A stretch of 64,000 nucleotides of DNA from Neoarius graeffei. Its lineage: Eukaryota > Chordata > Actinopteri > Siluriformes > Ariidae. Position numbers and translations under genes: made by a program. The notes under the pieces are model-generated. The model was not told the origin of the DNA, did not search any database, and saw nothing but the letters and a program-made list of their open reading frames with translations. Location of the stretch: assembly GCF_027579695.1 (NCBI RefSeq), contig NC_083571.1, forward strand, positions 38,576,943 through 38,640,942, written 5' to 3'. Below are positions 1-64,000 of this stretch, piece by piece (position 1 is the stretch's first letter; every line of letters begins with the position of its first letter).

Positions 1-36
1 AACACAGATCCTCTGTCTTAAATGAGTAACAATAAT

Positions 37-192
37 CTCATCTCATCATCTCATCTCATTATCTCAAGCCGCTTTATCCTTCTACAGGGTCGCAGGCAAG
101 CTGGAGCCTATCCCAGCTGACTACGGGCGAAAGGCGGGGTACACCCTGGACAAGTCGCCAGGTCATCACAGGGCTGACACATAGACACAGAC
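37..192 (-). mobile_element. tRNA-derived SINE, 5'-truncated copy (a)
   Basis: Read on the minus strand, this is the 3' part of the SINE seen full length at 10510-10897, from the CAGCCCTGTGATGACC block to the GATGA-type tail. The tRNA head is absent. Direct repeats AGTAACAATAAT at 25-36 and 193-204 flank it, so it appears to have inserted already truncated. Confidence 0.9.
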
Positions 193-914
193 AGTAACAA
201 TAATAGCTCAGGAATAATTCACAAGTCAGGCTCTGCCCCAAACCACTGGCCAGCTTCAGCGTTCTTACTAGTGGGTGTTTAATGAAGTGTGTGTGTTCAG
301 AGAGAAAGAGTGTGTGTGTGAAGTCAAGTCAAGTTTATTTTTATAGCATTTTTAACAACAGACATTGTCACAAAGCAGCTTTACAGAATTTTAATGACTT
401 TAAACATGAGCTAATTTTATCCCTAATCTGTCCCCAATGAGCGCACCTGTGGCGACGGTGGCAAGGATAAACTCCCTCAGACGACATGAGGAAGAAACCT
501 CGAGAGGAACCAGACTCAAAAGGGAACCCATCCTCATTTGGGCAAAAACAGACAACGTGATTATAACATTTTTAACAGTCTTAACATGAAGTCAGTTTAG
601 TTGATGTTATAAACTGTTCGTTGATGGAAACTTGAGTGCAAAACTGTTCATGACAACTGCAGCCGTAAAGTTAGCAAGTCAACTGTAGTCCTCAGCCATA
701 AAAGCATTACTGTAAGTGTCCAGAGTGTCCTCCAAGTGTGACTTTCAACTGTCCATATGGGGCCGTCCTCCACAGGAGTGATGCGATGAGACTCCAACCA
801 GATGTCGGGCATCAGGATGGATCAGGCAGGTCCAAGGAGCAGAAGAGGTCCGCATCTTGATCTCGGGATTGACATGTAACTCAGAGGGACAGACAGAGTG
901 GGGGAGAGGGGAGA

Positions 915-948
915 AAGAGAAAAAGAGAGAGAGAGAGAGAGAGAGAGA
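915..948. repeat. (GA)n microsatellite in LINE 1 3' UTR
   Basis: About 17 GA units. It probably expanded within the 3' UTR of this copy. Confidence 0.9.
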
Positions 949-1239
949 AAAGACAGGTTGTTAGGTATGCCCAATATCACCTGATGCATAAGAACAGTAT
1001 ACATTTTGCGCAGAGTACAAGCAGGGACTCCGGCAAAACTAACTATGACAGCGTGTCTAAAAGGGGAAAGCCAGAAGGTAACACAGGCATGAGGGATCCC
1101 CGGGACATAAAGCAGCAGCCACTACACTGTCAACAAACCCGAGTGAGCGGGGGACTGACAGCATCCATACATCCCAGTTTACCAAAACACTCTATGCCTG
1201 AGGACCCTCCAGATCTACACCTTTACCTCATAAACACTA

Positions 1240-2243
1240 TTAACAAAAGGCTTGACTAAACAGATATGTTTTCAGCCTCGACTTAAACACTGAGACTGTG
1301 TCTGATTCCCGAACACTACTTGGAAGGCTGTTCCATAACTGTGGGGCTTTGTAAGAAAAGGCTCCGCTCCCTGATGTAGCCTTCATTATACGAGGTACCA
1401 GCAGATAGCCTGCACCTTTTGTTCTAAGTAGGCGTTGCGGATCATAAAGGAGCAGAAGTTCACTCAGGTACTGTGGCGCGAGACCATTCAGTGCTTTAAA
1501 GGTCAATAGTGGTATTTTATAATCAATATGAAATCTGATTGGGAGCCAATGCAGTGTGGATAAGAGAGGGGTGATGTGGTCATTTCTTCTAGTTCTAGTA
1601 AGGACTCTTGCTGCTGCATTTTGAACTAACTGGAGCTTGTTTATGCACTTATTGGAACATCCAGACAGTAAGGCATTACAATAATCCAACCTGGAGGTAA
1701 CGAAAGCATGAACTAGTTTTTCTGCATCATGTAGTGACATTAAATTTCTTATATTAGCAATATTTCTGAGATGAAAGAAAGTTACTTGGGTAATGCTATC
1801 GATATGAGTTTCAAATGAAAGACTGGGGTCAATAATCACTCCGAGGTCTTTTACTGCTGCACGTGAAGAAACAGAAAGGCAATCCAGAGTTACTGTGTAA
1901 TCAGAAAACTTATTTCTAGCTGCATGTGGTCCTAGTACAAGTACTTCAGTCTTGTCAGAGTTAAGCAGAAGGAAGTTAATAAGCATCCAGTGTCTAATGT
2001 CCTTTACACACTCCTCAATTCTATTAAGCTGGTGTCTCTCATCAGGTTTTGCAGAAACATACAACTGTGTGTCATCAGCATAACAGTGGAAACTAATACA
2101 ATGTTTACAAATAATATCACCCAGAGGTAACATATATAAAGGAAAAAGCAGTGGGCCTAAGGCAGAACCTTGTGGAACACCAAACTTTACCTCAGTATGC
2201 ATAGAAAAATCACCATTTACATCAACATACTGATAGCGATCAG
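1240..2243 (-). pseudogene. LINE 1 reverse transcriptase, catalytic and C-terminal half
   Basis: An open minus-strand frame of about 330 codons belongs to the LINE. It begins at TDRYQYVDV, just past the TTAA junction at 2244, and ends in a stop at 1240. It contains the RT signatures [14 protein letters not shown] and YADDTQLY with both catalytic aspartates, then [37 protein letters not shown] and the C-terminal [12 protein letters not shown] block typical of Rex1/L2-type LINEs. The upstream residues of the same open frame (2248-2310) belong to the inserted Kolobok-like element. Joined across the insert, the residues before the gap (at 4201) end in RSYL and those after it begin TDRYQ, restoring one RT frame. 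The half is open but detached from its N-terminal half. Confidence 0.88.
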
Positions 2244-2479
2244 TTAAAGGACATGGGACATGGATTTTTTTCTGGGTATAATTATGTATAAAGGACATAA
2301 GAAATGCCATCTAAATCACTGCAGGGTGTCAAAAATGTGAAAATCATCACATTATTCAGCTTTTTTATACATCAGCATAAAACAATGATTCGTTAATTAG
2401 CTAGGTGGTCACGTGACCCGTGACGTCACAAAAACTTTCCAAGGAGCCAGTGGGTATCTAATGTAAACAGGTTACCGAA

Positions 2480-2673
2480 ATGGACACCATCGACAGTGAC
2501 ATTCCCGATGTTTCACAGAGATGTGAAGTTAGACCCTATCAATTCGAACCGATAGCTGGAAATTCACATGAACATGGATCTTGTCTTTACTCTGACGAGT
2601 CAGATGATTCTGAGAGTGAGAGTTCATTCAATCCCCATGAAACTGAAAGCGGTCGGCTCGATAACACATCCTG
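2480..2673 (+). CDS. First exon of an acidic protein, possibly P2RX7-C-terminal-like, inside Kolobok element 1
   Basis: The ATG at 2480 opens a frame for MDTIDSDIPDV, then RPYQFEPIAG, an acidic serine-rich stretch (SDESDDSESESS) and GRLDNTSW. It then meets a GTAAGT splice donor at 2674. The layout of a short YxFEP motif, an acidic stretch and a RLxN-W ending resembles the start of the fish proteins called P2X7-like C-terminal domain proteins, many of them transposon-borne. That similarity is from memory and unverified. No second exon with the cysteine-rich core is found before the element ends. It is probably a remnant. It could instead be an unrelated acidic accessory protein. Confidence 0.5.
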
Positions 2674-3180
2674 GTAAGTTAAAAACAATTCTGCTCAAAG
2701 GCTAATGATCTGTTGAAAGAAGTATTATTTTTGTATCATACATTGAAAGTTCATCATAGATCTAGCTAAAGTCCGTTGCAAGCTAGTTTTTTTTTGCTGA
2801 TATTTTTCGAGATTGATTGAGATACAATCATAGTTCGAATTACGTGGGAGCCAGTGGGAGCTGAGCTCCCATTCCCTCAGGCTCCCATAAAAGAAGCAAA
2901 CTTAATTTTCTGTGGAAGTCTCTCAAATACGTCATATATCACCATAATAAGCTTGAATAGCCTATATCACCATATAAATATAAATAAAACTCGTTTCATT
3001 TCCGATCACCATGCAGCCATAACTTTGTATTGAACGTGTTATTAAACCGCAACATGTATGGCTGTACTTCACCACCACACCACTATGCGTGCAAACTGAA
3101 ATTTGCAGCCTGCGAAATCGAATGTGAAGTTACGTCCGAAGAAGACTTGTCCTCTATCTCACAACGATCTTCCTTTGTTT

Positions 3181-3184
<4 letters not shown>

Positions 3185-3229
<45 letters not shown>

Positions 3230-3285
3230 ACACCGTGTGTGTGTGTGCGTGCGTGCGTGCATGCGCGCACCTGTGTGTGAAAGCT
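3185..3285. repeat. (TA)n followed by (TG)n microsatellite inside Kolobok element 1
   Basis: About 21 TA units at 3185-3227, then GTGTGTGC/GCGTGC repeats to about 3285. A short poly-T run follows at 3341-3351. Confidence 0.9.
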
Positions 3286-3546
3286 GTGCACTGCAGTGCG
3301 CAAAAGTGCGCTGGTCCAGGAGAGCGAGTATGCATTGCTTTTTTTTTTTTTAAATAGAGACCCCCATAGGGTCAAATTTATAATTCGAACCCTGGATACA
3401 ATGCTTCCAGAGTCCGAGATGAAAACATTCAAAATGGCGAAACGCCATCACACAGCCAACAACACTACGCCGTTTGGCGAAAGAGATGAGTCAGAATTAT
3501 GATAATCAATAATTGATACACCCAAAATTATAATACTAATCCTTAC

Positions 3547-3906
3547 CTCGGCTTTCAGTTGCTTAGCGAATGCACCTCGTGGTGGCCGTAGCACTTCGGG
3601 TTTCACTCCGCCGTCTTGTTCCTGAATTGGGACGCTGGGAATGGCTCCATCTTTAAGTAACCTCTTAAATTTGGCTTGGCAATTAATATCGCTCAGTACC
3701 TGAGTATTAATGTTGAAAGAATCCTCTGTGAAATGGTCCGAACACAGTTTGTGGGAAACAGTAGGTACAAAGTTTTTTCTACGACAGTAGTGAGCCCACA
3801 CTTTCCTCAGCTTCGGGTCCTTGGGGAATGCAAAAAAACTTACTCCAGGGCATTTCCCATTGGAATTATTGCAACCATAAGCAGCACAATACACCATGAT
3901 GTTCAA
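3547..3906 (-). CDS. THAP zinc-finger exon of Kolobok element 1
   Basis: The minus-strand frame starts at 3906, or more likely at MVYC (3897). THAP domains bind DNA through a C2CH zinc site at the protein N-terminus and target transposases to their ends. The motifs are in order: CAAYGC (Cys-x4-Cys, just after the start), an FPKDPKLRKVW block, LCSDHF (Cys-x2-His) and LKDGAIPSV in the place of the AVPTIF box, about 85 residues in all. After a proline-rich linker the exon ends at KAE with a GTAAGG donor (plus positions 3541-3546). The downstream exons that would encode the catalytic core are not in the element, so only the DNA-binding part survives. The domain itself looks intact, with no missing zinc ligand. 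Confidence 0.85.
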
Positions 3907-4200
3907 TGTACATTAAAGACTATAAAAACAATTTTCTTGCCATCCACTTCTCCATATTCATCTACCCGCTTGTGCTGTGCCCGAAAGTTTTTGTGATGTA
4001 TGATCACGTGACAGCGGCTCTTCCGGTTGTAAAATATGCATATCGGAGCTCGAGCAGAAATGCCATATAATCATCACGAATATAACGATTTTGCTGAATT
4101 TAATAGATAATTTTGTATTTGTTGATGCAATTATTTCATATTTTTAATGGAAAGAAACTGATATAGCGTGCATTTATGTTTCATGTCCCATGTCCTTTAA

Positions 4201-4811
4201 ATAAGACCTGGGCCAGGAGAGGGCTGTTCCCTTAACTCCCACAACATTTTATAGTCTATCCAGAAGAATGGAATGATCAATGGTATCAAATGCTGCACTA
4301 AGGTTAAGCAACACAAGCAGCGAGACACAGCCCTGATCAGACGCCAACAGTAGGTCATTTACTACTTTAACCAAAGCTGTCTCAGTGCTATGATGAGCTC
4401 TAAATCCTGACTGATACATTTCATGGATGTTATTCCTGTATATAACTGCTGTGCCACAGCTTTTTCAAAGCTCTTGGAGATAAAGGGGAGGCTTGATATT
4501 GGCTGATAATTGGACAGCTGACAGGGATCAAGGTCAGGTTTTTTTAATCAGGGGTTTGATAACTGCTAGTTTAAAGGATTTGGGTACATAGCCAATCGTA
4601 AGAGAATAATTTATTACTTTTAGAAATGGTTCAATTACTTCAGGTGTTATCTGATTGAATAGACATGTAGGTAAGGGATCTAGTACACAAGTTGAGGATT
4701 TTGATGTGGAGATTAATGGAATTAGTTCAAATTCTCTAAGGGGAGTAAAACATTCTAATTGCTGATCTGATACAGTTATATTGTTAACTACAGGGTTACT
4801 TAAATTGTCAC
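4201..4811 (-). pseudogene. LINE 1 reverse transcriptase, N-terminal half
   Basis: On the minus strand this reads LDPLPTCLFNQI, VIEPFLKVIN, PKSFKLAVIKPL, LSNYQPISSLPFISK, then in shifted frames residues matching the [16 protein letters not shown] and [13 protein letters not shown] motifs of RT domains 1-3. At least two frameshifts and one stop (after IKK) break it. It joins upstream to 6326-6885 and downstream to 1240-2243 once the two TTAA elements are removed. It is non-functional. Confidence 0.8.
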
Positions 4812-4815
4812 TTAA

Positions 4816-6325
4816 AGGAGATACGCAGAACCTTTATTTTTAAATAAATTTCTGAGTGGATAGTATCTCCATCCTTAACTCTTGTATGCTGCATAAATGG
4901 GAATAAAAAAAATATATATTTTTGAGAGTTAAAATCGACCGCAAAGTTGGCATTCGAGCTGCCCTGCTGAGCCAGCCAGCCCTGAGTGCGTGACGTCACT
5001 GTGTTAACCGGTTTTAGGCTGAGGCCTTTTACAGCTATTGACCAAAGTCATATAAATAAAAATTTATGGTGAAAGTAAGAAATCGCGTTACCGACTTGCT
5101 CAACTAAGACTGATTTGACTTTATTGATTGTGAGTTGACTCTCATTAAAACAGGATAGGCGTTATAACTTATGCAACATACATGTACATGCATGCATTTT
5201 CACTGATAAAACGTATAAGGCTAATTAAATAATTAGATGAACTGAGACAATCACATTCTGAAGCAAATTAAATAATCTTATACTGGTAACTTAAATACAC
5301 AATACAAGTTACATGTATTAATCTAAATGCAGGTAAACAACAAGTTGTTTTTGTTGTTGTTTTTTTTATCCAAATGAGAGTCGCAGCTTACCCGTCTGTG
5401 TCCTCGCTTCCTGAAGGCCGATCTTATGGCCGATTGTTTTAAAACAATCTGACTTTCAGTTGTTTGTTCAGTTCTCCCTTCATTTGCTTCTTCCACATAA
5501 GGGTGAGATGGCAGCGATATCCAGTGGAGAAAATCAGACGGCTGCACCACTCATTCTCCATTTTCTCCATGACTGAGTACTCCGCCATTACTGCTCGGTT
5601 CAGGCAATTACTAAAACCCGGGATGGAACGGGACGTCACCTGTTTTAGCAACAACCACGGGGAGGTCACTGCCTGAGCGATATGTCCCATCCCAGGTTTT
5701 ACCAACAACCCTTGGCTCACACTCTGGGAGAACTGGTGCAACTGAACTTACTTTTTAAAAAAAATAAATGAAACAAATACTTTCCTTTTCTTGTAGTTTT
5801 GTTTAATTGTTGGTACTGCACCCTCTTTCAATACGGGCTTATAGCCAACGCTCCTCAACAGATCAGAGGTCTCGTACAAGTCTTCAGTAAAATGAGCAGA
5901 GCAGAGGAGAGACCACTTCATAGGCGCCCAATGTGCCCGTAAACTTCTCGCAAAATGCATCCAAATCTTTGCAGTTTGAACATTCTTGGACCATGAATGC
6001 AACATAAATTCACCTTCTGTCGTGTTGCTGCACCGGCCAGCAACACATCTACGTGGCATGGCGATAAATTAGCTCAAAATGGAGGATTGGAGTTGCAGTC
6101 AGCTCTGTGTTTTAGTATAGCAGAAATAGCGATGAGACTGATAGACTTCCTGCTGTGACGTTACAGACGTCAAGGTCATTCACTCAGACCGCTACCGATA
6201 TGAATTACTTTAATCGTAAAAATTACTATATTAGATTTATTAATGCTTGAAACTATTCCTGTGCCATTGTTGAAGTCTCAAGGCATTTATAAACGAAAGT
6301 GAGGCCATGGTTCTGCGTATCTGCT
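4816..6325 (-). mobile_element. Kolobok-like DNA transposon 2 (TTAA target, THAP exon)
   Basis: It is flanked by TTAA at 4812-4815 and 6326-6329, with inverted ends AGGAGATACGCAGAACC and AGCAGATACGCAGAACC. This end sequence differs from element 1, so it is another family. One THAP exon is on the minus strand; no catalytic core is seen. It interrupts LINE 1 just upstream of the RT. A local inverted repeat (about 5610-5700, AAAACCCGGGATGG against CCATCCCAGGTTTT) lies inside it. Confidence 0.85.
5748..6059 (-). CDS. THAP zinc-finger exon of Kolobok element 2
   Basis: The start MPRRCVAGRC at 6059 gives Cys-x4-Cys immediately after the initiator, as expected of a THAP domain. It is followed by WSKNVQTAKIWMHF (the conserved tryptophan region), LLCSAHF (Cys-x2-His) and LKEGAVPTI, which is the AVPTIF box. 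The domain spans about residues 1-88 and all zinc ligands are present. The frame runs on to 5748, but the coding exon may stop at a GTATTT donor after KKRK; the last residues are then intronic. No transposase exon follows. It is about as well preserved as the THAP exon of element 1 but clearly different in sequence. Confidence 0.82.
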   Translation of the reverse strand: MPRRCVAGRCSNTTEGEFMLHSWSKNVQTAKIWMHFARSLRAHWAPMKWSLLCSAHFTEDLYETSDLLRSVGYKPVLKEGAVPTIKQNYKKRKVFVSFIFFKK

Positions 6326-6885
6326 TTAAGTTGTCTGACCTTAAATTAGTGGTTTGAATTTTTTTGGGATGTTTTCAATTTTGCCATTGAAAAAATTCAT
6401 GAAGTCGTTGCAACTACATGCTGCAGGTGTGCATGTGCCTATAGTGTTTTTTTTTCTAGTTAATTTTGCTACAGTATTAAATAGGACTCTAGGATTATTT
6501 TTGTTATCTTCTATTAGGTTGGAGAGATATGTTGATCTAGCAGCACTAAGAGCTTTTCTATACTTCAGGAGGCTCTCTTTCCATGCTAATTTGAACGCTA
6601 CCAATTTTGTTTGATGTCATTTACGTTCTAATTTTCAAGTGGTCTGTTTTAATGTGCGAGTGTCATCGTTATACCAGGGTGCTATTTTTTTCTCTCTAAT
6701 CATTTTCCTTTTAAGTGGAGCTACATTATCTAAAGTATAGCGAAACGTTGACTCGAAGCATTCAGTTCCCTGATCAAGTTCTGCGGGGGCTGACAGTGAC
6801 CCAGTCAAAGTTGATAACTCTGGGAGATTATTTATAAAACTCTGTGCAGTAGTTGACGTGAATGTACGGTGCATATATTATTACT
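6326..6885 (-). pseudogene. LINE 1 ORF2 linker between endonuclease and RT
   Basis: Two frames in different phases: 6874-6635 (LDNVAPLKRKM..KKIAPWYND) and 6604-6341 (LAWKESLLKYRKALSAARSTYLSNLI, NPRVLFNTVAKL). These are the APWY and NPxxLFxTV blocks that precede RT domain 1 in Rex1/L2-like LINEs. An internal stop and a frameshift break it. Upstream of about 6885 the similarity ends at a microsatellite, so the endonuclease part was never copied or has been lost. Confidence 0.8.
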
Positions 6886-6904
6886 CAGACATATTTTGAA
6901 TATG

Positions 6905-7037
6905 CTCAGAGATAGAGTGTGTGTGTTCAGAGAGAGAAAGACAGTGTGTGTGTGTGTGTGTGTGTGTTCACAGCGAGTGTGTGTGTTCAGAGCGAGAGAG
7001 TGTTCAGAACGAGAGTGTGTGTGTTGTGTTCAGAAAG

Positions 7038-7074
<37 letters not shown>

Positions 7075-7194
7075 TCAGAGCGAGAGAGAGAGTGTGTGTG
7101 TTCAGAGAGTGTGTGTGTGTTCAGAGCGAGAGAGAGATAGTGTGTGTGTGTGTGTTTCTGTGTTGAGTGTGTGTGTGCAGAGAGAGAGAGAGAG

Positions 7195-7255
<61 letters not shown>

Positions 7256-7303
7256 CTGTCTGTGTTGAGTGTGTGTGTGCAGAGAGAGAGAGAGAGAGAG
7301 AGA

Positions 7304-7361
<58 letters not shown>

Positions 7362-7464
7362 CTGTCTGTGTTGAGTGTGTGTGCAGAGAGAGAGAGAGAG
7401 AGAGAGTGTGTGTGTGTTTCTGTCTGTGTTGAGTGTGTGTGTGCAGAGAGAGAAAGAGAGAGAG

Positions 7465-7529
<65 letters not shown>

Positions 7530-7590
7530 CTGTCTGTGTTGAGTGTGTGTGTGCAGAGAGAGAGTGTGCGTGTGTGGTTAGAGTGTTAAT
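6905..7590. repeat. Compound (TG)n/(GA)n microsatellite
   Basis: TG runs of up to ~25 units alternate with GAGA runs and GTTTCTGTCTGTGTTGAG spacers. The larger module, TG run plus spacer plus CAGAGAGA, recurs at least four times between 7140 and 7560. All long frames here (poly Cys-Val and Arg-Glu) are artefacts. Confidence 0.95.
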
Positions 7591-8060
7591 GAATCATGCA
7601 TGCTGCACTAATTGACTCCATTATTGTCGTTTAATGAACATCTTTTCACTCGTTTGTCTTCGTTTATTCCTGCGTGTCCGACAGCTTGCTTCGATTTCAC
7701 CGCTAACACACATCGATTTTCCTCGATTAAAAATGCATTAATAACTTAACGTTCCAGACCTTCACGCTCACATTATTTCCTCTGAAATTTTCACTTTTCA
7801 TCCTCCATTAGGGTGGAAATAAAACCATAAAAATAATAAAAGTGGGATGCCATTGACTATGTGGAATTTTACTGTCCATGGCGTGGGATGCATGAGGTTT
7901 TCTTCTGGATCAGGAATTCTCTGGAGGGACAGTCTGACAGCTGAAATCTGATTGGTGCTCCATATGTTCTTCCTGACCACGGATGAGCTCGCATACAAAA
8001 CCTATAAGAGTTTAAACACCGGAGCATGCAGCCACAAACACATCCCCCGTTTCCTTAGGA
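7591..8060. other. No feature recognised (non-coding)
   Basis: AT-rich single-copy-looking sequence. No open frame of note, terminal repeats or similarity to the repeats elsewhere in the window. Confidence 0.5.
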
Positions 8061-8074
8061 CAAGAAAAAATGGC

Positions 8075-8285
8075 TAATTCCTGGGAATAATCAGGGATAC
8101 ACTTCTTTTATGGAATAATCAGGAATCCTGCTCTGTTTTTAGAGAATCACCAGGATTCCTGTTGTTTGAAGGAATCATCAGAACTCCGGCTGTTTTTAGG
8201 GACTCGACAGCGCTCCTGCTCTTGCAAAGGAATCATCAGGATTCACACTCTTTTAAGAAAATCATCAGGGAGTTTTTCATTTACT
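8075..8285. repeat. Degenerate tandem repeat, ~40-bp unit
   Basis: The phrase GGAATCATCAGGATTCCTG, followed by a T-rich spacer, recurs about five times with many substitutions. It is an old minisatellite. Confidence 0.65.
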
Positions 8286-8372
8286 GCTAAAATATTCCAT
8301 AAATTTCCAGGTTTTCCAGAATCCCAAGGAGATCAGACAAAGAAAAGTGTATGAACTAGAGACCAAAAGAGA

Positions 8373-8375
<3 letters not shown>

Positions 8376-8412
<37 letters not shown>
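8376..8412. repeat. (GA)n microsatellite
   Basis: About 18 GA units. Confidence 0.9.
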
Positions 8413-8414
<2 letters not shown>

Positions 8415-8639
8415 CAGGTGTGTGAAGTCGGGAAGTGCAGATCTCAGCGTTTACTCGCAGTGTGTGCTATTAGAAAAGTGAAGAAGTCGATTCTGCACGA
8501 CGTTTAAGAGACAAAGAGATAAAAGGGGTGATAGTCAGAGTCCTGGGAGAAAAAAGAGGAGGAGGAGAAGGGCGAGTGAAGTGGAAGAGAACAACATGCT
8601 TTCATGACAGATCCATCACTCTCCTTCATCTCTCTCAAC

Positions 8640-9900
8640 TCTTCAGGCTGTCTGCCAATTCGTCTCACCCTCCTCCATCCCCATCTCAATCTCACTCTCC
8701 TCTGCCCCCTTTCATTCTCACCCTCCTCTGTGCCCATCTCCATCTTACTCTCCTCCATTCCCCTCTCATTCTCACCCTCCTCCATCCCTCTGTCTCACCC
8801 TCCTCTGTCCCCCTCTCATTCTCACCCTCCTCCATCCCTCTGTCTCACCCTTCTCCACCCCCCCTCATTCTCACCCTCCTCCATCCCTCTCTCCATCTCA
8901 CTCTCCTCCATCCCCCTCTCATTCTCACCATCCTCCGTCCCTCTCATCATCTCACTCTCCTCCATCCCCCTCTCATTCTCACCATCCTCCGTCCCTCTCT
9001 CCATCTCACTCTCCTCCATCCCCCTCTCATTCTCACCCTACTCCGTCCCTCTCTCCATCTCACTGTCCTCCATCCCCCTCTCATTCTCACCCTCCTCTAT
9101 CCCTGTCTCCATCTCAACCTCCTCTGTCCCCCTCTTATTCTCACCCTTCTCCATCCCCCTCTCATTCTCACTCTCCTGTGTCCCTCTCTCCATCTCACCC
9201 TCCTCTGTCACCTCTCATTCTCACGCTCCTTTGTTCCTCACTCCTCCTTATCCATCTCACCCTCCTCCATCCCCCAATCCATCTCACCCTCCTCCATCCC
9301 CCGCTCTGTCTCACCTTCCTCCATCCCCCAATCCATCTCACCCTCCTCCATCCCCCGCTCCGTCTCACCCTCCTCCATCCCCAATCCGTCTCACCCTCCT
9401 CCATCCCCCGCTCTGTCTCACCTTCCTTCATCCCCCAATCCATCTCACCCTCCTCCATCCCCTGCTCTGTCTCACCCTCCTCCATCCCCCAATCTGTCTC
9501 ACCCTCCTCCATCCCCTGCTCCGTCTCACCCTCCTCCATCCCCCGATCCATCTCATGCTTCTCTGACCCCTGATCTGTCGCACCCTTCTCACTACTTCTC
9601 CTGATCCATCTCACCCTCCTCCATTCCCTGCTCTGTCTCACCCTCCTCCATCCCCTGAGCCATCTCACCCTCCTCTGGCCCCTGATCTGTCTCACCCTCC
9701 TCACTGTCTCACCCTCCTCCATCCCCCGCTCTGTCTCACCCTCCTCACTCCTTTTCCTAATCCGTCTCACCCTCCTCCATCCCCTGTTCCATCTCACTCT
9801 CCTCACTCCTCCTGCTCTATCTCACCCTCACTCCTTCTCATGATCTATCTCACTCTCCTCCCTCCTCCAATCTAGCCCACCCTCCTCCTGCCTCCTTTTC
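8640..9900. repeat. Pyrimidine-rich minisatellite, 27-bp unit (54-bp higher order)
   Basis: Units such as CTCACCCTCCTCCATCCCC plus a variable CTCATT/CTGTCT part repeat about 45 times. In the left half two variants alternate to give a 54-bp period; the right half uses variants with CCCGCTC, CCCAATC and CCTGCTC. The unit is a multiple of three and lacks stop codons, so frames of over 300 codons arise on both strands by chance. The strand is almost pure C/T, so it may form triplex DNA. Confidence 0.92.
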
Positions 9901-10498
9901 ATGATCTGTCTGACCCTCTCCATCTCCTGGGATAAAAAGCACAAGCTTCCTGATGTACAGCATCACACAGGAAATGAAGTTGCTGACCCATTCACATTGA
10001 TCAAACCACACACACTCAAGCAGTTCAGAGGCACCACGCATGCGCGTGCGCGCACACACACACACACACAAACACAGAGTCGTGTAATACACGCTGCACT
10101 GTGTTACCTGATCATACAATAATGCAGCCTCTCACACACTTTACAGGTGAATCAGGCAACACTGTTAAAACCTTGACTGCAGACACACCGTTTACAGAGT
10201 TCTTTCTCTCCTGAAATAAAACACCACGGTTCCTCCACAGGTTCCTGGTTAAAAAATGAAAGTCACTGTGAAGCTCCACAGAAAAGTAAGGACACTGTTG
10301 TAGGAACTATAAAAAGGTTCCTGTACAAAAGTCCAGGAAGTAAAATCATAGAAAATGTACATGTGTTCCTGAAGAGATTCCCGGTTTTTGTACTATTTCA
10401 AAAACAAGCAGACAAAAAATTCCTGAGTTCCTATAAAAGGTTCACAATGAAAATTGACCAAACATATGAAGTGTGTTGGATGGACATTTCCTCTACTG
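9901..10498. other. No gene recognised; short (CA)n at 10048-10070
   Basis: Unique-looking AT-rich sequence with scattered GTTCCTG words and one CA microsatellite. No supportable coding region. Confidence 0.5.
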
Positions 10499-10509
10499 AC
10501 CTTCCCATC

Positions 10510-10897
10510 GGGGCGGCACGGTGGTGTAGTGGTTAGCGCTGTCGCCTCACAGCAAGAAGGTCCTGGGTTCGAGCCCCGGGGCCGGCGAGGGCCTTTCTGT
10601 GTGGAGTTTGCATGTTCTCCCCGTGTCTGCGTGGGTTTCCTCCGGGTGCTCCGGTTTCCCCCACAGTCCAAAGACATGCAGGTTAGGTTAACTGGTGACT
10701 CTAAATTGACCGTAGGTGTGAATGTGAGTGTGAATGGTTGTCTGTGTCTATGTGTCAGCCCTGTGATGACCTGGCGACTTGTCCAGGGTGTACCCCGCCT
10801 TTCGCCCGTAGTCAGCTGGGATAGGCTCCAGCTTGCCTGCGACCCTGTAGAAGGATAAAGCGGCTAGAGATGATGAGATGAGATGAGATGAGATGAG
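10510..10897 (+). mobile_element. tRNA-derived SINE, full-length reference copy (b)
   Basis: The head carries an internal RNA polymerase III promoter: A box TGGTGTAGTGG at 10522-10532 and B box GGTTCGAGCCC at about 10566-10576. A ~290-bp body follows, then a (GATGA)n tail at 10868-10897. The target duplication ACCTTCCCATC at 10499-10509 and 10898-10908 is perfect. It is the longest and cleanest of the nine copies in the window. Open frames in the body shared by all copies are by-products. Confidence 0.95.
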
Positions 10898-10908
10898 ACC
10901 TTCCCATC

Positions 10909-11434
10909 ATGCACCACAGGACAGAAGGGGTGGTGCTTATAGCACAAAGCTACAGGTGCTGATGATGATTGAGGTAGAAAAAGAAAGAGAGAAAGAGAAT
11001 GGCAGAGTAAGAATGAAAGAAAGAGAGAAGAAATAACTTGAAAAATGAAAGAGAAAAAAATAAGTAATCTTTCTCTCCACATCAGTATTCCACGCTCACT
11101 ACTGACAGAACGGAGAGATAAAATTCTTCTCGGCCCTCTGAGGCTGTCACTCTCTCTGCTGAAGGAGATGCATGCTAATGTCCAACAGGATCATCTCTCC
11201 ATTCCTTCATCTCTCTCTCTCTCTGAATGCTTTCTGTGTTTTTATTTCTTTTCTCCTTTTTATTCCTGCTGCTCTTTAATAATCTCTGCGTGTGGATGTT
11301 GTGTCATGTCCCTGACAGTGACCTCAAAGCAGCAGCGTACAGACACAGCGATGGACAAAAATATAATACCATCATCATAACTCACTTTAAACACTTATTT
11401 TTATTGACAAAAAAACTAGCCTCGTGTTCATTCA
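10909..11434. other. No gene recognised
   Basis: A/G-rich then T/C-rich low-complexity sequence (GAAAGA words to 11050, CTCTCT at 11211-11223). No terminal repeats or convincing frame. Confidence 0.5.
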
Positions 11435-11788
11435 GTAAAACATAGAGTGACCAGATGTCCCCGTTTTCTGGGGAAAGTCCCTGGTGGCCTGTCCCTGGCT
11501 GGAGATGTCCCCAGAAATGTCCCCGTTTTTAACCATGACCAACAGACCCGAAAAAAAAGACCAACCCCCCCCCCCCGACCGAAACATCTACCAGATTTCA
11601 GCAGATACCTCACTTATTGTTATGTGGATCACTTTAAGACTGTCTCAGGCCGATAGCAGAGATGTTCAAGAACACTGGTGAGAATTTAAGGGAGAGCGCA
11701 CCTGGTGTGTGACCCCTATCAAAAAAAAAAAAAGTTTTAGTATTGCAGATACCGAGATATGCCTGCCGTTTTTTATTTAATTAATAAT

Positions 11789-12142
11789 CTCATCTCATTA
11801 TCTCTAGCCGCTTTATCCTGTTCTACAGGGTCACAGGCAAGCTGGAGCCTATCCCAGCTGACTACGGGCAAAAGGCAGGGTACACCCTGGACAAGTCACC
11901 AGGTCATCATAGGGCTGACACATAGACACAGACAACCATTCACATCTACGGTCAATTTAGAGTCACCAGTTAACCTAACCTGCATGCCTTTGGACTGTGG
12001 GGGAAACCGGAGCACCCGGAGGAAACCCACACGGACAACATGCAAACTCCACACAGAAAGGCCCTCACCAGCCCCGGGGCTTGAACCCAGGACCTTCTTG
12101 CTGTGAGGCAACAGCGCTAACCACTACACCACCATGCCACCC
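11789..12142 (-). mobile_element. tRNA-derived SINE, full-length copy (c)
   Basis: Same family as 10510-10897, inverted. The target duplication TTAATTAATAAT (11777-11788 and 12143-12154) is perfect, so the copy is fairly young. Confidence 0.93.
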
Positions 12143-12466
12143 TTAATTAATAATGTTTTAACAAAATAAATAGTTCTGTGGGATTGAGCTGAAGAGTTTA
12201 TGGTATAAATTTATATTTAATAGTATGTCTGAGCTTAGTTTTTTTTTCCGCTCATGATGCGAATGCAGTAAAAAGCAAGCTGGGCGAGTCCTGCTGGATT
12301 TTAACAAGGCATGGGAACTTTGTGCAACGACATAACATACTGTATTCCCGGACTGCACTGTAGACTACATGTACCGTAAAGGGTGTGCACCATCCTTTTA
12401 TGTTTATGGTATCGTTAACATGCATGTTCACAAGCCAACATGAGATGCTGCAGCAGGCAAACTGCA

Positions 12467-12545
12467 TGTTAGGTTTTGCTGGGAATCAAACCCAGGTCGC
12501 TGGCATGGTAACCCAGCAAACCCCCACTAGGCCACCAGGGGAATG
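12467..12545 (-). other. tRNA-like segment at the 3' end of the solo LTR
   Basis: On the minus strand an A-box-like TGGCCTAGTGG is followed about 30 bases later by CTGGG-TTTGATT-CCCAG, a 5-bp stem with a 7-base loop of T-arm form that overlaps a B box. A GCTGG/CCAGC stem lies between. No standard acceptor stem pairs with the 3' strand, so this is not a functional tRNA gene. It may be a captured tRNA or SINE head. Confidence 0.5.
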
Positions 12546-12660
12546 ACTCAAATACAGAGGAGAGAGACAAAAGTAGAGTTCAAAACAATTTAATGCCAAA
12601 GCTCAGAAAATCAGAAAAGTCCAAAACAAAATCCACAAAAGTAAAATCCAAAACGAGAAA

Positions 12661-12801
12661 AGAAGAGGCAAAAATCCCAACGCTCAGAAGATACAAAATG
12701 GCAAATAAACAGTCCAAAAAAGTCCCAAGAAAGAAGAGGCAAAAATCCCAACGCTCAGAAGATACAAAATGGCAAAGAACAATCCAAAAAGTCCCAAGAA
12801 A
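12661..12801. repeat. 71-bp tandem duplication in the LTR
   Basis: The block beginning AGAAGAGGCAAAAATCCC at 12661 is repeated from 12732 with only small differences. An internal LTR duplication. Confidence 0.85.
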
Positions 12802-13059
12802 GCAAAATCCCCAAAAGCACACAGGCAAAGGTACACAGACCAGGGCCCTGTACTACGAACGGAGGTCAACCTACCCAGAAGTAACCCAGGGTTCCCCTGC
12901 TAAACCGGGGTTGACAAAACCTGGTTATCTTGTTTGGGGTTAAACGGTACTACGACGCCAGTTATGAAGTTGATTTGTTGAACCTGGTTTAACCTAATCA
13001 GGGTTAATGCGCGTTCACGTGAAAGGGGAGGTTATCAGCGCAAATCACCACTGTTCACA

Positions 13060-13562
13060 ATGGCACGGTCGCCGTACTTCACGGAGGAAGAATGCGCTGT
13101 CATAATGCAAAGCTACGAGGAGTTCAAAACAACATTAAGAGAAAAATCTAACACAGCGGCTGCCAATAAGGAGCGGCAAGCATGTTGGCAACGAATTGCC
13201 GATCGGGTAAATGCGTAAGTACATTCTCCCTTCTACATGTTCCAGAACAGAAGTATAGGATGAGAGAAAGCTTCATGATCAATCACAAGTCACAGAAAAT
13301 GGTCCTTCGACATGGCCCCAGTCATATATAGCTTGTTTAATGTCCGAAAAATCCTGAATAAAATTTGGTATGGTAAATTCATGGAATAGCCTACTTAAGC
13401 TGATATGTGCACAGAGTCACATGAATTAGGATGACTGACTGTTCAGTCCCTTTGACTAAGTTGGTTTATGTCCTGTGAACATTTCAGAGGCAACAGCAGT
13501 GCCAAACGCACCTGGCAACAGGTGAAAATGAAATATAAAAACATCATTCATAATGGTGTGTG
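13060..13562 (+). CDS. Myb/SANT-like DNA-binding protein, N-terminal exons (13060-13214, 13488-~13562)
   Basis: Exon 1 starts MARSPYFTEEECAVIMQSYEEF and runs through ACWQRIADRVNA to a GTAAGT donor at 13215. Exon 2 follows a TTTCAG acceptor ending at 13487 and reads GNSSAKRTWQQVKMKYKNII. The phase is kept across the splice (GC plus A). This is the trihelix/Myb-SANT fold of the second protein of PIF/Harbinger elements, which helps import the nuclease and binds the element ends. The spaced Trp residues (CWQRI, TWQQV) are visible. The reading then runs into a short GT microsatellite at 13557 and no further exon is found, so the C-terminal part is lost. The start is chosen because MxRSPYFTEEE is the usual beginning of this family. 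Confidence 0.75.
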
Positions 13563-14370
13563 TGTGTGCGTGCGTGCAAGCAAGCATTCATTTGCCTTTT
13601 ATTTATTCAAGTTTTATCTGTTTGCCTAATAGTTCAAATTGTTTTGTATATAGTTTATAATGTTGTTGTGTGATATTAATGATAATATTGTGGGAAAACT
13701 ACTTTGCACGGACGTTCATTTAATTTATTCTATCGTCATTTTGTTTGTTCTATTTATGTGTATTTTATTTATTTATCTGTTTGTCTAGTTGTATCTATTT
13801 TTCTAATAATATATTTTTTGCATTAATAGTTTGTTTTTTCCTATTAAAATAATCTTGTGTTCTTGTTATAACTTTATCTATTTATCTGACTGTTTAGTTG
13901 TATCTATTTTTGTTACAATTTCAATATTTTTAATATAGAAAGTTTGTTTTTTTTCTATTAAAATGTTCTTGTGTGATAACTAGTTCTTGTGTTATATTTA
14001 TTGTAGTTGTATCTATTTTGTATCTCAGACTTAAAAATTTTTGTAAAACAAGTGTTTTTCGATAAAATATTCTTGCGTTCTTGATAACTATGTTCTTGAG
14101 TGTTTTTTTTTTTTTTTAACAGAAAAGCCGTTCTGCATGGACATTCATTGAAGCCCTCATTGTTTTTTAATGGTTATTTATGAGCGTTTAGGGGTTAATA
14201 CAATAATGTAAGTCTAGGTTGCTTTATATAAAAGGTATGTCCAGAAATATTGATGTCACTGTCTAAGCAGAGGGATCTGGCTTCTTTAGACGCTGTCTTC
14301 TTAAAACTGAATAAATATTTAAAAAGAGCCAAATGAGCCAGTCTTTTGAACGGCTCTTTTCAAAGAACAG
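13563..14370. other. AT-rich interior of the PIF-like element
   Basis: T-rich sequence with repeated words such as TTGTATCTATTTT and TTCTATTAAAAT. No coding signal seen. Confidence 0.6.
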
Positions 14371-15485
14371 ATCACAAAGATGCGGATCCGATCAAAGAGC
14401 CATAAATCCCATCTCTAATCTGCGCTCCGATATCGCACGGGTCATCCAGGTACGCTGGCATTGTCTCTAGAGGAAATGTCGGTGGAGAGGTGGTGTTTAA
14501 AAAGGGTGTGGTTAATCGGAAACCTCGGGTTAACCAAGAACATAACCTGAGACGAGCAGGTTTGAAATGCAGCGTAAGTTGCCATGGCAGCATACCTCGG
14601 TTTGAACATAGCCAACTTTCGTAGTATGGGTTAATCGGGAAGTTACGCTGCACGTGATCAAGTTACTCTCGAAGTTACCCTGGTAAGCCAGAAAACCCGC
14701 TTCGTAGTACAGGGCCCAGGGGAGACTAGCCAGAAACAGAACAAAGACTCAGTAACTAGAGACCAAACTGAGGAAGTATATATACCCAGGGTAATTAAGA
14801 AACTAGGCGGGGCAGAAAATAACGAACAGGTGGGGCAAAAGGCACATGAAAACAAAGGAGCACATGGCTGTCAAAACAAACACAGAACACAGAGACAATA
14901 GCGGCCTCTAGCTGTCAAAACAAACATAACAAAAAACAAAGGTAACATAGCGGCCTCTAGAGGCCCAGATAGTCCCAAGTCCTAACACTGCGCGCACATA
15001 CGTGTCGGCTGTCCGGCTACTGCTCGTGTTCATTAATAGGGTATCCCTGTACTCACTATACGCTGTGTATGTACATGGGACATGTGCTGTTTTGGGCGTG
15101 AACCTCACTTTGATTTTTACGACAGCGGCTGGATAGGTCTGTGAGAGATGTTGATTTTTGCAATGGCTCTGAAGAAAATCTGCTTGAAATCCACTGAGTC
15201 TTGGGAACTAAGACTTATTATAGGACTTGTTCAGATGCAACTCACACAATCATTGTATAGTTATCTCAGTCTATTAGACTCAGGAGCTCAGATTGCAGTT
15301 ACTGGCTTTGTATTATAGACATGCAACTCTTGCAGTCTTTGTTTATAGTTATCTCGGTATTTAGCTCTCTCTTAAGTGGCCACTTACATTACCTGGGTAT
15401 ATTCACTGTCTTATATGTACATTGAATGTTCTGAGCAGGAGCTCAGATTGCAGTTGCTAAAATGGTAATATTTGATTGATATAAG

Positions 15486-15715
15486 CCCAGATAGCAGAGG
15501 GACGTTGAAACGGCACCGATTCTTGGTCAGAATGGTCGGTTTCCGTCGTAAGTCAGAAAATCAACGCTGAAATGGCGCCGTGAAACGTCGATTTCTCCGC
15601 CGTCGGAGAAGGTCGATTTATCACTGTTGAATCACCGTGGGTAAAGGTTGATCTGTCGACCGTCAGAGAAGGTCGAATATACGATGTTGAACCATCGTCA
15701 CTTTTGCCGGCCAGT
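15486..15715. repeat. Left terminal and sub-terminal repeats of the EnSpm-like element
   Basis: TIR CCCAGATAGCAGAGGGACG, then repeated motifs: AAGGTCGA (three times), CCGTCGGAGAAGG/CCGTCAGAGAAGG, and ACGATGTTGAACC. These are probably transposase binding sites. Confidence 0.75.
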
Positions 15716-16299
15716 TTTCAACATTGGTAGGATGAGCTGTTCAGAATATAAATTGCCACTGTTTGTCTTATCCTGCTTACACATAGATACGAGTAAATGA
15801 TATAAGTATAAGTGATAATGATAAGTAAATGATAAAAAAAAGAACAAAAACCAGTTTACTTTCTTAACTCAGCAATGGATTTGACTTTGAAAGTTTTTTT
15901 GCAAATAACTTAACATTTCCAAGATGATCATAAATTAATTATAATTTATAATTATAATTTATAATTATAATTATTTAATTCATAATGTCCCATAATGCAG
16001 TGCGATTACCACTGCTGTTTACTGGATGACGTCATTTTCGTTATATACCTGGGTGCACGTGAAACTCCCACACCACTCGGTTGGATCGCGACTCTCTTGT
16101 GGATCGGCCTGCTGTTACGCTTGGACCATTGAAACAACATTGAGAAAAACACTGGACCACGCTACATTTTCATTCATCCCTGGACATCTGGTACGTACCA
16201 TTATTCAGTCACTATTAATAAAGGGAATTTCGAATACAATTTCAAGCAGTTTAAGAAGTTATGATGAACTTCAGTCATATCACGCGTTGGAGAAATTTC

Positions 16300-17367
16300 C
16301 CTCAACTAGTATCCATTTGAAACAACAACAATGCAGATGCATTATTCAATCGAAAAACGAGTCGAAGTACTTGTCTTGTTGGAGTGAAAACTTAGCGTTG
16401 GAGTGAAAACTTAGCGTTTAAATCGAGATCTATACCCGGCTTGAGGGGGTTGGGCTTTGTAACGCTATATGGGTCGCAGCCATTAGAACATGACTCCAGA
16501 CATTGTTAAAACATTGTTGGTATTAAAACAGAACTTTCTATAAAACAATTGTTTGAACTGTGTGTGTGTGTGTGTGTGCGCGTGTGTGCGTGTGTGTGTC
16601 CATTTGAAACAATAAACATGCAGATGCATTATTCAATCGAAAAACGAGTCGAAGTAGTTGTCTTGTTGGAGTGAAAACTTAGCGTTGGTGTGAAAACTTA
16701 GCGTTTAAATCGAGCATGTAGGCCTAGGTCGCATGTCGTTTTGAGCTGACCTGTTCTTTTGTGTAGCCATGGGTCGCGCCTTGCGGCCATGAACTTTAAA
16801 GATTATGCAGCTACCAACGCTTCTGTAGTGACCACTTTGTTTGAGGTACCACGAACGAAATTGCTTATATTCCCTCAACTAATACAATAAACATGCAGAT
16901 GCATTGTTTAGTCAAAAACTAGTCAAAGTAGTGGTCTTGATGGAGTGAAAACAAAGCATTTCAATCGAGTATATAGGCCGTGGTTATAACTGGTAGCTAT
17001 ACCCGGCTTGAGGGGGCTGGGCTTTGTAATGCTGTAGGCCTATACTGCCCTACAAAGCCAAAAGACCTTAACTCATCAGACTCATTAAAGGCTTCTGCCT
17101 TGGTTTTCCCTTTGCTTTTGGAAGTTACGGTAAAAACGACGTCTTATTGTTACCAGAAAAAAACAGAAATGACTCGAAATAATTCATCACATGATACAAC
17201 TGATGTCCTCTGTTCCAAAAATGGCAATAACTCATGTTGACCTTAAGTGATATTAAGGTCTTTTGGCTTTGTAGGGCAGTATGGGTCGCAGCCATTAGAA
17301 CATGACTCCAGACATTGTTAAAACATTGTTGGTATTAAAACAGAACTTTCTATAAAACAATTGTTTG

Positions 17368-17400
<33 letters not shown>
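16300..17400. repeat. Direct repeats in the 5' part of the EnSpm-like element
   Basis: A block of about 110 bp starting TATGGGTCGCAGCCATTAG occurs at 16468 and again at 17279, each ending in a TG microsatellite (16561-16600, 17372-17402). A second block containing CAGATGCATT and GAGTGAAAACTTAGCG occurs near 16330, 16620 and 16900. This may be the promoter or 5' UTR of the transposase gene, amplified. Confidence 0.8.
17045..17279. mobile_element. Mariner/Tc1-type MITE (235 bp)
   Basis: A perfect 27-bp inverted repeat starting CTGCCCTACAAAGCC is flanked by TA at 17043-17044 and 17280-17281. The uninterrupted sister copy at about 16466 (GCTATATGGGTCGC) gives the likely empty site. It has no coding capacity. 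The perfect inverted repeats suggest it is young. Confidence 0.85.
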
Positions 17401-17403
<3 letters not shown>

Positions 17404-17428
17404 GGTTATTTCAAATGTAATGACGTAA

Positions 17429-19528
17429 ATGTTGTTGTCTTTGTTCCCCCCATGTTTACCTCAATGGAACCTGAAGACCACTACCCCGTCATTCCCTCAA
17501 AAGGTACTGCAGACATTTATTTCTTTAGGGGAGAGAACATGGCTTCTTATTGGTCAAAAAAGAAGACGTGTTGTGACAGCTACTGAAATGTCAGAAAGGC
17601 AGATTCTGTCCGATTTTGAGTCAGCTCTGGGTAATCCTGCTGCTCAAGTCTCTCCTTCAATTGCATCACCCAGGCCTGCATCATCAATGGGTTTAGATGA
17701 GGATGGTGGGGATTCTGTTGAGTTGGGAGGGTGCAGTGATGCAGAGTCTGACAGCAGTAGCATGTCTTCAGAGGGTGACAGTGACAGTCATATTGATGGT
17801 GACTCTTTTGAAGAGTCAGGGCTTCACCAAAAATTAAAACACTGGGCTGCATCATTCTCTGTGCCTTTGATTGCCATTACTGCTCTGTTGACCATTTTGA
17901 GAACAAGCCACCCTGAACTGCCCAAGGATGCTAGGACCTTATTGGGCACTAAGCCTGCAGTACCATTACAGACCGTAGGTAATGGGGAATACTTCCATTT
18001 TGGCTTGGCAAAGGGAATTTTGTCCAAATTAAGCACCATCCATTTACCAGATGTTATTCAAACAATAAGAGTTCAATTTAACATCGATGGTCTCCCTATT
18101 TTCAAAAGCACCAGGCTTCAGTTTTGGCCTATTTTGGCACTGATTGATTGCGATTACACCAGAACACCGTTTTTAGTTGGCATCTTTTGTGGCCCTGGAA
18201 AACCCTCCAATGTGTTTGATTATCTGACGCAATTTGTTAAAGACCTCTCTGATCTGCTTTGCAATGGGGTAACATTTGGAGGTAGAAAGCTGAGGGTGGC
18301 CATTTCATCCTTCATTTGTGATGCTCCTGCTCGAGCATTTGTAAAACAAATTAAATGCCATAATGGGTACTCCGGATGCGATAAATGCCATCAGACTGGT
18401 ATTTGGCAGAAAAAAATGACGTATCCTGAGACTGATGTTAGGCTAAGGTCAGACGAGGAGTTTGAAAATATGGTAGATGAGGACCACCACATCAACAGAA
18501 GTCCTCTGAGGGGTCTGGTGAAAATGGTGTCTGCCTTCCCAATAGATTATATGCATTTATGTTGCCTTGGCGTTATGAAAAAGTTGATACATTTTTGGAT
18601 GAGGGGGAAAAACTCTACAAGGCAGCCTACAAGAGCCATTAAAGCCATCTCCGAAAAGTTAATACAGCTTCATCCCTATACTCCAGCTGAATTTGCACGG
18701 AAACCCCGTGAACTCGCCGAAACTGATAGGTGGAAAGCAGCAGAGCTGCGCCAATTTATGATTTACAGTGGGCCATTAGTTCTGAGGGACATTCTTCCAC
18801 AAGATCTCTATGAAAACTTCATGTTGTTTTCTGTGGCCATGTTTTTGCTACTCTCACCAAACATTTCTGAAAGTATGGTTTGTTTTTCTGAAAAATTGTT
18901 AATGGCTTTTGTAAAGCATTTTGGAGAGGTGTATGGTAAAGACGAGATTGTGTTTAGCGTACATCAAACAAAACATCTGACACATGAGCACCGCCAGTAT
19001 GGTTCCCTAGACAACATCTCATCCTTTCCTTACGAGAATTATTTGGGTAAACTAAAAAAAATGCTACGCAAGCCATCTCAACCTTTACAACAGGTTGTCA
19101 AACGCCTTTCAGAGGAGCCAGTTTGTTTATTTCCACCACCACCTACACAACCACAGTTGTTACACCCACACCAGGAGGGCCCATTACCCCAACACTTAAG
19201 TTCTGGCCAGCAATTTAAAAAAGTGCATTTCAATGATTTCTGTTTTTCTTCAAAGCAGGGCGATGATTGCCTAGTGATTAAAAATGAAATCGTAATGGTG
19301 AAAAACATAATTAAACATGGTGACTCTGTCTTTGTGGTTTACATGAAATTCAAGAGGAGGGAGTCATATTTCCACTATCCTTGCCCCTCCACAAGCATTG
19401 GCTGCTACAGAGTATTTGGCATAGACAGCTGCCTTAACGTTGACCGGCTTGAGGTTGTCCAGGGCAAATGTGTGTTGTTCCCAGATGGAGAGACCTTTGT
19501 GGCAATCCCTCTTCGTCACCATTCGTAA
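17429..19528 (+). CDS. EnSpm/CACTA-like transposase, intact 699-codon frame
   Basis: This would catalyse cut-and-paste movement of the surrounding element. Numbering is from the Met at 17429. The first ~53 residues are of doubtful origin, and Met54 (MSERQILSDFES, 17588) may be the true start or may follow an upstream exon. Residues 90-130 are acidic and serine-rich. The core has FNIDGLPIFKS (217-227), CDAPARAF (297-304), a zinc-like KCHNGYSGCDKCH (309-321), FPIDYMHLCCLGV (370-382), SGPLVLRDIL (447-456) and SFPYENYLGKLKKMLRKP (532-549). The Asp in NIDG and CDAP are candidate catalytic residues. These blocks match the transposase family of animal EnSpm-like elements as I remember it. No stop or frameshift breaks the frame, which is rare in this window. 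The next gene follows 178 bp downstream on the same strand. Confidence 0.8.
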   Translation: MLLSLFPPCLPQWNLKTTTPSFPQKVLQTFISLGERTWLLIGQKRRRVVTATEMSERQILSDFESALGNPAAQVSPSIASPRPASSMGLDEDGGDSVELGGCSDAESDSSSMSSEGDSDSHIDGDSFEESGLHQKLKHWAASFSVPLIAITALLTILRTSHPELPKDARTLLGTKPAVPLQTVGNGEYFHFGLAKGILSKLSTIHLPDVIQTIRVQFNIDGLPIFKSTRLQFWPILALIDCDYTRTPFLVGIFCGPGKPSNVFDYLTQFVKDLSDLLCNGVTFGGRKLRVAISSFICDAPARAFVKQIKCHNGYSGCDKCHQTGIWQKKMTYPETDVRLRSDEEFENMVDEDHHINRSPLRGLVKMVSAFPIDYMHLCCLGVMKKLIHFWMRGKNSTRQPTRAIKAISEKLIQLHPYTPAEFARKPRELAETDRWKAAELRQFMIYSGPLVLRDILPQDLYENFMLFSVAMFLLLSPNISESMVCFSEKLLMAFVKHFGEVYGKDEIVFSVHQTKHLTHEHRQYGSLDNISSFPYENYLGKLKKMLRKPSQPLQQVVKRLSEEPVCLFPPPPTQPQLLHPHQEGPLPQHLSSGQQFKKVHFNDFCFSSKQGDDCLVIKNEIVMVKNIIKHGDSVFVVYMKFKRRESYFHYPCPSTSIGCYRVFGIDSCLNVDRLEVVQGKCVLFPDGETFVAIPLRHHS

Positions 19529-19556
19529 ACCTATATGGGAAGAAAAAAAAACACAA

Positions 19557-19558
<2 letters not shown>

Positions 19559-19589
<31 letters not shown>
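19559..19589. repeat. (AC)n microsatellite between the two EnSpm-like genes
   Basis: About 14 AC units just after the transposase stop codon. Confidence 0.9.
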
Positions 19590-19590
<1 letters not shown>

Positions 19591-19706
19591 GAAACACATC
19601 TTTACTTATGCATTAGAAGGAATCTGGACAGTTGGAGTACTCCAGCTGGATGGCAGGCACTAACTATCCTTTCCATGGAGTACTTTTTTTATTTTTTTTA
19701 TTATAG

Positions 19707-22700
19707 ATGGCACAGATTTGGAAAGTTGTGGAATTCCAAGACCGGAGTGCAGCAGTTGTGTCGTCCAGCTGGGTGGTAGATGTTGACGGAGAAGTGGGAT
19801 GCTACTGGCCACCCTTTGGCGGAAACAAAGCTGTGAAGGCCGCCATGAACTGCACCCCCCCGGGACAAGGATGGCAATTCCATCAAAAAATAAGGGTGCT
19901 GGCAACCTGTGGTGAGCTGCATAGCTACTTCATTAAACCAATGACAATACTTCAATATTGCATTAAGCCAATTTCATTAAGACTGCCTTCCCTTTCAGGC
20001 ACCTTTGCCAAAGCAAGACGTTACCTGACCCGATCGCTTGAGGAAGGCTGCCTTACAGCAGACCTGCAATCGGATGATGGTGAGATGGGGCCAAGGAAAA
20101 GACGGTAAAAGTGTTTTCTTTTTTAAATCACAACTTGCAGTTATAAGTTCAATTACGGTTTCGTTTGTGTTTTGAGCTGTGTCAGTAAGGTCCTGGGTTT
20201 ATTTTAAAGACCAAACAAAAGGTATTTGGAGGAGGACAGCGAGGAGGAGGCAGGACCAAGCCGTAGGGGGAGGAGGCCACCATCTATTGACGCCACTCAG
20301 CTGGACAGCGAGTGGCAATTCCCCTCCCTTAATGAAGGTGACTATCTGTACCACTTGTTGTTGTTGTTCTACTAAAGACCTAGAAGTTGTCTGAAATAAT
20401 AATGCTTTCATTTCCGTCTTCAGACACCCAGCCAGGCCTGTTTCTTCACAGCCAGCCATTAACTCATGGTAACTATGCATTTCCTTTATTTATGCCAGAA
20501 ATTAAAATACCAGTGAGTAAGTGAAGATATGTTTTGATCAACTGACTGCTTACTATTTTTCAGATTCACCGTCGTCAGAAACCCCGCCAGGCCCTTTCCT
20601 TCACAGCCAGCCACTAACCCATGGTAACTATGCATTGCCTTGATTTATGCCATAAACGACTAAAAAAACAAAACAACAAACAAATATCTATGTAGATGCG
20701 TTTTGATCAACTGACTATACAATTTTTCAGATTCACCCCAGCCACGTCACCGCTTCCATGGTAAGTCAAAGAGGAAATCAATCAATCAACATGAAAATTG
20801 TGAATTTAGAACAGAAATTAAATTAAGGCGCACCTTGAAGTGAACTAAATTGTACTCTCTGATATTTCAGCCACACCTCTGCCATCGCAACAGGGGAACA
20901 ATCAGTTGCTGCGTGGTGAGTCCACAACTGTAATCACTGGTCATAAATGACCAGCAATGTGAAATAAAAGTCCTAATGTTTGGTGTTACTTAACAGACAT
21001 GGGCATCAGCACCGTCATTGCTCTCCTTGGCCAGCTGAGGGAGGAAAACTGACTGCTTACTATTTTTCAGATTCACCGTCTTCAGAAACCCCGCCAGGCC
21101 CTTTCCTTCACAGCCAGCCACTAACCCATGGTAACTATGCATTGCCTTTATTTATGCCAAAAACGACAAAAAAACAACAAAACGACAAACAAATATCTAT
21201 GTAGATGCATTTTGATCAACTGACTATACAATTTTTCAGATTCACCCCAGCCACGTCACTGCTTCCATGGTAAGTCAAAGAGGAAATCAATCAATCAACA
21301 TGAAAATTGTGAATTTAGAACAGAAATTAAATTAAGGCGCACCTTGAAGTGAACTAAATTGTACTCTCTGATATTTCAGCCACACCTCTGCCATCGCAAC
21401 AGGGGAACAATCAGTTGCTGCGTGGTGAGTCATCAACTGTAATCACTGTTCAAAAATGACCAGCAATATGAAATAAAAGTCCTAATGTTTGGTGTTACTT
21501 AACAGACATTGGCATCAGCACAGTCATCGCTCTCCTTGGCCAGCTGAGGGAGGAAAACAGGGAGCTGAAGGGGGAAGTAGGAAGGCTGGCGCAAGAGGTC
21601 AGGGCCCTAAGGAGAGAGATGGGGAGACAAGACACACCCCAGACATCGCCCCTAATCAAGCTCCCACTCTCCACCATGGAGGAGTTTTTGGCAGCAGAGG
21701 CCCTGGTGAAGGAAGATGCCAAACAAAAGCAGCTAATGGTACTTATTGAGTCTTACCTTTCCTTTCCAGTCATCTGCAACACCTGCAAAAAGAAACACAA
21801 ATACTTAATATCATTGTGAATCAATGAAACAATGATAAACACTGAATACTTTCTCATTATTGTCTTCATGCTACATTTTATTCTATCAGGTGTCTACCTT
21901 AGCCCTTTGTGGAGGAACCGACGTAGGGGTCACAGTCAGGCGGATGCTGCGTAGCCTCCTGGTCAACAGCTTGGCCAGCCAATTTAACTGGGCTGGAAAG
22001 GGGGGAAAAAACTGTGTTTAAGGACACCAAGATCCATGATGTCCTGTTTGGTAGGTTATGCATGTGCACAAAGCTGTAAAAGAGGGTAAAATAGTAAGCT
22101 GTCACAAGTACTTGCACACTACTTCTAAACGTTCTTTGATAACTCCTTCACTAACTGTAACATTATGATTATAACGACAACGACAAACATATTGTGAAAG
22201 ATGCAAAGGATTAAAAAGGATTAAGAAACTCACCAGGCGCCTTACTCAGAAAAAGCAGGTGTGCAGGCAAGTCCAGGGAGGCTGACTGAGTGACGAATGG
22301 TCCGGTACTGGCATTTCTATTTCCGCTTTGTGTCAATGGGGAAATTAAAATGTTTTTTTTTTTTAATCCCGTTTAAATTGTCACAAGATTCACATCTATG
22401 GTTTCTGATTTTTACATATATTTTCTGTACTAGTGCCATTACTTGCCACCTACCACTAGAGTGTGACGTGCATAGTCTTAACAACTCAAACTTTAACAAT
22501 TATCACCATGCAAAGTCTCAATGTTGTTTTGTTCTTTTTCTTTCAGATGCTCTACAAAAGCAGCTGCCAGGGAGCACACATGCTACTTTTAGTGACGCAA
22601 TCAAGAAGTGGCTTAAGTATGCGCCAGAGAGAGAGGGAGGGATGAGGAGACGTGAGGTAGGGTGACATTTAGAAACTCATAGCCTACTGCTGACTTTCTT

Positions 22701-23149
22701 TATCAATGCTGCATCAAATTAATTTTGGTTATGTTTTTCTGTGGCGGCACGGTGGTGTAGTGGTTAGCGCTGTCGCCTCACAGCAAGAAGGTCCTGGGTT
22801 TGAGCCCCGGGGCTGGCGAGGGCCTTTCTGTGTGGAGTTTGCATGTTCTCCCCGTGTCCGCGTGGGTTTCCTCCGGGTGCTCCGGTTTCCCCCACAGTCC
22901 AAAGACATGCAGGTTAGGTTAACTGGTGACTCGAAATTGACCGTAGGTGTGAATGGTTGTCTGTGTCTATGTGTCAGCTCTGTGATGACCTGGCGACTTG
23001 TCCAGGGTGTACCCCGCCTTTCGCCCGTGGTCAGCTGGGATGGGCTCTGGCTTGCCTGCGACCCTGTAGAAGGATGAAGCGGCTGGAGATAATGAGATGA
23101 GATGTTTTTCTGTTTCCATGTACAGGTGTCTGCGCCGCAGGAGGAATAG
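19707..23149 (+). CDS. DUF4806-type accessory gene of the EnSpm-like element, multi-exon
   Basis: Exons with GT..AG borders: 19707-19911 (MAQIWKVVEFQD, PGQGWQFHQKIRVLATC), 19999-20104 (TFAKARRYLTRSLEEGCLTADLQSD), 20222-20337, 20424-20468, 20564-20623, 20731-20760, 20871-20915, duplicates 21071-21130, 21240-21269, 21380-21424, then 21506-21738 (coiled coil LREENRELKGEV, KLPLSTMEEF), 21900-22050 (LCGGTDVGVTVRRMLRSLL, QFNWAGKGGK), 22547-22656 (IKKWLKYAPEREGG) and 23126-23149 (stop). Phases agree from exon to exon. The C-terminal blocks are those of the DUF4806 domain; its function is unknown, but it is often found beside EnSpm-like transposases. One extra A in the run at about 22009 shifts the frame within GGKN. 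AATAAA follows at about 23170. The last intron holds a SINE. Exon borders are my reading by eye. Confidence 0.7.
20543..21556 (+). repeat. 507-bp tandem duplication of accessory-gene exons
   Basis: 20543-21049 and 21050-21556 are near identical, including four exons or exon parts and their introns. The junction joins GGAAAAC inside an exon to the intron sequence TGACTGC, with AAC shared at the break. The first copy of the coiled-coil exon is therefore cut short by a stop (TGA at 21050). Confidence 0.92.
22743..23101 (+). mobile_element. tRNA-derived SINE, full-length copy (d)
   Basis: Same family as 10510-10897. Perfect target duplication ATGTTTTTCTGT at 22731-22742 and 23102-23113. It lies in the last intron of the DUF4806-type gene, in the same direction. 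Confidence 0.95.
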
Positions 23150-23570
23150 GCCACAATTATAAATTATAAATAAATCATAAAATGTTTCTAAGAACTTGTT
23201 CAAGTGTGTTCTGTTCCTTATAAATGTTAAAAGTTATGCCTCATTAGATAGCTTGACAAACATTAGGAGAGGTGCATTGTTGCATGCATTTTTATATCCT
23301 GTTGTACATAAAACAGGACGTAGCCTACGCACATTGATATAAATTAAGTTTCACTTTCATGGTTGAAGTATGCGTGTGTTCATCCTAAGCAAGAGCCCCG
23401 ATGCTTTATTGTTAGCTAGTTTAATTTAGCCTGTTTTGCTTAATTTGTAGCCTTCCTGTTGTACATAAAACAGGAAGTAAAGTTGGATGAATCATCGCCG
23501 AAAATTAAACTATAAATTGACCGAAATCCGTAGTTGAATAAAGGGTGAAAGGGGGGTCTATTCTCTGTCG

Positions 23571-23723
23571 GCCACCATCCACTTTTCAACGTCGTTTCAA
23601 CGCAAACTCGTATGAGCAAAGCGGTGTTGAATCAACACCGGTGATCCACGATGATTCGACGGCGTATGGTCGAAGAACATGCCGATGATTCCCCGTCGAA
23701 TCAACGCCCTTTTGCTATCTGGG
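23571..23723. repeat. Right sub-terminal and terminal repeats of the EnSpm-like element
   Basis: GTCGTTTCAACGC, GTTGAATCAACACCGG, GATTCGACGGCG, CCGTCGAATCAACGCCC and TGCTATCTGGG: short palindromic GTCGA/GTTGA motifs mirroring those of the left end. Confidence 0.72.
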
Positions 23724-23821
23724 AGGTGATTTGTGGTCAGTAACACTGTAGTGTGTCATGTGGCAGTGCATTATATGACAATGCAACTTTCATAAATATT
23801 ACCATATATCAGATGTAATTA

Positions 23822-24183
23822 TCTCATCTCATTATCTCTAGCCGCTTTATCCTGTTCTATAGGGTCGCAGGCCAGCTGGAGCCTATCCCAGCTGACTACA
23901 GGCAAAAGGCGGGGTACACCCTGGACAAGTCGCCAGGTCATCACAGGGCTGACACAGAGACACAGACAACCATTCACACTCACAGTCAATTTAGAGTCAC
24001 CAGTTAACCTAACCTGCATGTCTTTGGACTGTGGGGGAAACCGGAGCACCCGGAGGAAACCCACGCGGACACGGGGAGAACATGCAAACTCCGCACAGAA
24101 AGGCCCTCGCCGGTCCCGGGGCTCAAACCCGGACCTTCTTGCTGTGAGGCAACAGTGCTAACCACTACACCACCGTGCCGCCC
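23822..24183 (-). mobile_element. tRNA-derived SINE, full-length copy (e)
   Basis: Inverted copy of the 10510-10897 family, from the tail (TCTCATCTCATTATC) to the head (GTGCCGCCC). The target duplication is not clear (ATTA-like words only). Confidence 0.9.
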
Positions 24184-24201
24184 GGAATAATTTGCATCCT
24201 C

Positions 24202-24230
24202 AATAATAATAATAATAATAATAATAATAA
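24202..24230. repeat. (AAT)n microsatellite
   Basis: About nine units, just beyond the head of SINE (e). Confidence 0.9.
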
Positions 24231-24683
24231 GTTACCATACCTTGAAATTGCTTGGATTGAAGTAAGCTGTTTATTTAAATTGTGTTGTGTGTTTTGTATA
24301 TTTTTAAATACATTGTCTATTACTAGTGGCATATATGGTAATTAATTTAATATTTAGTTTCATGAGTCTAAAAGATCTGTTTCAGTTAGCCTACAATTTA
24401 AGAGTCTATAAATCTAAACTATGTACCCATACCAGAGATTTCCACATTGTCTTTAATGTTAACCAAAAGCAGTTGCAGAATCGGCCCACAGTGCACTCAG
24501 TGAGGAAAATCCCACTTTTTATACAATGCATGATCAAAATACATGAAGACCAGAAATGTCCCTCTTTTTAGTACAAAGATGAAAACATTAGATGTTTTAA
24601 TGATATTTTGACTGCCAAACTGAAAATGTCCCCGGTTTTCTTCTCATAAATCTGGTCACCTTAGTAAAACAGCAAGCTAGAAA

Positions 24684-24684
<1 letters not shown>

Positions 24685-24730
<46 letters not shown>
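24685..24730. repeat. (AAT)n, 3' tail of LINE 2
   Basis: About 15 units directly after the LINE 3' UTR. Trinucleotide tails are usual for this type of LINE. A C run (24783-24800) and an A run follow within the UTR. Confidence 0.9.
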
Positions 24731-24731
<1 letters not shown>

Positions 24732-24818
24732 TTCAATTTATATAGTGCCTTTCACAAACCCAAGGACACTTTACACAGGAGTCCCCCCCCCCCCCCCCCC
24801 CAAAAAAAAAAAGCCACA

Positions 24819-25390
24819 CTAGGAAGAGTAGTGTGAGGTAAAGAGGAAAGTTTTCAAGTTAGCTTTGAAGGAAGAGAGAGTGGAACAGTCACGAAGCGAT
24901 TGTGGTAACGAGTTCCAAAGTTTAGGACCAGCAACATTGAATGATCTGCCACCCATAGATGCCAGTTTAAAACGTGGGACAGTCAGAAGTCCACAGACAG
25001 AAGATCTGAGGGAGCGGGAGGGACAGTACAAATGAATTAGCTCACAGAGATAGGAAGGGGCGAAACCATGAAGAGCTTTATAGGTTAAAAGCAAGATTTT
25101 GTATTTAATCCGAGAAATAACTGGCAACCAGTGCAGTTGCTGTAAAACAGGAGTGATGTGAGCAGTGCGCTTGGTGAGTGTGAGGACTCTAGCTGCTGAG
25201 TTTTGGATGTACTGCAGGCGATTGAGCAATGTGGCAGGGAGACCATAAAAGAGAGAATTGCAATAGTCAAGACGAGAAAAAATAAACGCATTGGCCAACA
25301 TTTTGGCATCAGTTCCCAAGAGAAGAGGGCGGAGATGTGCAATATTGTGGAGGTGAAAGAAAGCATTCTTAGTAATTAGTTTAAAATGGG
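24819..25390 (-). pseudogene. LINE 2 ORF2, C-terminal part
   Basis: A minus-strand frame of 166 codons ends in a stop at 24819: MLANAFIFSRLDYCNSLFYG, LQYIQNSAARVLT, LHWLPVISRIKYKILLLTYKALHG, PKLWNSLPQSLRD, FKANLKTFLF. This is the conserved C-terminal region downstream of RT in L2/Rex1-type LINEs. The preceding residues (FKLITKNAFFHLHNIAHL) are in another phase, so a frameshift lies near 25320. It connects across the hAT insert to 26844-27071. Confidence 0.85.
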
Positions 25391-25398
25391 GTTCAAAC

Positions 25399-26835
25399 CA
25401 GTGGCGGCTGCTGGTTTTTAAAACAGGGGAAGCCCATTTTACGCATTCATCGTAAAACCTGTAGGCCGGATATCAAAGCATAGAAAGGTGTGCCCCATTA
25501 GCATAGTGAACTAGACAACCCTGCCTAGTGGCAGAAAGTATTTTTGCTTGTACATTTCATGTTATAGTCTGGCTTGCCAGGCTAGTGCCTCATATCCTTA
25601 ATCAAAAATATCAAACATCCAAAAATCACTGGCTATTCAACGAAGAGCCTTGAACATCATACCTTGATATGCAACACAGAGTCTTTAACACAACACCCAG
25701 CTGTGCAACACATCCTTGAACATCTTCTGCAACACAGTCTGGAAATCCATAACCAGGTAGGCTATGCAACACACAGAACCTTGAATATTATACCCAGGTA
25801 TAACCTATAACACAGAGCCCACCATTCTCTTAACATTACTGAGCAATATACACACTTCAGATTCATGAACATTATATGATGCACACTATTTATACACAAA
25901 TTCTGCCCTCCGCTCCTTTTCCAGAAAATGGTCTGTGACCCTGTCATACTAGCTGGTTGTGCTTTCCAGAGACTTCACCAATTTCTGTTAGCAGATCCCA
26001 ATAAGGCTCAAGCTAGCCTACAACCAGATTGAACTACAAATGAAATAAACGAGTGAATTCACGAATGATCAAACTGATAGAATGGATGAAAGTTAACGGA
26101 GCACAACGAGTAATATTTACATTTATTTACAGAGTAATGTACAGAGACATCAATGAGAAGAAACGTTTATATGAAAAGAAATTCGGACAGCACTTTGGCA
26201 CATGACTACACTTTCTCGACATCTGCTGGGGACTGACTGATCATGCGCTTACCGTGTTCCTCGCCGACGCCGAAGTACAGAGCCCGCCCTCCTCATGCCT
26301 TTCAAACACCACCTCCAATAATCCTTCATCAGCCCGGCTTCTTGTCCCTCCCACTGTCTCATTTAGTCCCAGAGAAGCCCGGCTTCCCTGGAAGTGACGA
26401 TTTTGTCGATTTTAACCAATAACAACTAGCCGAAATTGGCTGTTCAGAGCCGTCTCATAGACTGCAACGGAAACCCGGCTGCCAGCCATAGAGCCCATTG
26501 AAATAAGAAAGGTTACAGCCAGTGTTGCCAGATTGGGCGGTTTTAAGTGCATTTTGGCGGGTTTTGAACATATTTTGGCTGGAAAACGTCAGCAGTATCT
26601 GGCAACGCTGGTTACAGCCTGGCAGCAAAGGTGATTCTCATAGCGAACTGCAAGTTCGTCAGACATCACTCAAATAAGTTACAGGATAGTTATGAACATA
26701 AATACAATCTTGGGCATATATTATGTTATGCAAGTTATTGTTTTAATGAGAATTCAATGTCGTAGATGCCGCAGTTTGGGGAGAGAATTTTAGGGGAAGC
26801 TCGGCTTCCCTTGTTGTCTCTGAGAAATTGCCCTG
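25399..26835. mobile_element. Non-autonomous hAT-like element in LINE 2
   Basis: It starts CAGTGGCGGCTGCTGG and ends TTGCCCTG, i.e. CAGGGCAA inverted. Flanks GTTCAAAC (25391-25398) and GTACAAAC (26836-26843) match at 7 of 8 bases. Deleting the insert and one flank restores SLTFEPHFKL in LINE 2, which is strong support for these limits. No transposase is found. GGGGAAGC motifs lie near both ends. Confidence 0.78.
26520..26610. mobile_element. 91-bp hAT MITE inside the hAT-like element
   Basis: Inverted ends CAGTGTTGCCAGAT and CAGCGTTGCCAGAT. Perfect 8-bp duplication GTTACAGC at 26512-26519 and 26611-26618. It resembles a widespread miniature hAT of vertebrates (recalled, not searched). Confidence 0.9.
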
Positions 26836-26843
26836 GTACAAAC

Positions 26844-27071
26844 GTAAGGGAAAGAGAGAACTCCAATGTTTTTTATAACTTGGGAAGGACTAATAGACAC
26901 ACCATCAACATCAATAGAGATGTTCAACTGGAGAAGTTCAGAACCTGTCTTTTGGTACCTACTAATAGAACCTCCGTTTTGCTAGCATTAAGTTTAAGGC
27001 AGTTCGTATGCAGCCATTGCTTAAGGTCAGTGATGCCAGTCCTTAGCAGCTGAACAGAGGCTATGGAAGGG
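26844..27071 (-). pseudogene. LINE 2 ORF2, end of RT
   Basis: On the minus strand: SVQLLRTGITDLKQWLHTNCLKLNASKTEVLLVGTKRQV, the segment after the YADD motif in this LINE family, with a stop soon after. It is bounded by two hAT insertions, at 27080 and 26835. Confidence 0.82.
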
Positions 27072-27360
27072 GTAATAGTTAGGGATGCACCGATACCAGT
27101 GTCGGGTATCGGGCCAATACTTCGTCAAAATACTCATACTCGTACATAAATTGCCGATACCATGCACCGATACCACTCAACAGTGGACTAGGCCTATTTC
27201 ACCACATCAAAATTAGGTGGATGTGATTGTCCTGCGTGACTTTGATCTCTAGGGGGAGACAACAAGCTGGAAACTTGGCTTCGGAGATTCTGGTTGCAAG
27301 CTAGTGTGAAACTGAAAGTATCAGACCATGGACCACGTTTTTCAGTGAGAAGAGTAAGCA

Positions 27361-29300
27361 ATGTCAGCAATTTGGGAATACTTTAAGATAAAAGACGATG
27401 ACAGGAGTAAGGCAGATTGTAAGATCTGTACTGCTACGGTGTCGAGGGGCGGAAAGGAAAGTACATCGTTTAACACTAGCAATTTGATTAAACATCTGAA
27501 GACGCACCACAGTGCTAAGCACACAGAGTTTGCTAATGCTAGTGCAAGACCACAGCAACCAACCTTAACGCAAGTCTTTCAAAAGCGAGAGAAAATATCA
27601 AAAGACAGCTCACGGGCCATAAAAATAACAGAGGCTCTTACTTTATAGCGCTCAATGACCAGCCACTTTTGGTGGTTGATAATGCTGGATTTCGCTGTCT
27701 TCTTTGTGTGTTAGAACCACAACATGAAATTCCCAGTCGCCCCTATATAACAGATGTAATGTTGCCAAAGGTGTATGATGCCATGAAAAAACATGTTCTG
27801 TCCCTGGTGCATGATGTTGCGGTATTAAGTTTCACAACTGATATATGGACTAGTAGTGTCTGCCCAATGTCTCTCCTCAGTTTAACAGCTCAGTGGATAG
27901 ATGATGTGTTTACGCTTCACCACATCACTTTACAAGCTAAGCCATTTCGGGGCTCTCACACTAGCCAAGCAATAGCTAATGTATTCGAAGACATGCTACA
28001 GATCTGGGGCATCTCAAAAAGCTCTGTCCATGTTGTGCTCAGAGATAATGCAAAAAATATGATTAAGGCTATGGCTGATGCTGGACTTCCTAGCCTGTCA
28101 TGTACTGCTCACACTCTTCAGCTGGTGGTTCACGAGGGCCTCCTATCACAGAGAAGTGTCGCGGATGCTGTGGCAGTGGGTCGTAGAATAGTTGGGCATT
28201 TCAAACATTCTGCTTTAGCCTACTCCCACCTCAAAGACATCCAGTTACAGATCAGTCAGCCCACAAAGCATCTCCAGCAAGACATACAAACTCGCTGGAA
28301 TAGCACATTTTATATGATCCAGTCCCTGGTCGAACAGAAACGGGCGCTTGGAATATATATGTCTGAATATGATCTCCCTGACAATCTCACGGCTAACCAG
28401 TGGACACTGTTGGAGAAGACGGCATCTGTTATGGGTCCATTTGAGGAGTTGACGAGCAAAGTTAGCTCTTCGGATGCTATGGCAGCAGACGTGATTCCTG
28501 CGATCACTGTGCTGCTAAGATTTCTATCTCGAGAGACCGAGGAGGACCACGGCATCAAAACTATGAAGGGAACGTTAGCTGCAGCTGTCAAGAAGCGATT
28601 TGCCGATGTGGAAGGAAATCCTCTCTACAGCCTCGCAACTTTACTCGATCCGAGGTAGGCCAATGTGCGTGTGTGTTTGAGTATGTAAGTGAGCGAGAGA
28701 TGAACACTTAATCCATGCAACTTGGATGTGATTTGTTGTGGAACTGGCAAACAGTCACATATTGACTCTATATTTTGTCTGTTTAGGTATAAATGTGTTT
28801 TTTTTTAAACACCAACACTGCTGCAAATGCCAAGGAGATGCTGATGATTGAGCTGCAGAGGCTGACTGCAGAGGATGACAAGCAGGAGGATCACAACCAG
28901 CATGAGCCACCTACCAGAAAGCCACGCAGGGAACAGGCCAGCAGCAGTTTAGACAGTATATTTGATGAAATTGTTAATGAGCAAGCATCAGCAGCACTGA
29001 CCCCAGCCACTGTAGGTTTTACTGCACAGTTAGAGACATACCTTAGAGAGGCCCTGTTGGCCCATGAGGACAAAATCTCTGCAATACTGGGAGGTTAATA
29101 AAGTGCGGTTCCCTTCTCTGGCCAAAATGGCATGCAGATACCTCTCAGCACTGTGCAACAGCGTTGACAGTGAACGGCTGTTTAGCTCAGTGTCTCATAT
29201 TGTGAATGAAAGCAGAAACAGACTATCACCTGAACATGCAGAGATGATTCTGTTCATCAAAAAAAATCTGCCTCTCACTTTCCCCAAAAACACAGCCTAG
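27361..29300 (+). pseudogene. hAT transposase (BED finger, RNase H-like core, hATC), broken by frameshifts
   Basis: MSAIWEYFKIKDDDRSKADCKIC to HLKTHH (27361-27510) is a BED zinc finger with CxxC and HxxxxH ligands. A frameshift near 27645 ends that frame. The core resumes at 27669: VVDNAGFRCLLCVLEP, LSFTTDIWTSS (first acidic site), VLRDNAKNMIKAM (second), CTAHTLQLVVHEGL, TRWNSTFYMI, LATLLDPR. A 132-bp GT..AG intron (28655-28786) interrupts LDPR-YK. A T-run frameshift follows, then NAKEMLMIELQ. Another shift at about 29090 precedes LQYWEVNKVRFPSLAKMACRYL, SVDSERLFSSVSHIVNESRN (hATC dimerisation domain, 29064-29300). At least three frameshifts: inactive, but all domains are recognisable. It is related to ZBED-type hAT transposases. 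Confidence 0.93.
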
Positions 29301-29735
29301 TACAGAGGCTGCAAAACTGTGTGGTGATAGTCATCTGACAACATTGTGTTCATATCTTTAACTAAAACACAGAAATAGTGTCACATGTAAAGTGATGGTT
29401 TGCTTGAAAGCAGGAGACTGTTTTGATACTTTGTTTTGAAATGTGCTAACTGAGTAATAGATGTGCTCACTTTTTGTTTCGTTGGCTGTGTTAACTAGGC
29501 CTATGCAGCACATATTTTCCTTTTCTGGTTATATTTACAATTTGTCTAATGTGATGACATTGACTTATTGAAGGCTTTTTTGTTAAAAGTCAGAATGATA
29601 TGTTTATTTTTGGCTTAGAATAGCCTTCTGTTCATACTTTTTTGCATTTTAGCCTTATAATAGGCTTGTCATAATCTGCTAAAGAGGAAAATAAAACCTG
29701 CCTCCAAATTATTTGCTTTTTCATGGAAACCCAAT
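29301..29735. other. 3' untranslated part of the hAT element
   Basis: AT-rich sequence between the hATC stop codon and the right sub-terminal repeats. No further frame. Confidence 0.7.
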
Positions 29736-29843
29736 CTAAGAAATATCGGTATCGGTACTCGGTATCGGCAAGTACACATACAAAAGTACTCGTACTTGTA
29801 TCGGTTTGTAAAAAAGTGATATTGGTGCATCCCTAGTAATAGT

Positions 29844-31005
29844 GATGTAGATTTGAATGTCATCAGCATAACAATGAAAGTTAAGGCCATGGTTACAAAT
29901 AATCTGGCCTATAGGAGAAATACATAATATAAAAAGAAGGGGACCAAGGACAGAACCCTGAGGCACACCTTGAGCAACAGTAAAAGTGGATGATTTATGA
30001 ACACCAATAGAGATGAACTGTTGCCTGTTTGCTAGATATGACTGAAACCAGGCTAAAGCTAAGCCAGTAATACCAAAAGAAGATAGTCTGGAAATGAGTA
30101 TCTCATGATGTACAGTGTCAAAGGCAACTGTGAGGTCCAAGAGGACAAGGACATCAAGATGACCAACATCAGCTGAGAGCAGGAGGTCATTAACAACTCT
30201 TAAGAGAGCAGATTCAGTGCTATGCAGATTGCGAAAGCCTGACTGAAAGGATTCATAGAGATCATTATGAGCAAGGAAAGTATGAAGCTGAGAGGCTACA
30301 ACTCGCCCCATTACTTTAGCTAGGAAAGGGAGATTTGAAATGGGTCTGTAATTGGACAGTGAAAAAGAATCTAGGCCAGATTTCTTTAGCATTGGTGTAA
30401 CTGAAGCAATTTTGAGGGAGATGGGAACAGTGCCTAAAGCAAAACACTGATTAATCATAATAGCAATATAAGGGGAGATAGCAGATACACAGGATTTAAG
30501 AAGTGCAGTGGGTGCAGGGTCCAACAGACATGAGGAGGACTTAGTCATAATTTCCGAAACTTTAGAAGAATCAACAGGAGAGAAAGCAGAGAGACAGCAG
30601 TCAGCTTTATGAGGAAGAGCTACTAGCGGGACAGAAGAATGAATTTCAGAATGAAAGTGTTGGTAAATACTGTCAATTTTATCCTTGAAAAAAATCCAAA
30701 AAAAAGCCTGACACTGAGCAGGGGAATTGGGAGTGGTTGAGGAAGGAGGCTGAAGAAGTTTATTTATTGTATTAAACAGAGTTTTGGGTCTATGGTTGCC
30801 ACTCATAATGATGTTAGCATAGTAGGAGGATCGGGGAGCATTAAGAGCATCCTTATACTTTGCGATGTGTTCAGAGAAAAGTGAAAGATGAATAGTAAGG
30901 CCAGTTTTCTTATAAAGGTGCTCTAGCCACCTTCGCTTGGCCTTCATGGCCCTAAGCTCAGAGGTGAACCAAGGAGAGGCGCGATTTGCAGAGACCTGTC
31001 TAGTT
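29844..31005 (-). pseudogene. LINE 2 reverse transcriptase, main part
   Basis: A long open minus-strand frame: TRQVSANRASPWFTSELRAMKAKRRWLEHLYKKTGL, NPxxLF-equivalent KTLFNTINKLL, LLDPAPTALLKSC, VPISLKIASVTPMLKK, NYRPISNLPFLAKVMGRVV, YESFQSGFRNLHSTESALLRVVNDLL, DLTVAFDTVHHEIL, VPQGSVLGPLLFILCISPIG and FHCYADDIQIYI. Both catalytic Asp (YADD) and the DLTVAFD Asp are present and there is no stop, so this part is well preserved. The last ~30 residues of the open frame belong to the hAT end. Upstream it is cut by the Kolobok-like element in PLK-TRQ. Confidence 0.9.
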
Positions 31006-31009
31006 TTAA

Positions 31010-31685
31010 AGTGCATATTCTGGACCAGTGTTGTGTTTTTTTTATATGAAAGTATGTCCCTTTACACACTCATCCAGAAGGGTAATTTTGCACAAGGCCA
31101 TCTGTCTACAGCAGATAAAAATAAAATATCAAAACGCGTCTGGAAAAATCCCAAGGGAGTCTGGAGCCAGATTCGTGACGTTACCTGCGGAAGCGCCAGC
31201 AGGCTGCGCGAGCTTTGCACGGTTTCAGTGCACAGCCTGTGTAGACCAAGCGCTCCCATTTCTCCCTCATTGTCCAGTCTTTTGGAAAATGATGAGTACT
31301 AATCCCATCAAGATTGGTGTTGCTACACCCTCCTACAATACATCTGTTAACCATTTTAATAATTACGCGATAATGTTGAAGAAATTTGCAGAAAACCACC
31401 AGGTCGTTTTCTCATAAACAAACCAGCGCTGACGTAAGATTCAGAAGGAGGCGTCCCAGACGCGATATCATGAAAATCAATGTTTGCCAGGAACTCCAAA
31501 TGCCAAGTTTTTCAGAGGCAGACCAATTCACCTCAAATGGCTTGATTGCAACTGAATTTTTCTGGTATTGCGCAAGGTAAAATAATTGCAGAGAATGCAG
31601 AATGTTACAGATATTTGACCAAAGTTTAATATAAAATAGGAGAATTACATTGATCTTGCTCCTGAATTTACCCGTGATATGCCCT
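31010..31685 (-). mobile_element. Kolobok-like DNA transposon 3 (TTAA target, THAP exon)
   Basis: TTAA at 31006-31009 and 31686-31689. Inverted ends AGTGCATATTCTGG and AGGGCATATCACGG. It carries one THAP-type exon. Deleting it restores FPLKTRQVSANR in LINE 2. Shortest of the three TTAA elements. Confidence 0.8.
31195..31354 (-). CDS. THAP-like first exon of Kolobok element 3
   Basis: The frame begins MVNRCIVGGCSNTN (Cys-x4-Cys straight after the start), then ISTHHFPKDWTMREKWERLV, the HxFPKD and W region of THAP domains. It ends at FR with a GTAACG donor (plus positions 31189-31194). The exon stops before the Cys-x2-His half of the zinc site, which must have been on a second exon not found in this short copy. 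The residues just before the donor (YTGCALKPCKARAACW) do not look like the family, so drift or a wrong donor is possible. It is a remnant DNA-binding exon. Confidence 0.65.
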
Positions 31686-32360
31686 TTAAGGGGAACGAAA
31701 GTGTTGTGTTAGATATAGTATTATTGTAAATAGAAACTGTATCATCAGGAGAGGAAACCTCAGCAAATTTACAAAAAGAAGAGAGGAGAGATGCAGAGAA
31801 AGAATGCACATCAATAGAAGAAAGATTACGGAAAGAGACAGTAGAACGCAGAGGGAATTTAGAAGAAGGCACACTGAGACAACACTTAATCAACTTGTGG
31901 TCAGTAAAACCTACATCAGAACCCGATACAGATACAATTTTTATACCAGTAGAGCAAAGCAAGTCAAGTATATGACCATGATTATGTGTGGGAAAGTCAA
32001 CATGCTGAGTTAAACTAAGGCCCTGTCCACATGGCAACGGATTCAGGTGACTCCGATACAATTGCTTATCGTTTAGGCCTGGCGTCCACACGGCACCGGC
32101 GTTTTGGGTGCCCAAAACGCAATCTTTTTGAGAACGGGTTCCAGAGTGGAAAAATCTGGCAACATTGCCGTTGTGAAGTCGTCTGGATGAGTAGAACGGA
32201 TTTGTTTACGATGACATCACAACCACATGACTGTGAGTGCTTCACGCCGGGTAGAAGTGTAACGAACTCGATGCGAGTTGTCAACAAATCCTATAACTTG
32301 GTTCATGAAACGCGCTTACAAAATATTTTCACTGTGAATATTTATTGTGTAATGGTGCAA

Positions 32361-32361
<1 letters not shown>

Positions 32362-32411
<50 letters not shown>
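32362..32411. repeat. (GA)n microsatellite
   Basis: About 25 uninterrupted GA units within the MITE. Confidence 0.95.
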
Positions 32412-32413
<2 letters not shown>

Positions 32414-32531
32414 CTGCCCTTAGGGCAGAGTCAATCCCGCCAGCAAAAATAGGGAAAAAAAGGAGCGATCTCACCTCTTCAGATGATGGTTTAAGTCCTA
32501 CAATACATTCCTCAAAAAGGGTGTAGAAGAG

Positions 32532-32931
32532 CAAATTAATCCATCAACGTGTAGCATTCAATTTATTCCAGACCATTAAAGACGCCGCTTTCCGCGTAGA
32601 ATCATACGTCATCCTCGCCGCCATATTGGATAGGTCAAAGCGGAGAATAAAGATTCATGCGCTGCCTTTAACTGTACCAACAGGTTTACCGTCCAAACGA
32701 GATCACATGGGATTACCTTTCACAGGTGAGAAACAACAAATTAATCCATCAACGTGTAGCATTCAATTTATTCCGGACCATTAAAGACGCCGCCTTCCGC
32801 ATAGAATCATACGTCATCCTCGCCGCCATATTGGATAGGTCAAAGCGGAGAATAAAGATTAGCTGCGTTTAACTGTACCAACAGGTTTGCCGTCCAAACG
32901 AGATCACATGGGATTACCTTTCATAGGTGAG
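32532..32931 (+). repeat. ~205-bp direct tandem duplication in the MITE
   Basis: Both copies start CAAATTAATCCATCAACG (32532, 32737) and end ATTACCTTTCA(C/T)AGGTGAGA. They differ by a few substitutions and a short deletion in copy 2. Confidence 0.92.
32646..32725 (+). CDS. THAP-like exon fragment (copy 1 of 2)
   Basis: The frame reads KDSCAAFNCTNRFTVQTR then SHGITFHR and meets a GTGAG donor at 32726. CAAFNC is a Cys-x4-Cys pair and GITFHRF-type wording is the start of many THAP domains. No ATG is visible directly upstream (AATAAA precedes it), so the start codon may be lost. The second copy (to about 32925) keeps NCTNRFAVQTR but has a deletion that breaks the first cysteine region. Confidence 0.55.
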
Positions 32932-34220
32932 ACTGGAAAAATACTTTTCATTGTATTTGGTCATTATAATGTAATTTTCCGAACAGATTTTCCTGACTTT
33001 GTGGCTAATATGAAGTCTCGCGCATAATAGTTTATGCGCATGCGTCCTTACTTCTTCTATTGTTCTGGTGTCTCCGAAGGGACCGTCTTACAGCGCCCCT
33101 AGAGGTGTGGCATGTATATTGCATCGTTTTCAGCAAGCGTTGCGTTGCCATATGGACCTGATATTTTACTGATCGTTGCCCATTTGGACGCGATATATTT
33201 TTAAATAACATCTCGTTGCCGTTGTCGTATGGATGTAGCCTAAAACATTCAAAGACAGTCAAGAGCTCATCAGTAAGGGAGCAATTAGTATCAACATGAA
33301 AAGTCACCCAGAAGAATGACAGCAGTACAGACAGATGAGGCTACAGTTAGCAGTTCATTCAGTTCAGACAGAAAAAGAGATGGTGATGATTTGGGAGGTC
33401 GATAGATTAAGATCAGCAACAACGGTGTGGGAGTGGAGGTTTTCAAAGCCAGATATTCACAGGATGTAACATCGTGAAAAACAATCTCTTTAAGTTTCAA
33501 ACCACATCAGAAAACTGCAGCTAGACCTCCACCTTTCCCTGTGAGACGGGGTTTTGATATATGTGTGTATCCAGCTGGTGAAGACATATTTAAATGTAGA
33601 TAGTCCTCAGCCTGTTGCCATGTTTCCACAAGCAGAAGTATGTCCAGGGTCTTTTGGATAATTAGGCCATTAATGAGTGACTCTTTGTTGGTGATGGAGC
33701 GGGAGTTTAAAAGGCCAATCTTCGGAGGAAACACAGGTGACAATCCAGAGACAGCAGAACCTTGCAGTTTCCCAAGTGAGCGAAGAACACCGTGATTAAT
33801 TCCATGATCGTTCTTGTTGACCTTGGCAATCCAACTGTGTATCCATATGATGGGTATGGAAGACCCCGAAGCATAATGAGCAGTCGGAGAGTGCAGAGAC
33901 CCGTAAATAAACAGAGGGCAGCGTGTGATTCCAATAGAGTAGCACAGATTAAATACCACTGAATCCAAGTGGCGCCGCGCACTAAGGCTTTTTAATTCCT
34001 CCGGCGAGTAGGTTTAAAACATGGGTAAAAGCCCGGGCCACAAAACCAATACCCAGACCCACAGCCACAATCCAAAAACAGATGGATAGATGCAGTCCAA
34101 TGTAAGGTGCAAAGCCACCTTAGCCTAACACCGCTCATAAACATAGCCAAAACACCAGCGGTACCACACTCAGAGTACAGTGCAGGGAAGCAATTTGACT
34201 AACCAGCACATAAAACAAGG

Positions 34221-34360
34221 CAACAGCATAGTAAACGGTGGAAACTCAGGGTGTATTCAGACCAGGATAGTTCCATAGTTCACTTGCTTTCAACAGCATA
34301 GTAAACGGTGGAAACTCAGGGTGTATTCAGACCAGGATAGTTCGATAGTTCACTTGCTTT
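34221..34360. repeat. 70-bp tandem duplication spanning the left end of a transposon
   Basis: 34221-34290 and 34291-34360 differ by about two bases. Each copy holds flanking DNA (CAACAGCATAGTAAACGG), the target triplet TCA and the first ~40 bp of the transposon end. Confidence 0.95.
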
Positions 34361-35388
34361 GGTCCGAACCAAATGTTTTTTTTTATTTTTTCATTTTGGT
34401 GCAGTTCGCTTTCACACTGTACATTTTAGTAAGCGGACCAAAATCTGTCAACAAAGCCACGCGCCCTGAGGTCATTCAGCTATTGGTCAGAGACGACATG
34501 CACACAAAGTGTTAAGTTCAAAAGTAGTCATGGAGGCTTTCCGTGCTGTTATTCTTTTTAATGTCATCAAAGCTATATGTTTTTTCCAGTTTTTACTGTT
34601 TTCACAATTGTGCGATTACTATGCTGTTGTACAAGTAATTTATCAATGACGACGACAAGGCGGCTATGGAGGATAGCGCTGATGAGCGCACATCATGTTG
34701 TGACAGTTCTGGCTCTTCACGCAATAGATGAATTTCTTTTTTGTGTCGCTAGTACCGCCACTTTTTGAAAGAATGTCCCTGATTTTAATGTAGGTCTGAC
34801 GGAGTTTCTTCACTTTTAGCCGACATTGTTCTGGGGAGCGCGTGAACCCCTTCTCCTTCATTTTCTCACTGAATACAGCAAACACATCGGCATTTTTGTG
34901 TGTTCTCTCCAAAAGCTCAGATATGTGTACATCTGCCCATATATCCACAAGGGTATGCATTTCTTCCTCGGCCCACGTTTGCCCCCTACTCATTTTTTGT
35001 ACTCTGTAGTCTAGCCTACCACTGGTCTGAATGACTGAACGACTGTTGTAAGGTTCCCTTGACAACCGAAACAGTGTTTGCACTTTGCGGTGGAGTGTCA
35101 AGACTCTGTTTCCCATAATGCTCGACAAACGACGGAAGCTCCTGAGGTACAAAAATGCAAAACTGTCGGATTAGGTCCGGTCTGCTTTCACACCTCCAAA
35201 AGATCCGCACCAGGGTTCCTTTGGTCCGGACCGAGTCCGACCTTGCAGCTCGGTCTCAGTCCGCTTGTTTGGTCCGGACCAGAGTTCGGTGGTTTGTATT
35301 CAGACCAACCCAAAAGGTCCGGACCAAGGGAAATTTGGTTCGTTTGGTCGTTTGGTCCGGACCAAACAACGTAGGTGTGAATACGCCA
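34319..35388 (-). mobile_element. PIF/Harbinger-like element with Myb/SANT gene
   Basis: Ends GGGTGTATTCAGACC and, inverted, TGGCGTATTCACACC. TCA triplet on both sides (34316-34318 and 35389-35391). The right sub-terminal region repeats GGTCCGGACCA palindromes (35220-35370). A Myb/SANT protein is encoded on the minus strand; no nuclease is present. Confidence 0.72.
34664..34993 (-). CDS. Myb/SANT-like (trihelix) protein of a PIF-like element, N-terminal part
   Basis: The start MSRGQTWAEEEMHTLVDIWAD at 34993 is chosen because W-x-EEE opens this domain family. The open frame extends further upstream, but those residues are not family-like. Next come HKNADVFAVFSEKMKEKGFTRSPEQCRLKVKKLRQTYIKIRD, the second and third helices of a Myb_DNA-bind_4-type fold, about 90 residues in all. 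Such proteins bind the ends of Harbinger elements and recruit the nuclease. After SGGTSDTKKKFIYC the reading becomes unlike the family and probably runs into an intron. The domain itself has no disruption. It could also be a host-type trihelix exon, but its place within the inverted repeats argues for the transposon. Confidence 0.75.
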   Translation of the reverse strand: MSRGQTWAEEEMHTLVDIWADVHISELLERTHKNADVFAVFSEKMKEKGFTRSPEQCRLKVKKLRQTYIKIRDILSKSGGTSDTKKKFIYCVKSQNCHNMMCAHQRYPP

Positions 35389-35391
35389 TCA

Positions 35392-35933
35392 CTCACCACT
35401 GCTGAAGTCAAGCGGGTGGAAAGAAAGAGGGGGCTCGCAGGCGGGTTAGCTACAGGTGATTGCAAAAAGCCAATATCAAAACCAAGCAAGAAGAGTCTGA
35501 AATTAACCAAAAAGAAACAAAATGGATTTGCAACATGTTGCCAAAAATCAGAAGCACAGTTAAAGAAAACAAAAAAAAGACAGAAAACTCTTTCTTGCAG
35601 GAGAAGAGGCAGCAAATTCGTGCACTACGTACTCTCAACCAGAAATGAAAATGGAAAAGAACTGATTTGGAAGAAACCCATAATTCAAACAAATTAGCAA
35701 GTAGCTAAAAGGTACACAACAAGCCGGTTAGCCACATTCACCCTCTGATTCACTTCTGGTAATTAGCATTGATGCTAAGCAGTAAAATGGTTCTTCTCTC
35801 TAGCTTTCCCTTGCAGGAAGAATGTGAACATTACTGATCTCTCTACACTGAGGCTAACTAGGCAGTGGCTAAAGTTAGCAGCTAGCAAGTTCACCATAAA
35901 CTGTGTGGTCATGATGTAGTAATATGTTAGTGA
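35392..35933. other. No feature recognised
   Basis: A-rich sequence with lysine-rich short frames and no conserved motif. It might be the 5' region of LINE 2; nothing in it proves this. Confidence 0.4.
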
Positions 35934-36099
35934 ATGTGAGTGTGAATGGTTGTCTGTGTCTATGTGTCAGCCCTGTGATGACCTGGCGACTTGTCCAGGG
36001 TGTACCCCGCCTTTTGCCCATAGTCAGCTGGGATAGGCTCCAGTTTGCCTGCGACCCTGTAGAATGATAAAGCGGCTAGAGATAATGAGATGAGATGAG
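35934..36099 (+). mobile_element. tRNA-derived SINE, 5'-truncated copy (f)
   Basis: Begins within the body (GTGAATGTGAGTGTGAATGG) and runs to the GATGAGATGAG tail. It is directly followed by copy (g). Confidence 0.88.
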
Positions 36100-36351
36100 A
36101 CTTCTTAAGTGGGGTGGCACAGTGGTGTAGTGGTTCGCGCTGTCGCCTCACAGCAAGAAGGTCCGGGTTCAAGCCCCGTGGCCGGCGAGGGCCTTTCTGT
36201 GTGGAGTTTGCATGTTCTCCCCGTGTCCGCATGGGTTTCCTCCGGGTGCTCCGGTTTCCCCCACAGTCCAAAGACATGCAGGTTAGGTTAACTGGTGACT
36301 CGAAATTGACCGTAGGTGTGAATGTGAGTGTGAATGGTTGTCTGTGTCTAT

Positions 36352-37045
36352 TGCCGCTTTTCCACTACCAACGCGGCTGAGTTGGGCTGAGCCGTGCCGT
36401 GCTGAGTTGGGCTGAGTCGAGCTGAGTGGCGCTGTTGGAGTTGCATTTCGACTACAACCGCGCTGAACCGTGCTGGCTGGAAGTGGGTGGACACATTGGG
36501 TGGAGTTAGCGAAAGTGGGTGGACGTCACGTGATGTCGTTAGGCGGCGCAAACAGTGACATCAGTGATCTTTTAAGCGGTAGTCTCACGACCCGGAGAGT
36601 AAACAATAAACATGGAGTCGTTAGTGTTGCTGGTCTTGGTGCTGTGGCTTGTTGTCACTGACAACGCCAACAGATACTGGCAAGAGCGTATAGATGAGGC
36701 GAGGCGCATAAGGCTTCAGAAATTCTCATAATTCGTAATTCTTCTTCTTCCGGGTTTACGGTGTTTACAGATCCCAGCGTGCTCGCGGGGCGTGTGTGGG
36801 CATGTGAGGACACTCCTCCTCACCAATCAGTGCACAGGGGAGTGTCTCCTCACGCCCCTAGCCCGACTCGGCTCGGTTTGGCTCGCTTCAGCCCTACTCC
36901 AAAACCATGCGAGTTTTGGGTGCTAAGCAGGACTGAAGTGAGCTGAGTCGTGCTGCTCTAAGGTAGTCGAAACGCGAGCCGTGTCGGGCTGAAGTGAGCT
37001 GAAGCGAGCTGAAGTGAGCTGAAAAAGGGTAGTGGAAAAGGGCCA
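36352..37045 (+). mobile_element. MITE inside SINE (g), probably PIF/Harbinger-derived
   Basis: Inverted ends TGCCGCTTTTCCACTACC and TGGCCCTTTTCCACTACC. 3-bp duplication TAT (36349-36351 and 37046-37048) restores the SINE sequence GTCTATGTGTCAG. Sub-terminal GCTGAGT/GCTGAAGTGA repeats at both ends. It carries a short frame resembling the start of a Harbinger protein. Confidence 0.88.
36612..36731 (+). CDS. Short frame, possible HARBI1-like N-terminus
   Basis: 39 codons: MESLVLLVLVLWLV, then DNANRYWQERIDEARRIRLQK and a stop. A hydrophobic start followed by an arginine-rich helix recalls the N-terminus of some fish Harbinger nucleases, but this is from memory only. If correct, the MITE is an internally deleted Harbinger element that kept its first exon. 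Confidence 0.4.
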   Translation: MESLVLLVLVLWLVVTDNANRYWQERIDEARRIRLQKFS

Positions 37046-37620
37046 TATGTGTCAGCCCTGTGATGACCTGGTGACTTGTCCAGGGTGTACCCCGCCTTTC
37101 GCCCGTAGTCAGCTGGTATAGGCTCCAGCTTGCCTGCGACCCTGTAGAACAGGATAAAGCGGCTAGAGATAATGAGATGAGATGAGACTTCTTAAGTGAT
37201 TTGCTTACAACTCTTTGAGTACTTCACTTACATTGTAAATGACTCTGAGTGATTCACAAGTGTTTGTAAATGCGTTGTTAAATGATTTATTTATGTGTAA
37301 TTGAGTGCTTATTTGATTCAATTACATTTGTAAATGACCACATAAACGATTCATTTATATTTGTAACTGTCTCCTAAAGTGAGTCACTTACATTTGTAAC
37401 TGACTCTGAATGATTCACCTACATTTATAAATGCCTACTTAAGTGATTTGCTGAGATGATTCACTTGTTTGCACATGACTACTCAAGTGAGTCACTTTTG
37501 TTTGTAAATAATTCTTTGACTGACTCACTAACACTAACTGACTAATTGGATAATTCACTTATATTTGTAAGTGACTCCTTAAGTGATTTGCTTACAATTG
37601 TAAACAACTCTTTGAGTACT

Positions 37621-37749
37621 CCATCCATCCATCCATTATCTGTAGCCGCTTATCCTGTCCTACAGGGTTGCAGGCAAGCTGGAGCTTATCCCAGCTGACT
37701 ACAGGTGAGAGGCGGGGTACACCCTGGACAAGTTGCCAGGTCATTGCAG
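37621..37749 (-). mobile_element. SINE 3' fragment of a related sub-family
   Basis: On the minus strand it matches the SINE 3' body but ends in a (GGAT)n tail (CCATCCATCC on plus) rather than GATGA. Duplication TTGAGTACT at 37612-37620 and 37750-37758. Confidence 0.85.
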
Positions 37750-38109
37750 TTGAGTACTTCACTTACATTGTAAATGACTGAATGATTCACAAGTATTTGC
37801 AACTGACTCTGAATGATTCACAAGTGTTTGTAAATGCCTTGTTAAATTATTTATTTATGTGTAATTGACTCCTCAGTTGATTTAATTATATTTGTAAATG
37901 ACCATATAAACAAGTCATTTATATTTGTAACGGTCTCCTCAGGTGAACCACTTACATTTGTAACTGACTCTGAATGATTCACCTACATTTACAAATACCT
38001 AATTAAGTACTTTGCTGAGATGATTCACTTGTTTTCACATGACTATTAAAGTGATTCACTTTTGCTTGTACAGTAAATAACTCTTTGACTGACTCACTAA
38101 TACTCACTC

Positions 38110-39388
38110 ACTAACAGGTAAGATGTACCTGTATAAGACAGTAGTGAGACCAGCTGTGATGTATGGATTGGAGACCATACCCTTAACGAAGAGACAGGAG
38201 GCAAAGTTGGAGGTGGCGGAGTTGAGGATGTTAAGGTTTGCGATGGGAGGTTGGACAGGATAAGGAACGAGCACATCAGAGGGACAGCACATGTGGAGAG
38301 CTTGGGAATTAAGCTAAGAGAGATGAGACCTGGGTGCGATTTGCTGGGGAGGATGGTGGGGATCATCCCCCCTCTGGTTTTTATCTCTGCTGAAAAAAAA
38401 TCCTCGGGGACAACCCCGTCAATAAAACAAACAAACAAACCAAAAATAAAGTTGACATGACAGGCATGTTGTGACAGTTTTCTATGGTCTACATTGCACT
38501 CACTTTCAAAATGACCCGAAGTGGCAGCTTTGATGTTCACGAACGTCCCCAGCAAATAGATACATTGTAGATAATAACATCTTTGTGTTCTATGCAGGGA
38601 TGCAAACAGCGCACCTTTTGGCGGATGCCGCCTTTTTCACGGCTGAATCGCGCAGATCCGATTTTTTTTTTAGGGGGGGCGTTGGAGTGTCTGATTATAA
38701 TTTCAAAGTAAATTCTGTATTAAAATTACTAAATAAGCAAATCCATTACAGTCCATGAAACAGGAAGTATAAGGATGAGAAAAAAACAGCTTAAATCGGA
38801 AAGCTGCGCACAATGTGAACTGCGCCATCAGAGCAAACTGTTCATTTAGTATTCATGTATTTTAGTGATTTTCGAGTCACTGTCCATTTAATCCGGAGGG
38901 AGAGAAACATCACAGCAACGCGACAAGCAATGCGAGCTTTGTTGTGTGTTAGTGTTCGTGTCTTTAGTCAGAGAGATAGGAAGATGAATTTACTATCTCT
39001 GGTTTAGTGTTCGTTTTCATTTAGTGTTATTCATTTGATATCATCGGATGTTATTGAGCTGTTAGCCTATTGTTACCTTAATTTTGTGATGTTTCATGAT
39101 AAAAAAAAAAAAAAATCCCCCCTTCTGGTTTTTTGACAAATCGCACCCTGGATGAGACTGAGATGGTATGGCCACATCCTGAGAAGAGATGCAGAGCATG
39201 TTGGAAGGAGAATGTTGAGGATGGAGCTGCCAGGCAAATGAAAAAGAGGAGATACAGTACATGGATGTGGTGAGAGAGGACATGAAAGTGGCAGGTGTGG
39301 TAGAGAAGGATGCGGAAGACAGGGAGCGATGGAGACGAAAGATCCGCTGTGGCGACCCCTAATCGGGAGCAGCCAAAAGAAGAAGAAG
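38110..39388 (+). mobile_element. RTE-like LINE 3' end, split by a hAT element
   Basis: Blocks 38110-38329 and 39159-39388. Translation gives KMYLYKTVVRPAVMYGLET, LDRIRNEHIRGTAHVESLG, then after the insert RWYGHILRRDAEHVGRRMLRMELPGK and ERWRRKIRCGDP, the C-terminal region of RTE-type LINEs of fish, with frameshifts. The 3' end reads CTGTGGCGACCCCTAATCGG and AAGAAGAAGAAG. Confidence 0.85.
38330..39150. mobile_element. Non-autonomous hAT element (821 bp) inside the LINE tail
   Basis: Inverted ends CTGGGTGCGATTTG and CAGGGTGCGATTTG. Perfect 8-bp duplication GATGAGAC at 38322-38329 and 39151-39158. No transposase. It contains an A run at 39102-39114 and a few CCCCCC/GGGG patches. Confidence 0.93.
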
Positions 39389-39545
39389 ATTCACTTGTTT
39401 TCACATGACTATTAAAGTGATTCACTTTTGTTTGTAAATAACTCTTTGACTGACTCACTAACACTAAATGACTAATTGGACAATTCACTTATGACTAAAT
39501 AAATGACTCTGGGTGATTCACTTATATTGGACATGACTCCGCAGT

Positions 39546-41141
39546 GAGAGAGACAGTTTGAGAGACATGTGTCGAGAGGGACACAGGATTCACTGCCCTC
39601 AAAAAAAAGTTGAGAGGTGCAGCTGTATTCTGAGTGCTTTGTAAACACACTCCCTACTGGTGACCTACATCTGATAATGTCACCTCATTTTATTTAAATA
39701 ATAAATATTATTTACACAAGATCTCATATTTAGCCTTCAGCCCTACAGTGCACTGAGTAGCTGTGTAAGATTGAGAATCTGATCATTATCAGGTGATTAT
39801 ATAAAAGCTGTCTCTCAAAGTTGTCTTTTGAGCAGCTTTGCATGTACGAGTCTCATCAGTCAGTTTGTTATCTCAGTAACACACGCGATAAAGCAGCTGA
39901 TTCCTTCTGAAGTGGCTCTTCATGTCGCTGTGTTTCTCATCACATCGCACAAAACACTCTGCCGTTCCATTATTAATCTCCTTTCATTATGAGCAGCCTC
40001 CCAAGTAGACCATGCACGCGCGCACGCACACACACACTTACTTATTACAATTATGAAAATCAAAACAAATGAGATGGAAATGTGCAGAAGTCTGTCTCTC
40101 GCTGTTGTACACATGATTACGGAGAGAAGCTCAGGACCAAGTCCTTTGATGATTCTCCTCTAATTATATCTGCTGGAAAAATCTTATTTCATTTCATTTC
40201 TGTTTTCTCTCTCTCTCTCTCTCTCTGCCCGGGGGAGTCCAACGGCATCCTGTTTATTGTAATGTACGATTTTAGCTCTGGGCTCTAGCACCGTCACACC
40301 CAGTCACTTTATAATCTCTACAATCAGCACAGTGTTTAGAAAATCCAACACCCAGATTCATGTCCATTTATTCCAGATTTATCCATAAACAGGTGAACAC
40401 AGTCACAATTTATTATACAATTTAGCTCCAGTTGTGTTTGAAGCTGCTTCTGGATTCTAACAGATAATAAACCCTGTGTGTGGTGAAGCAGAGATAGTGT
40501 TGGTTATTTTCCTCTAACAGCATGTCCCTAATTGCTTTATTCCTCTTACACCACAGCAACTTACCAACAATTACAATTTATTATTGATTAACAAACAACA
40601 CATCTTACTTTTTTTCTGTTTACATCCATGAAACTAGTTCGTACCTGTTGTTCCTTACGTTATAGCAGCTGTAAACACTCGCTCCCTCAGCAGCCTCTCT
40701 TTATTCTCTCCAAGCTCATCAGACAAAAATCATAGCTTGTTCCATCATTTTACTGAGAAACCACAAACACATTTCTCCTAACAGGAAACTTCATCACATC
40801 ACTGATGCCACATGTTTTAAATCTGTGAATGAGCCGTTATTATAGAAACCATATGATAACTAAAGCATTAATATAAGTCTGGGCTACTGACAGAGCTGCT
40901 GTTATAGAGAATTAATCAACACTTTCTGACCAGTCAGAGCCCAGAGTTCAACAGCAGCACTGTGTTCTTCCTCTGAGCATTTTCCCCTCAGCATGTTCTC
41001 TTTCAGCAGGTTCTCTGGGCTCTCATTAACACACACAGAGTGTGACAGTTGCTGTTTAACGTTCCACACTTCCAGCCATAACACCTGAGAGATAAAGTGT
41101 GACAATAGTTTGAGAAATGAGGCTGTGTCCAATAAGTGTAA
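39546..41141. other. No gene recognised; (CT)n at 40206-40226
   Basis: Unique-looking AT-rich sequence. A diverged repeat at 40825-40970 is listed separately. No exon-like frame. Confidence 0.5.
40825..40970 (+). repeat. Dispersed repeat, family also at 47335-47495
   Basis: GAGCCGTTATTATAGAAACC, TTATAGAGAATTAATCAACAC, TTCTGACCAGTCAGAGCCCAGA and TCAACAGCAGC match, in order, the reverse complement of 47335-47495 with about 20 percent divergence. It is probably an old non-autonomous element of unknown class. Confidence 0.75.
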
Positions 41142-41150
41142 CCACACACA

Positions 41151-41193
<43 letters not shown>
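41142..41193. repeat. (CA)n microsatellite
   Basis: About 24 CA units with one CCCA interruption. Confidence 0.95.
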
Positions 41194-41196
<3 letters not shown>

Positions 41197-41386
41197 GAGA
41201 GCTTCAAAGCCACTTGTGTGTGTTCCTGTGAGATAGTGCATGTGAAAGTGCGGTGTGAAATCACACTATGAACACAGAGCCATCTGTAAACAAGCAGAAC
41301 CGTACGGCTAAAAAAGACCAACAGACACACACACAGAAAAACCAAGGAAGAACACTAGAAATGCATTCTCTTATTCCTAACACTAG

Positions 41387-41390
<4 letters not shown>

Positions 41391-41452
<62 letters not shown>
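41391..41452. repeat. (CT)n(CA)n compound microsatellite with duplicated flank
   Basis: CT then CA repeats. The flanking phrases AACACTAGAAATGCATTCTC and AACACTCGAAACGCATTCTC recur on either side (about 41350 and 41469), so a ~120-bp block was duplicated. Confidence 0.85.
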
Positions 41453-41619
41453 AGAAAAAACAAGGAGGAACACTCGAAACGCATTCTCTTATCCCTAATA
41501 CTAGCTCTTCTCTCTCACACACACACAGCTGACAGAGTAAAACTTTGATTAAAAAAAGATAGATATAATTTATTCATGAATTATTAATTTTAATTAAAAT
41601 CCAGAAACACTTCAGGTCC

Positions 41620-43875
41620 AGATGGAGTAACGGAGTGATGGAGTGACAGAGTGAAGGAGTGATGGCATGATGGAGCGAAAGAGTGATGGAGCGAGAGAGC
41701 GATGGAGTGAAGGAGTGACAGATTGATGGAGTGATTGAGTTAAGGATTGATGGAATGAGAGCATGACATAGCGATGGGGTGAAGGCGCGATGGAGTGACA
41801 GAGTGAAGGAGCGATGGAGTGAAGGTGCGATGGAGTGACAGAGTAAAGGAGCAACAGTTTGAAGGCGCAACAGAGTGACGGCACGATGGAGTGATCGAGC
41901 GACAGAGTGATGGAGAAATGGAGTGAAGGAGCGACAGAGTTATGGAGCAACAGAGTGAAGGAGCAACCGAGTGAAGGATTGATGGAGCGACAGATTGATG
42001 GAGCAACAGAGTGATGGGGTGAAGGAGCAACAGAGTTAAGGATTGATGGAGTATAAGAGTGATGGTGTGATGGAGTGACAGAGCGATGGGGTGAAGGAGT
42101 GACAAAATTAAGGACTGATGGAGTGACGGATTGATGGAGCGATGGAGTGAAAGAGTTAAAGAGTAAAAGAGGAGCAAAGAGGAGTAACAGAGTGAAGGAG
42201 CAATGGAGTAGCAGAACGATGGAGTGATGGAGTGAAAGAGCAACAGAGTGAAGGAGCGATGGAGCAACAGAGTGATGGAGCAGCAGAGTGAAGGAGTGAT
42301 GGAGTGAAAGAGCAAGAGTGAAGGAGTGATGGAGTGAAGGAGCAACAGAGTGAAGAAGCGATGGCATGAAGGAGCAACAGAGTGAAGGAGCGATGGAGTG
42401 ACATAGTGAAGGATTGAGAGAGTGACAGAGTGATGGAGCGATGGAGTGAAGGAGAGACGGAGCAACAGAGTGAAGGAGCGATGGAGTGATGGAGTGACAG
42501 ATTGATGGAGTGATGGAACGATAGAGTGACAGAGTGAAAGAGCAACAGAGTGAAGGAGCGATGGAATGAAGGAGCAACAAAGTGAAGGAACAATGAAGCA
42601 ACAGAGTGATGGAGCAACAAAGTAAAGGATTGAGGGAGTGACCGAGTGAAGTATTGAAGGAGAGACAGAGTGACGGAGTGATGGAGAGACAGAGTGAAGG
42701 AGTGATAGAGTGACGGAGTGATGGGGTGACAGAGTGATGGAGCAATGGGGTGATGGAGTGATTGAGTGACAGAGTGAAGGAGTGATGGATTGATGGAGTG
42801 AAGGAAGAACGGGGTGATGGAGTGATGGTTGTGAAGGAGTGACAGAGTAAAGGATTGATGAAGTGACAAAGTGACAGCATGAAGGAGTGACAGAGTGAAG
42901 GATTGGTGGAGTGATTGAGTGATGAAGTGATTGAGTGATGGCGTGATGGAGCAACAGAGCGGTGGAGTGACAGAGTGAAGGAGTGATTGAGCGATGGAGA
43001 GATTGAGTGATGGAGTGAAGGAGTGATGGACCAAAGGAGTGAAGGATTGATGGAGCGACAAAGTGAAGGAGTGATGGAGAGACAGTGATAGAGCAACAGA
43101 GTGATGGAGTGACAGCAATGGAGTGATGGAGCGACAGAGTGATGGAGTGATTGAATGATGGAGTGGCAGAGTGAAGGAGTGATTGAGCAATGGAGTGATG
43201 GCGTGACAGAGTAAAGGAGGGATGGAGTGAAGGAGCGACGGAGTGAAGGAGTGATTGAGCAACGGAGTGATGGAGTGACAGAGTAAATGACAAATTGAAC
43301 GATGGTGTGATTGAGCCATGGAGTGATGGAGCAACAGAGTGATGGAGCGACAGAGAGGAGTGATTGAGTGACAGAGTAAAGGAGTGATGGAGCGACGGAG
43401 TGAAGGAGTGATGAAGTGACAGTGTGAGAGTGATTGAGTGATGGAGTGAAGGTGCGATTGAGTGACAGAAAAATGGAGTGATGGAGTGACTGAGCGACTG
43501 TGTGAAGGAGTGACTGAGTGATGGAGTGACAGAGTGAAGGAGCGATGGAGCGACGGATTGATGGATTGATGGTTGTGAAAGTGTGACAGAGTGATCAGAA
43601 TCAGAATCACTTTATTAATCCCTGGTGGGAAATTAAAAATGGCGTGAAGGAGTGACAGAGTGAAGGATTGATGGAATGAAGGAGTGATGGAGTGATGGAG
43701 TGAAGGAGCAACAGAATGAAAAAGTGAAGGATTGATTGAGTGATGGTGTGATGGAGCAATGGAGCGATTGAGTGACGGAGTGAAGGAGCAATGGGACTGA
43801 CAGAGTGAAGGAGTGATCGAGCGATGGATTGATGGAGCGACAGAGTGAAGGAGTGATTGCGCAATGGAGAGTAGC
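41620..43875. repeat. Minisatellite with an 8-bp unit (GAGTGAWG/GAGTGACA)
   Basis: About 280 octamers: GAGTGAAG, GAGCGATG, GAGTGACA, GAGCAACA and variants. Three units make 24 bp, so every frame reads an eight-residue cycle of the type H-S-I-T-P-S-L. Stop codons are absent from the minus strand, giving artefactual frames of up to 517 codons. A 47-bp LINE tail interrupts it at 43594. Confidence 0.95.
43594..43640 (-). mobile_element. LINE 3'-tail fragment in the minisatellite
   Basis: Minus strand: TTTCCCACCAGGGATTAATAAAGTGATTCTGATTCTGAT, the type of 3' end (GGGATTAATAAAGT plus short tandem tail) left by many fish LINEs. Confidence 0.7.
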
Positions 43876-44471
43876 TCTCCTGTAGGTCAGAGTTTTGGTT
43901 CGTTGGGTCATTTTGTGAAGCTTGGGTCTGACCAATCAGAAATCTTTATTACAGTAAGCCCTGCCTCCAAGAGTTCCAAGACTGAAGAAAAGTCCCTTAA
44001 TGGTTTTGTCGTTCTGTTTATTCCTTGTTGACTTCTTTTGTCCAGGTTTTCAGTTAAATTAAGATTCCTATAAACGTTTTATAAGGAGTTACAGTGCCTT
44101 GCAAAAGTATTCATACCCCTTGAACTTTTTCACATTTTTCCACCTTACAAACACAAACTTAAAAGTTTTTTATTGAGATTTTATGTGATAGACCAACACA
44201 GAGTAGCACATAATTGTGAAGTGAAACTAAAATGATAAATGGTCTTCAAAATTAAAAAAAAAAAAAAAATCTGAAAAATGTGGTGTGCATTAGTATTCAG
44301 CCCCCTGTACTCTGATACCTCTAAATACAATCCAGTGCAATCAACTGCCTTCAGAAGTCATCTAATTAGTTAATAGAGTCCTACTGTGTGTAATTTACTC
44401 TCAGCATAAATACACTTGTTCTGTGAAGGCCTCAGTGGTTTGTTAGAGAACACTGAAGAACAAACAGCATC

Positions 44472-44938
44472 ATGAAGACCAAAGAACTCACCAGACAGGT
44501 CAGGGATAAAGTTCTGGAGAAGTTTAAAGCAGGGTTAGGTTATAAAAAAATATCCCAAGCTCTGAACATCTCAAGAAGCACTGTTCAATCCATCATTCAA
44601 AAATGGAAAAAGTATGGCACAACTGCAAACCTACCAAGACATGGCCGTCCACCTAAACTGACAGAGCGAGCAAGGAGAGCACTGGTCAGAGAAGCAGCCA
44701 AGAGGCCCATGATCACTCTGGAGGAGCTGCAGAAATCCCCAGCTCAGGTGGGAGAATCTGTGCACAGGACAACTATCAGTCGTACACTCCACAAATCTGG
44801 CCTTTTTGGAAGTGTCAAGAAGAAAGCCATTGTTGAAAGACAGGCATAAGAAGCCATGTAGGGGACACAGCAAACATGTGGAAGAAGGTGCTTTGGTCAG
44901 ATGAGACCAAAGTTGAACTTTTTGGCCTAAATGCTACT
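44472..44938 (+). pseudogene. Tc1-like transposase, N-terminal half
   Basis: The frame from 44472 reads MKTKELTRQVRDKVLEKFKAG, YKKISQALNISRSTVQSIIQKWKKYGT (first helix-turn-helix of the paired-like domain), LPRHGRPPKLTERARRALVRE (GRPP hook), VHRTTISRTLHKSGLFG (second helix-turn-helix) and stops at 44849 after VERQA. Past the stop and a shift the sequence still reads MWKKVLWSDETKVELFGLNATL, the first catalytic Asp block (SDETKxELFG). The second Asp and the third acidic residue are deleted. The DNA-binding half is intact, but the copy cannot catalyse transposition. Full Tc1-like enzymes are about 340 residues. Confidence 0.93.
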
Positions 44939-44951
44939 CTGTGTTGGTCTA

Positions 44952-45213
44952 CCGGCTAGTGGCCTAGTGGTAGCGTGTCTGCCTCGAGATCGTGAGTTCT
45001 ATTCACGGTCGGGTCATACCAAAGGTACCTACTACCATCTGGCAAGGCATGCTGCAATACAGATGCGAGTGGGGAGTTAAACTCTCGTGGTTACCAGAGG
45101 ACTAGCCACCCACTGTAACCCTAGCTATGTAATAGGCGAGAGGCTGAGGGCTATGGAGATCGGCGCTGCCCAATGCGCCACATGGCGCGGGAAGGACTTT
45201 AACTTAACTTTAA
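44952..45213 (+). mobile_element. Second tRNA-derived SINE family
   Basis: A box TGGCCTAGTGG followed by GAGTTCTATTCACGG, a weakened B box; body CATCTGGCAAGGCATGCTGC and CACCCACTGTAACCCTAGC; tail of AACTTT repeats. Perfect target duplication CTGTGTTGGTCTA (44939-44951 and 45214-45226). It is inserted in the deleted Tc1-like copy, so it is younger than that deletion. Confidence 0.92.
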
Positions 45214-45335
45214 CTGTGTTGGTCTATCACATAAAATCTCAATAAAAAACTTTTAAGTTTGTGGTTGTAAGGTGGAAAAATGTGAAAAAGTTCAAGGGGT
45301 ATGAATACTTTTGTAAGACACTGTATGATTTAGAT

Positions 45336-45405
45336 TAGATTAGATTAGATTAGATGAGATTAGATAAAACTTTATTGATCCCTTTGGGAGATCAATCAAT
45401 TTACT
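45336..45405 (-). mobile_element. LINE 3'-tail fragment with (TCTAA)n-type tail
   Basis: Minus strand: GATCTCCCAAAGGGATCAATAAAGTTTTATCTAATC and further CTAAT units. Short remnant next to the Tc1-like element. Confidence 0.7.
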
Positions 45406-45621
45406 GGAGATATTCATGCAGGAATTCATCTGGTGAAATCATGAAAGAAGACAGAATGTGAAAACAAACTGTGAATGTGTTTATTCGATATTTGGCCTTC
45501 ACAGGGCTAACTACCATGCAAGAAAACCTGTAATTTTACAACAAATACAAATAAACAACTAAAATAACTTGGGTTTAAAGCACAAGTCCTTCTCCCAGAG
45601 GGATACAATGCAGTTCATCAT

Positions 45622-45976
45622 CTCATCTCATTATCTCTAGCCACTTTATCCTGTTCTACAGGGTTGCAGGCAAACTGGAGCCTATCACAGCTGACTACGG
45701 GCGAAAGGCGGGGTACACCCTGGACAAGTCGCCAGGTCATCACAGGGCTGACACATAGACAACCATTCACACTAACAGTCAATTTAGAGTCACCAGTTAA
45801 CCTAACCTGCATGTCTTTGGACTGTGGGGGAAACCGGAGCACCCGGAGGAAACCCATGTGGACATGGGGAGAACATGCAAACTCCACACAAAAAGGCCCT
45901 CGCCGGCCACGGGGCTCGAACCCAGACCTTCTTGCTGTGAGGCGACAGCGCTAACCACTACACCACCGTGCCGCCC
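45622..45976 (-). mobile_element. tRNA-derived SINE, full-length copy (h)
   Basis: Inverted copy of the 10510-10897 family. Perfect target duplication GCAGTTCATCAT at 45610-45621 and 45977-45988. Confidence 0.95.
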
Positions 45977-46009
45977 GCAGTTCATCATGTTTTCACATGC
46001 GTGTGTGTG

Positions 46010-46935
46010 ATGCTTTGTGTTGTGGTAAGTTAGTTGTGGGCCACATGGTTAAGATAATGGTGGCAGTAGTGGTACATGTGGCTGAAGAGATAGGTACACC
46101 CTCCTCCTCTGTGTCCTCCTCACCACGGCTCTCACAGAGGTTATGAAGTCCACAGTAGGTGAACACTATGGACTTCACTCTCTCAAGACTCCAGTCATTG
46201 CACTTCTGCAGGCATCTTCATCTTCCTTTCAGTCAGCCAAATGTATTTTCATCCACAACCCTTACTTTGCTTGCTTGTTTTGTAGTTGAATGCCTCTCAC
46301 TGTTGTGTGAGGAAGCCACTGTGTGGAAAAGCTTGTCAATGCACAGGCTGCATCTCCAATGTATTGGCCAATGTCTGATTCACCAATGTTCTTGTGTTGC
46401 TGTGAAAAGATCCTCCCTGACTCGGCCAGATCCCACAGTGCACACAGACGCAGGAAAAGCCTGGAACACAATGGAATACCATCCCTTACGTCCGAAATAT
46501 TCTGTGTGGTATTCCCAGGGAACAAAATAGGGAGGTCTGAACAATCAATAATCCTTAGGCCTTGTGGTAATCTCCATCTTTGCCTGAAGTAAAGCACCAG
46601 TTCTTTCAGCTTCTCTGTGTTTGACATCTGAATGATTCCAGCCAATAGGATTTCCTCAACAGGACACCAGAACCCTTTCACGCAGTTGCAGGCAGTTGAC
46701 AGATGTGCCACTTTTCTATATGCACCGTTGGTAGCGAGATTCCATAAAATGACAGCAACTCTTTTTTTGAAATGGTACATATAGACGATAATCAGTATCT
46801 GTTTTCTCCAGTGCAGGCTTCAGACAGTGACAGATGTACTGAAACGTTTCTTTTCTATCCACTGGTCATTGGTAAAACCGGGAATGACAGATTTTCACCA
46901 TTCATCAATTCTCTTCTGAATCCAAACAGACGGTG
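46010..46935 (-). pseudogene. HARBI1-like (PIF/Harbinger) transposase remnant
   Basis: On the minus strand, from about 46935: GFRRELMNG, FKKRVAVILWNLATNGAYRKVAHL (helix-turn-helix region), STACNCVKGFWCPVEEILLAGIIQM, LKELVLYFRQRWRLPQGLRIIDCSDLPIL (first catalytic Asp, IDC-type motif), FSQQHKNIGESDIGQYIGDAACAL (second Asp, GDAA) and finally RVKSIVFTYCGLHNLCESRGEED (C-terminal block). Segments between the motifs are shortened and out of phase, and stops occur upstream, so it is inactive. No inverted ends were found around it. Closest in design to the nuclease of Harbinger elements, and thus a possible partner type for the Myb/SANT elements elsewhere here. Confidence 0.85.
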
Positions 46936-47334
46936 AGCATTGTACAACGATCTGCAGCAACCTACGAAATGCAATCAGGACATTTTTGTCAAACATAATG
47001 TCGGTTTTAATTCACCTGGAATATTTTGCTCACATTACAGAAAACTACAACAAGCTAATGTTACCATCCTTTTTGTGTGTGGGGTTGTGTTCTTGAAGAA
47101 TGATTGCTCCAAAAGCTCCTCACGTTACCATGGTCCAGGAACTAGAGTTTTTAACTTCCTGAGTTTCTGAAAAGGTTCCTGAATCATGGAAACTTTTGGA
47201 AAAGGGTTCTTTCAGAGTTTATTAAAACATCCACCTCAATTAGAAATTTGCCTAAAGTTACTGGGTTCCAGAAATGTAGTCTTCCATACATACTGAATCC
47301 TACATTATTTTTTTCACCATCCTTTAACCGAATC
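46936..47334. other. No feature recognised
   Basis: Unique-looking sequence with GGTTCCTGA-type words similar to those at 48280-48420. No frame with recognisable motifs. Confidence 0.45.
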
Positions 47335-47495
47335 CACACCACGCTGCTGCTGAATTCTGGACTCTGATTGGTCAGAAGGTGTTGGTTAATTCTCTATAAC
47401 AACAGCTCTGACTGTACTACAGCTGCAAATCACAGATTTAGATTAATGCTTGTTCTAATGCGTTATTGTTTCTATAGTAACGTTAATAAATGAAC
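47335..47495 (-). repeat. Dispersed repeat, inverted partner of 40825-40970
   Basis: Contains GCAGCTGAATTCTGG-type words, TGATTGGTCAGAAGGTGTTGGTTAATTC, TATAACAACAGCTC and TTTCTATAGTAACG, complementary to the block at 40825-40970. Confidence 0.75.
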
Positions 47496-47606
47496 TAAAC
47501 GAGCCGCTGTGATAAACTGGATGTTAAGTATAGCTCACTGGATCAATACATATTTATGCTAAACACCTGCTAGCAATGAATAAAGTATTAAATAATATGT
47601 TACCTA

Positions 47607-47607
<1 letters not shown>

Positions 47608-47649
<42 letters not shown>

Positions 47650-47757
47650 CTGAGCCTCCTGTCAACTGTCGATAAGGAGGGAGGAGAAGAACAAGTGCTT
47701 GAGGAGGTGAAAGAAAAAAATCCACAACAGCAGTGCAATGAGCATAACCGAACACTA

Positions 47758-47805
<48 letters not shown>

Positions 47806-47896
47806 CCAGTGGCCACTTCATCTCCGTGGCGACAGCAGTATTGCCACGGTGACGGCCCAATTGCTGCATGTCAGAACGACCTTTATCTTTACACCT

Positions 47897-47948
<52 letters not shown>

Positions 47949-48082
47949 GAGAGATTGCTCGTGTGTGTGTGTGTGTTACAGCAGTATGCAATTTCTAACA
48001 TAACTTCATTCCAGTTTGAGCTGAGAGACAAAAAGAGAGATACAATAAGGGTAGTGTGTGTGTGTGTGTGTGTGTGTGCGTG
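47608..48082. repeat. Cluster of (TG)n and (CA)n microsatellites
   Basis: (TG) at 47608-47638, (CA) at 47759-47802, (CA) at 47898-47946 and (TG) at 48054-48080. Frames of repeated Cys-Val or Thr-His are artefacts. Confidence 0.95.
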
Positions 48083-48085
48083 GTG

Positions 48086-48930
48086 CTTTGCCTCTGATCA
48101 TAAATACACTTTTTTAATCTTATTAAATAAACACAATTTTTAAAAACATCAGGTTAGGATGTTGGTCATTTTGTAAATCTTGAAATCTCACCTTTGACCA
48201 ATCACATCATTCACTACCATAAGCCACGCCCATACCAATTCCTGGACTACAGTTAACTACTGACTCTAGAGTAGAACCTAACTGTGGTCCAGGAACCAAA
48301 TCATCCCTTATTGACAATTCAACTAAAGTTCCTCAGTTTTGGGAAAGGTTCCTGAGTTCTAGATTAAGTTCTTAAACAAGGGTCCTGGTCTCCTGAAGAA
48401 AATGTTTTGAGTTCCTGAAAAACAATTGGCATTTTCAGACCATAGGGACATTTTCATAGTGCTAAGAACCGTTGGAGGAAGTTCTCCTTTTGTTGTGTGT
48501 CCACACTGCAGGACCGGAGAATGATTATAGTTCTTAGAATGCTGTTTTGAGGGACTATTTTAGCTCCTACTTCAGAGTAGGTTCTTTCCCAGCACAAGAG
48601 GAACCCTGAGTGATGTAAGTGTACTGTGATTGATCCAGATGATGAGTCGAACACATGAGCCAATGCAGGCTGTGTTATGCAGCCCTGGGAACCACCACGT
48701 TCACAAATCCGTAGAAAACATTAGCCAACAGCTCTTAATGTTAGCATTAAATAGGCTGCCAGTTTTCAAATGCACCCACTCTCCCCTGCAACTACTTCTG
48801 TAAGTGCCTGCACCATGACAGTGCTTTGCTTTCTAATCCAATTCTTACTGTTTTTTCAAGTTTTCCAAAAGTCTTGCCTGTACAGACTTCTATCTCTGTT
48901 TGACTAAATCCCCAATCACTGAATTTTAGA
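48086..48930. other. No gene recognised
   Basis: Unique-looking sequence. 48140-48240 (GGTCATTTTGTAAA, TTGACCAATCA, AAGCCACGCCC) is weakly similar to 43905-43970 and may be an old dispersed repeat. Confidence 0.45.
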
Positions 48931-48988
48931 TTTGCCTGGAAACAACAACACATTTTCTGGCAAAAACCTGTGTTGGGTCAGGAGCTCA

Positions 48989-49074
48989 TCTCTCTCTCTC
49001 TCTCTCTCTCCCCATCTCTACTCCTATTCTTTGGGAAGGTTACAGGTGAGGTTCCTGAATGTATTGATCCAAAT

Positions 49075-49129
<55 letters not shown>

Positions 49130-49215
49130 CTCTCCCTCTTTGTGTCTCTTATAACGCTGCAGTTCATCAGCGTGATGCAGCGCCAAAAGCTCCTGGTAAT
49201 GGCACCAAAAATGCG

Positions 49216-49258
<43 letters not shown>
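48989..49258. repeat. (CT)n and two long (CA)n tracts
   Basis: (CT) at 48989-49010, (CA) at 49077-49127 and (CA) at 49222-49258. Confidence 0.95.
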
Positions 49259-49259
<1 letters not shown>

Positions 49260-49319
49260 GCAACATTTTGTTTTCATGTCATATTTCCAAAGTAACAGAC
49301 TGCCTGAGCCCCCCCTTCG

Positions 49320-49725
49320 GCCTCCTTTTCCTCTCTAACTCTATCTTTCCTTTCTCCACACTACTGCATTGGTCCTTCACTCTTTCTCTCATTCCTTCTT
49401 TTCCCTTATTTCTCTCTTTTTACTACCTCCTTCCATCACCCTTCTTTCTCATTTTTCTCATGTCTGTCTGTACTTTGTGCCTCTTTCACCCATTCTCTTC
49501 TATCCATGCCCCCTGGCTCATTTGCTTTCTTTCTCTTCCTACCTCAGTCTCTACCTCCTTCTTTCTCTTTCACAGTCTCACTTTTTCCTCACTCTGTCAG
49601 TTTTGTCTCTCTGCATGCCTCATTATTCTTTCTTCTCGTCATCCCTTCATTCCCTCTTTTTTTTCTCTTTAACTCTGTCGTCTTTTTCCTCTCAAAGTCT
49701 TTGCTTCTCTTGAACTGAAATAGAC
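49320..49725. repeat. Polypyrimidine-rich tract
   Basis: About 400 bp strongly enriched in C and T on the plus strand without a fixed period. Long Phe/Leu/Ser frames here are compositional. Confidence 0.75.
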
Positions 49726-49731
49726 GAAGCA

Positions 49732-49732
<1 letters not shown>

Positions 49733-49788
<56 letters not shown>
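49733..49788. repeat. (CT)n(CA)n microsatellite
   Basis: About 12 CT then 15 CA units. Confidence 0.95.
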
Positions 49789-50314
49789 AACTGTGCACTA
49801 TTTAGCATGATGATCACTACACAAATGGCAGATTACAGAACAGACACTGGGAATCCAATCATAGGAGACTGAGTTAAAACAAAACACACATGTAATCACA
49901 CTCAGTTAGCCTCATTACAGAATGTATGAAATATCTGAGTGTAAAAGAGAAAGGACTTCGTTCCACTCTCTGTCCTTGAGCTGTCAGGTTCAGTACAGGA
50001 GAGAAAAAAAATCTAAAGAAGAGTTTCTGCGCATGTAAGTGTGTGTTCTATAGAGAGTGATATGTGCATTCTCTTTGATGTGTTAATCACTGTGATTAAC
50101 AACACGAGACAGGAACGAGTGACCTGCATCACGCTGACACACAAATTTACACACAGAGAGAGGAAGAGACGAAGAAAGAGACAAAAAATAACAAGAAAGA
50201 AAATGGAAAATCAGACTTAAAGTGAGAGTGAGACAAGCTTTATGAGAGTGGAGTGATCAGTAGGGGGCAATGTGGCTCTTCCAGTGTATTACTGAGTGTG
50301 TACGTGTATATGTA
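49789..50314. other. No gene recognised
   Basis: Unique-looking sequence, then A/G-rich words (GAGAGAGGAAGAGACGAAG). No recognised element. Confidence 0.5.
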
Positions 50315-50321
50315 TATAGGA

Positions 50322-50384
<63 letters not shown>

Positions 50385-50482
50385 CTTGCGCGCACGCGTG
50401 GGGGGGGGGGGTCTGAGCTCTTTAATTACAGTGAGGCAATAACATCAGGATATAATGAGGCAGCAGGATTTAAATCTGGGCA

Positions 50483-50540
<58 letters not shown>
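50315..50540. repeat. Opposed (TG)n and (CA)n tracts with ~105-bp spacer
   Basis: (TG) at 50324-50376 and (CA) at 50485-50538 are reverse complements of each other and could pair over about 50 bp. A G run (50401-50411) lies between. Confidence 0.95.
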
Positions 50541-50541
<1 letters not shown>

Positions 50542-50639
50542 CCTTGAGCTACTAGTCCTCTACATGCTCTTCTGTTATCATTCTTTTATTTCTTGGCCAA
50601 GAAATGAGGACAGTGAACTAATTAGTTGGACTGAATCCA

Positions 50640-53600
50640 CCATCAAGTATACAGCCCTAAAGATGAGGGAAACAACGGACTACAGCCCAAAAGACGAGGG
50701 AAATGACTGACAACAGCCCTAAAGACAATGGAGACCACTGACTACAGTTATAAAGATGAGGCAGACAACTGACGATAGTCATAAAGACGAGGCAGATGAC
50801 CGACTACAGCCATAAAGATGAGGGAAATGAGTGACTACAGCCATAAAGACATGGGAAATGACTGACTACAGCCATAAAGACATGGGAAATGACTGACTAC
50901 AGCCATAAAGACATGGGAAATGACTGACTACAGTCATAAAGACAAGGTGGACGACCGACTACAGCCATGAAGATGAGGCGGACAAACGTCTACAGCCATA
51001 AAGATGAGGGAAATGGCTGACTACCACCATAAAGACGAGGGAAATGACGACTACCATTGTAAAGACGAGGCAGACGAATGCCTACAGCCGTAAAGATGAG
51101 GCAGACGAACAACTACAGCCGTAAACACAAGGTGGATGACCAACTACAGCCGTAAAGACGAGGCGGACAAAGGACTACAGCCATAAAGACAAAGGAAATG
51201 ACTGACTACAGCCATAAAGACAAGGTGGACAACCAACTACAGCTTTAAAGATGAGGTGGACAAACGAGTACAGCCGTAAAGACAAGGGAAATGGCCAACT
51301 ACCACCATAAAGACGAGGGAAATGACTGAATACCGCTGTAAAGCCAAGGCAGACAAATGACTACAGCCGTAAAGATGAGGCAGACGAACAACTACAGCCA
51401 TAAATATGAGGGAAACGACCAACTACAGCCATAAATATTAGGCGGACGACAGAATACAGCCATAAAGATGAGGCGGATGACTGACTACGGCCATAAAGAA
51501 GAGGGAAACGACTGACTACAGCCATAAAGATGAGGCGGACGACCAAACACAGCCGTAAAGATGAGGAGGATGACTGACTACAGCTGTAAAGATGATGGAA
51601 ACAACTGACTACAGCAGTAAATACAAGGGAAACGAACAACTACAGCCTTAAAGATGAAGTGAATGACTGACTACAGTTGTAAAGATGAGGTGGACGACCG
51701 AATACAGCCGTAAAGATGAGGGGGACGACTGAGTACCGCCGTAAAGATGAGGGAAACAAATGACTACAGCCATAAAGATGAGGGAAATGACGGACTATGC
51801 TGTAAAGATGAGGCAGAGAAATGACTACAGCCGTAAAGATGAGGCAAATGAATGACTACAGCCGTAAAGACGAGGGAAATGACTGACTACAGCCATAAAG
51901 ACGAGGGAAATGACTGACTACAGCCATAAAGACGAGGGAAATGACTGACTACAGCCATAAAGACAAGGGAAATGACTGACTACAGCCGTAAAGACAAGGT
52001 GGACAACCGACTACAGCTTTAAAGGTGAGGCGGACAAATGAGTACAGCCATAAATACGAGGGAAATGGCTGAATACTGCCATAAAGATGAGGCAGACAAA
52101 TGACTACAGCTGTAACGATGAGGCAGACGAACAACTATAGCCATAAAGATGAAGGAAACAACTGACTACAGCCGTAAAGATGAGGTGGACGACCGAAGAC
52201 AGCCATAAAGATAAGGCTGATGACTGACTACAGCTGTAAAGATGAGGGAAATTACTGACTAGAGCAGTAAAGACAAGGGCAACAAATGACTACAGCCTTA
52301 AAGACGAAGTGAATGACTGAATACACCCGTAAAGATGAGGTGGATGACTGAATACAGCCGTAAAGATGAGGGGGACGACTGACTACAGCCGTAAAGACAA
52401 GGGAACCAAATGACTACAGCCATAAAGACGAAGTGGACGACTGACTACAGCCTTAAAGACAAGGGAAACAAACAACTACAGCCTTAAAGGTGACATGAAT
52501 GACCGACTACAGCCATAAAGCTGAGGCAGACGACCGAATACAGCCATAAAGATGAGGCAGACAACTGATTACAGCCATATAGATGAGGGAAACGCCTGAC
52601 TACAGCTGTAAAAATGAAGTGGATGACCGATTACAGCCATAAAGATGTGGCGGACAACCGGCTACAGTCATAAAGATGAGGGAAACAACCAATTACAGCT
52701 GTAAAGATGAGGGGAACGACTGACTACAGCCATAAAGACAAAGGAAATGACTGACTACAGCCATAAAGTCAAGGCAGATGACAGCCATAAAGATGATGTG
52801 GACGACTAACTACAGCCGTAAAGATGAGGAGAAAGACTGACTACAACCGTAAAGACGAGGGAAATGACTGACTACAACTGTAAAGATGAGGCGGATGACC
52901 GAATACAACCATAAAGATGAGGGCAATGACCGACTACAGCCGTAAAGACGAACCGCACGACAGATGACAGTCGTAAAGACAAAGTGGACGACTGACTACA
53001 GCTGTAAAGACGAGGCAGATGAATGACTACAGCCATAAAGATGAAGCAGACGACAGATGACAGTTGTAAAGACGACGCAGACAACTGACTACAGCCTTAA
53101 ACATGAGGGAAATGACCGACTACAGCCGTGAATATGAGGCAGCTGACGGAATACAGCCATAAAAAGGAGGCATACAACTGACTACAGCCGTAAACATGAA
53201 GTGGACGACCAACTACAGCCAAAAGATGAGGTGGACAACTGACTACAGCCATAAAGAGGAGGCAGTCAAATGACTACAGCCGTAAACACAAAGTGGATGA
53301 CCGACTACAGCCGTAAAGACGAGGCGGACAACTGACTACAGCCATAAAGACAAGTGAAACAACCAACTAGAGCCATAAAGTCGGGGCAGATGATAAATGA
53401 CAGCCATAAATACGAGGTAGATGACCAACTACAGCCGTAAAGACAAGGGAAACGACAGACTACAGCTGTAACGACAAAGGAAATGACAGACTACAGCTGT
53501 AAAGACAAGGGAAATGACCAACTACAACTGTAAAGAAGAGGCAGATGACAAACTACAGCCATAAAGACGAGGTGGACAACAGAATCCAGCCATAAAGATG

Positions 53601-53880
53601 AGGCAGACAACTGACTACAGCCGTAAACACAAAGCAGACAACCGACTACAGCTGTAAAGACAAGGTGGATGACTGACTACAGCCGTAAAGACAAGGTGGA
53701 CAACCGACTACAGTTATAAAGACGAGGCAGATGACAGATGACAGCCGTAAAGACCAGGTGGATGCCCAACTACAGCCGTAAAGATGAGGAGAATGACCAA
53801 CTACAGTCAAAAAGGGAAGGGAAATGACCGACTACAGCTGTAAAGACGAGGCAGACAAATGACTACAGCCATAAAACAAT
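50640..53880. repeat. Minisatellite with a 31-bp unit, about 100 copies
   Basis: Unit GACTACAGCCATAAAGACGA plus GGGAAATGACT with variants (GGCGGACGACC, GTAAAGATGAGG). 31 is not a multiple of three, so frames stay short. Copies are 70-95 percent alike; locally homogeneous groups (for example 51850-51990) show recent local amplification. Confidence 0.95.
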
Positions 53881-53996
53881 ATAAAACAATAGGAAGTCAA
53901 CAGGGGGTAGAAAGGGTGTGGGGCAAATCATCACAATATTTCCAACAGGGCTGTGAAAAATGTGTGACTGTTCCACATTAGCTTATTAGCATTAGC

Positions 53997-54035
<39 letters not shown>

Positions 54036-54414
54036 ATTGACAGGAAGGGAGATTTGGGTAGAATTCAATTTTGGTTTGCTCGTGCCTGGGGGGGCAATTA
54101 AGAATGAAGCATATACGAGGACAGGGTAGGCAGAATAATTACACACACACACACACACACACACACCGAAAGTGGAGAAACAAAAGAAAGATGGACGGAA
54201 AGGTTATTGCAGAGAATATGAGAGAGCAAGAGACAGATGCCTGAGAGAGAGAGAGAGATTTACACGGATCGAATAGTAAACAGAAGCTGTTTGAATATCT
54301 TGTTGATGACACACACACACACACACGTACCCACGCGCGCACACACAGACAAATGTACCAGTCAGACAGCTAAACTCGGCCGAGTCTCTGGGGTTCTCTG
54401 AGGTTGAGCTAACA

Positions 54415-54472
<58 letters not shown>

Positions 54473-54960
54473 CATGTCTGTGTATCTGTTTGAAATGTGT
54501 GTGTCCGAGTGTGTAAGAGATGTCTGTGAGACATCTGTGAGATGTTTGTTTATCAGTATGTGTGTCAATGTGTGTCAGATAAGTGTGTGTGTGAGATTAA
54601 GGTGATTGAGAAGTGTGTGTCTTGGTGTGCGAGATATGTGTGCATGCCTGTGTGTTTGAGATGTGTGTGTGTGTGTGTGTTCCAGCTGTGAACTTGACAC
54701 GCCTTGTGCACCCAGCCCTGGACAGCTGCCTCAGCGGGCTCAGAAATGTGACAACCTGTCCAAGAGACACAGCTTGCACACTGTGTGTGTGTGTGTGTGT
54801 GTTTGTGTGCACGAATACATATATTATCTGTTTCACTGGAAACGAGACTCTCAGATAAATATTTAAATGTGTATAAGTTATATTCTAATTTAGAGCCTTC
54901 CCTGGGTACAAACGGTCAGGGCTTAATTTAACTGGATCAGCCAATCAAAGGTTTGCTCAT
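53881..54960. repeat. Microsatellite-rich spacer
   Basis: (TG) at 53998-54032, (CA) at 54140-54166, (CA) at 54309-54326, (TG) at 54418-54468, (TG) near 54664-54680 and (TG) at 54783-54802, in otherwise unremarkable sequence. No gene recognised. Confidence 0.85.
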
Positions 54961-54989
54961 CTCACATCTTACTAGTTTCTTTTGTTTCT

Positions 54990-56530
54990 TTTGCATGATA
55001 TACTGCTTCCCAGATGGGCGTGTCTGAGTGAGATAGATGGACATGCCAAGTGAGATAGATGGGCATATCTGAGTGAGACAGATGGGGTGAGTTTGACTGA
55101 GACAGATGGGGCGAGTCTGAGTGAGACAGAAGGGGCATGAGAATAAGACAGATGGGGCGTGTCTGAGTGACACAGATTGGGCAAATCTGAGTAAGACAGA
55201 TGGGGCGTGTCTGAGTGAGATAGATGGGGGAGTCTGAATGAGACAGATGGGGCATGTCTGAGTGAGACAGATGGGGCGAGTCTGAGTGAGACAGATGGGG
55301 CGAGTCTGAGTGAGACAGATGGGGCGGGTCTGAGTGAGACAGATGGGGTGAGTCTGAGTGAGACAGATGGGGTGAGTCTGACTGAAACTGATGGGGTGAA
55401 TATGAGTAAGACAGACAGGGCAAGGGGAAGCATGGTGGTGTAGTGGTTAGCGCTGTCGCCTCACAGCAAGAAGGTCTGGGTTCGAGCCCTGTGGCCGGCG
55501 AGGGCCTTTCTGTGTGGAGTTTGCATGTTCTCCCCCTGTCTGCATGGGTTTCCTCTGGGTGCTCCGGTTTCCTCCACAGTCCAAAGACATGCAGGTTAGG
55601 TTAACTGGTGACTCTAAATTGACCGTAGGTGTGAATGTGAGTGTGAATGGTTGTCTGTGTCTATGTGTCAACCCTGTGATGACCTGGCGACTTGTCCAGG
55701 GTGTACCCCGCCTTTCGCCCATAGTCAGCTGGGATAGGCTCCAGCTTGCCTGTGACCCTGTAGAACAGAATAAAGCAGCTAGAGATAATGAGATGAGATG
55801 AAACAGGGCGAGACCAATTGTGACAGATGAGGCGAGTCTGACTGAGACAGATGGGGCGTGTCTGAATAAGACAGATAGAGCATGTGAGTAAGACAGATGG
55901 GGCGTGTCTGAATGAGACAGATGGGGCATGTCTGAGTGAGACAGATGGGGTGTGTCTGATACAGATCGGGCGTGTCTGATTGAGACAGATGAGGCGTGTT
56001 TGAGTGAGACAGTTGAGGCGTGTCTAACAGGGACTGATGGGGCATGTTTGATTGAGACAGATGGGGCATGTGAATAAGACAGATGGGGCATGTATTTAAG
56101 ACAGATGCATTGTTTCTGAATGAGACACATGGGGCGTATTTGAGTGAGACAATTGAGGCATGTCTGACAGACAGATGGGCTGTGTCTGACTGAGACAGAT
56201 GGGGCATGTCTGAGTGAAACAGATGTTGTGTGAGAATAAGACAGATGGGGCATGTCTGGGTGAGACAGACAGGGCAAATCTGACTGAAACAGATAGGGTG
56301 AATCTGAGTAAGACAGATATTGCAAGTCTGACTGAGACAGATGGGGCATGTGAGCAAGACAGATCTGATGTGTCTGAATGAGACAGATGGGGCATGTCTG
56401 ACTGATACAGATGGGGCATATCTGATTGAGACAGATGGGATGTGTTTGAGTGAGACAATTGAGGCATGTCTAACAGAGACAGATGAGGCATATTTGAGTG
56501 AGACAGATGGGGCATGTCTGAGTGAGATAG
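54990..56530. repeat. 24-bp-unit minisatellite, left arm
   Basis: Unit GAGACAGATGGGGCGTGTCTGAGT with variants. 24 bp is eight codons, and the minus strand reads cycles such as HLSHSDTP and SVSLRHAP, producing artefactual frames of 150-300 codons. Interrupted by a SINE at 55435-55802. Confidence 0.95.
55435..55802 (+). mobile_element. tRNA-derived SINE, full-length copy (i)
   Basis: Same family as 10510-10897, with head GGAAGCATGGTGGTGTAGTGG. Flanks ACAGGGCAAG (55425-55434) and ACAGGGCGAG (55803-55812) are a target duplication with one change. It lies within the 24-bp minisatellite. Confidence 0.92.
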
Positions 56531-59500
56531 ATGCTGCTTATGGCAGTCTGTCATGGCCAATGATGACGTTTCATCTTCCTCCCCTCCGACGTCCATCCCC
56601 TCGATGCCTTCCATGGGCCCACGTGTGAGAAAGGAGACCATTGTGGGACCCAGAAATCCGGGGGCAGATGGTGCAAGGGAAGACACCGGCTGGGGCAGTT
56701 GGGTGGAATCTTCGGGCTGTGCGCTTCTCCTCCCGGTCTCTTGTGCGCTTCTCCTCAAAGTGCTGGACTCCATTCTTGACTGTGCTCCTCCAAGTAGTCC
56801 GGTTGGAGGCAAGTGTCTCAAGGTCTCCGGGAGGGATGCCGCATGCATTCAGGGATGACTTCAGATGGTCCTTCCATCTCTTCTTTGGGCGCCCACGGGG
56901 ATGCTTGCCTTTAGCAAGTTTGCCGTAGAGGACCAGGCGAGGAAGGCAAGAGGAGTGCATGCAGATGACGTGTCCAGTCCATCGAAGGAGGATGGACTCG
57001 ATGCTGGAAGATCCTGCAGTGCTGAGGATCTTGGTGTGCGGGACGCAATCTTCCCAGGTGAGGCCAAGGATGCGTTGAAAGCATCGGATGTGGAAGGCTT
57101 CCAACATCTTGACTTGCCTCCTGTATAGGGTCCAGGCCTCACATCCATACAGGAGGGTAGAGATGCAGATGACATGGTAGACTTTGTCTTGATTCACAGG
57201 TGATGATTCATGAAGACATGTTTGCGAAGACGCCCGAAAGCGGAGGACACTTGGCGGATGCAGTTCATGATCTCCCTGTCCAGGGAGGCGTCGTTCAAGA
57301 TGATGCTCCCCAAGTAGGTGAACGAGTCTGTATGCTCCAGAGCTTGAGTACCAGTGGTGATTGCCACCGGAGGTTGGTTGTGGTAGAAGGACGTCTGTAG
57401 GGTGAGAGTTTTGGGGACATTGACCAGGAGTCCAATTCTACGATAGGCTTCCTGTAAGGACACAATGATCCTTTGGAGGCCCACTGTAGACAAGGAGACA
57501 CCGGTGCCACCATCAGCATACTGGAGCTCTACAACAATAACGGATTGGGTCTTTGTAGTGGCAGAGAGGCATCAAAGGTTGAAGACATTTCCTTTGAGCC
57601 TGTAGCGGATCCATAGTCCATCAGTGCATTCAATGGCATTTCTGGAGAGGAGGGTGATGGTGACAAGGTAGATGTTAAAGAGTACCAGAGTGAGAACACA
57701 TCCCTGTTTCACTCCCACAGAGACTTCAAAGGCATGAGAGGTTTCACCTCCAACAAGGATCTTCGCTCGCATGACTTCATGAAACTGACGGAGGATAGTC
57801 AGGAACGTCAGCAGACATCTGAACTTCTGCAGCAAGCTCCAGAGAAGTGAGCGATTGACAGTGTCAAATGCCTTTGTAAGGTCGATAAAGGCGAAGTTGA
57901 TGTCTTTCTGATGCTCACAAGCTTTCTCAAGAAGTTGACAAGCGACAAAGATCATATCAATGGTGCATCTCTCTGCACAAATGCTAGCTTGGGATTCAGG
58001 GAGAACTCACTCAGTGACGTGGACAATGAGTCTGTGGAGCATGACGCGAGCAAGGATCTTGCTGGCAACGACCAAGAGGGAGATACCATGGCTGTTGCCA
58101 CATGTGGAGCAGTCTCCCATCTTTTTGTAGATGGTCATGATTGTGGAGTGCTTCCAGGTATCTGGGATCTTGCCCTGACATCAGCAAATGGAGAAGAAGT
58201 TGGTGAGTTTGACAAGGAGGTAGGGACCCCCATACTTGTAGATTTCTCCAGGGATGCTGTCTTCTCCAGGTGCCTTGTTGTTTTTCAGAGATTCCACGGC
58301 ATGATGTACCTCGTCGAGGGTGGGAACACTGTCAAGTTCCGGAACTTGAGGAAGGGTGGGGAGTTCATCCAGAACCGTAGGGTCAAAGGGGTTGACCCTG
58401 TTCAGAAGCTCCTGGAAATGTTGGACCCAGCGCTTGAGGATCTGCTGCTTTTCTTTGAGGAGTGCCGTGCCGTCTGTGGAATGTACAGGAGCCATGGTGT
58501 GTCGAGTTGGACCGTAGATGCCCTTGATGGCATTGTAGAACTCATGGATCTTGTTGTCATCAGCAAAGCATTGAATTTCTTCAGCTTTCTTGACCCACCA
58601 TGCATTTTGTATCTGGCAAAGTCTGCGTTGTGTCTCTGATCTTGCAGTCTTCCACTTCCATAGGAGTTCGGTGGATGCGGGGTTGCTGAGGTGGGCTTGC
58701 ACAGCTACGTTCTTCAAAGCGCGTAGGGGAAGTATTTCCTCCAAAACTTCGTCGAACCAGTCTGGGTTCTTCCTCCATGTGAGTCCCAGGACATCTCTGG
58801 AGGATTTCTGGAGGACTTCAAGGAGCGAGGACCGGAGCTCTTCAATATCAGGCTTGATTCTTGTATCCTCAGGTGGGAGGTTGTTCAGCTCGTTTCGGAG
58901 CTTCTCTCTGAGAACTTGTCTGATGGAGATGTTGTTGAGGGCCTTCACATTCAGACGAGGCTTCACTTGTTGCTTCCTTGCAGGCGGATGGAGGAGGACA
59001 TTGAGGAAGCTTCATACCAGACGATGGTCTGTCCAGAAACTCGGCACCTCGTTGGACATGGGTGATCTGGACCTCATGGATGTCACAATGGTGCACGATG
59101 ATGTAATCCGAAAGATGCTAGTTTTTGGAGCGTGGGTGCATCCATGTGGTCTTCACTTTCTTCGGGAGTTGTGTTTGTGACGCACAGCTGGTGGTCTGCG
59201 CAGAGAAACACAGGCCATTGGCATTCATGTTTCCAGATCCATGTCTTCCAATGATACCATCCCAGACAATGTGGTCGCATCTGACTCAGGCATTGAAATC
59301 CCAGAGGATAGCGATTTTGTCTACTGCAGGAGTACAGTGAAGAACTTTGTCCAGCAAGGCATAGAAGTCATCTTTGACCTCATCTTCAGAGTCCAGCTTG
59401 GGGGCGTATGCACTGATGAGGGTCATATAGGATCCCTTTGCCAGAGGTATGCAGAGAGTCATGAGTCTTGGGCTGATGCCAACTGGAGATTTGGGAAGGC

Positions 59501-60465
59501 AGGGGAGGAGATCATTTCTGATGGCGAGCCCAATGCCATGGATCCTGGGCTCCATTGCTGGAAGGCCTCTCCAGAAGAATGTATATCCAGCAGAAGTTTC
59601 CGTGAGGGAGCCTTCATCAGCGAACCTTATCTCACTGAGTGCACAGATGTCCACCCTGTAGCGCTGAATTTCCGAAGCAACGAGGGCTGTATGATGTGGG
59701 GGCTGGTTTGTTGTTGTAGAGTCCAGGAACATTCTCACATTCCAAGCAGCAAGGATGAGTTTTTTGGTTGAAGATTTCAAAGTATTGCGACCACAGGAAG
59801 GGATGGCTCGTCAGGTGTGGTTTCCTGACCAAGCTGATGGGGACAAGCTTTGTTTAGGGCACCTTTTCTAGCCCCTTCCCCAGATTGAGGTGGGCAGTGC
59901 TGTCCCTAAAGAGGGCTGCACCAGACACCATGGCAGGACACAAACCTGGTACTTGTCCCAGGTGTACCAGGACACAGTCATCACACCAAGGCTGCCTCCG
60001 TATGGGTTCCATGCTAAAAACTTCCTCCACCATCTTGTAGCTGTTCCCATCATGTGTTGCCCATCGCTGAAGGACTTGTGGATGACATAGAAAGGGAAGG
60101 ACTTGAAAGAGGAGGTAGATGAGAGAGCCTGCAGGAAGATTTGTTGATAATGGTGGTGGCAAGCTTGTGCAATTCCCACCCGCACCACTTGACTCCACAG
60201 CAGCGATCCGATGGCCGGCCATAGGGCAAGACGATTGGGCTGGTGAGGAGCTGCACCACTGATGCTGGTTCCCTCATGGAGCGGGGTGCCAGAGCTCCTT
60301 TGGCCACATTGTTTCGGGGTTCCAGCCAAGCCTTCATGGCTACCATGGCAGCGCCAGGGCACACGAACTCCCCACCGTACTTCCACTTGGCTGGCAGTCC
60401 ATTACTTTGATACGTTGCCCACAGGGGGATGATGTGAACGTGGAGTTGAACTTCTCCCCCAGCGT
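56531..60465 (-). mobile_element. LINE 3: non-LTR retrotransposon with endonuclease, RT and a C-terminal Cys/His region
   Basis: Minus strand, flanked on both sides by the 24-bp minisatellite. Order: 5' region 60465-59790, endonuclease, RT, C-terminal domain, 3' end GTCATGGC-type sequence at about 56535. About 3.9 kb. The clade is not assigned; the proteins resemble those often annotated as craniofacial development protein 2-like in automatic pipelines, which are LINE products. Confidence 0.88.
56571..59780 (-). pseudogene. LINE 3 ORF2 (endonuclease-RT-zinc-finger-like end), multiply frameshifted
   Basis: Endonuclease from 59780: LILAAWNVRMFLD, RYRVDICALSEIRFADEGSL, YTFFWRG, GIGLAIRNDLL, TLISAYAPKLDSEDEVKDDFY, KIAILWDFNA (the GDFN-type site, here WDFN), then in other frames DGIIGRHGSGNMNANG and KTTWMHPRSKNWHLSDYIIV. 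RT: 58966-58181 (LKNNKAPGEDSIPGEIYKYGG), 57955-57572 (FAFIDLTKAFDTVNRSLLW, VGVKQGCVLTLVLFNIYL), then QYADGGTGVSL where YADD is expected. C-terminal part 57197-56571: LLYGCEAWTLYRRQ, RWTGHVICM, GRPKKRWKDHLKSSL, and CTICPRISGSHNGLLSHTWAH, a C2H2-like motif. Frame changes at 59286, 58181, 57572 and 57194 make it inactive. Confidence 0.88.
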
Positions 60466-63400
60466 GAGATAGATGGGGCAGGTGAATAAGACAGATAGGA
60501 CATGTGATTAAGACAGATGTGGTGTTTCTGAATGAGACAGATGGGGCGTGTTTGAGTGAGACAGATGGGTGATGTTTGAGTGAGACAATTGGGGCATGTC
60601 TAACTGAGACAGATGGGGCGAGTCTGACTGAGAGAGATGGGGCAAGTCTGAATAAGACAGATGGGGCATGTGTGAGTGAGACAGATGGGGCATGTCTAAC
60701 TGAGACAGATGGGGCGAGTCTGACCGAGAGAGATGGGGTGAGTCTGAATAAGACAGATGGGGCATGTGTGAGTGAGACAGATGGAGCATGTGAATAAGAA
60801 AGATGGGGAATGTGATGAAGACAGATGCGGCATTTCTGAGTGAGACAAATGGGGCATGTGATTAAGAAAGATTGGGTGTTTCTGAGTGAGACAGATGGGG
60901 CATGCCTGACTGAGGCAGATGGGGTGAGTCTGAATAAGACAGATGGGGCGTGTGAATAAGACAAATGGGGAATGTGATTAAAACAGATGTGGCATGTTGA
61001 TTAAGACAAATGGGGCATGTCTTACTTTAACAGATGGGACATGACTGACTGAGACAGATGGGGCATGTGAATAAGACAGATGGGGAATGTGATTAAGACA
61101 GATGCGGCGTGTTTGAGTGAGACAGATGGGGCGTGTTTGATTAAGACAAATGGGACATGTCTGACTGAGAGAGATGGGGCATGTCTTACTGAGACAGATG
61201 GGGCATCTCTGAGTGAGCCAGATGGGATGTGTCTGAGTGAGACAGATGGGGCGTGTCTGAGTGAGACAGATGGGGTGTGTCTGAGTGAGACAGATGGGGT
61301 GTGTCTGATTGAGACTGATGGGTCATGTCTGAGTGAGACAGATGTGGCATGTCTGAGTGAGACAGATGGGGCGTACCTGAGTGAGACAGATGGGATGTGT
61401 CTCATTGAGACAGATGGGGCATGTGTATAAGACAGATGGGGCATGTTTGAGTAAGACAGATGGGGCCTGTCTGAGTGAGACAATTGGGGCGTGTCTGGCT
61501 GAGACAGCTAGTATGAGTCTGAGTGAGACAGATGGGGTGTGTCTGAGTTAGACAGATGGGGCATGTCTGACTGGTACAGATGCGGTGTGTCTGAGTGAGA
61601 TAGATGGGGCATGTGAGTGAAAGAGATGGGGTGTGTCTGACTGAGACAGATGCGATGTGTCTGGCTGAAGCAGATGGGGCATGTGAGTGAGACAGATGGG
61701 GTGTGTCTGAGTAAGACAGATGGGGCAGGTCTGACTGAGACAGATGAGGCATCTCTGAGTGAGACAGATGGGGTGTGTCTGACTGAGACAGATGGGGGGT
61801 GACCGAGTGAGCCAGATGGGGCATGTCTGAGTGAGACAGTTGGGGCATGTGATTTAGACAGATGGGGCATGTGAATAAGACAGATAGGGAATGAGATTAA
61901 GACAGATACATCATGTTTGAGTGAGACAGATGGGGCGTGTTTGAGTGAGACAGTTGGGGTGTGTCTGACTGAGACAAATGGGGCATGTCTGAATGAGAGA
62001 GATGGGGCATGTCTTACTGAAACAAATTGGGCATATCTGAGTGAGACAGGTGAGGCATGTCTGACTGAGCCAGATGGGGCATGTCTGAGTGAGAGAGAGA
62101 TGGGGCATGTCTGACTGAGAGAGATGGGGCATGTCTTACTGAGACAGATGGGGCATGTGTGAATAAAACAGATATGGTGAGTCTGAATAAGACAGATAGG
62201 GTGATTCTATGTGAGACAGATGGGGTGTTTTTGACTCAGACAATTGGGGCATGTCTGACTGAGACAGATGGGGCATGTCTTATGTGAGACAGATGGGGCT
62301 TGTTCGACTGAGACATTTAGGGCATGTCTGACTGAGAAAGATGAGGCGATTCTGAATAAGACAGATGGGGCATGCATGACTGAGGCAGATAGGGCATGTT
62401 TGAGTAAGATAAATGGGGCATGTCTGACTGAGACAGATTGTGTGTGTCTGACTGAGACAGATGGGGCCTGTCTGAGTGAGGCAATTGGGGCATGTCTGAC
62501 TGAGACATATAGGACAAGTCTGACTGAGACAGATGGGGCATGTCTGACTTGGACAGATTTGGCATGTCTGAGGGAGACAGATGGCACATATCTGAGTCTG
62601 ACAGATGGGACATGTCTGAGTCAGACAGATGGGACATGTCTGAGTCAGACAGATGGAACTTGTCTGACTGAAACAGATGGGGCTTGTCTGACTGAGACAG
62701 ATGGGGCATGTGAATAAGTCAAATGGGGCATGTTTGAGTAAGATAGATGGGGCATGTCTGAGGGAGACAGATGGGACATGTCTGAGTCTGACCAGGAGAG
62801 ACAGATGGGGCCTGTCTGAATGAGGCAATTGGGGCATGTCTGACTGAGACATATAGGACGAGTCTGACTGAGACAGATGGGGTGTGTCTGAGTCAGACAG
62901 ATGGGGCGGGTCTGACTTGGACAGATTTGGCGTGTCTGAGGGAGACAGATGGGGCATGTGTATAAGACTGATGTGGCATGTTTGAGTAAGACAGATGGGG
63001 CATGTCTGACTGAGACAGATAGGGCCTGTCTGAGTGAGACAATAAGGTCTTGTCTGACTGAGACAGATAGGACGAGTCTGACTGAGACAGATAGGACGAG
63101 TCTGACTGAGACAGATGGGGTGTGTCTGAGTCAGACAGATGAGGCATGTCTGACTTGGACAGATGGGCCATGTCTGAGTGAGACAAATGGGGTGTGTCTG
63201 AGTGAGACAGATGGGGCATTTTTGACTGAGGCAATTGGGGCATGTCTGACTGAGACAGATGGGGCATGTGAATAAGACAGACCATGTGAGTAAGACAGAT
63301 GAGGCATGTCTGAGTCAGATAGATGGGGTGTGTTTGAGTGACACAATTGGGGCATGTGAATCAGACAGATCGGGCTTGTCTGACTGAGACAGATGGGGCG

Positions 63401-64000
63401 AGTCTGAGTGAGACAATGGGGCGTGTCTGAGTGAGACAATTGGGGCATCTCTGACTGAGACAGATCGTGAATTTCTGAGTGAGACAGATGGGGCATGTCT
63501 GACTGAGACAGATGTGGCATGTAAATAAGACAGATGGGGCATGTGAGTAAGACCGATGGGGTGTGTCTGACTGAGACAGATTGGGCATGTCTGACTGAGA
63601 CAATTGGGCATGTCTGACTGAGACAGATGGGACGAGTTTGACTGAGAAAGATGGAGTGTGTCTGACTAAGACGGCTGGGACGAGTTTGACTGAGAAAGAT
63701 GTGGTGTGTCTGAATAAGACAGATGGGGTGTGTTTGAGTAAGATAATTGGGGCATGTCTGAGTGAGACAGATGGGGCATATCTGAGTGAGACAGATGAGG
63801 TGTGTCTGACCTGTCCAGATGGGGTGAGTCTGAGTAAGACTGATGAAGCATGTCTGAGTGAGACAGATGGGGGGTGTCTGAGTGAGACAGATGAGGCTTG
63901 TCTGAGTGGGACAGATGAAGCGTGTCTGAGACAGATGGGGCGTGTCTGAGTGAGACAGATGAAGCTTGTCTGAGTGAGACAGATGTGGTGAGTCTGAGTA
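60466..64000. repeat. 24-bp-unit minisatellite, right arm, continuing past the window
   Basis: The same unit as 54990-56530 with variants (GCATGTCTGACTGAGACAGATGGG, GTGAATAAGACAGATGGG). About 145 copies here. Most frames on both strands are open because 24 is a multiple of three. Higher-order blocks are visible, e.g. 60590-60700 repeated at 60690-60800. Confidence 0.95.

Follow-up and report, generated by a model that had tools for sequence, protein, structure and literature searches.

The 64 kb window (the whole stretch of DNA that was analysed) harbours a CACTA (En/Spm)-type element of 8,238 bp at positions 15486-23723, carrying a transposase gene and a DUF4806 gene. The element begins with the inverted end CCCAGATAGCA (15486..15496, + strand) and finishes with TGCTATCTGGG, which matches the left end (23713..23723, - strand). 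The two ends match perfectly over 11 bp and show 70 % complementarity over 44 bp. They are flanked by a 2-bp target-site duplication, AG, at 15484..15485 on the left and at 23724..23725 on the right. Within the window the 11-bp end sequence has exactly two matches, being the two termini of the element. In the host genome (2.34 Gb in 38 contigs) 1188 forward and 1150 reverse occurrences were found, 2,338 together, against 42 (25 and 17) for the reversed control sequence. The matching inverted ends around two genes that had been described in the initial annotation are confirmed by this exact match and by its recurrence throughout the genome relative to the control.

The ends were surveyed in 21 elements, i.e. 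20 fetched pairs and the window copy, with the outermost ends used at loci with multiple ends. A 2-bp match of the flanks was found in 17 of these 21 elements and a 3-bp match in none, while 38 of 420 cross-element comparisons matched at 2 bp. The elements without a 2-bp match are L012, L013, L014 and L028; L027, counted among the 17, sits in a TA run and is ambiguous. Terminal inverted repeats and a duplication of 2 bp fall within the 2 to 5 bp described for CMC transposons. CA..TG termini, found in CMC transposons 'in most cases', are replaced here by CCC..GGG. These CA..TG termini are no exclusive feature, because CCC ends have been published for animal CACTA elements. Such animal elements with CCC ends and 2-bp duplications were described in 2006, with CCCAGTCAAC as the end in Aedes (PMC1636069; the literature is cited here from excerpts). 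The element has the CCC core and the 2-bp duplication of TRC-type animal CACTA, and the earlier remark that its ends are not CACTA is correct, yet such ends are ordinary for animal members. The same ends recur with the same interior in two other complete autonomous copies that were fetched, L014 (without target-site duplication) and L018. The reading as an EnSpm-like element with a DUF4806 partner is supported.

The transposase is encoded in an open reading frame of 699 codons (17429..19528, +). DUF4218 marks CACTA transposases. A Pfam search with the window transposase gave a sub-threshold match to DUF4218 (E=0.021, 15.1 bits against a cut-off of 27) and no match to Transposase_21, and the transposase of L059, a member of the 38 %-identical L059/L060 family, matched no Pfam family. 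The CMC motif set D, D, C(2)C, H(3)H, E (PMC12730594) was assigned by eye to D220, D298, C317/C320, H512/H516 and E536 in the numbering of the open reading frame, and is kept in the 38 %-identical family, with the equivalents in L059 also read by eye. Comparison with other copies (31 rows representing 30 places, L018 and L036 being one place) revealed a frameshift close to codon 44 of the open reading frame that is found in the window copy alone and sets it apart from 30 of 30 other copies. Translation from the family start codon (17539, MASYW...), which defines the gene as 17539..19528 (+), runs into a stop after 15 codons in the window copy. Judging from these alignments, the first ~44 of the 699 codons are spurious. 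The 699-codon uninterrupted transposase noted earlier is indeed an open reading frame, which however starts with ~44 codons read out of frame. A slightly shorter transposase could be made by the window copy from a later in-frame ATG.

The DUF4806 gene (19707..23149, +) lies head-to-tail with the transposase gene, 178 bp downstream of it. Comparison of copies and GT-AG borders defined 11 exon types, with exons 5-7 duplicated. Exons 1-4 are located at 19707-19911, 19999-20104, 20210-20337 and 20424-20468, exons 5-8 at 20564-20623, 20731-20760, 20871-20915 and 21506-21738, and exons 9-11 at 21890-22050, 22547-22656 and 23126-23149, all on the + strand. Ten further copies share the positions of these GT-AG borders, with single sites or exons missing from several of them. 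A tandem duplication of ~507 bp (20540..21553, +) extends over exons 5-7 into exon 8. A version of it is present in L014, L061, L062 and L066 and partly in L067-L070, and is absent from L018 and L063-L065. The piece encoded by exons 8 and 9 of the window copy matched Pfam PF16064 (DUF4806) with E=2.4e-5 and a score that only just reaches the curated cut-off of 25 bits. The spliced L062 protein (E=4.5e-7, 30.5 bits) and two joined exons of L059 (2.1e-10, 41.2 bits) score above this cut-off. Together with the GT-AG borders this bears out the spliced DUF4806-type gene of the initial annotation.

DUF4806 has been called a DNA-binding BEN subtype (PMC11075544, citing Pan et al. 2023). The spliced L062 protein gave no BEN match in Pfam, the N-terminal domain of the DUF4806 protein had no Pfam match, and an NCBIfam search returned nothing. 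Comparison by sequence with solved structures yielded no useful relative: the 12 matches were weak (best E 0.053), included no BEN structure and were for the most part coiled coils or designed scaffolds. The matches of the exon 8 product to coiled coils are likewise weak, and a coiled coil in this product, proposed earlier as a possible interaction surface, is plausible from its sequence. The subterminal repeats and splice acceptors described below, both absent from the initial annotation, are more informative than this coiled coil. Single-sequence AlphaFold models of a 133-residue N-terminal part of the DUF4806 protein (including an in-frame intron) and of the 699-residue transposase were unusable (pLDDT 34). 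The Pfam DUF4806 model found nothing across the genome (46 candidates scored) and nothing in 14 control genomes, which makes the search uninformative; a likely cause is the splitting of the domain across exons.

The genome was searched with each of the two genes separately, and 64 transposase places were scored out of 765 first-look candidates. In 62 of these 64 places of the window family the first DUF4806 exon was found downstream, on the same strand and within 12 kb. The spacing is 157-212 bp in 37 of the 38 scored places where the transposase match reaches the C-terminus. Conversely, 29 of 91 exon-1 places lacked a transposase among the 64 scored; most transposase candidates were left unscored, so these exons may or may not be alone. 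A chance neighbourhood of the two genes was considered and rejected, with an expectation of ~0.0008 exon-1 matches per transposase within 12 kb.

Copies of one element alone do not show selection, and therefore other families and dN/dS ratios were analyzed. For transposases outside the window family, a homologue of the first exon was found downstream and on the same strand in 26 of 35 places (15 of 15 in the L059 family and 11 of 20 in others). The nine places without a detected partner are the nine whose transposase is 44-46 % identical to that of L059. By identity and spacing, four other-family groups can be distinguished, with distances of 63-84 bp (458-459 bp where the match ends early), 161-168, 371 and 1012-1015 bp. 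Some of the first-exon matches are weak by themselves (E 0.02 to 0.42), and are credible because of their fixed position beside the transposase. The 38 %-identical L059/L060 family has the same gene order and a clear DUF4806 domain. Inverted ends were not found for L059/L060, where the eight copies inspected share one of two left flanks.

Nei-Gojobori dN/dS ratios were determined as point estimates between subfamilies A and B. They amounted to 0.31-0.41 for the transposase (8 pairs) and to 0.36-0.40 for DUF4806 exons 1-9 (4 pairs). Exons 8-9, which encode the likely coiled coil and the bulk of the DUF4806 domain, gave 0.21-0.23, and exons 1-3 gave 0.47-0.50, indicating that the N-terminal part is only mildly constrained. 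The conserved partnership with a DUF4806 gene that had been suggested from this single copy is thus upheld by its co-occurrence within and across families and by ratios below 0.5 for both genes.

The window copy itself is damaged. Its DUF4806 exon 9 (21890-22050, +), encoding the domain core, exceeds its counterpart in 10 of 10 other copies by one base, resulting in a frameshift and a premature stop that are private to this copy. A SINE is inserted in the last DUF4806 intron at about 22743..23101 (+), where homology to the element jumps from 7257 to 7617. This SINE is missing from eight fetched relatives spanning the site (L008, L011, L013, L014, L016, L018, L025 and L028). Both breaks in reading frame may be real or may be assembly errors in base runs. 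The description as nearly intact holds for the layout, but not for the two reading frames. When the DUF4806 gene was spliced in silico in five subfamily-A copies, two (L062 and L065) were open to the end region, L062 with an altered exon 3 donor and L065 with a lost stop codon, and the transposases beside these two genes have no internal stop. The remaining three, and also L018, have breaks of their own in the DUF4806 gene. Over 1.94 kb of the transposase, the 23 copies of the window subfamily (window included) have a mean identity of 99.04 %, with 3 to 14 private changes each. This star-like pattern points to a burst, from which it is concluded that the family was recently active. Recent activity, which had been proposed for this copy, accordingly applies to the family and not to the window copy, which has lesions in both genes and gives no indication of present activity.

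Both ends of the element are rich in the hexamer GTYGAW, counted on both strands. The left subterminal region (15486..15715, +) holds 8 hexamers and the right one (23494..23723, -) holds 9, compared to 0.31 per 230 bp inside the window copy. Elsewhere in the window, outside the element, 54 were counted in 55,762 bp. For the surveyed elements together the numbers are 327 per 9,660 bp of ends and 55 per 43,315 bp of interiors, a ~27-fold difference. The commonest 6-mer in the ends of the window copy occurs 7 times, a number reached in 0 of 1000 mononucleotide shuffles. Half-sites combine into the palindrome GTYGANTCRAC, of which the window contains two, both in the right end: GTTGAATCAAC at 23626..23636 and GTCGAATCAAC at 23695..23705, 18 bp from the right end. 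A palindrome exactly 18 bp from one end was found in 16 of 21 elements, that is in 16 of 42 ends, and five of the 21 are without; the 21 elements form a few sequence groups, so that these counts are not independent. Genome-wide the palindrome shows no excess, with 4038 occurrences per strand against 7217 for the reversed sequence, a weak control without CpG. At least six hexamers at each end were present in 14 of 18 fetched elements without a transposase match. The group of L009, L015, L019, L020, L022 and L027 shares with the window copy no more than the SINE and the 11-bp end, and still possesses the arrays. Hexamers are scarce in L021 (4 and 0), and L010, L012 and L023 have one each at one end. 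BEN domains can bind palindromes, although one has been noted that does not (PMC7764960). A palindromic site would suit a dimeric protein, and the DUF4806 partner has a likely coiled coil.

Sequences resembling splice signals precede both genes. An acceptor-like AG lies 10 nt before the family start codon of the transposase (17527..17528, +), and another lies directly before the DUF4806 start codon (19705..19706, +). In L059 the corresponding distances are 4 nt for the transposase and 7 nt for DUF4806. All four start codons thus have an acceptor-like site within 12 nt, compared to 113 of 1510 ATGs in the window at the same threshold, which was set at the level reached by all four. Further upstream, alignment of three copies revealed TATATA (16042..16047, +), a putative TATA box of the promoter. 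It is followed by the donor-like GTACGT (16191..16196, +), the putative donor of a leader exon, which is identical in the window copy, L018 and L014, all three complete copies aligned. This arrangement suggests that one 5' leader probably serves both proteins by means of two splice acceptors, and that the transposase gene is probably contained in intron 1 of the DUF4806 transcript.

With moderate confidence we favour a two-protein CACTA system, with a shared leader, in which the DUF4806 protein binds the end repeats in the manner of TnpA and of which the window holds a damaged copy. The DDE transposase would cut at the CCCAG... ends and insert the element with a 2-bp duplication. The DUF4806 protein, predicted to carry an N-terminal domain followed by a coiled coil and, at the C-terminus, a BEN-type domain, would attach, probably as a dimer, to the GTYGA half-sites and GTYGANTCRAC palindromes that lie within the terminal ~230 bp on both sides. 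Once bound it may assemble a paired-end complex and/or control the promoter of the element, like the apparently unrelated TnpA in maize En/Spm. Which of the two proteins is made would depend on the choice of acceptor, either just before the transposase start or exactly at the DUF4806 start. An alternative role for the DUF4806 protein is that of mainly an anti-silencing factor or promoter regulator outside the cutting complex, comparable to VANC or to TnpA in its promoter role. Precedents are the sequence-specific anti-silencing proteins of Arabidopsis VANDALs, which act on their own noncoding regions (PMC10398659), and TnpA, which also reactivates methylated promoters (PMC1636069); moreover, the left array is situated upstream of the putative promoter. 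However, the right end is about as dense (9 against 8 hexamers) while being far from this promoter, and the sites are kept in the above 14 of 18 elements without a transposase match. A mainly regulatory role is considered unlikely.

The repeats might also be bound by the transposase alone or by a host protein, with the DUF4806 protein acting elsewhere, in import, target choice or repression. We regard this as improbable: its N-terminal domain without Pfam match could serve another purpose, but in En/Spm it is the second protein that binds the repeats (PMC2613891) and the reported DNA-binding fold of DUF4806 points to repeat binding. Capture of a host gene, carried along as a passenger, is a highly improbable origin of the DUF4806 gene. 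Gene order and strand are constant across the window family and the four other transposase groups distinguished above, the dN/dS of the DUF4806 gene is 0.36-0.40 and an acceptor-like site precedes its start codon in both families examined, which argues against such a passenger even though DUF4806 genes have been reported in animal genomes with no mention of transposons in the excerpts concerned.

The favoured two-protein system resembles maize En/Spm in several respects. In maize the tnpD open reading frame lies within the intron-1 region of the 11-exon tnpA gene, and TnpA binds subterminal repeats (PMC2613891). Both systems have two proteins, a transposase located upstream, a second gene downstream that is split into many exons (11 in tnpA and 11 exon types here) and subterminal repeat arrays, with the transposase apparently in the first intron of the second transcript. 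However, no relationship between TnpA and DUF4806 is known, and the maize-like splicing proposed here is deduced from sequence features. Plant CACTA elements furthermore have CACTA ends and 3-bp duplications (3 bp was read for a soybean element), in contrast to CCC and 2 bp here. The TRC elements, SmTRC1 of Schistosoma and the Aedes aegypti element, share the CCC core and the 2-bp duplication, and CCCAG is found as in Aedes. They differ in that no DUF4806 partner is mentioned in the excerpt of PMC1636069, while the element described here has no Transposase_21 match.

DUF4806 genes on zebrafish chromosome 4, likewise in a fish genome, have been described as possible chromatin factors, without a transposon link in the excerpt (PMC11075544). 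DUF4806 is also numerous or enriched in some other animals, as listed in a table for Hydra (PMC7642931) and reported for an ambrosia beetle (PMC13270666), and it is mentioned in PMC11445403. The excerpts of PMC11075544, PMC7642931 and PMC13270666 contain no transposon link to DUF4806, and none was found among the titles and abstract openings listed by the literature searches; Repbase may hold such elements. It is tentatively suggested that animal CACTA elements of this kind constitute a TnpA/TnpD-type system, in which an unrelated DUF4806/BEN-type protein takes the place of TnpA and is spliced over the transposase gene, and that many annotated animal DUF4806 proteins might be such partners or domesticated factors. 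Reported expansions of the DUF4806 gene family may then count transposons. Now that DUF4806 is recognised as a conserved companion gene in several CACTA families, and that the repeat at the element ends is defined, its function can be addressed by a direct binding test. Plant and animal CACTA elements may thus use the same genomic layout but have recruited unrelated second proteins to recognise their ends.

A further observation concerns the history of the two subfamilies. Their transposases are ~97 % identical, whereas flanking segments on both sides mostly reach 87-95 %. Similarly, dS between A and B is 0.06-0.08 for the transposase versus 0.17-0.21 for DUF4806. Recombination has probably moved the transposase between the subfamilies, each keeping its own partner.

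The two subfamilies of the window's element family, A and B, do not diverge evenly along the element. Divergence between them steps at window 17784-19577, an interval coinciding with the transposase ORF, within which A/B identity is 95-98 % while being mostly lower outside; this step probably reflects a mosaic origin. The DUF4806 gene carries a tandem duplication of 507 bp (window 20540-21553) that comprises symmetric phase-1 exons and a truncated exon 8. Both subfamilies include copies with this duplication; other copies lack it.

Analysis of the host genome (G000) for the second CACTA family, represented by loci L059 and L060, revealed 12 near-full-length transposase places with open frames of 667-674 aa and a reported protein identity of 100 %, distributed over eight contigs (C18, C26, C20, C23, C9, C2, C1 and C16). 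Relative to the window's family, the L059/L060 family is probably younger and a better candidate for current activity. Just upstream of its shared part, L059 harbours a tandem array of a 162-bp unit (L059:918-2448) with many GGGCCC/CCCATGTGGG-like words, and similar GC-rich words were also found right of the L060 copy. These words are possibly the family's own subterminal repeats. Several copies furthermore display, ~3 kb upstream of the transposase and on the opposite strand, a fragment resembling exon 1 of the DUF4806 gene (e.g. C23:5374835-5374921 and C2:25544684-25544770, both minus strand), which may represent a second, diverged DUF4806 gene.

L021, a fetched element, has ends identical to those of the window element and a 2-bp duplication, yet few GTYGAW sites (4 and 0), the hexamer arrayed in the outer ~230 bp of the element ends; it is a distinct non-autonomous group. 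The same tRNA-like SINE, presumably tRNA-derived, occurs twice in the window in opposite orientations, within the element (22743-23101) and just outside it (23821-24182).
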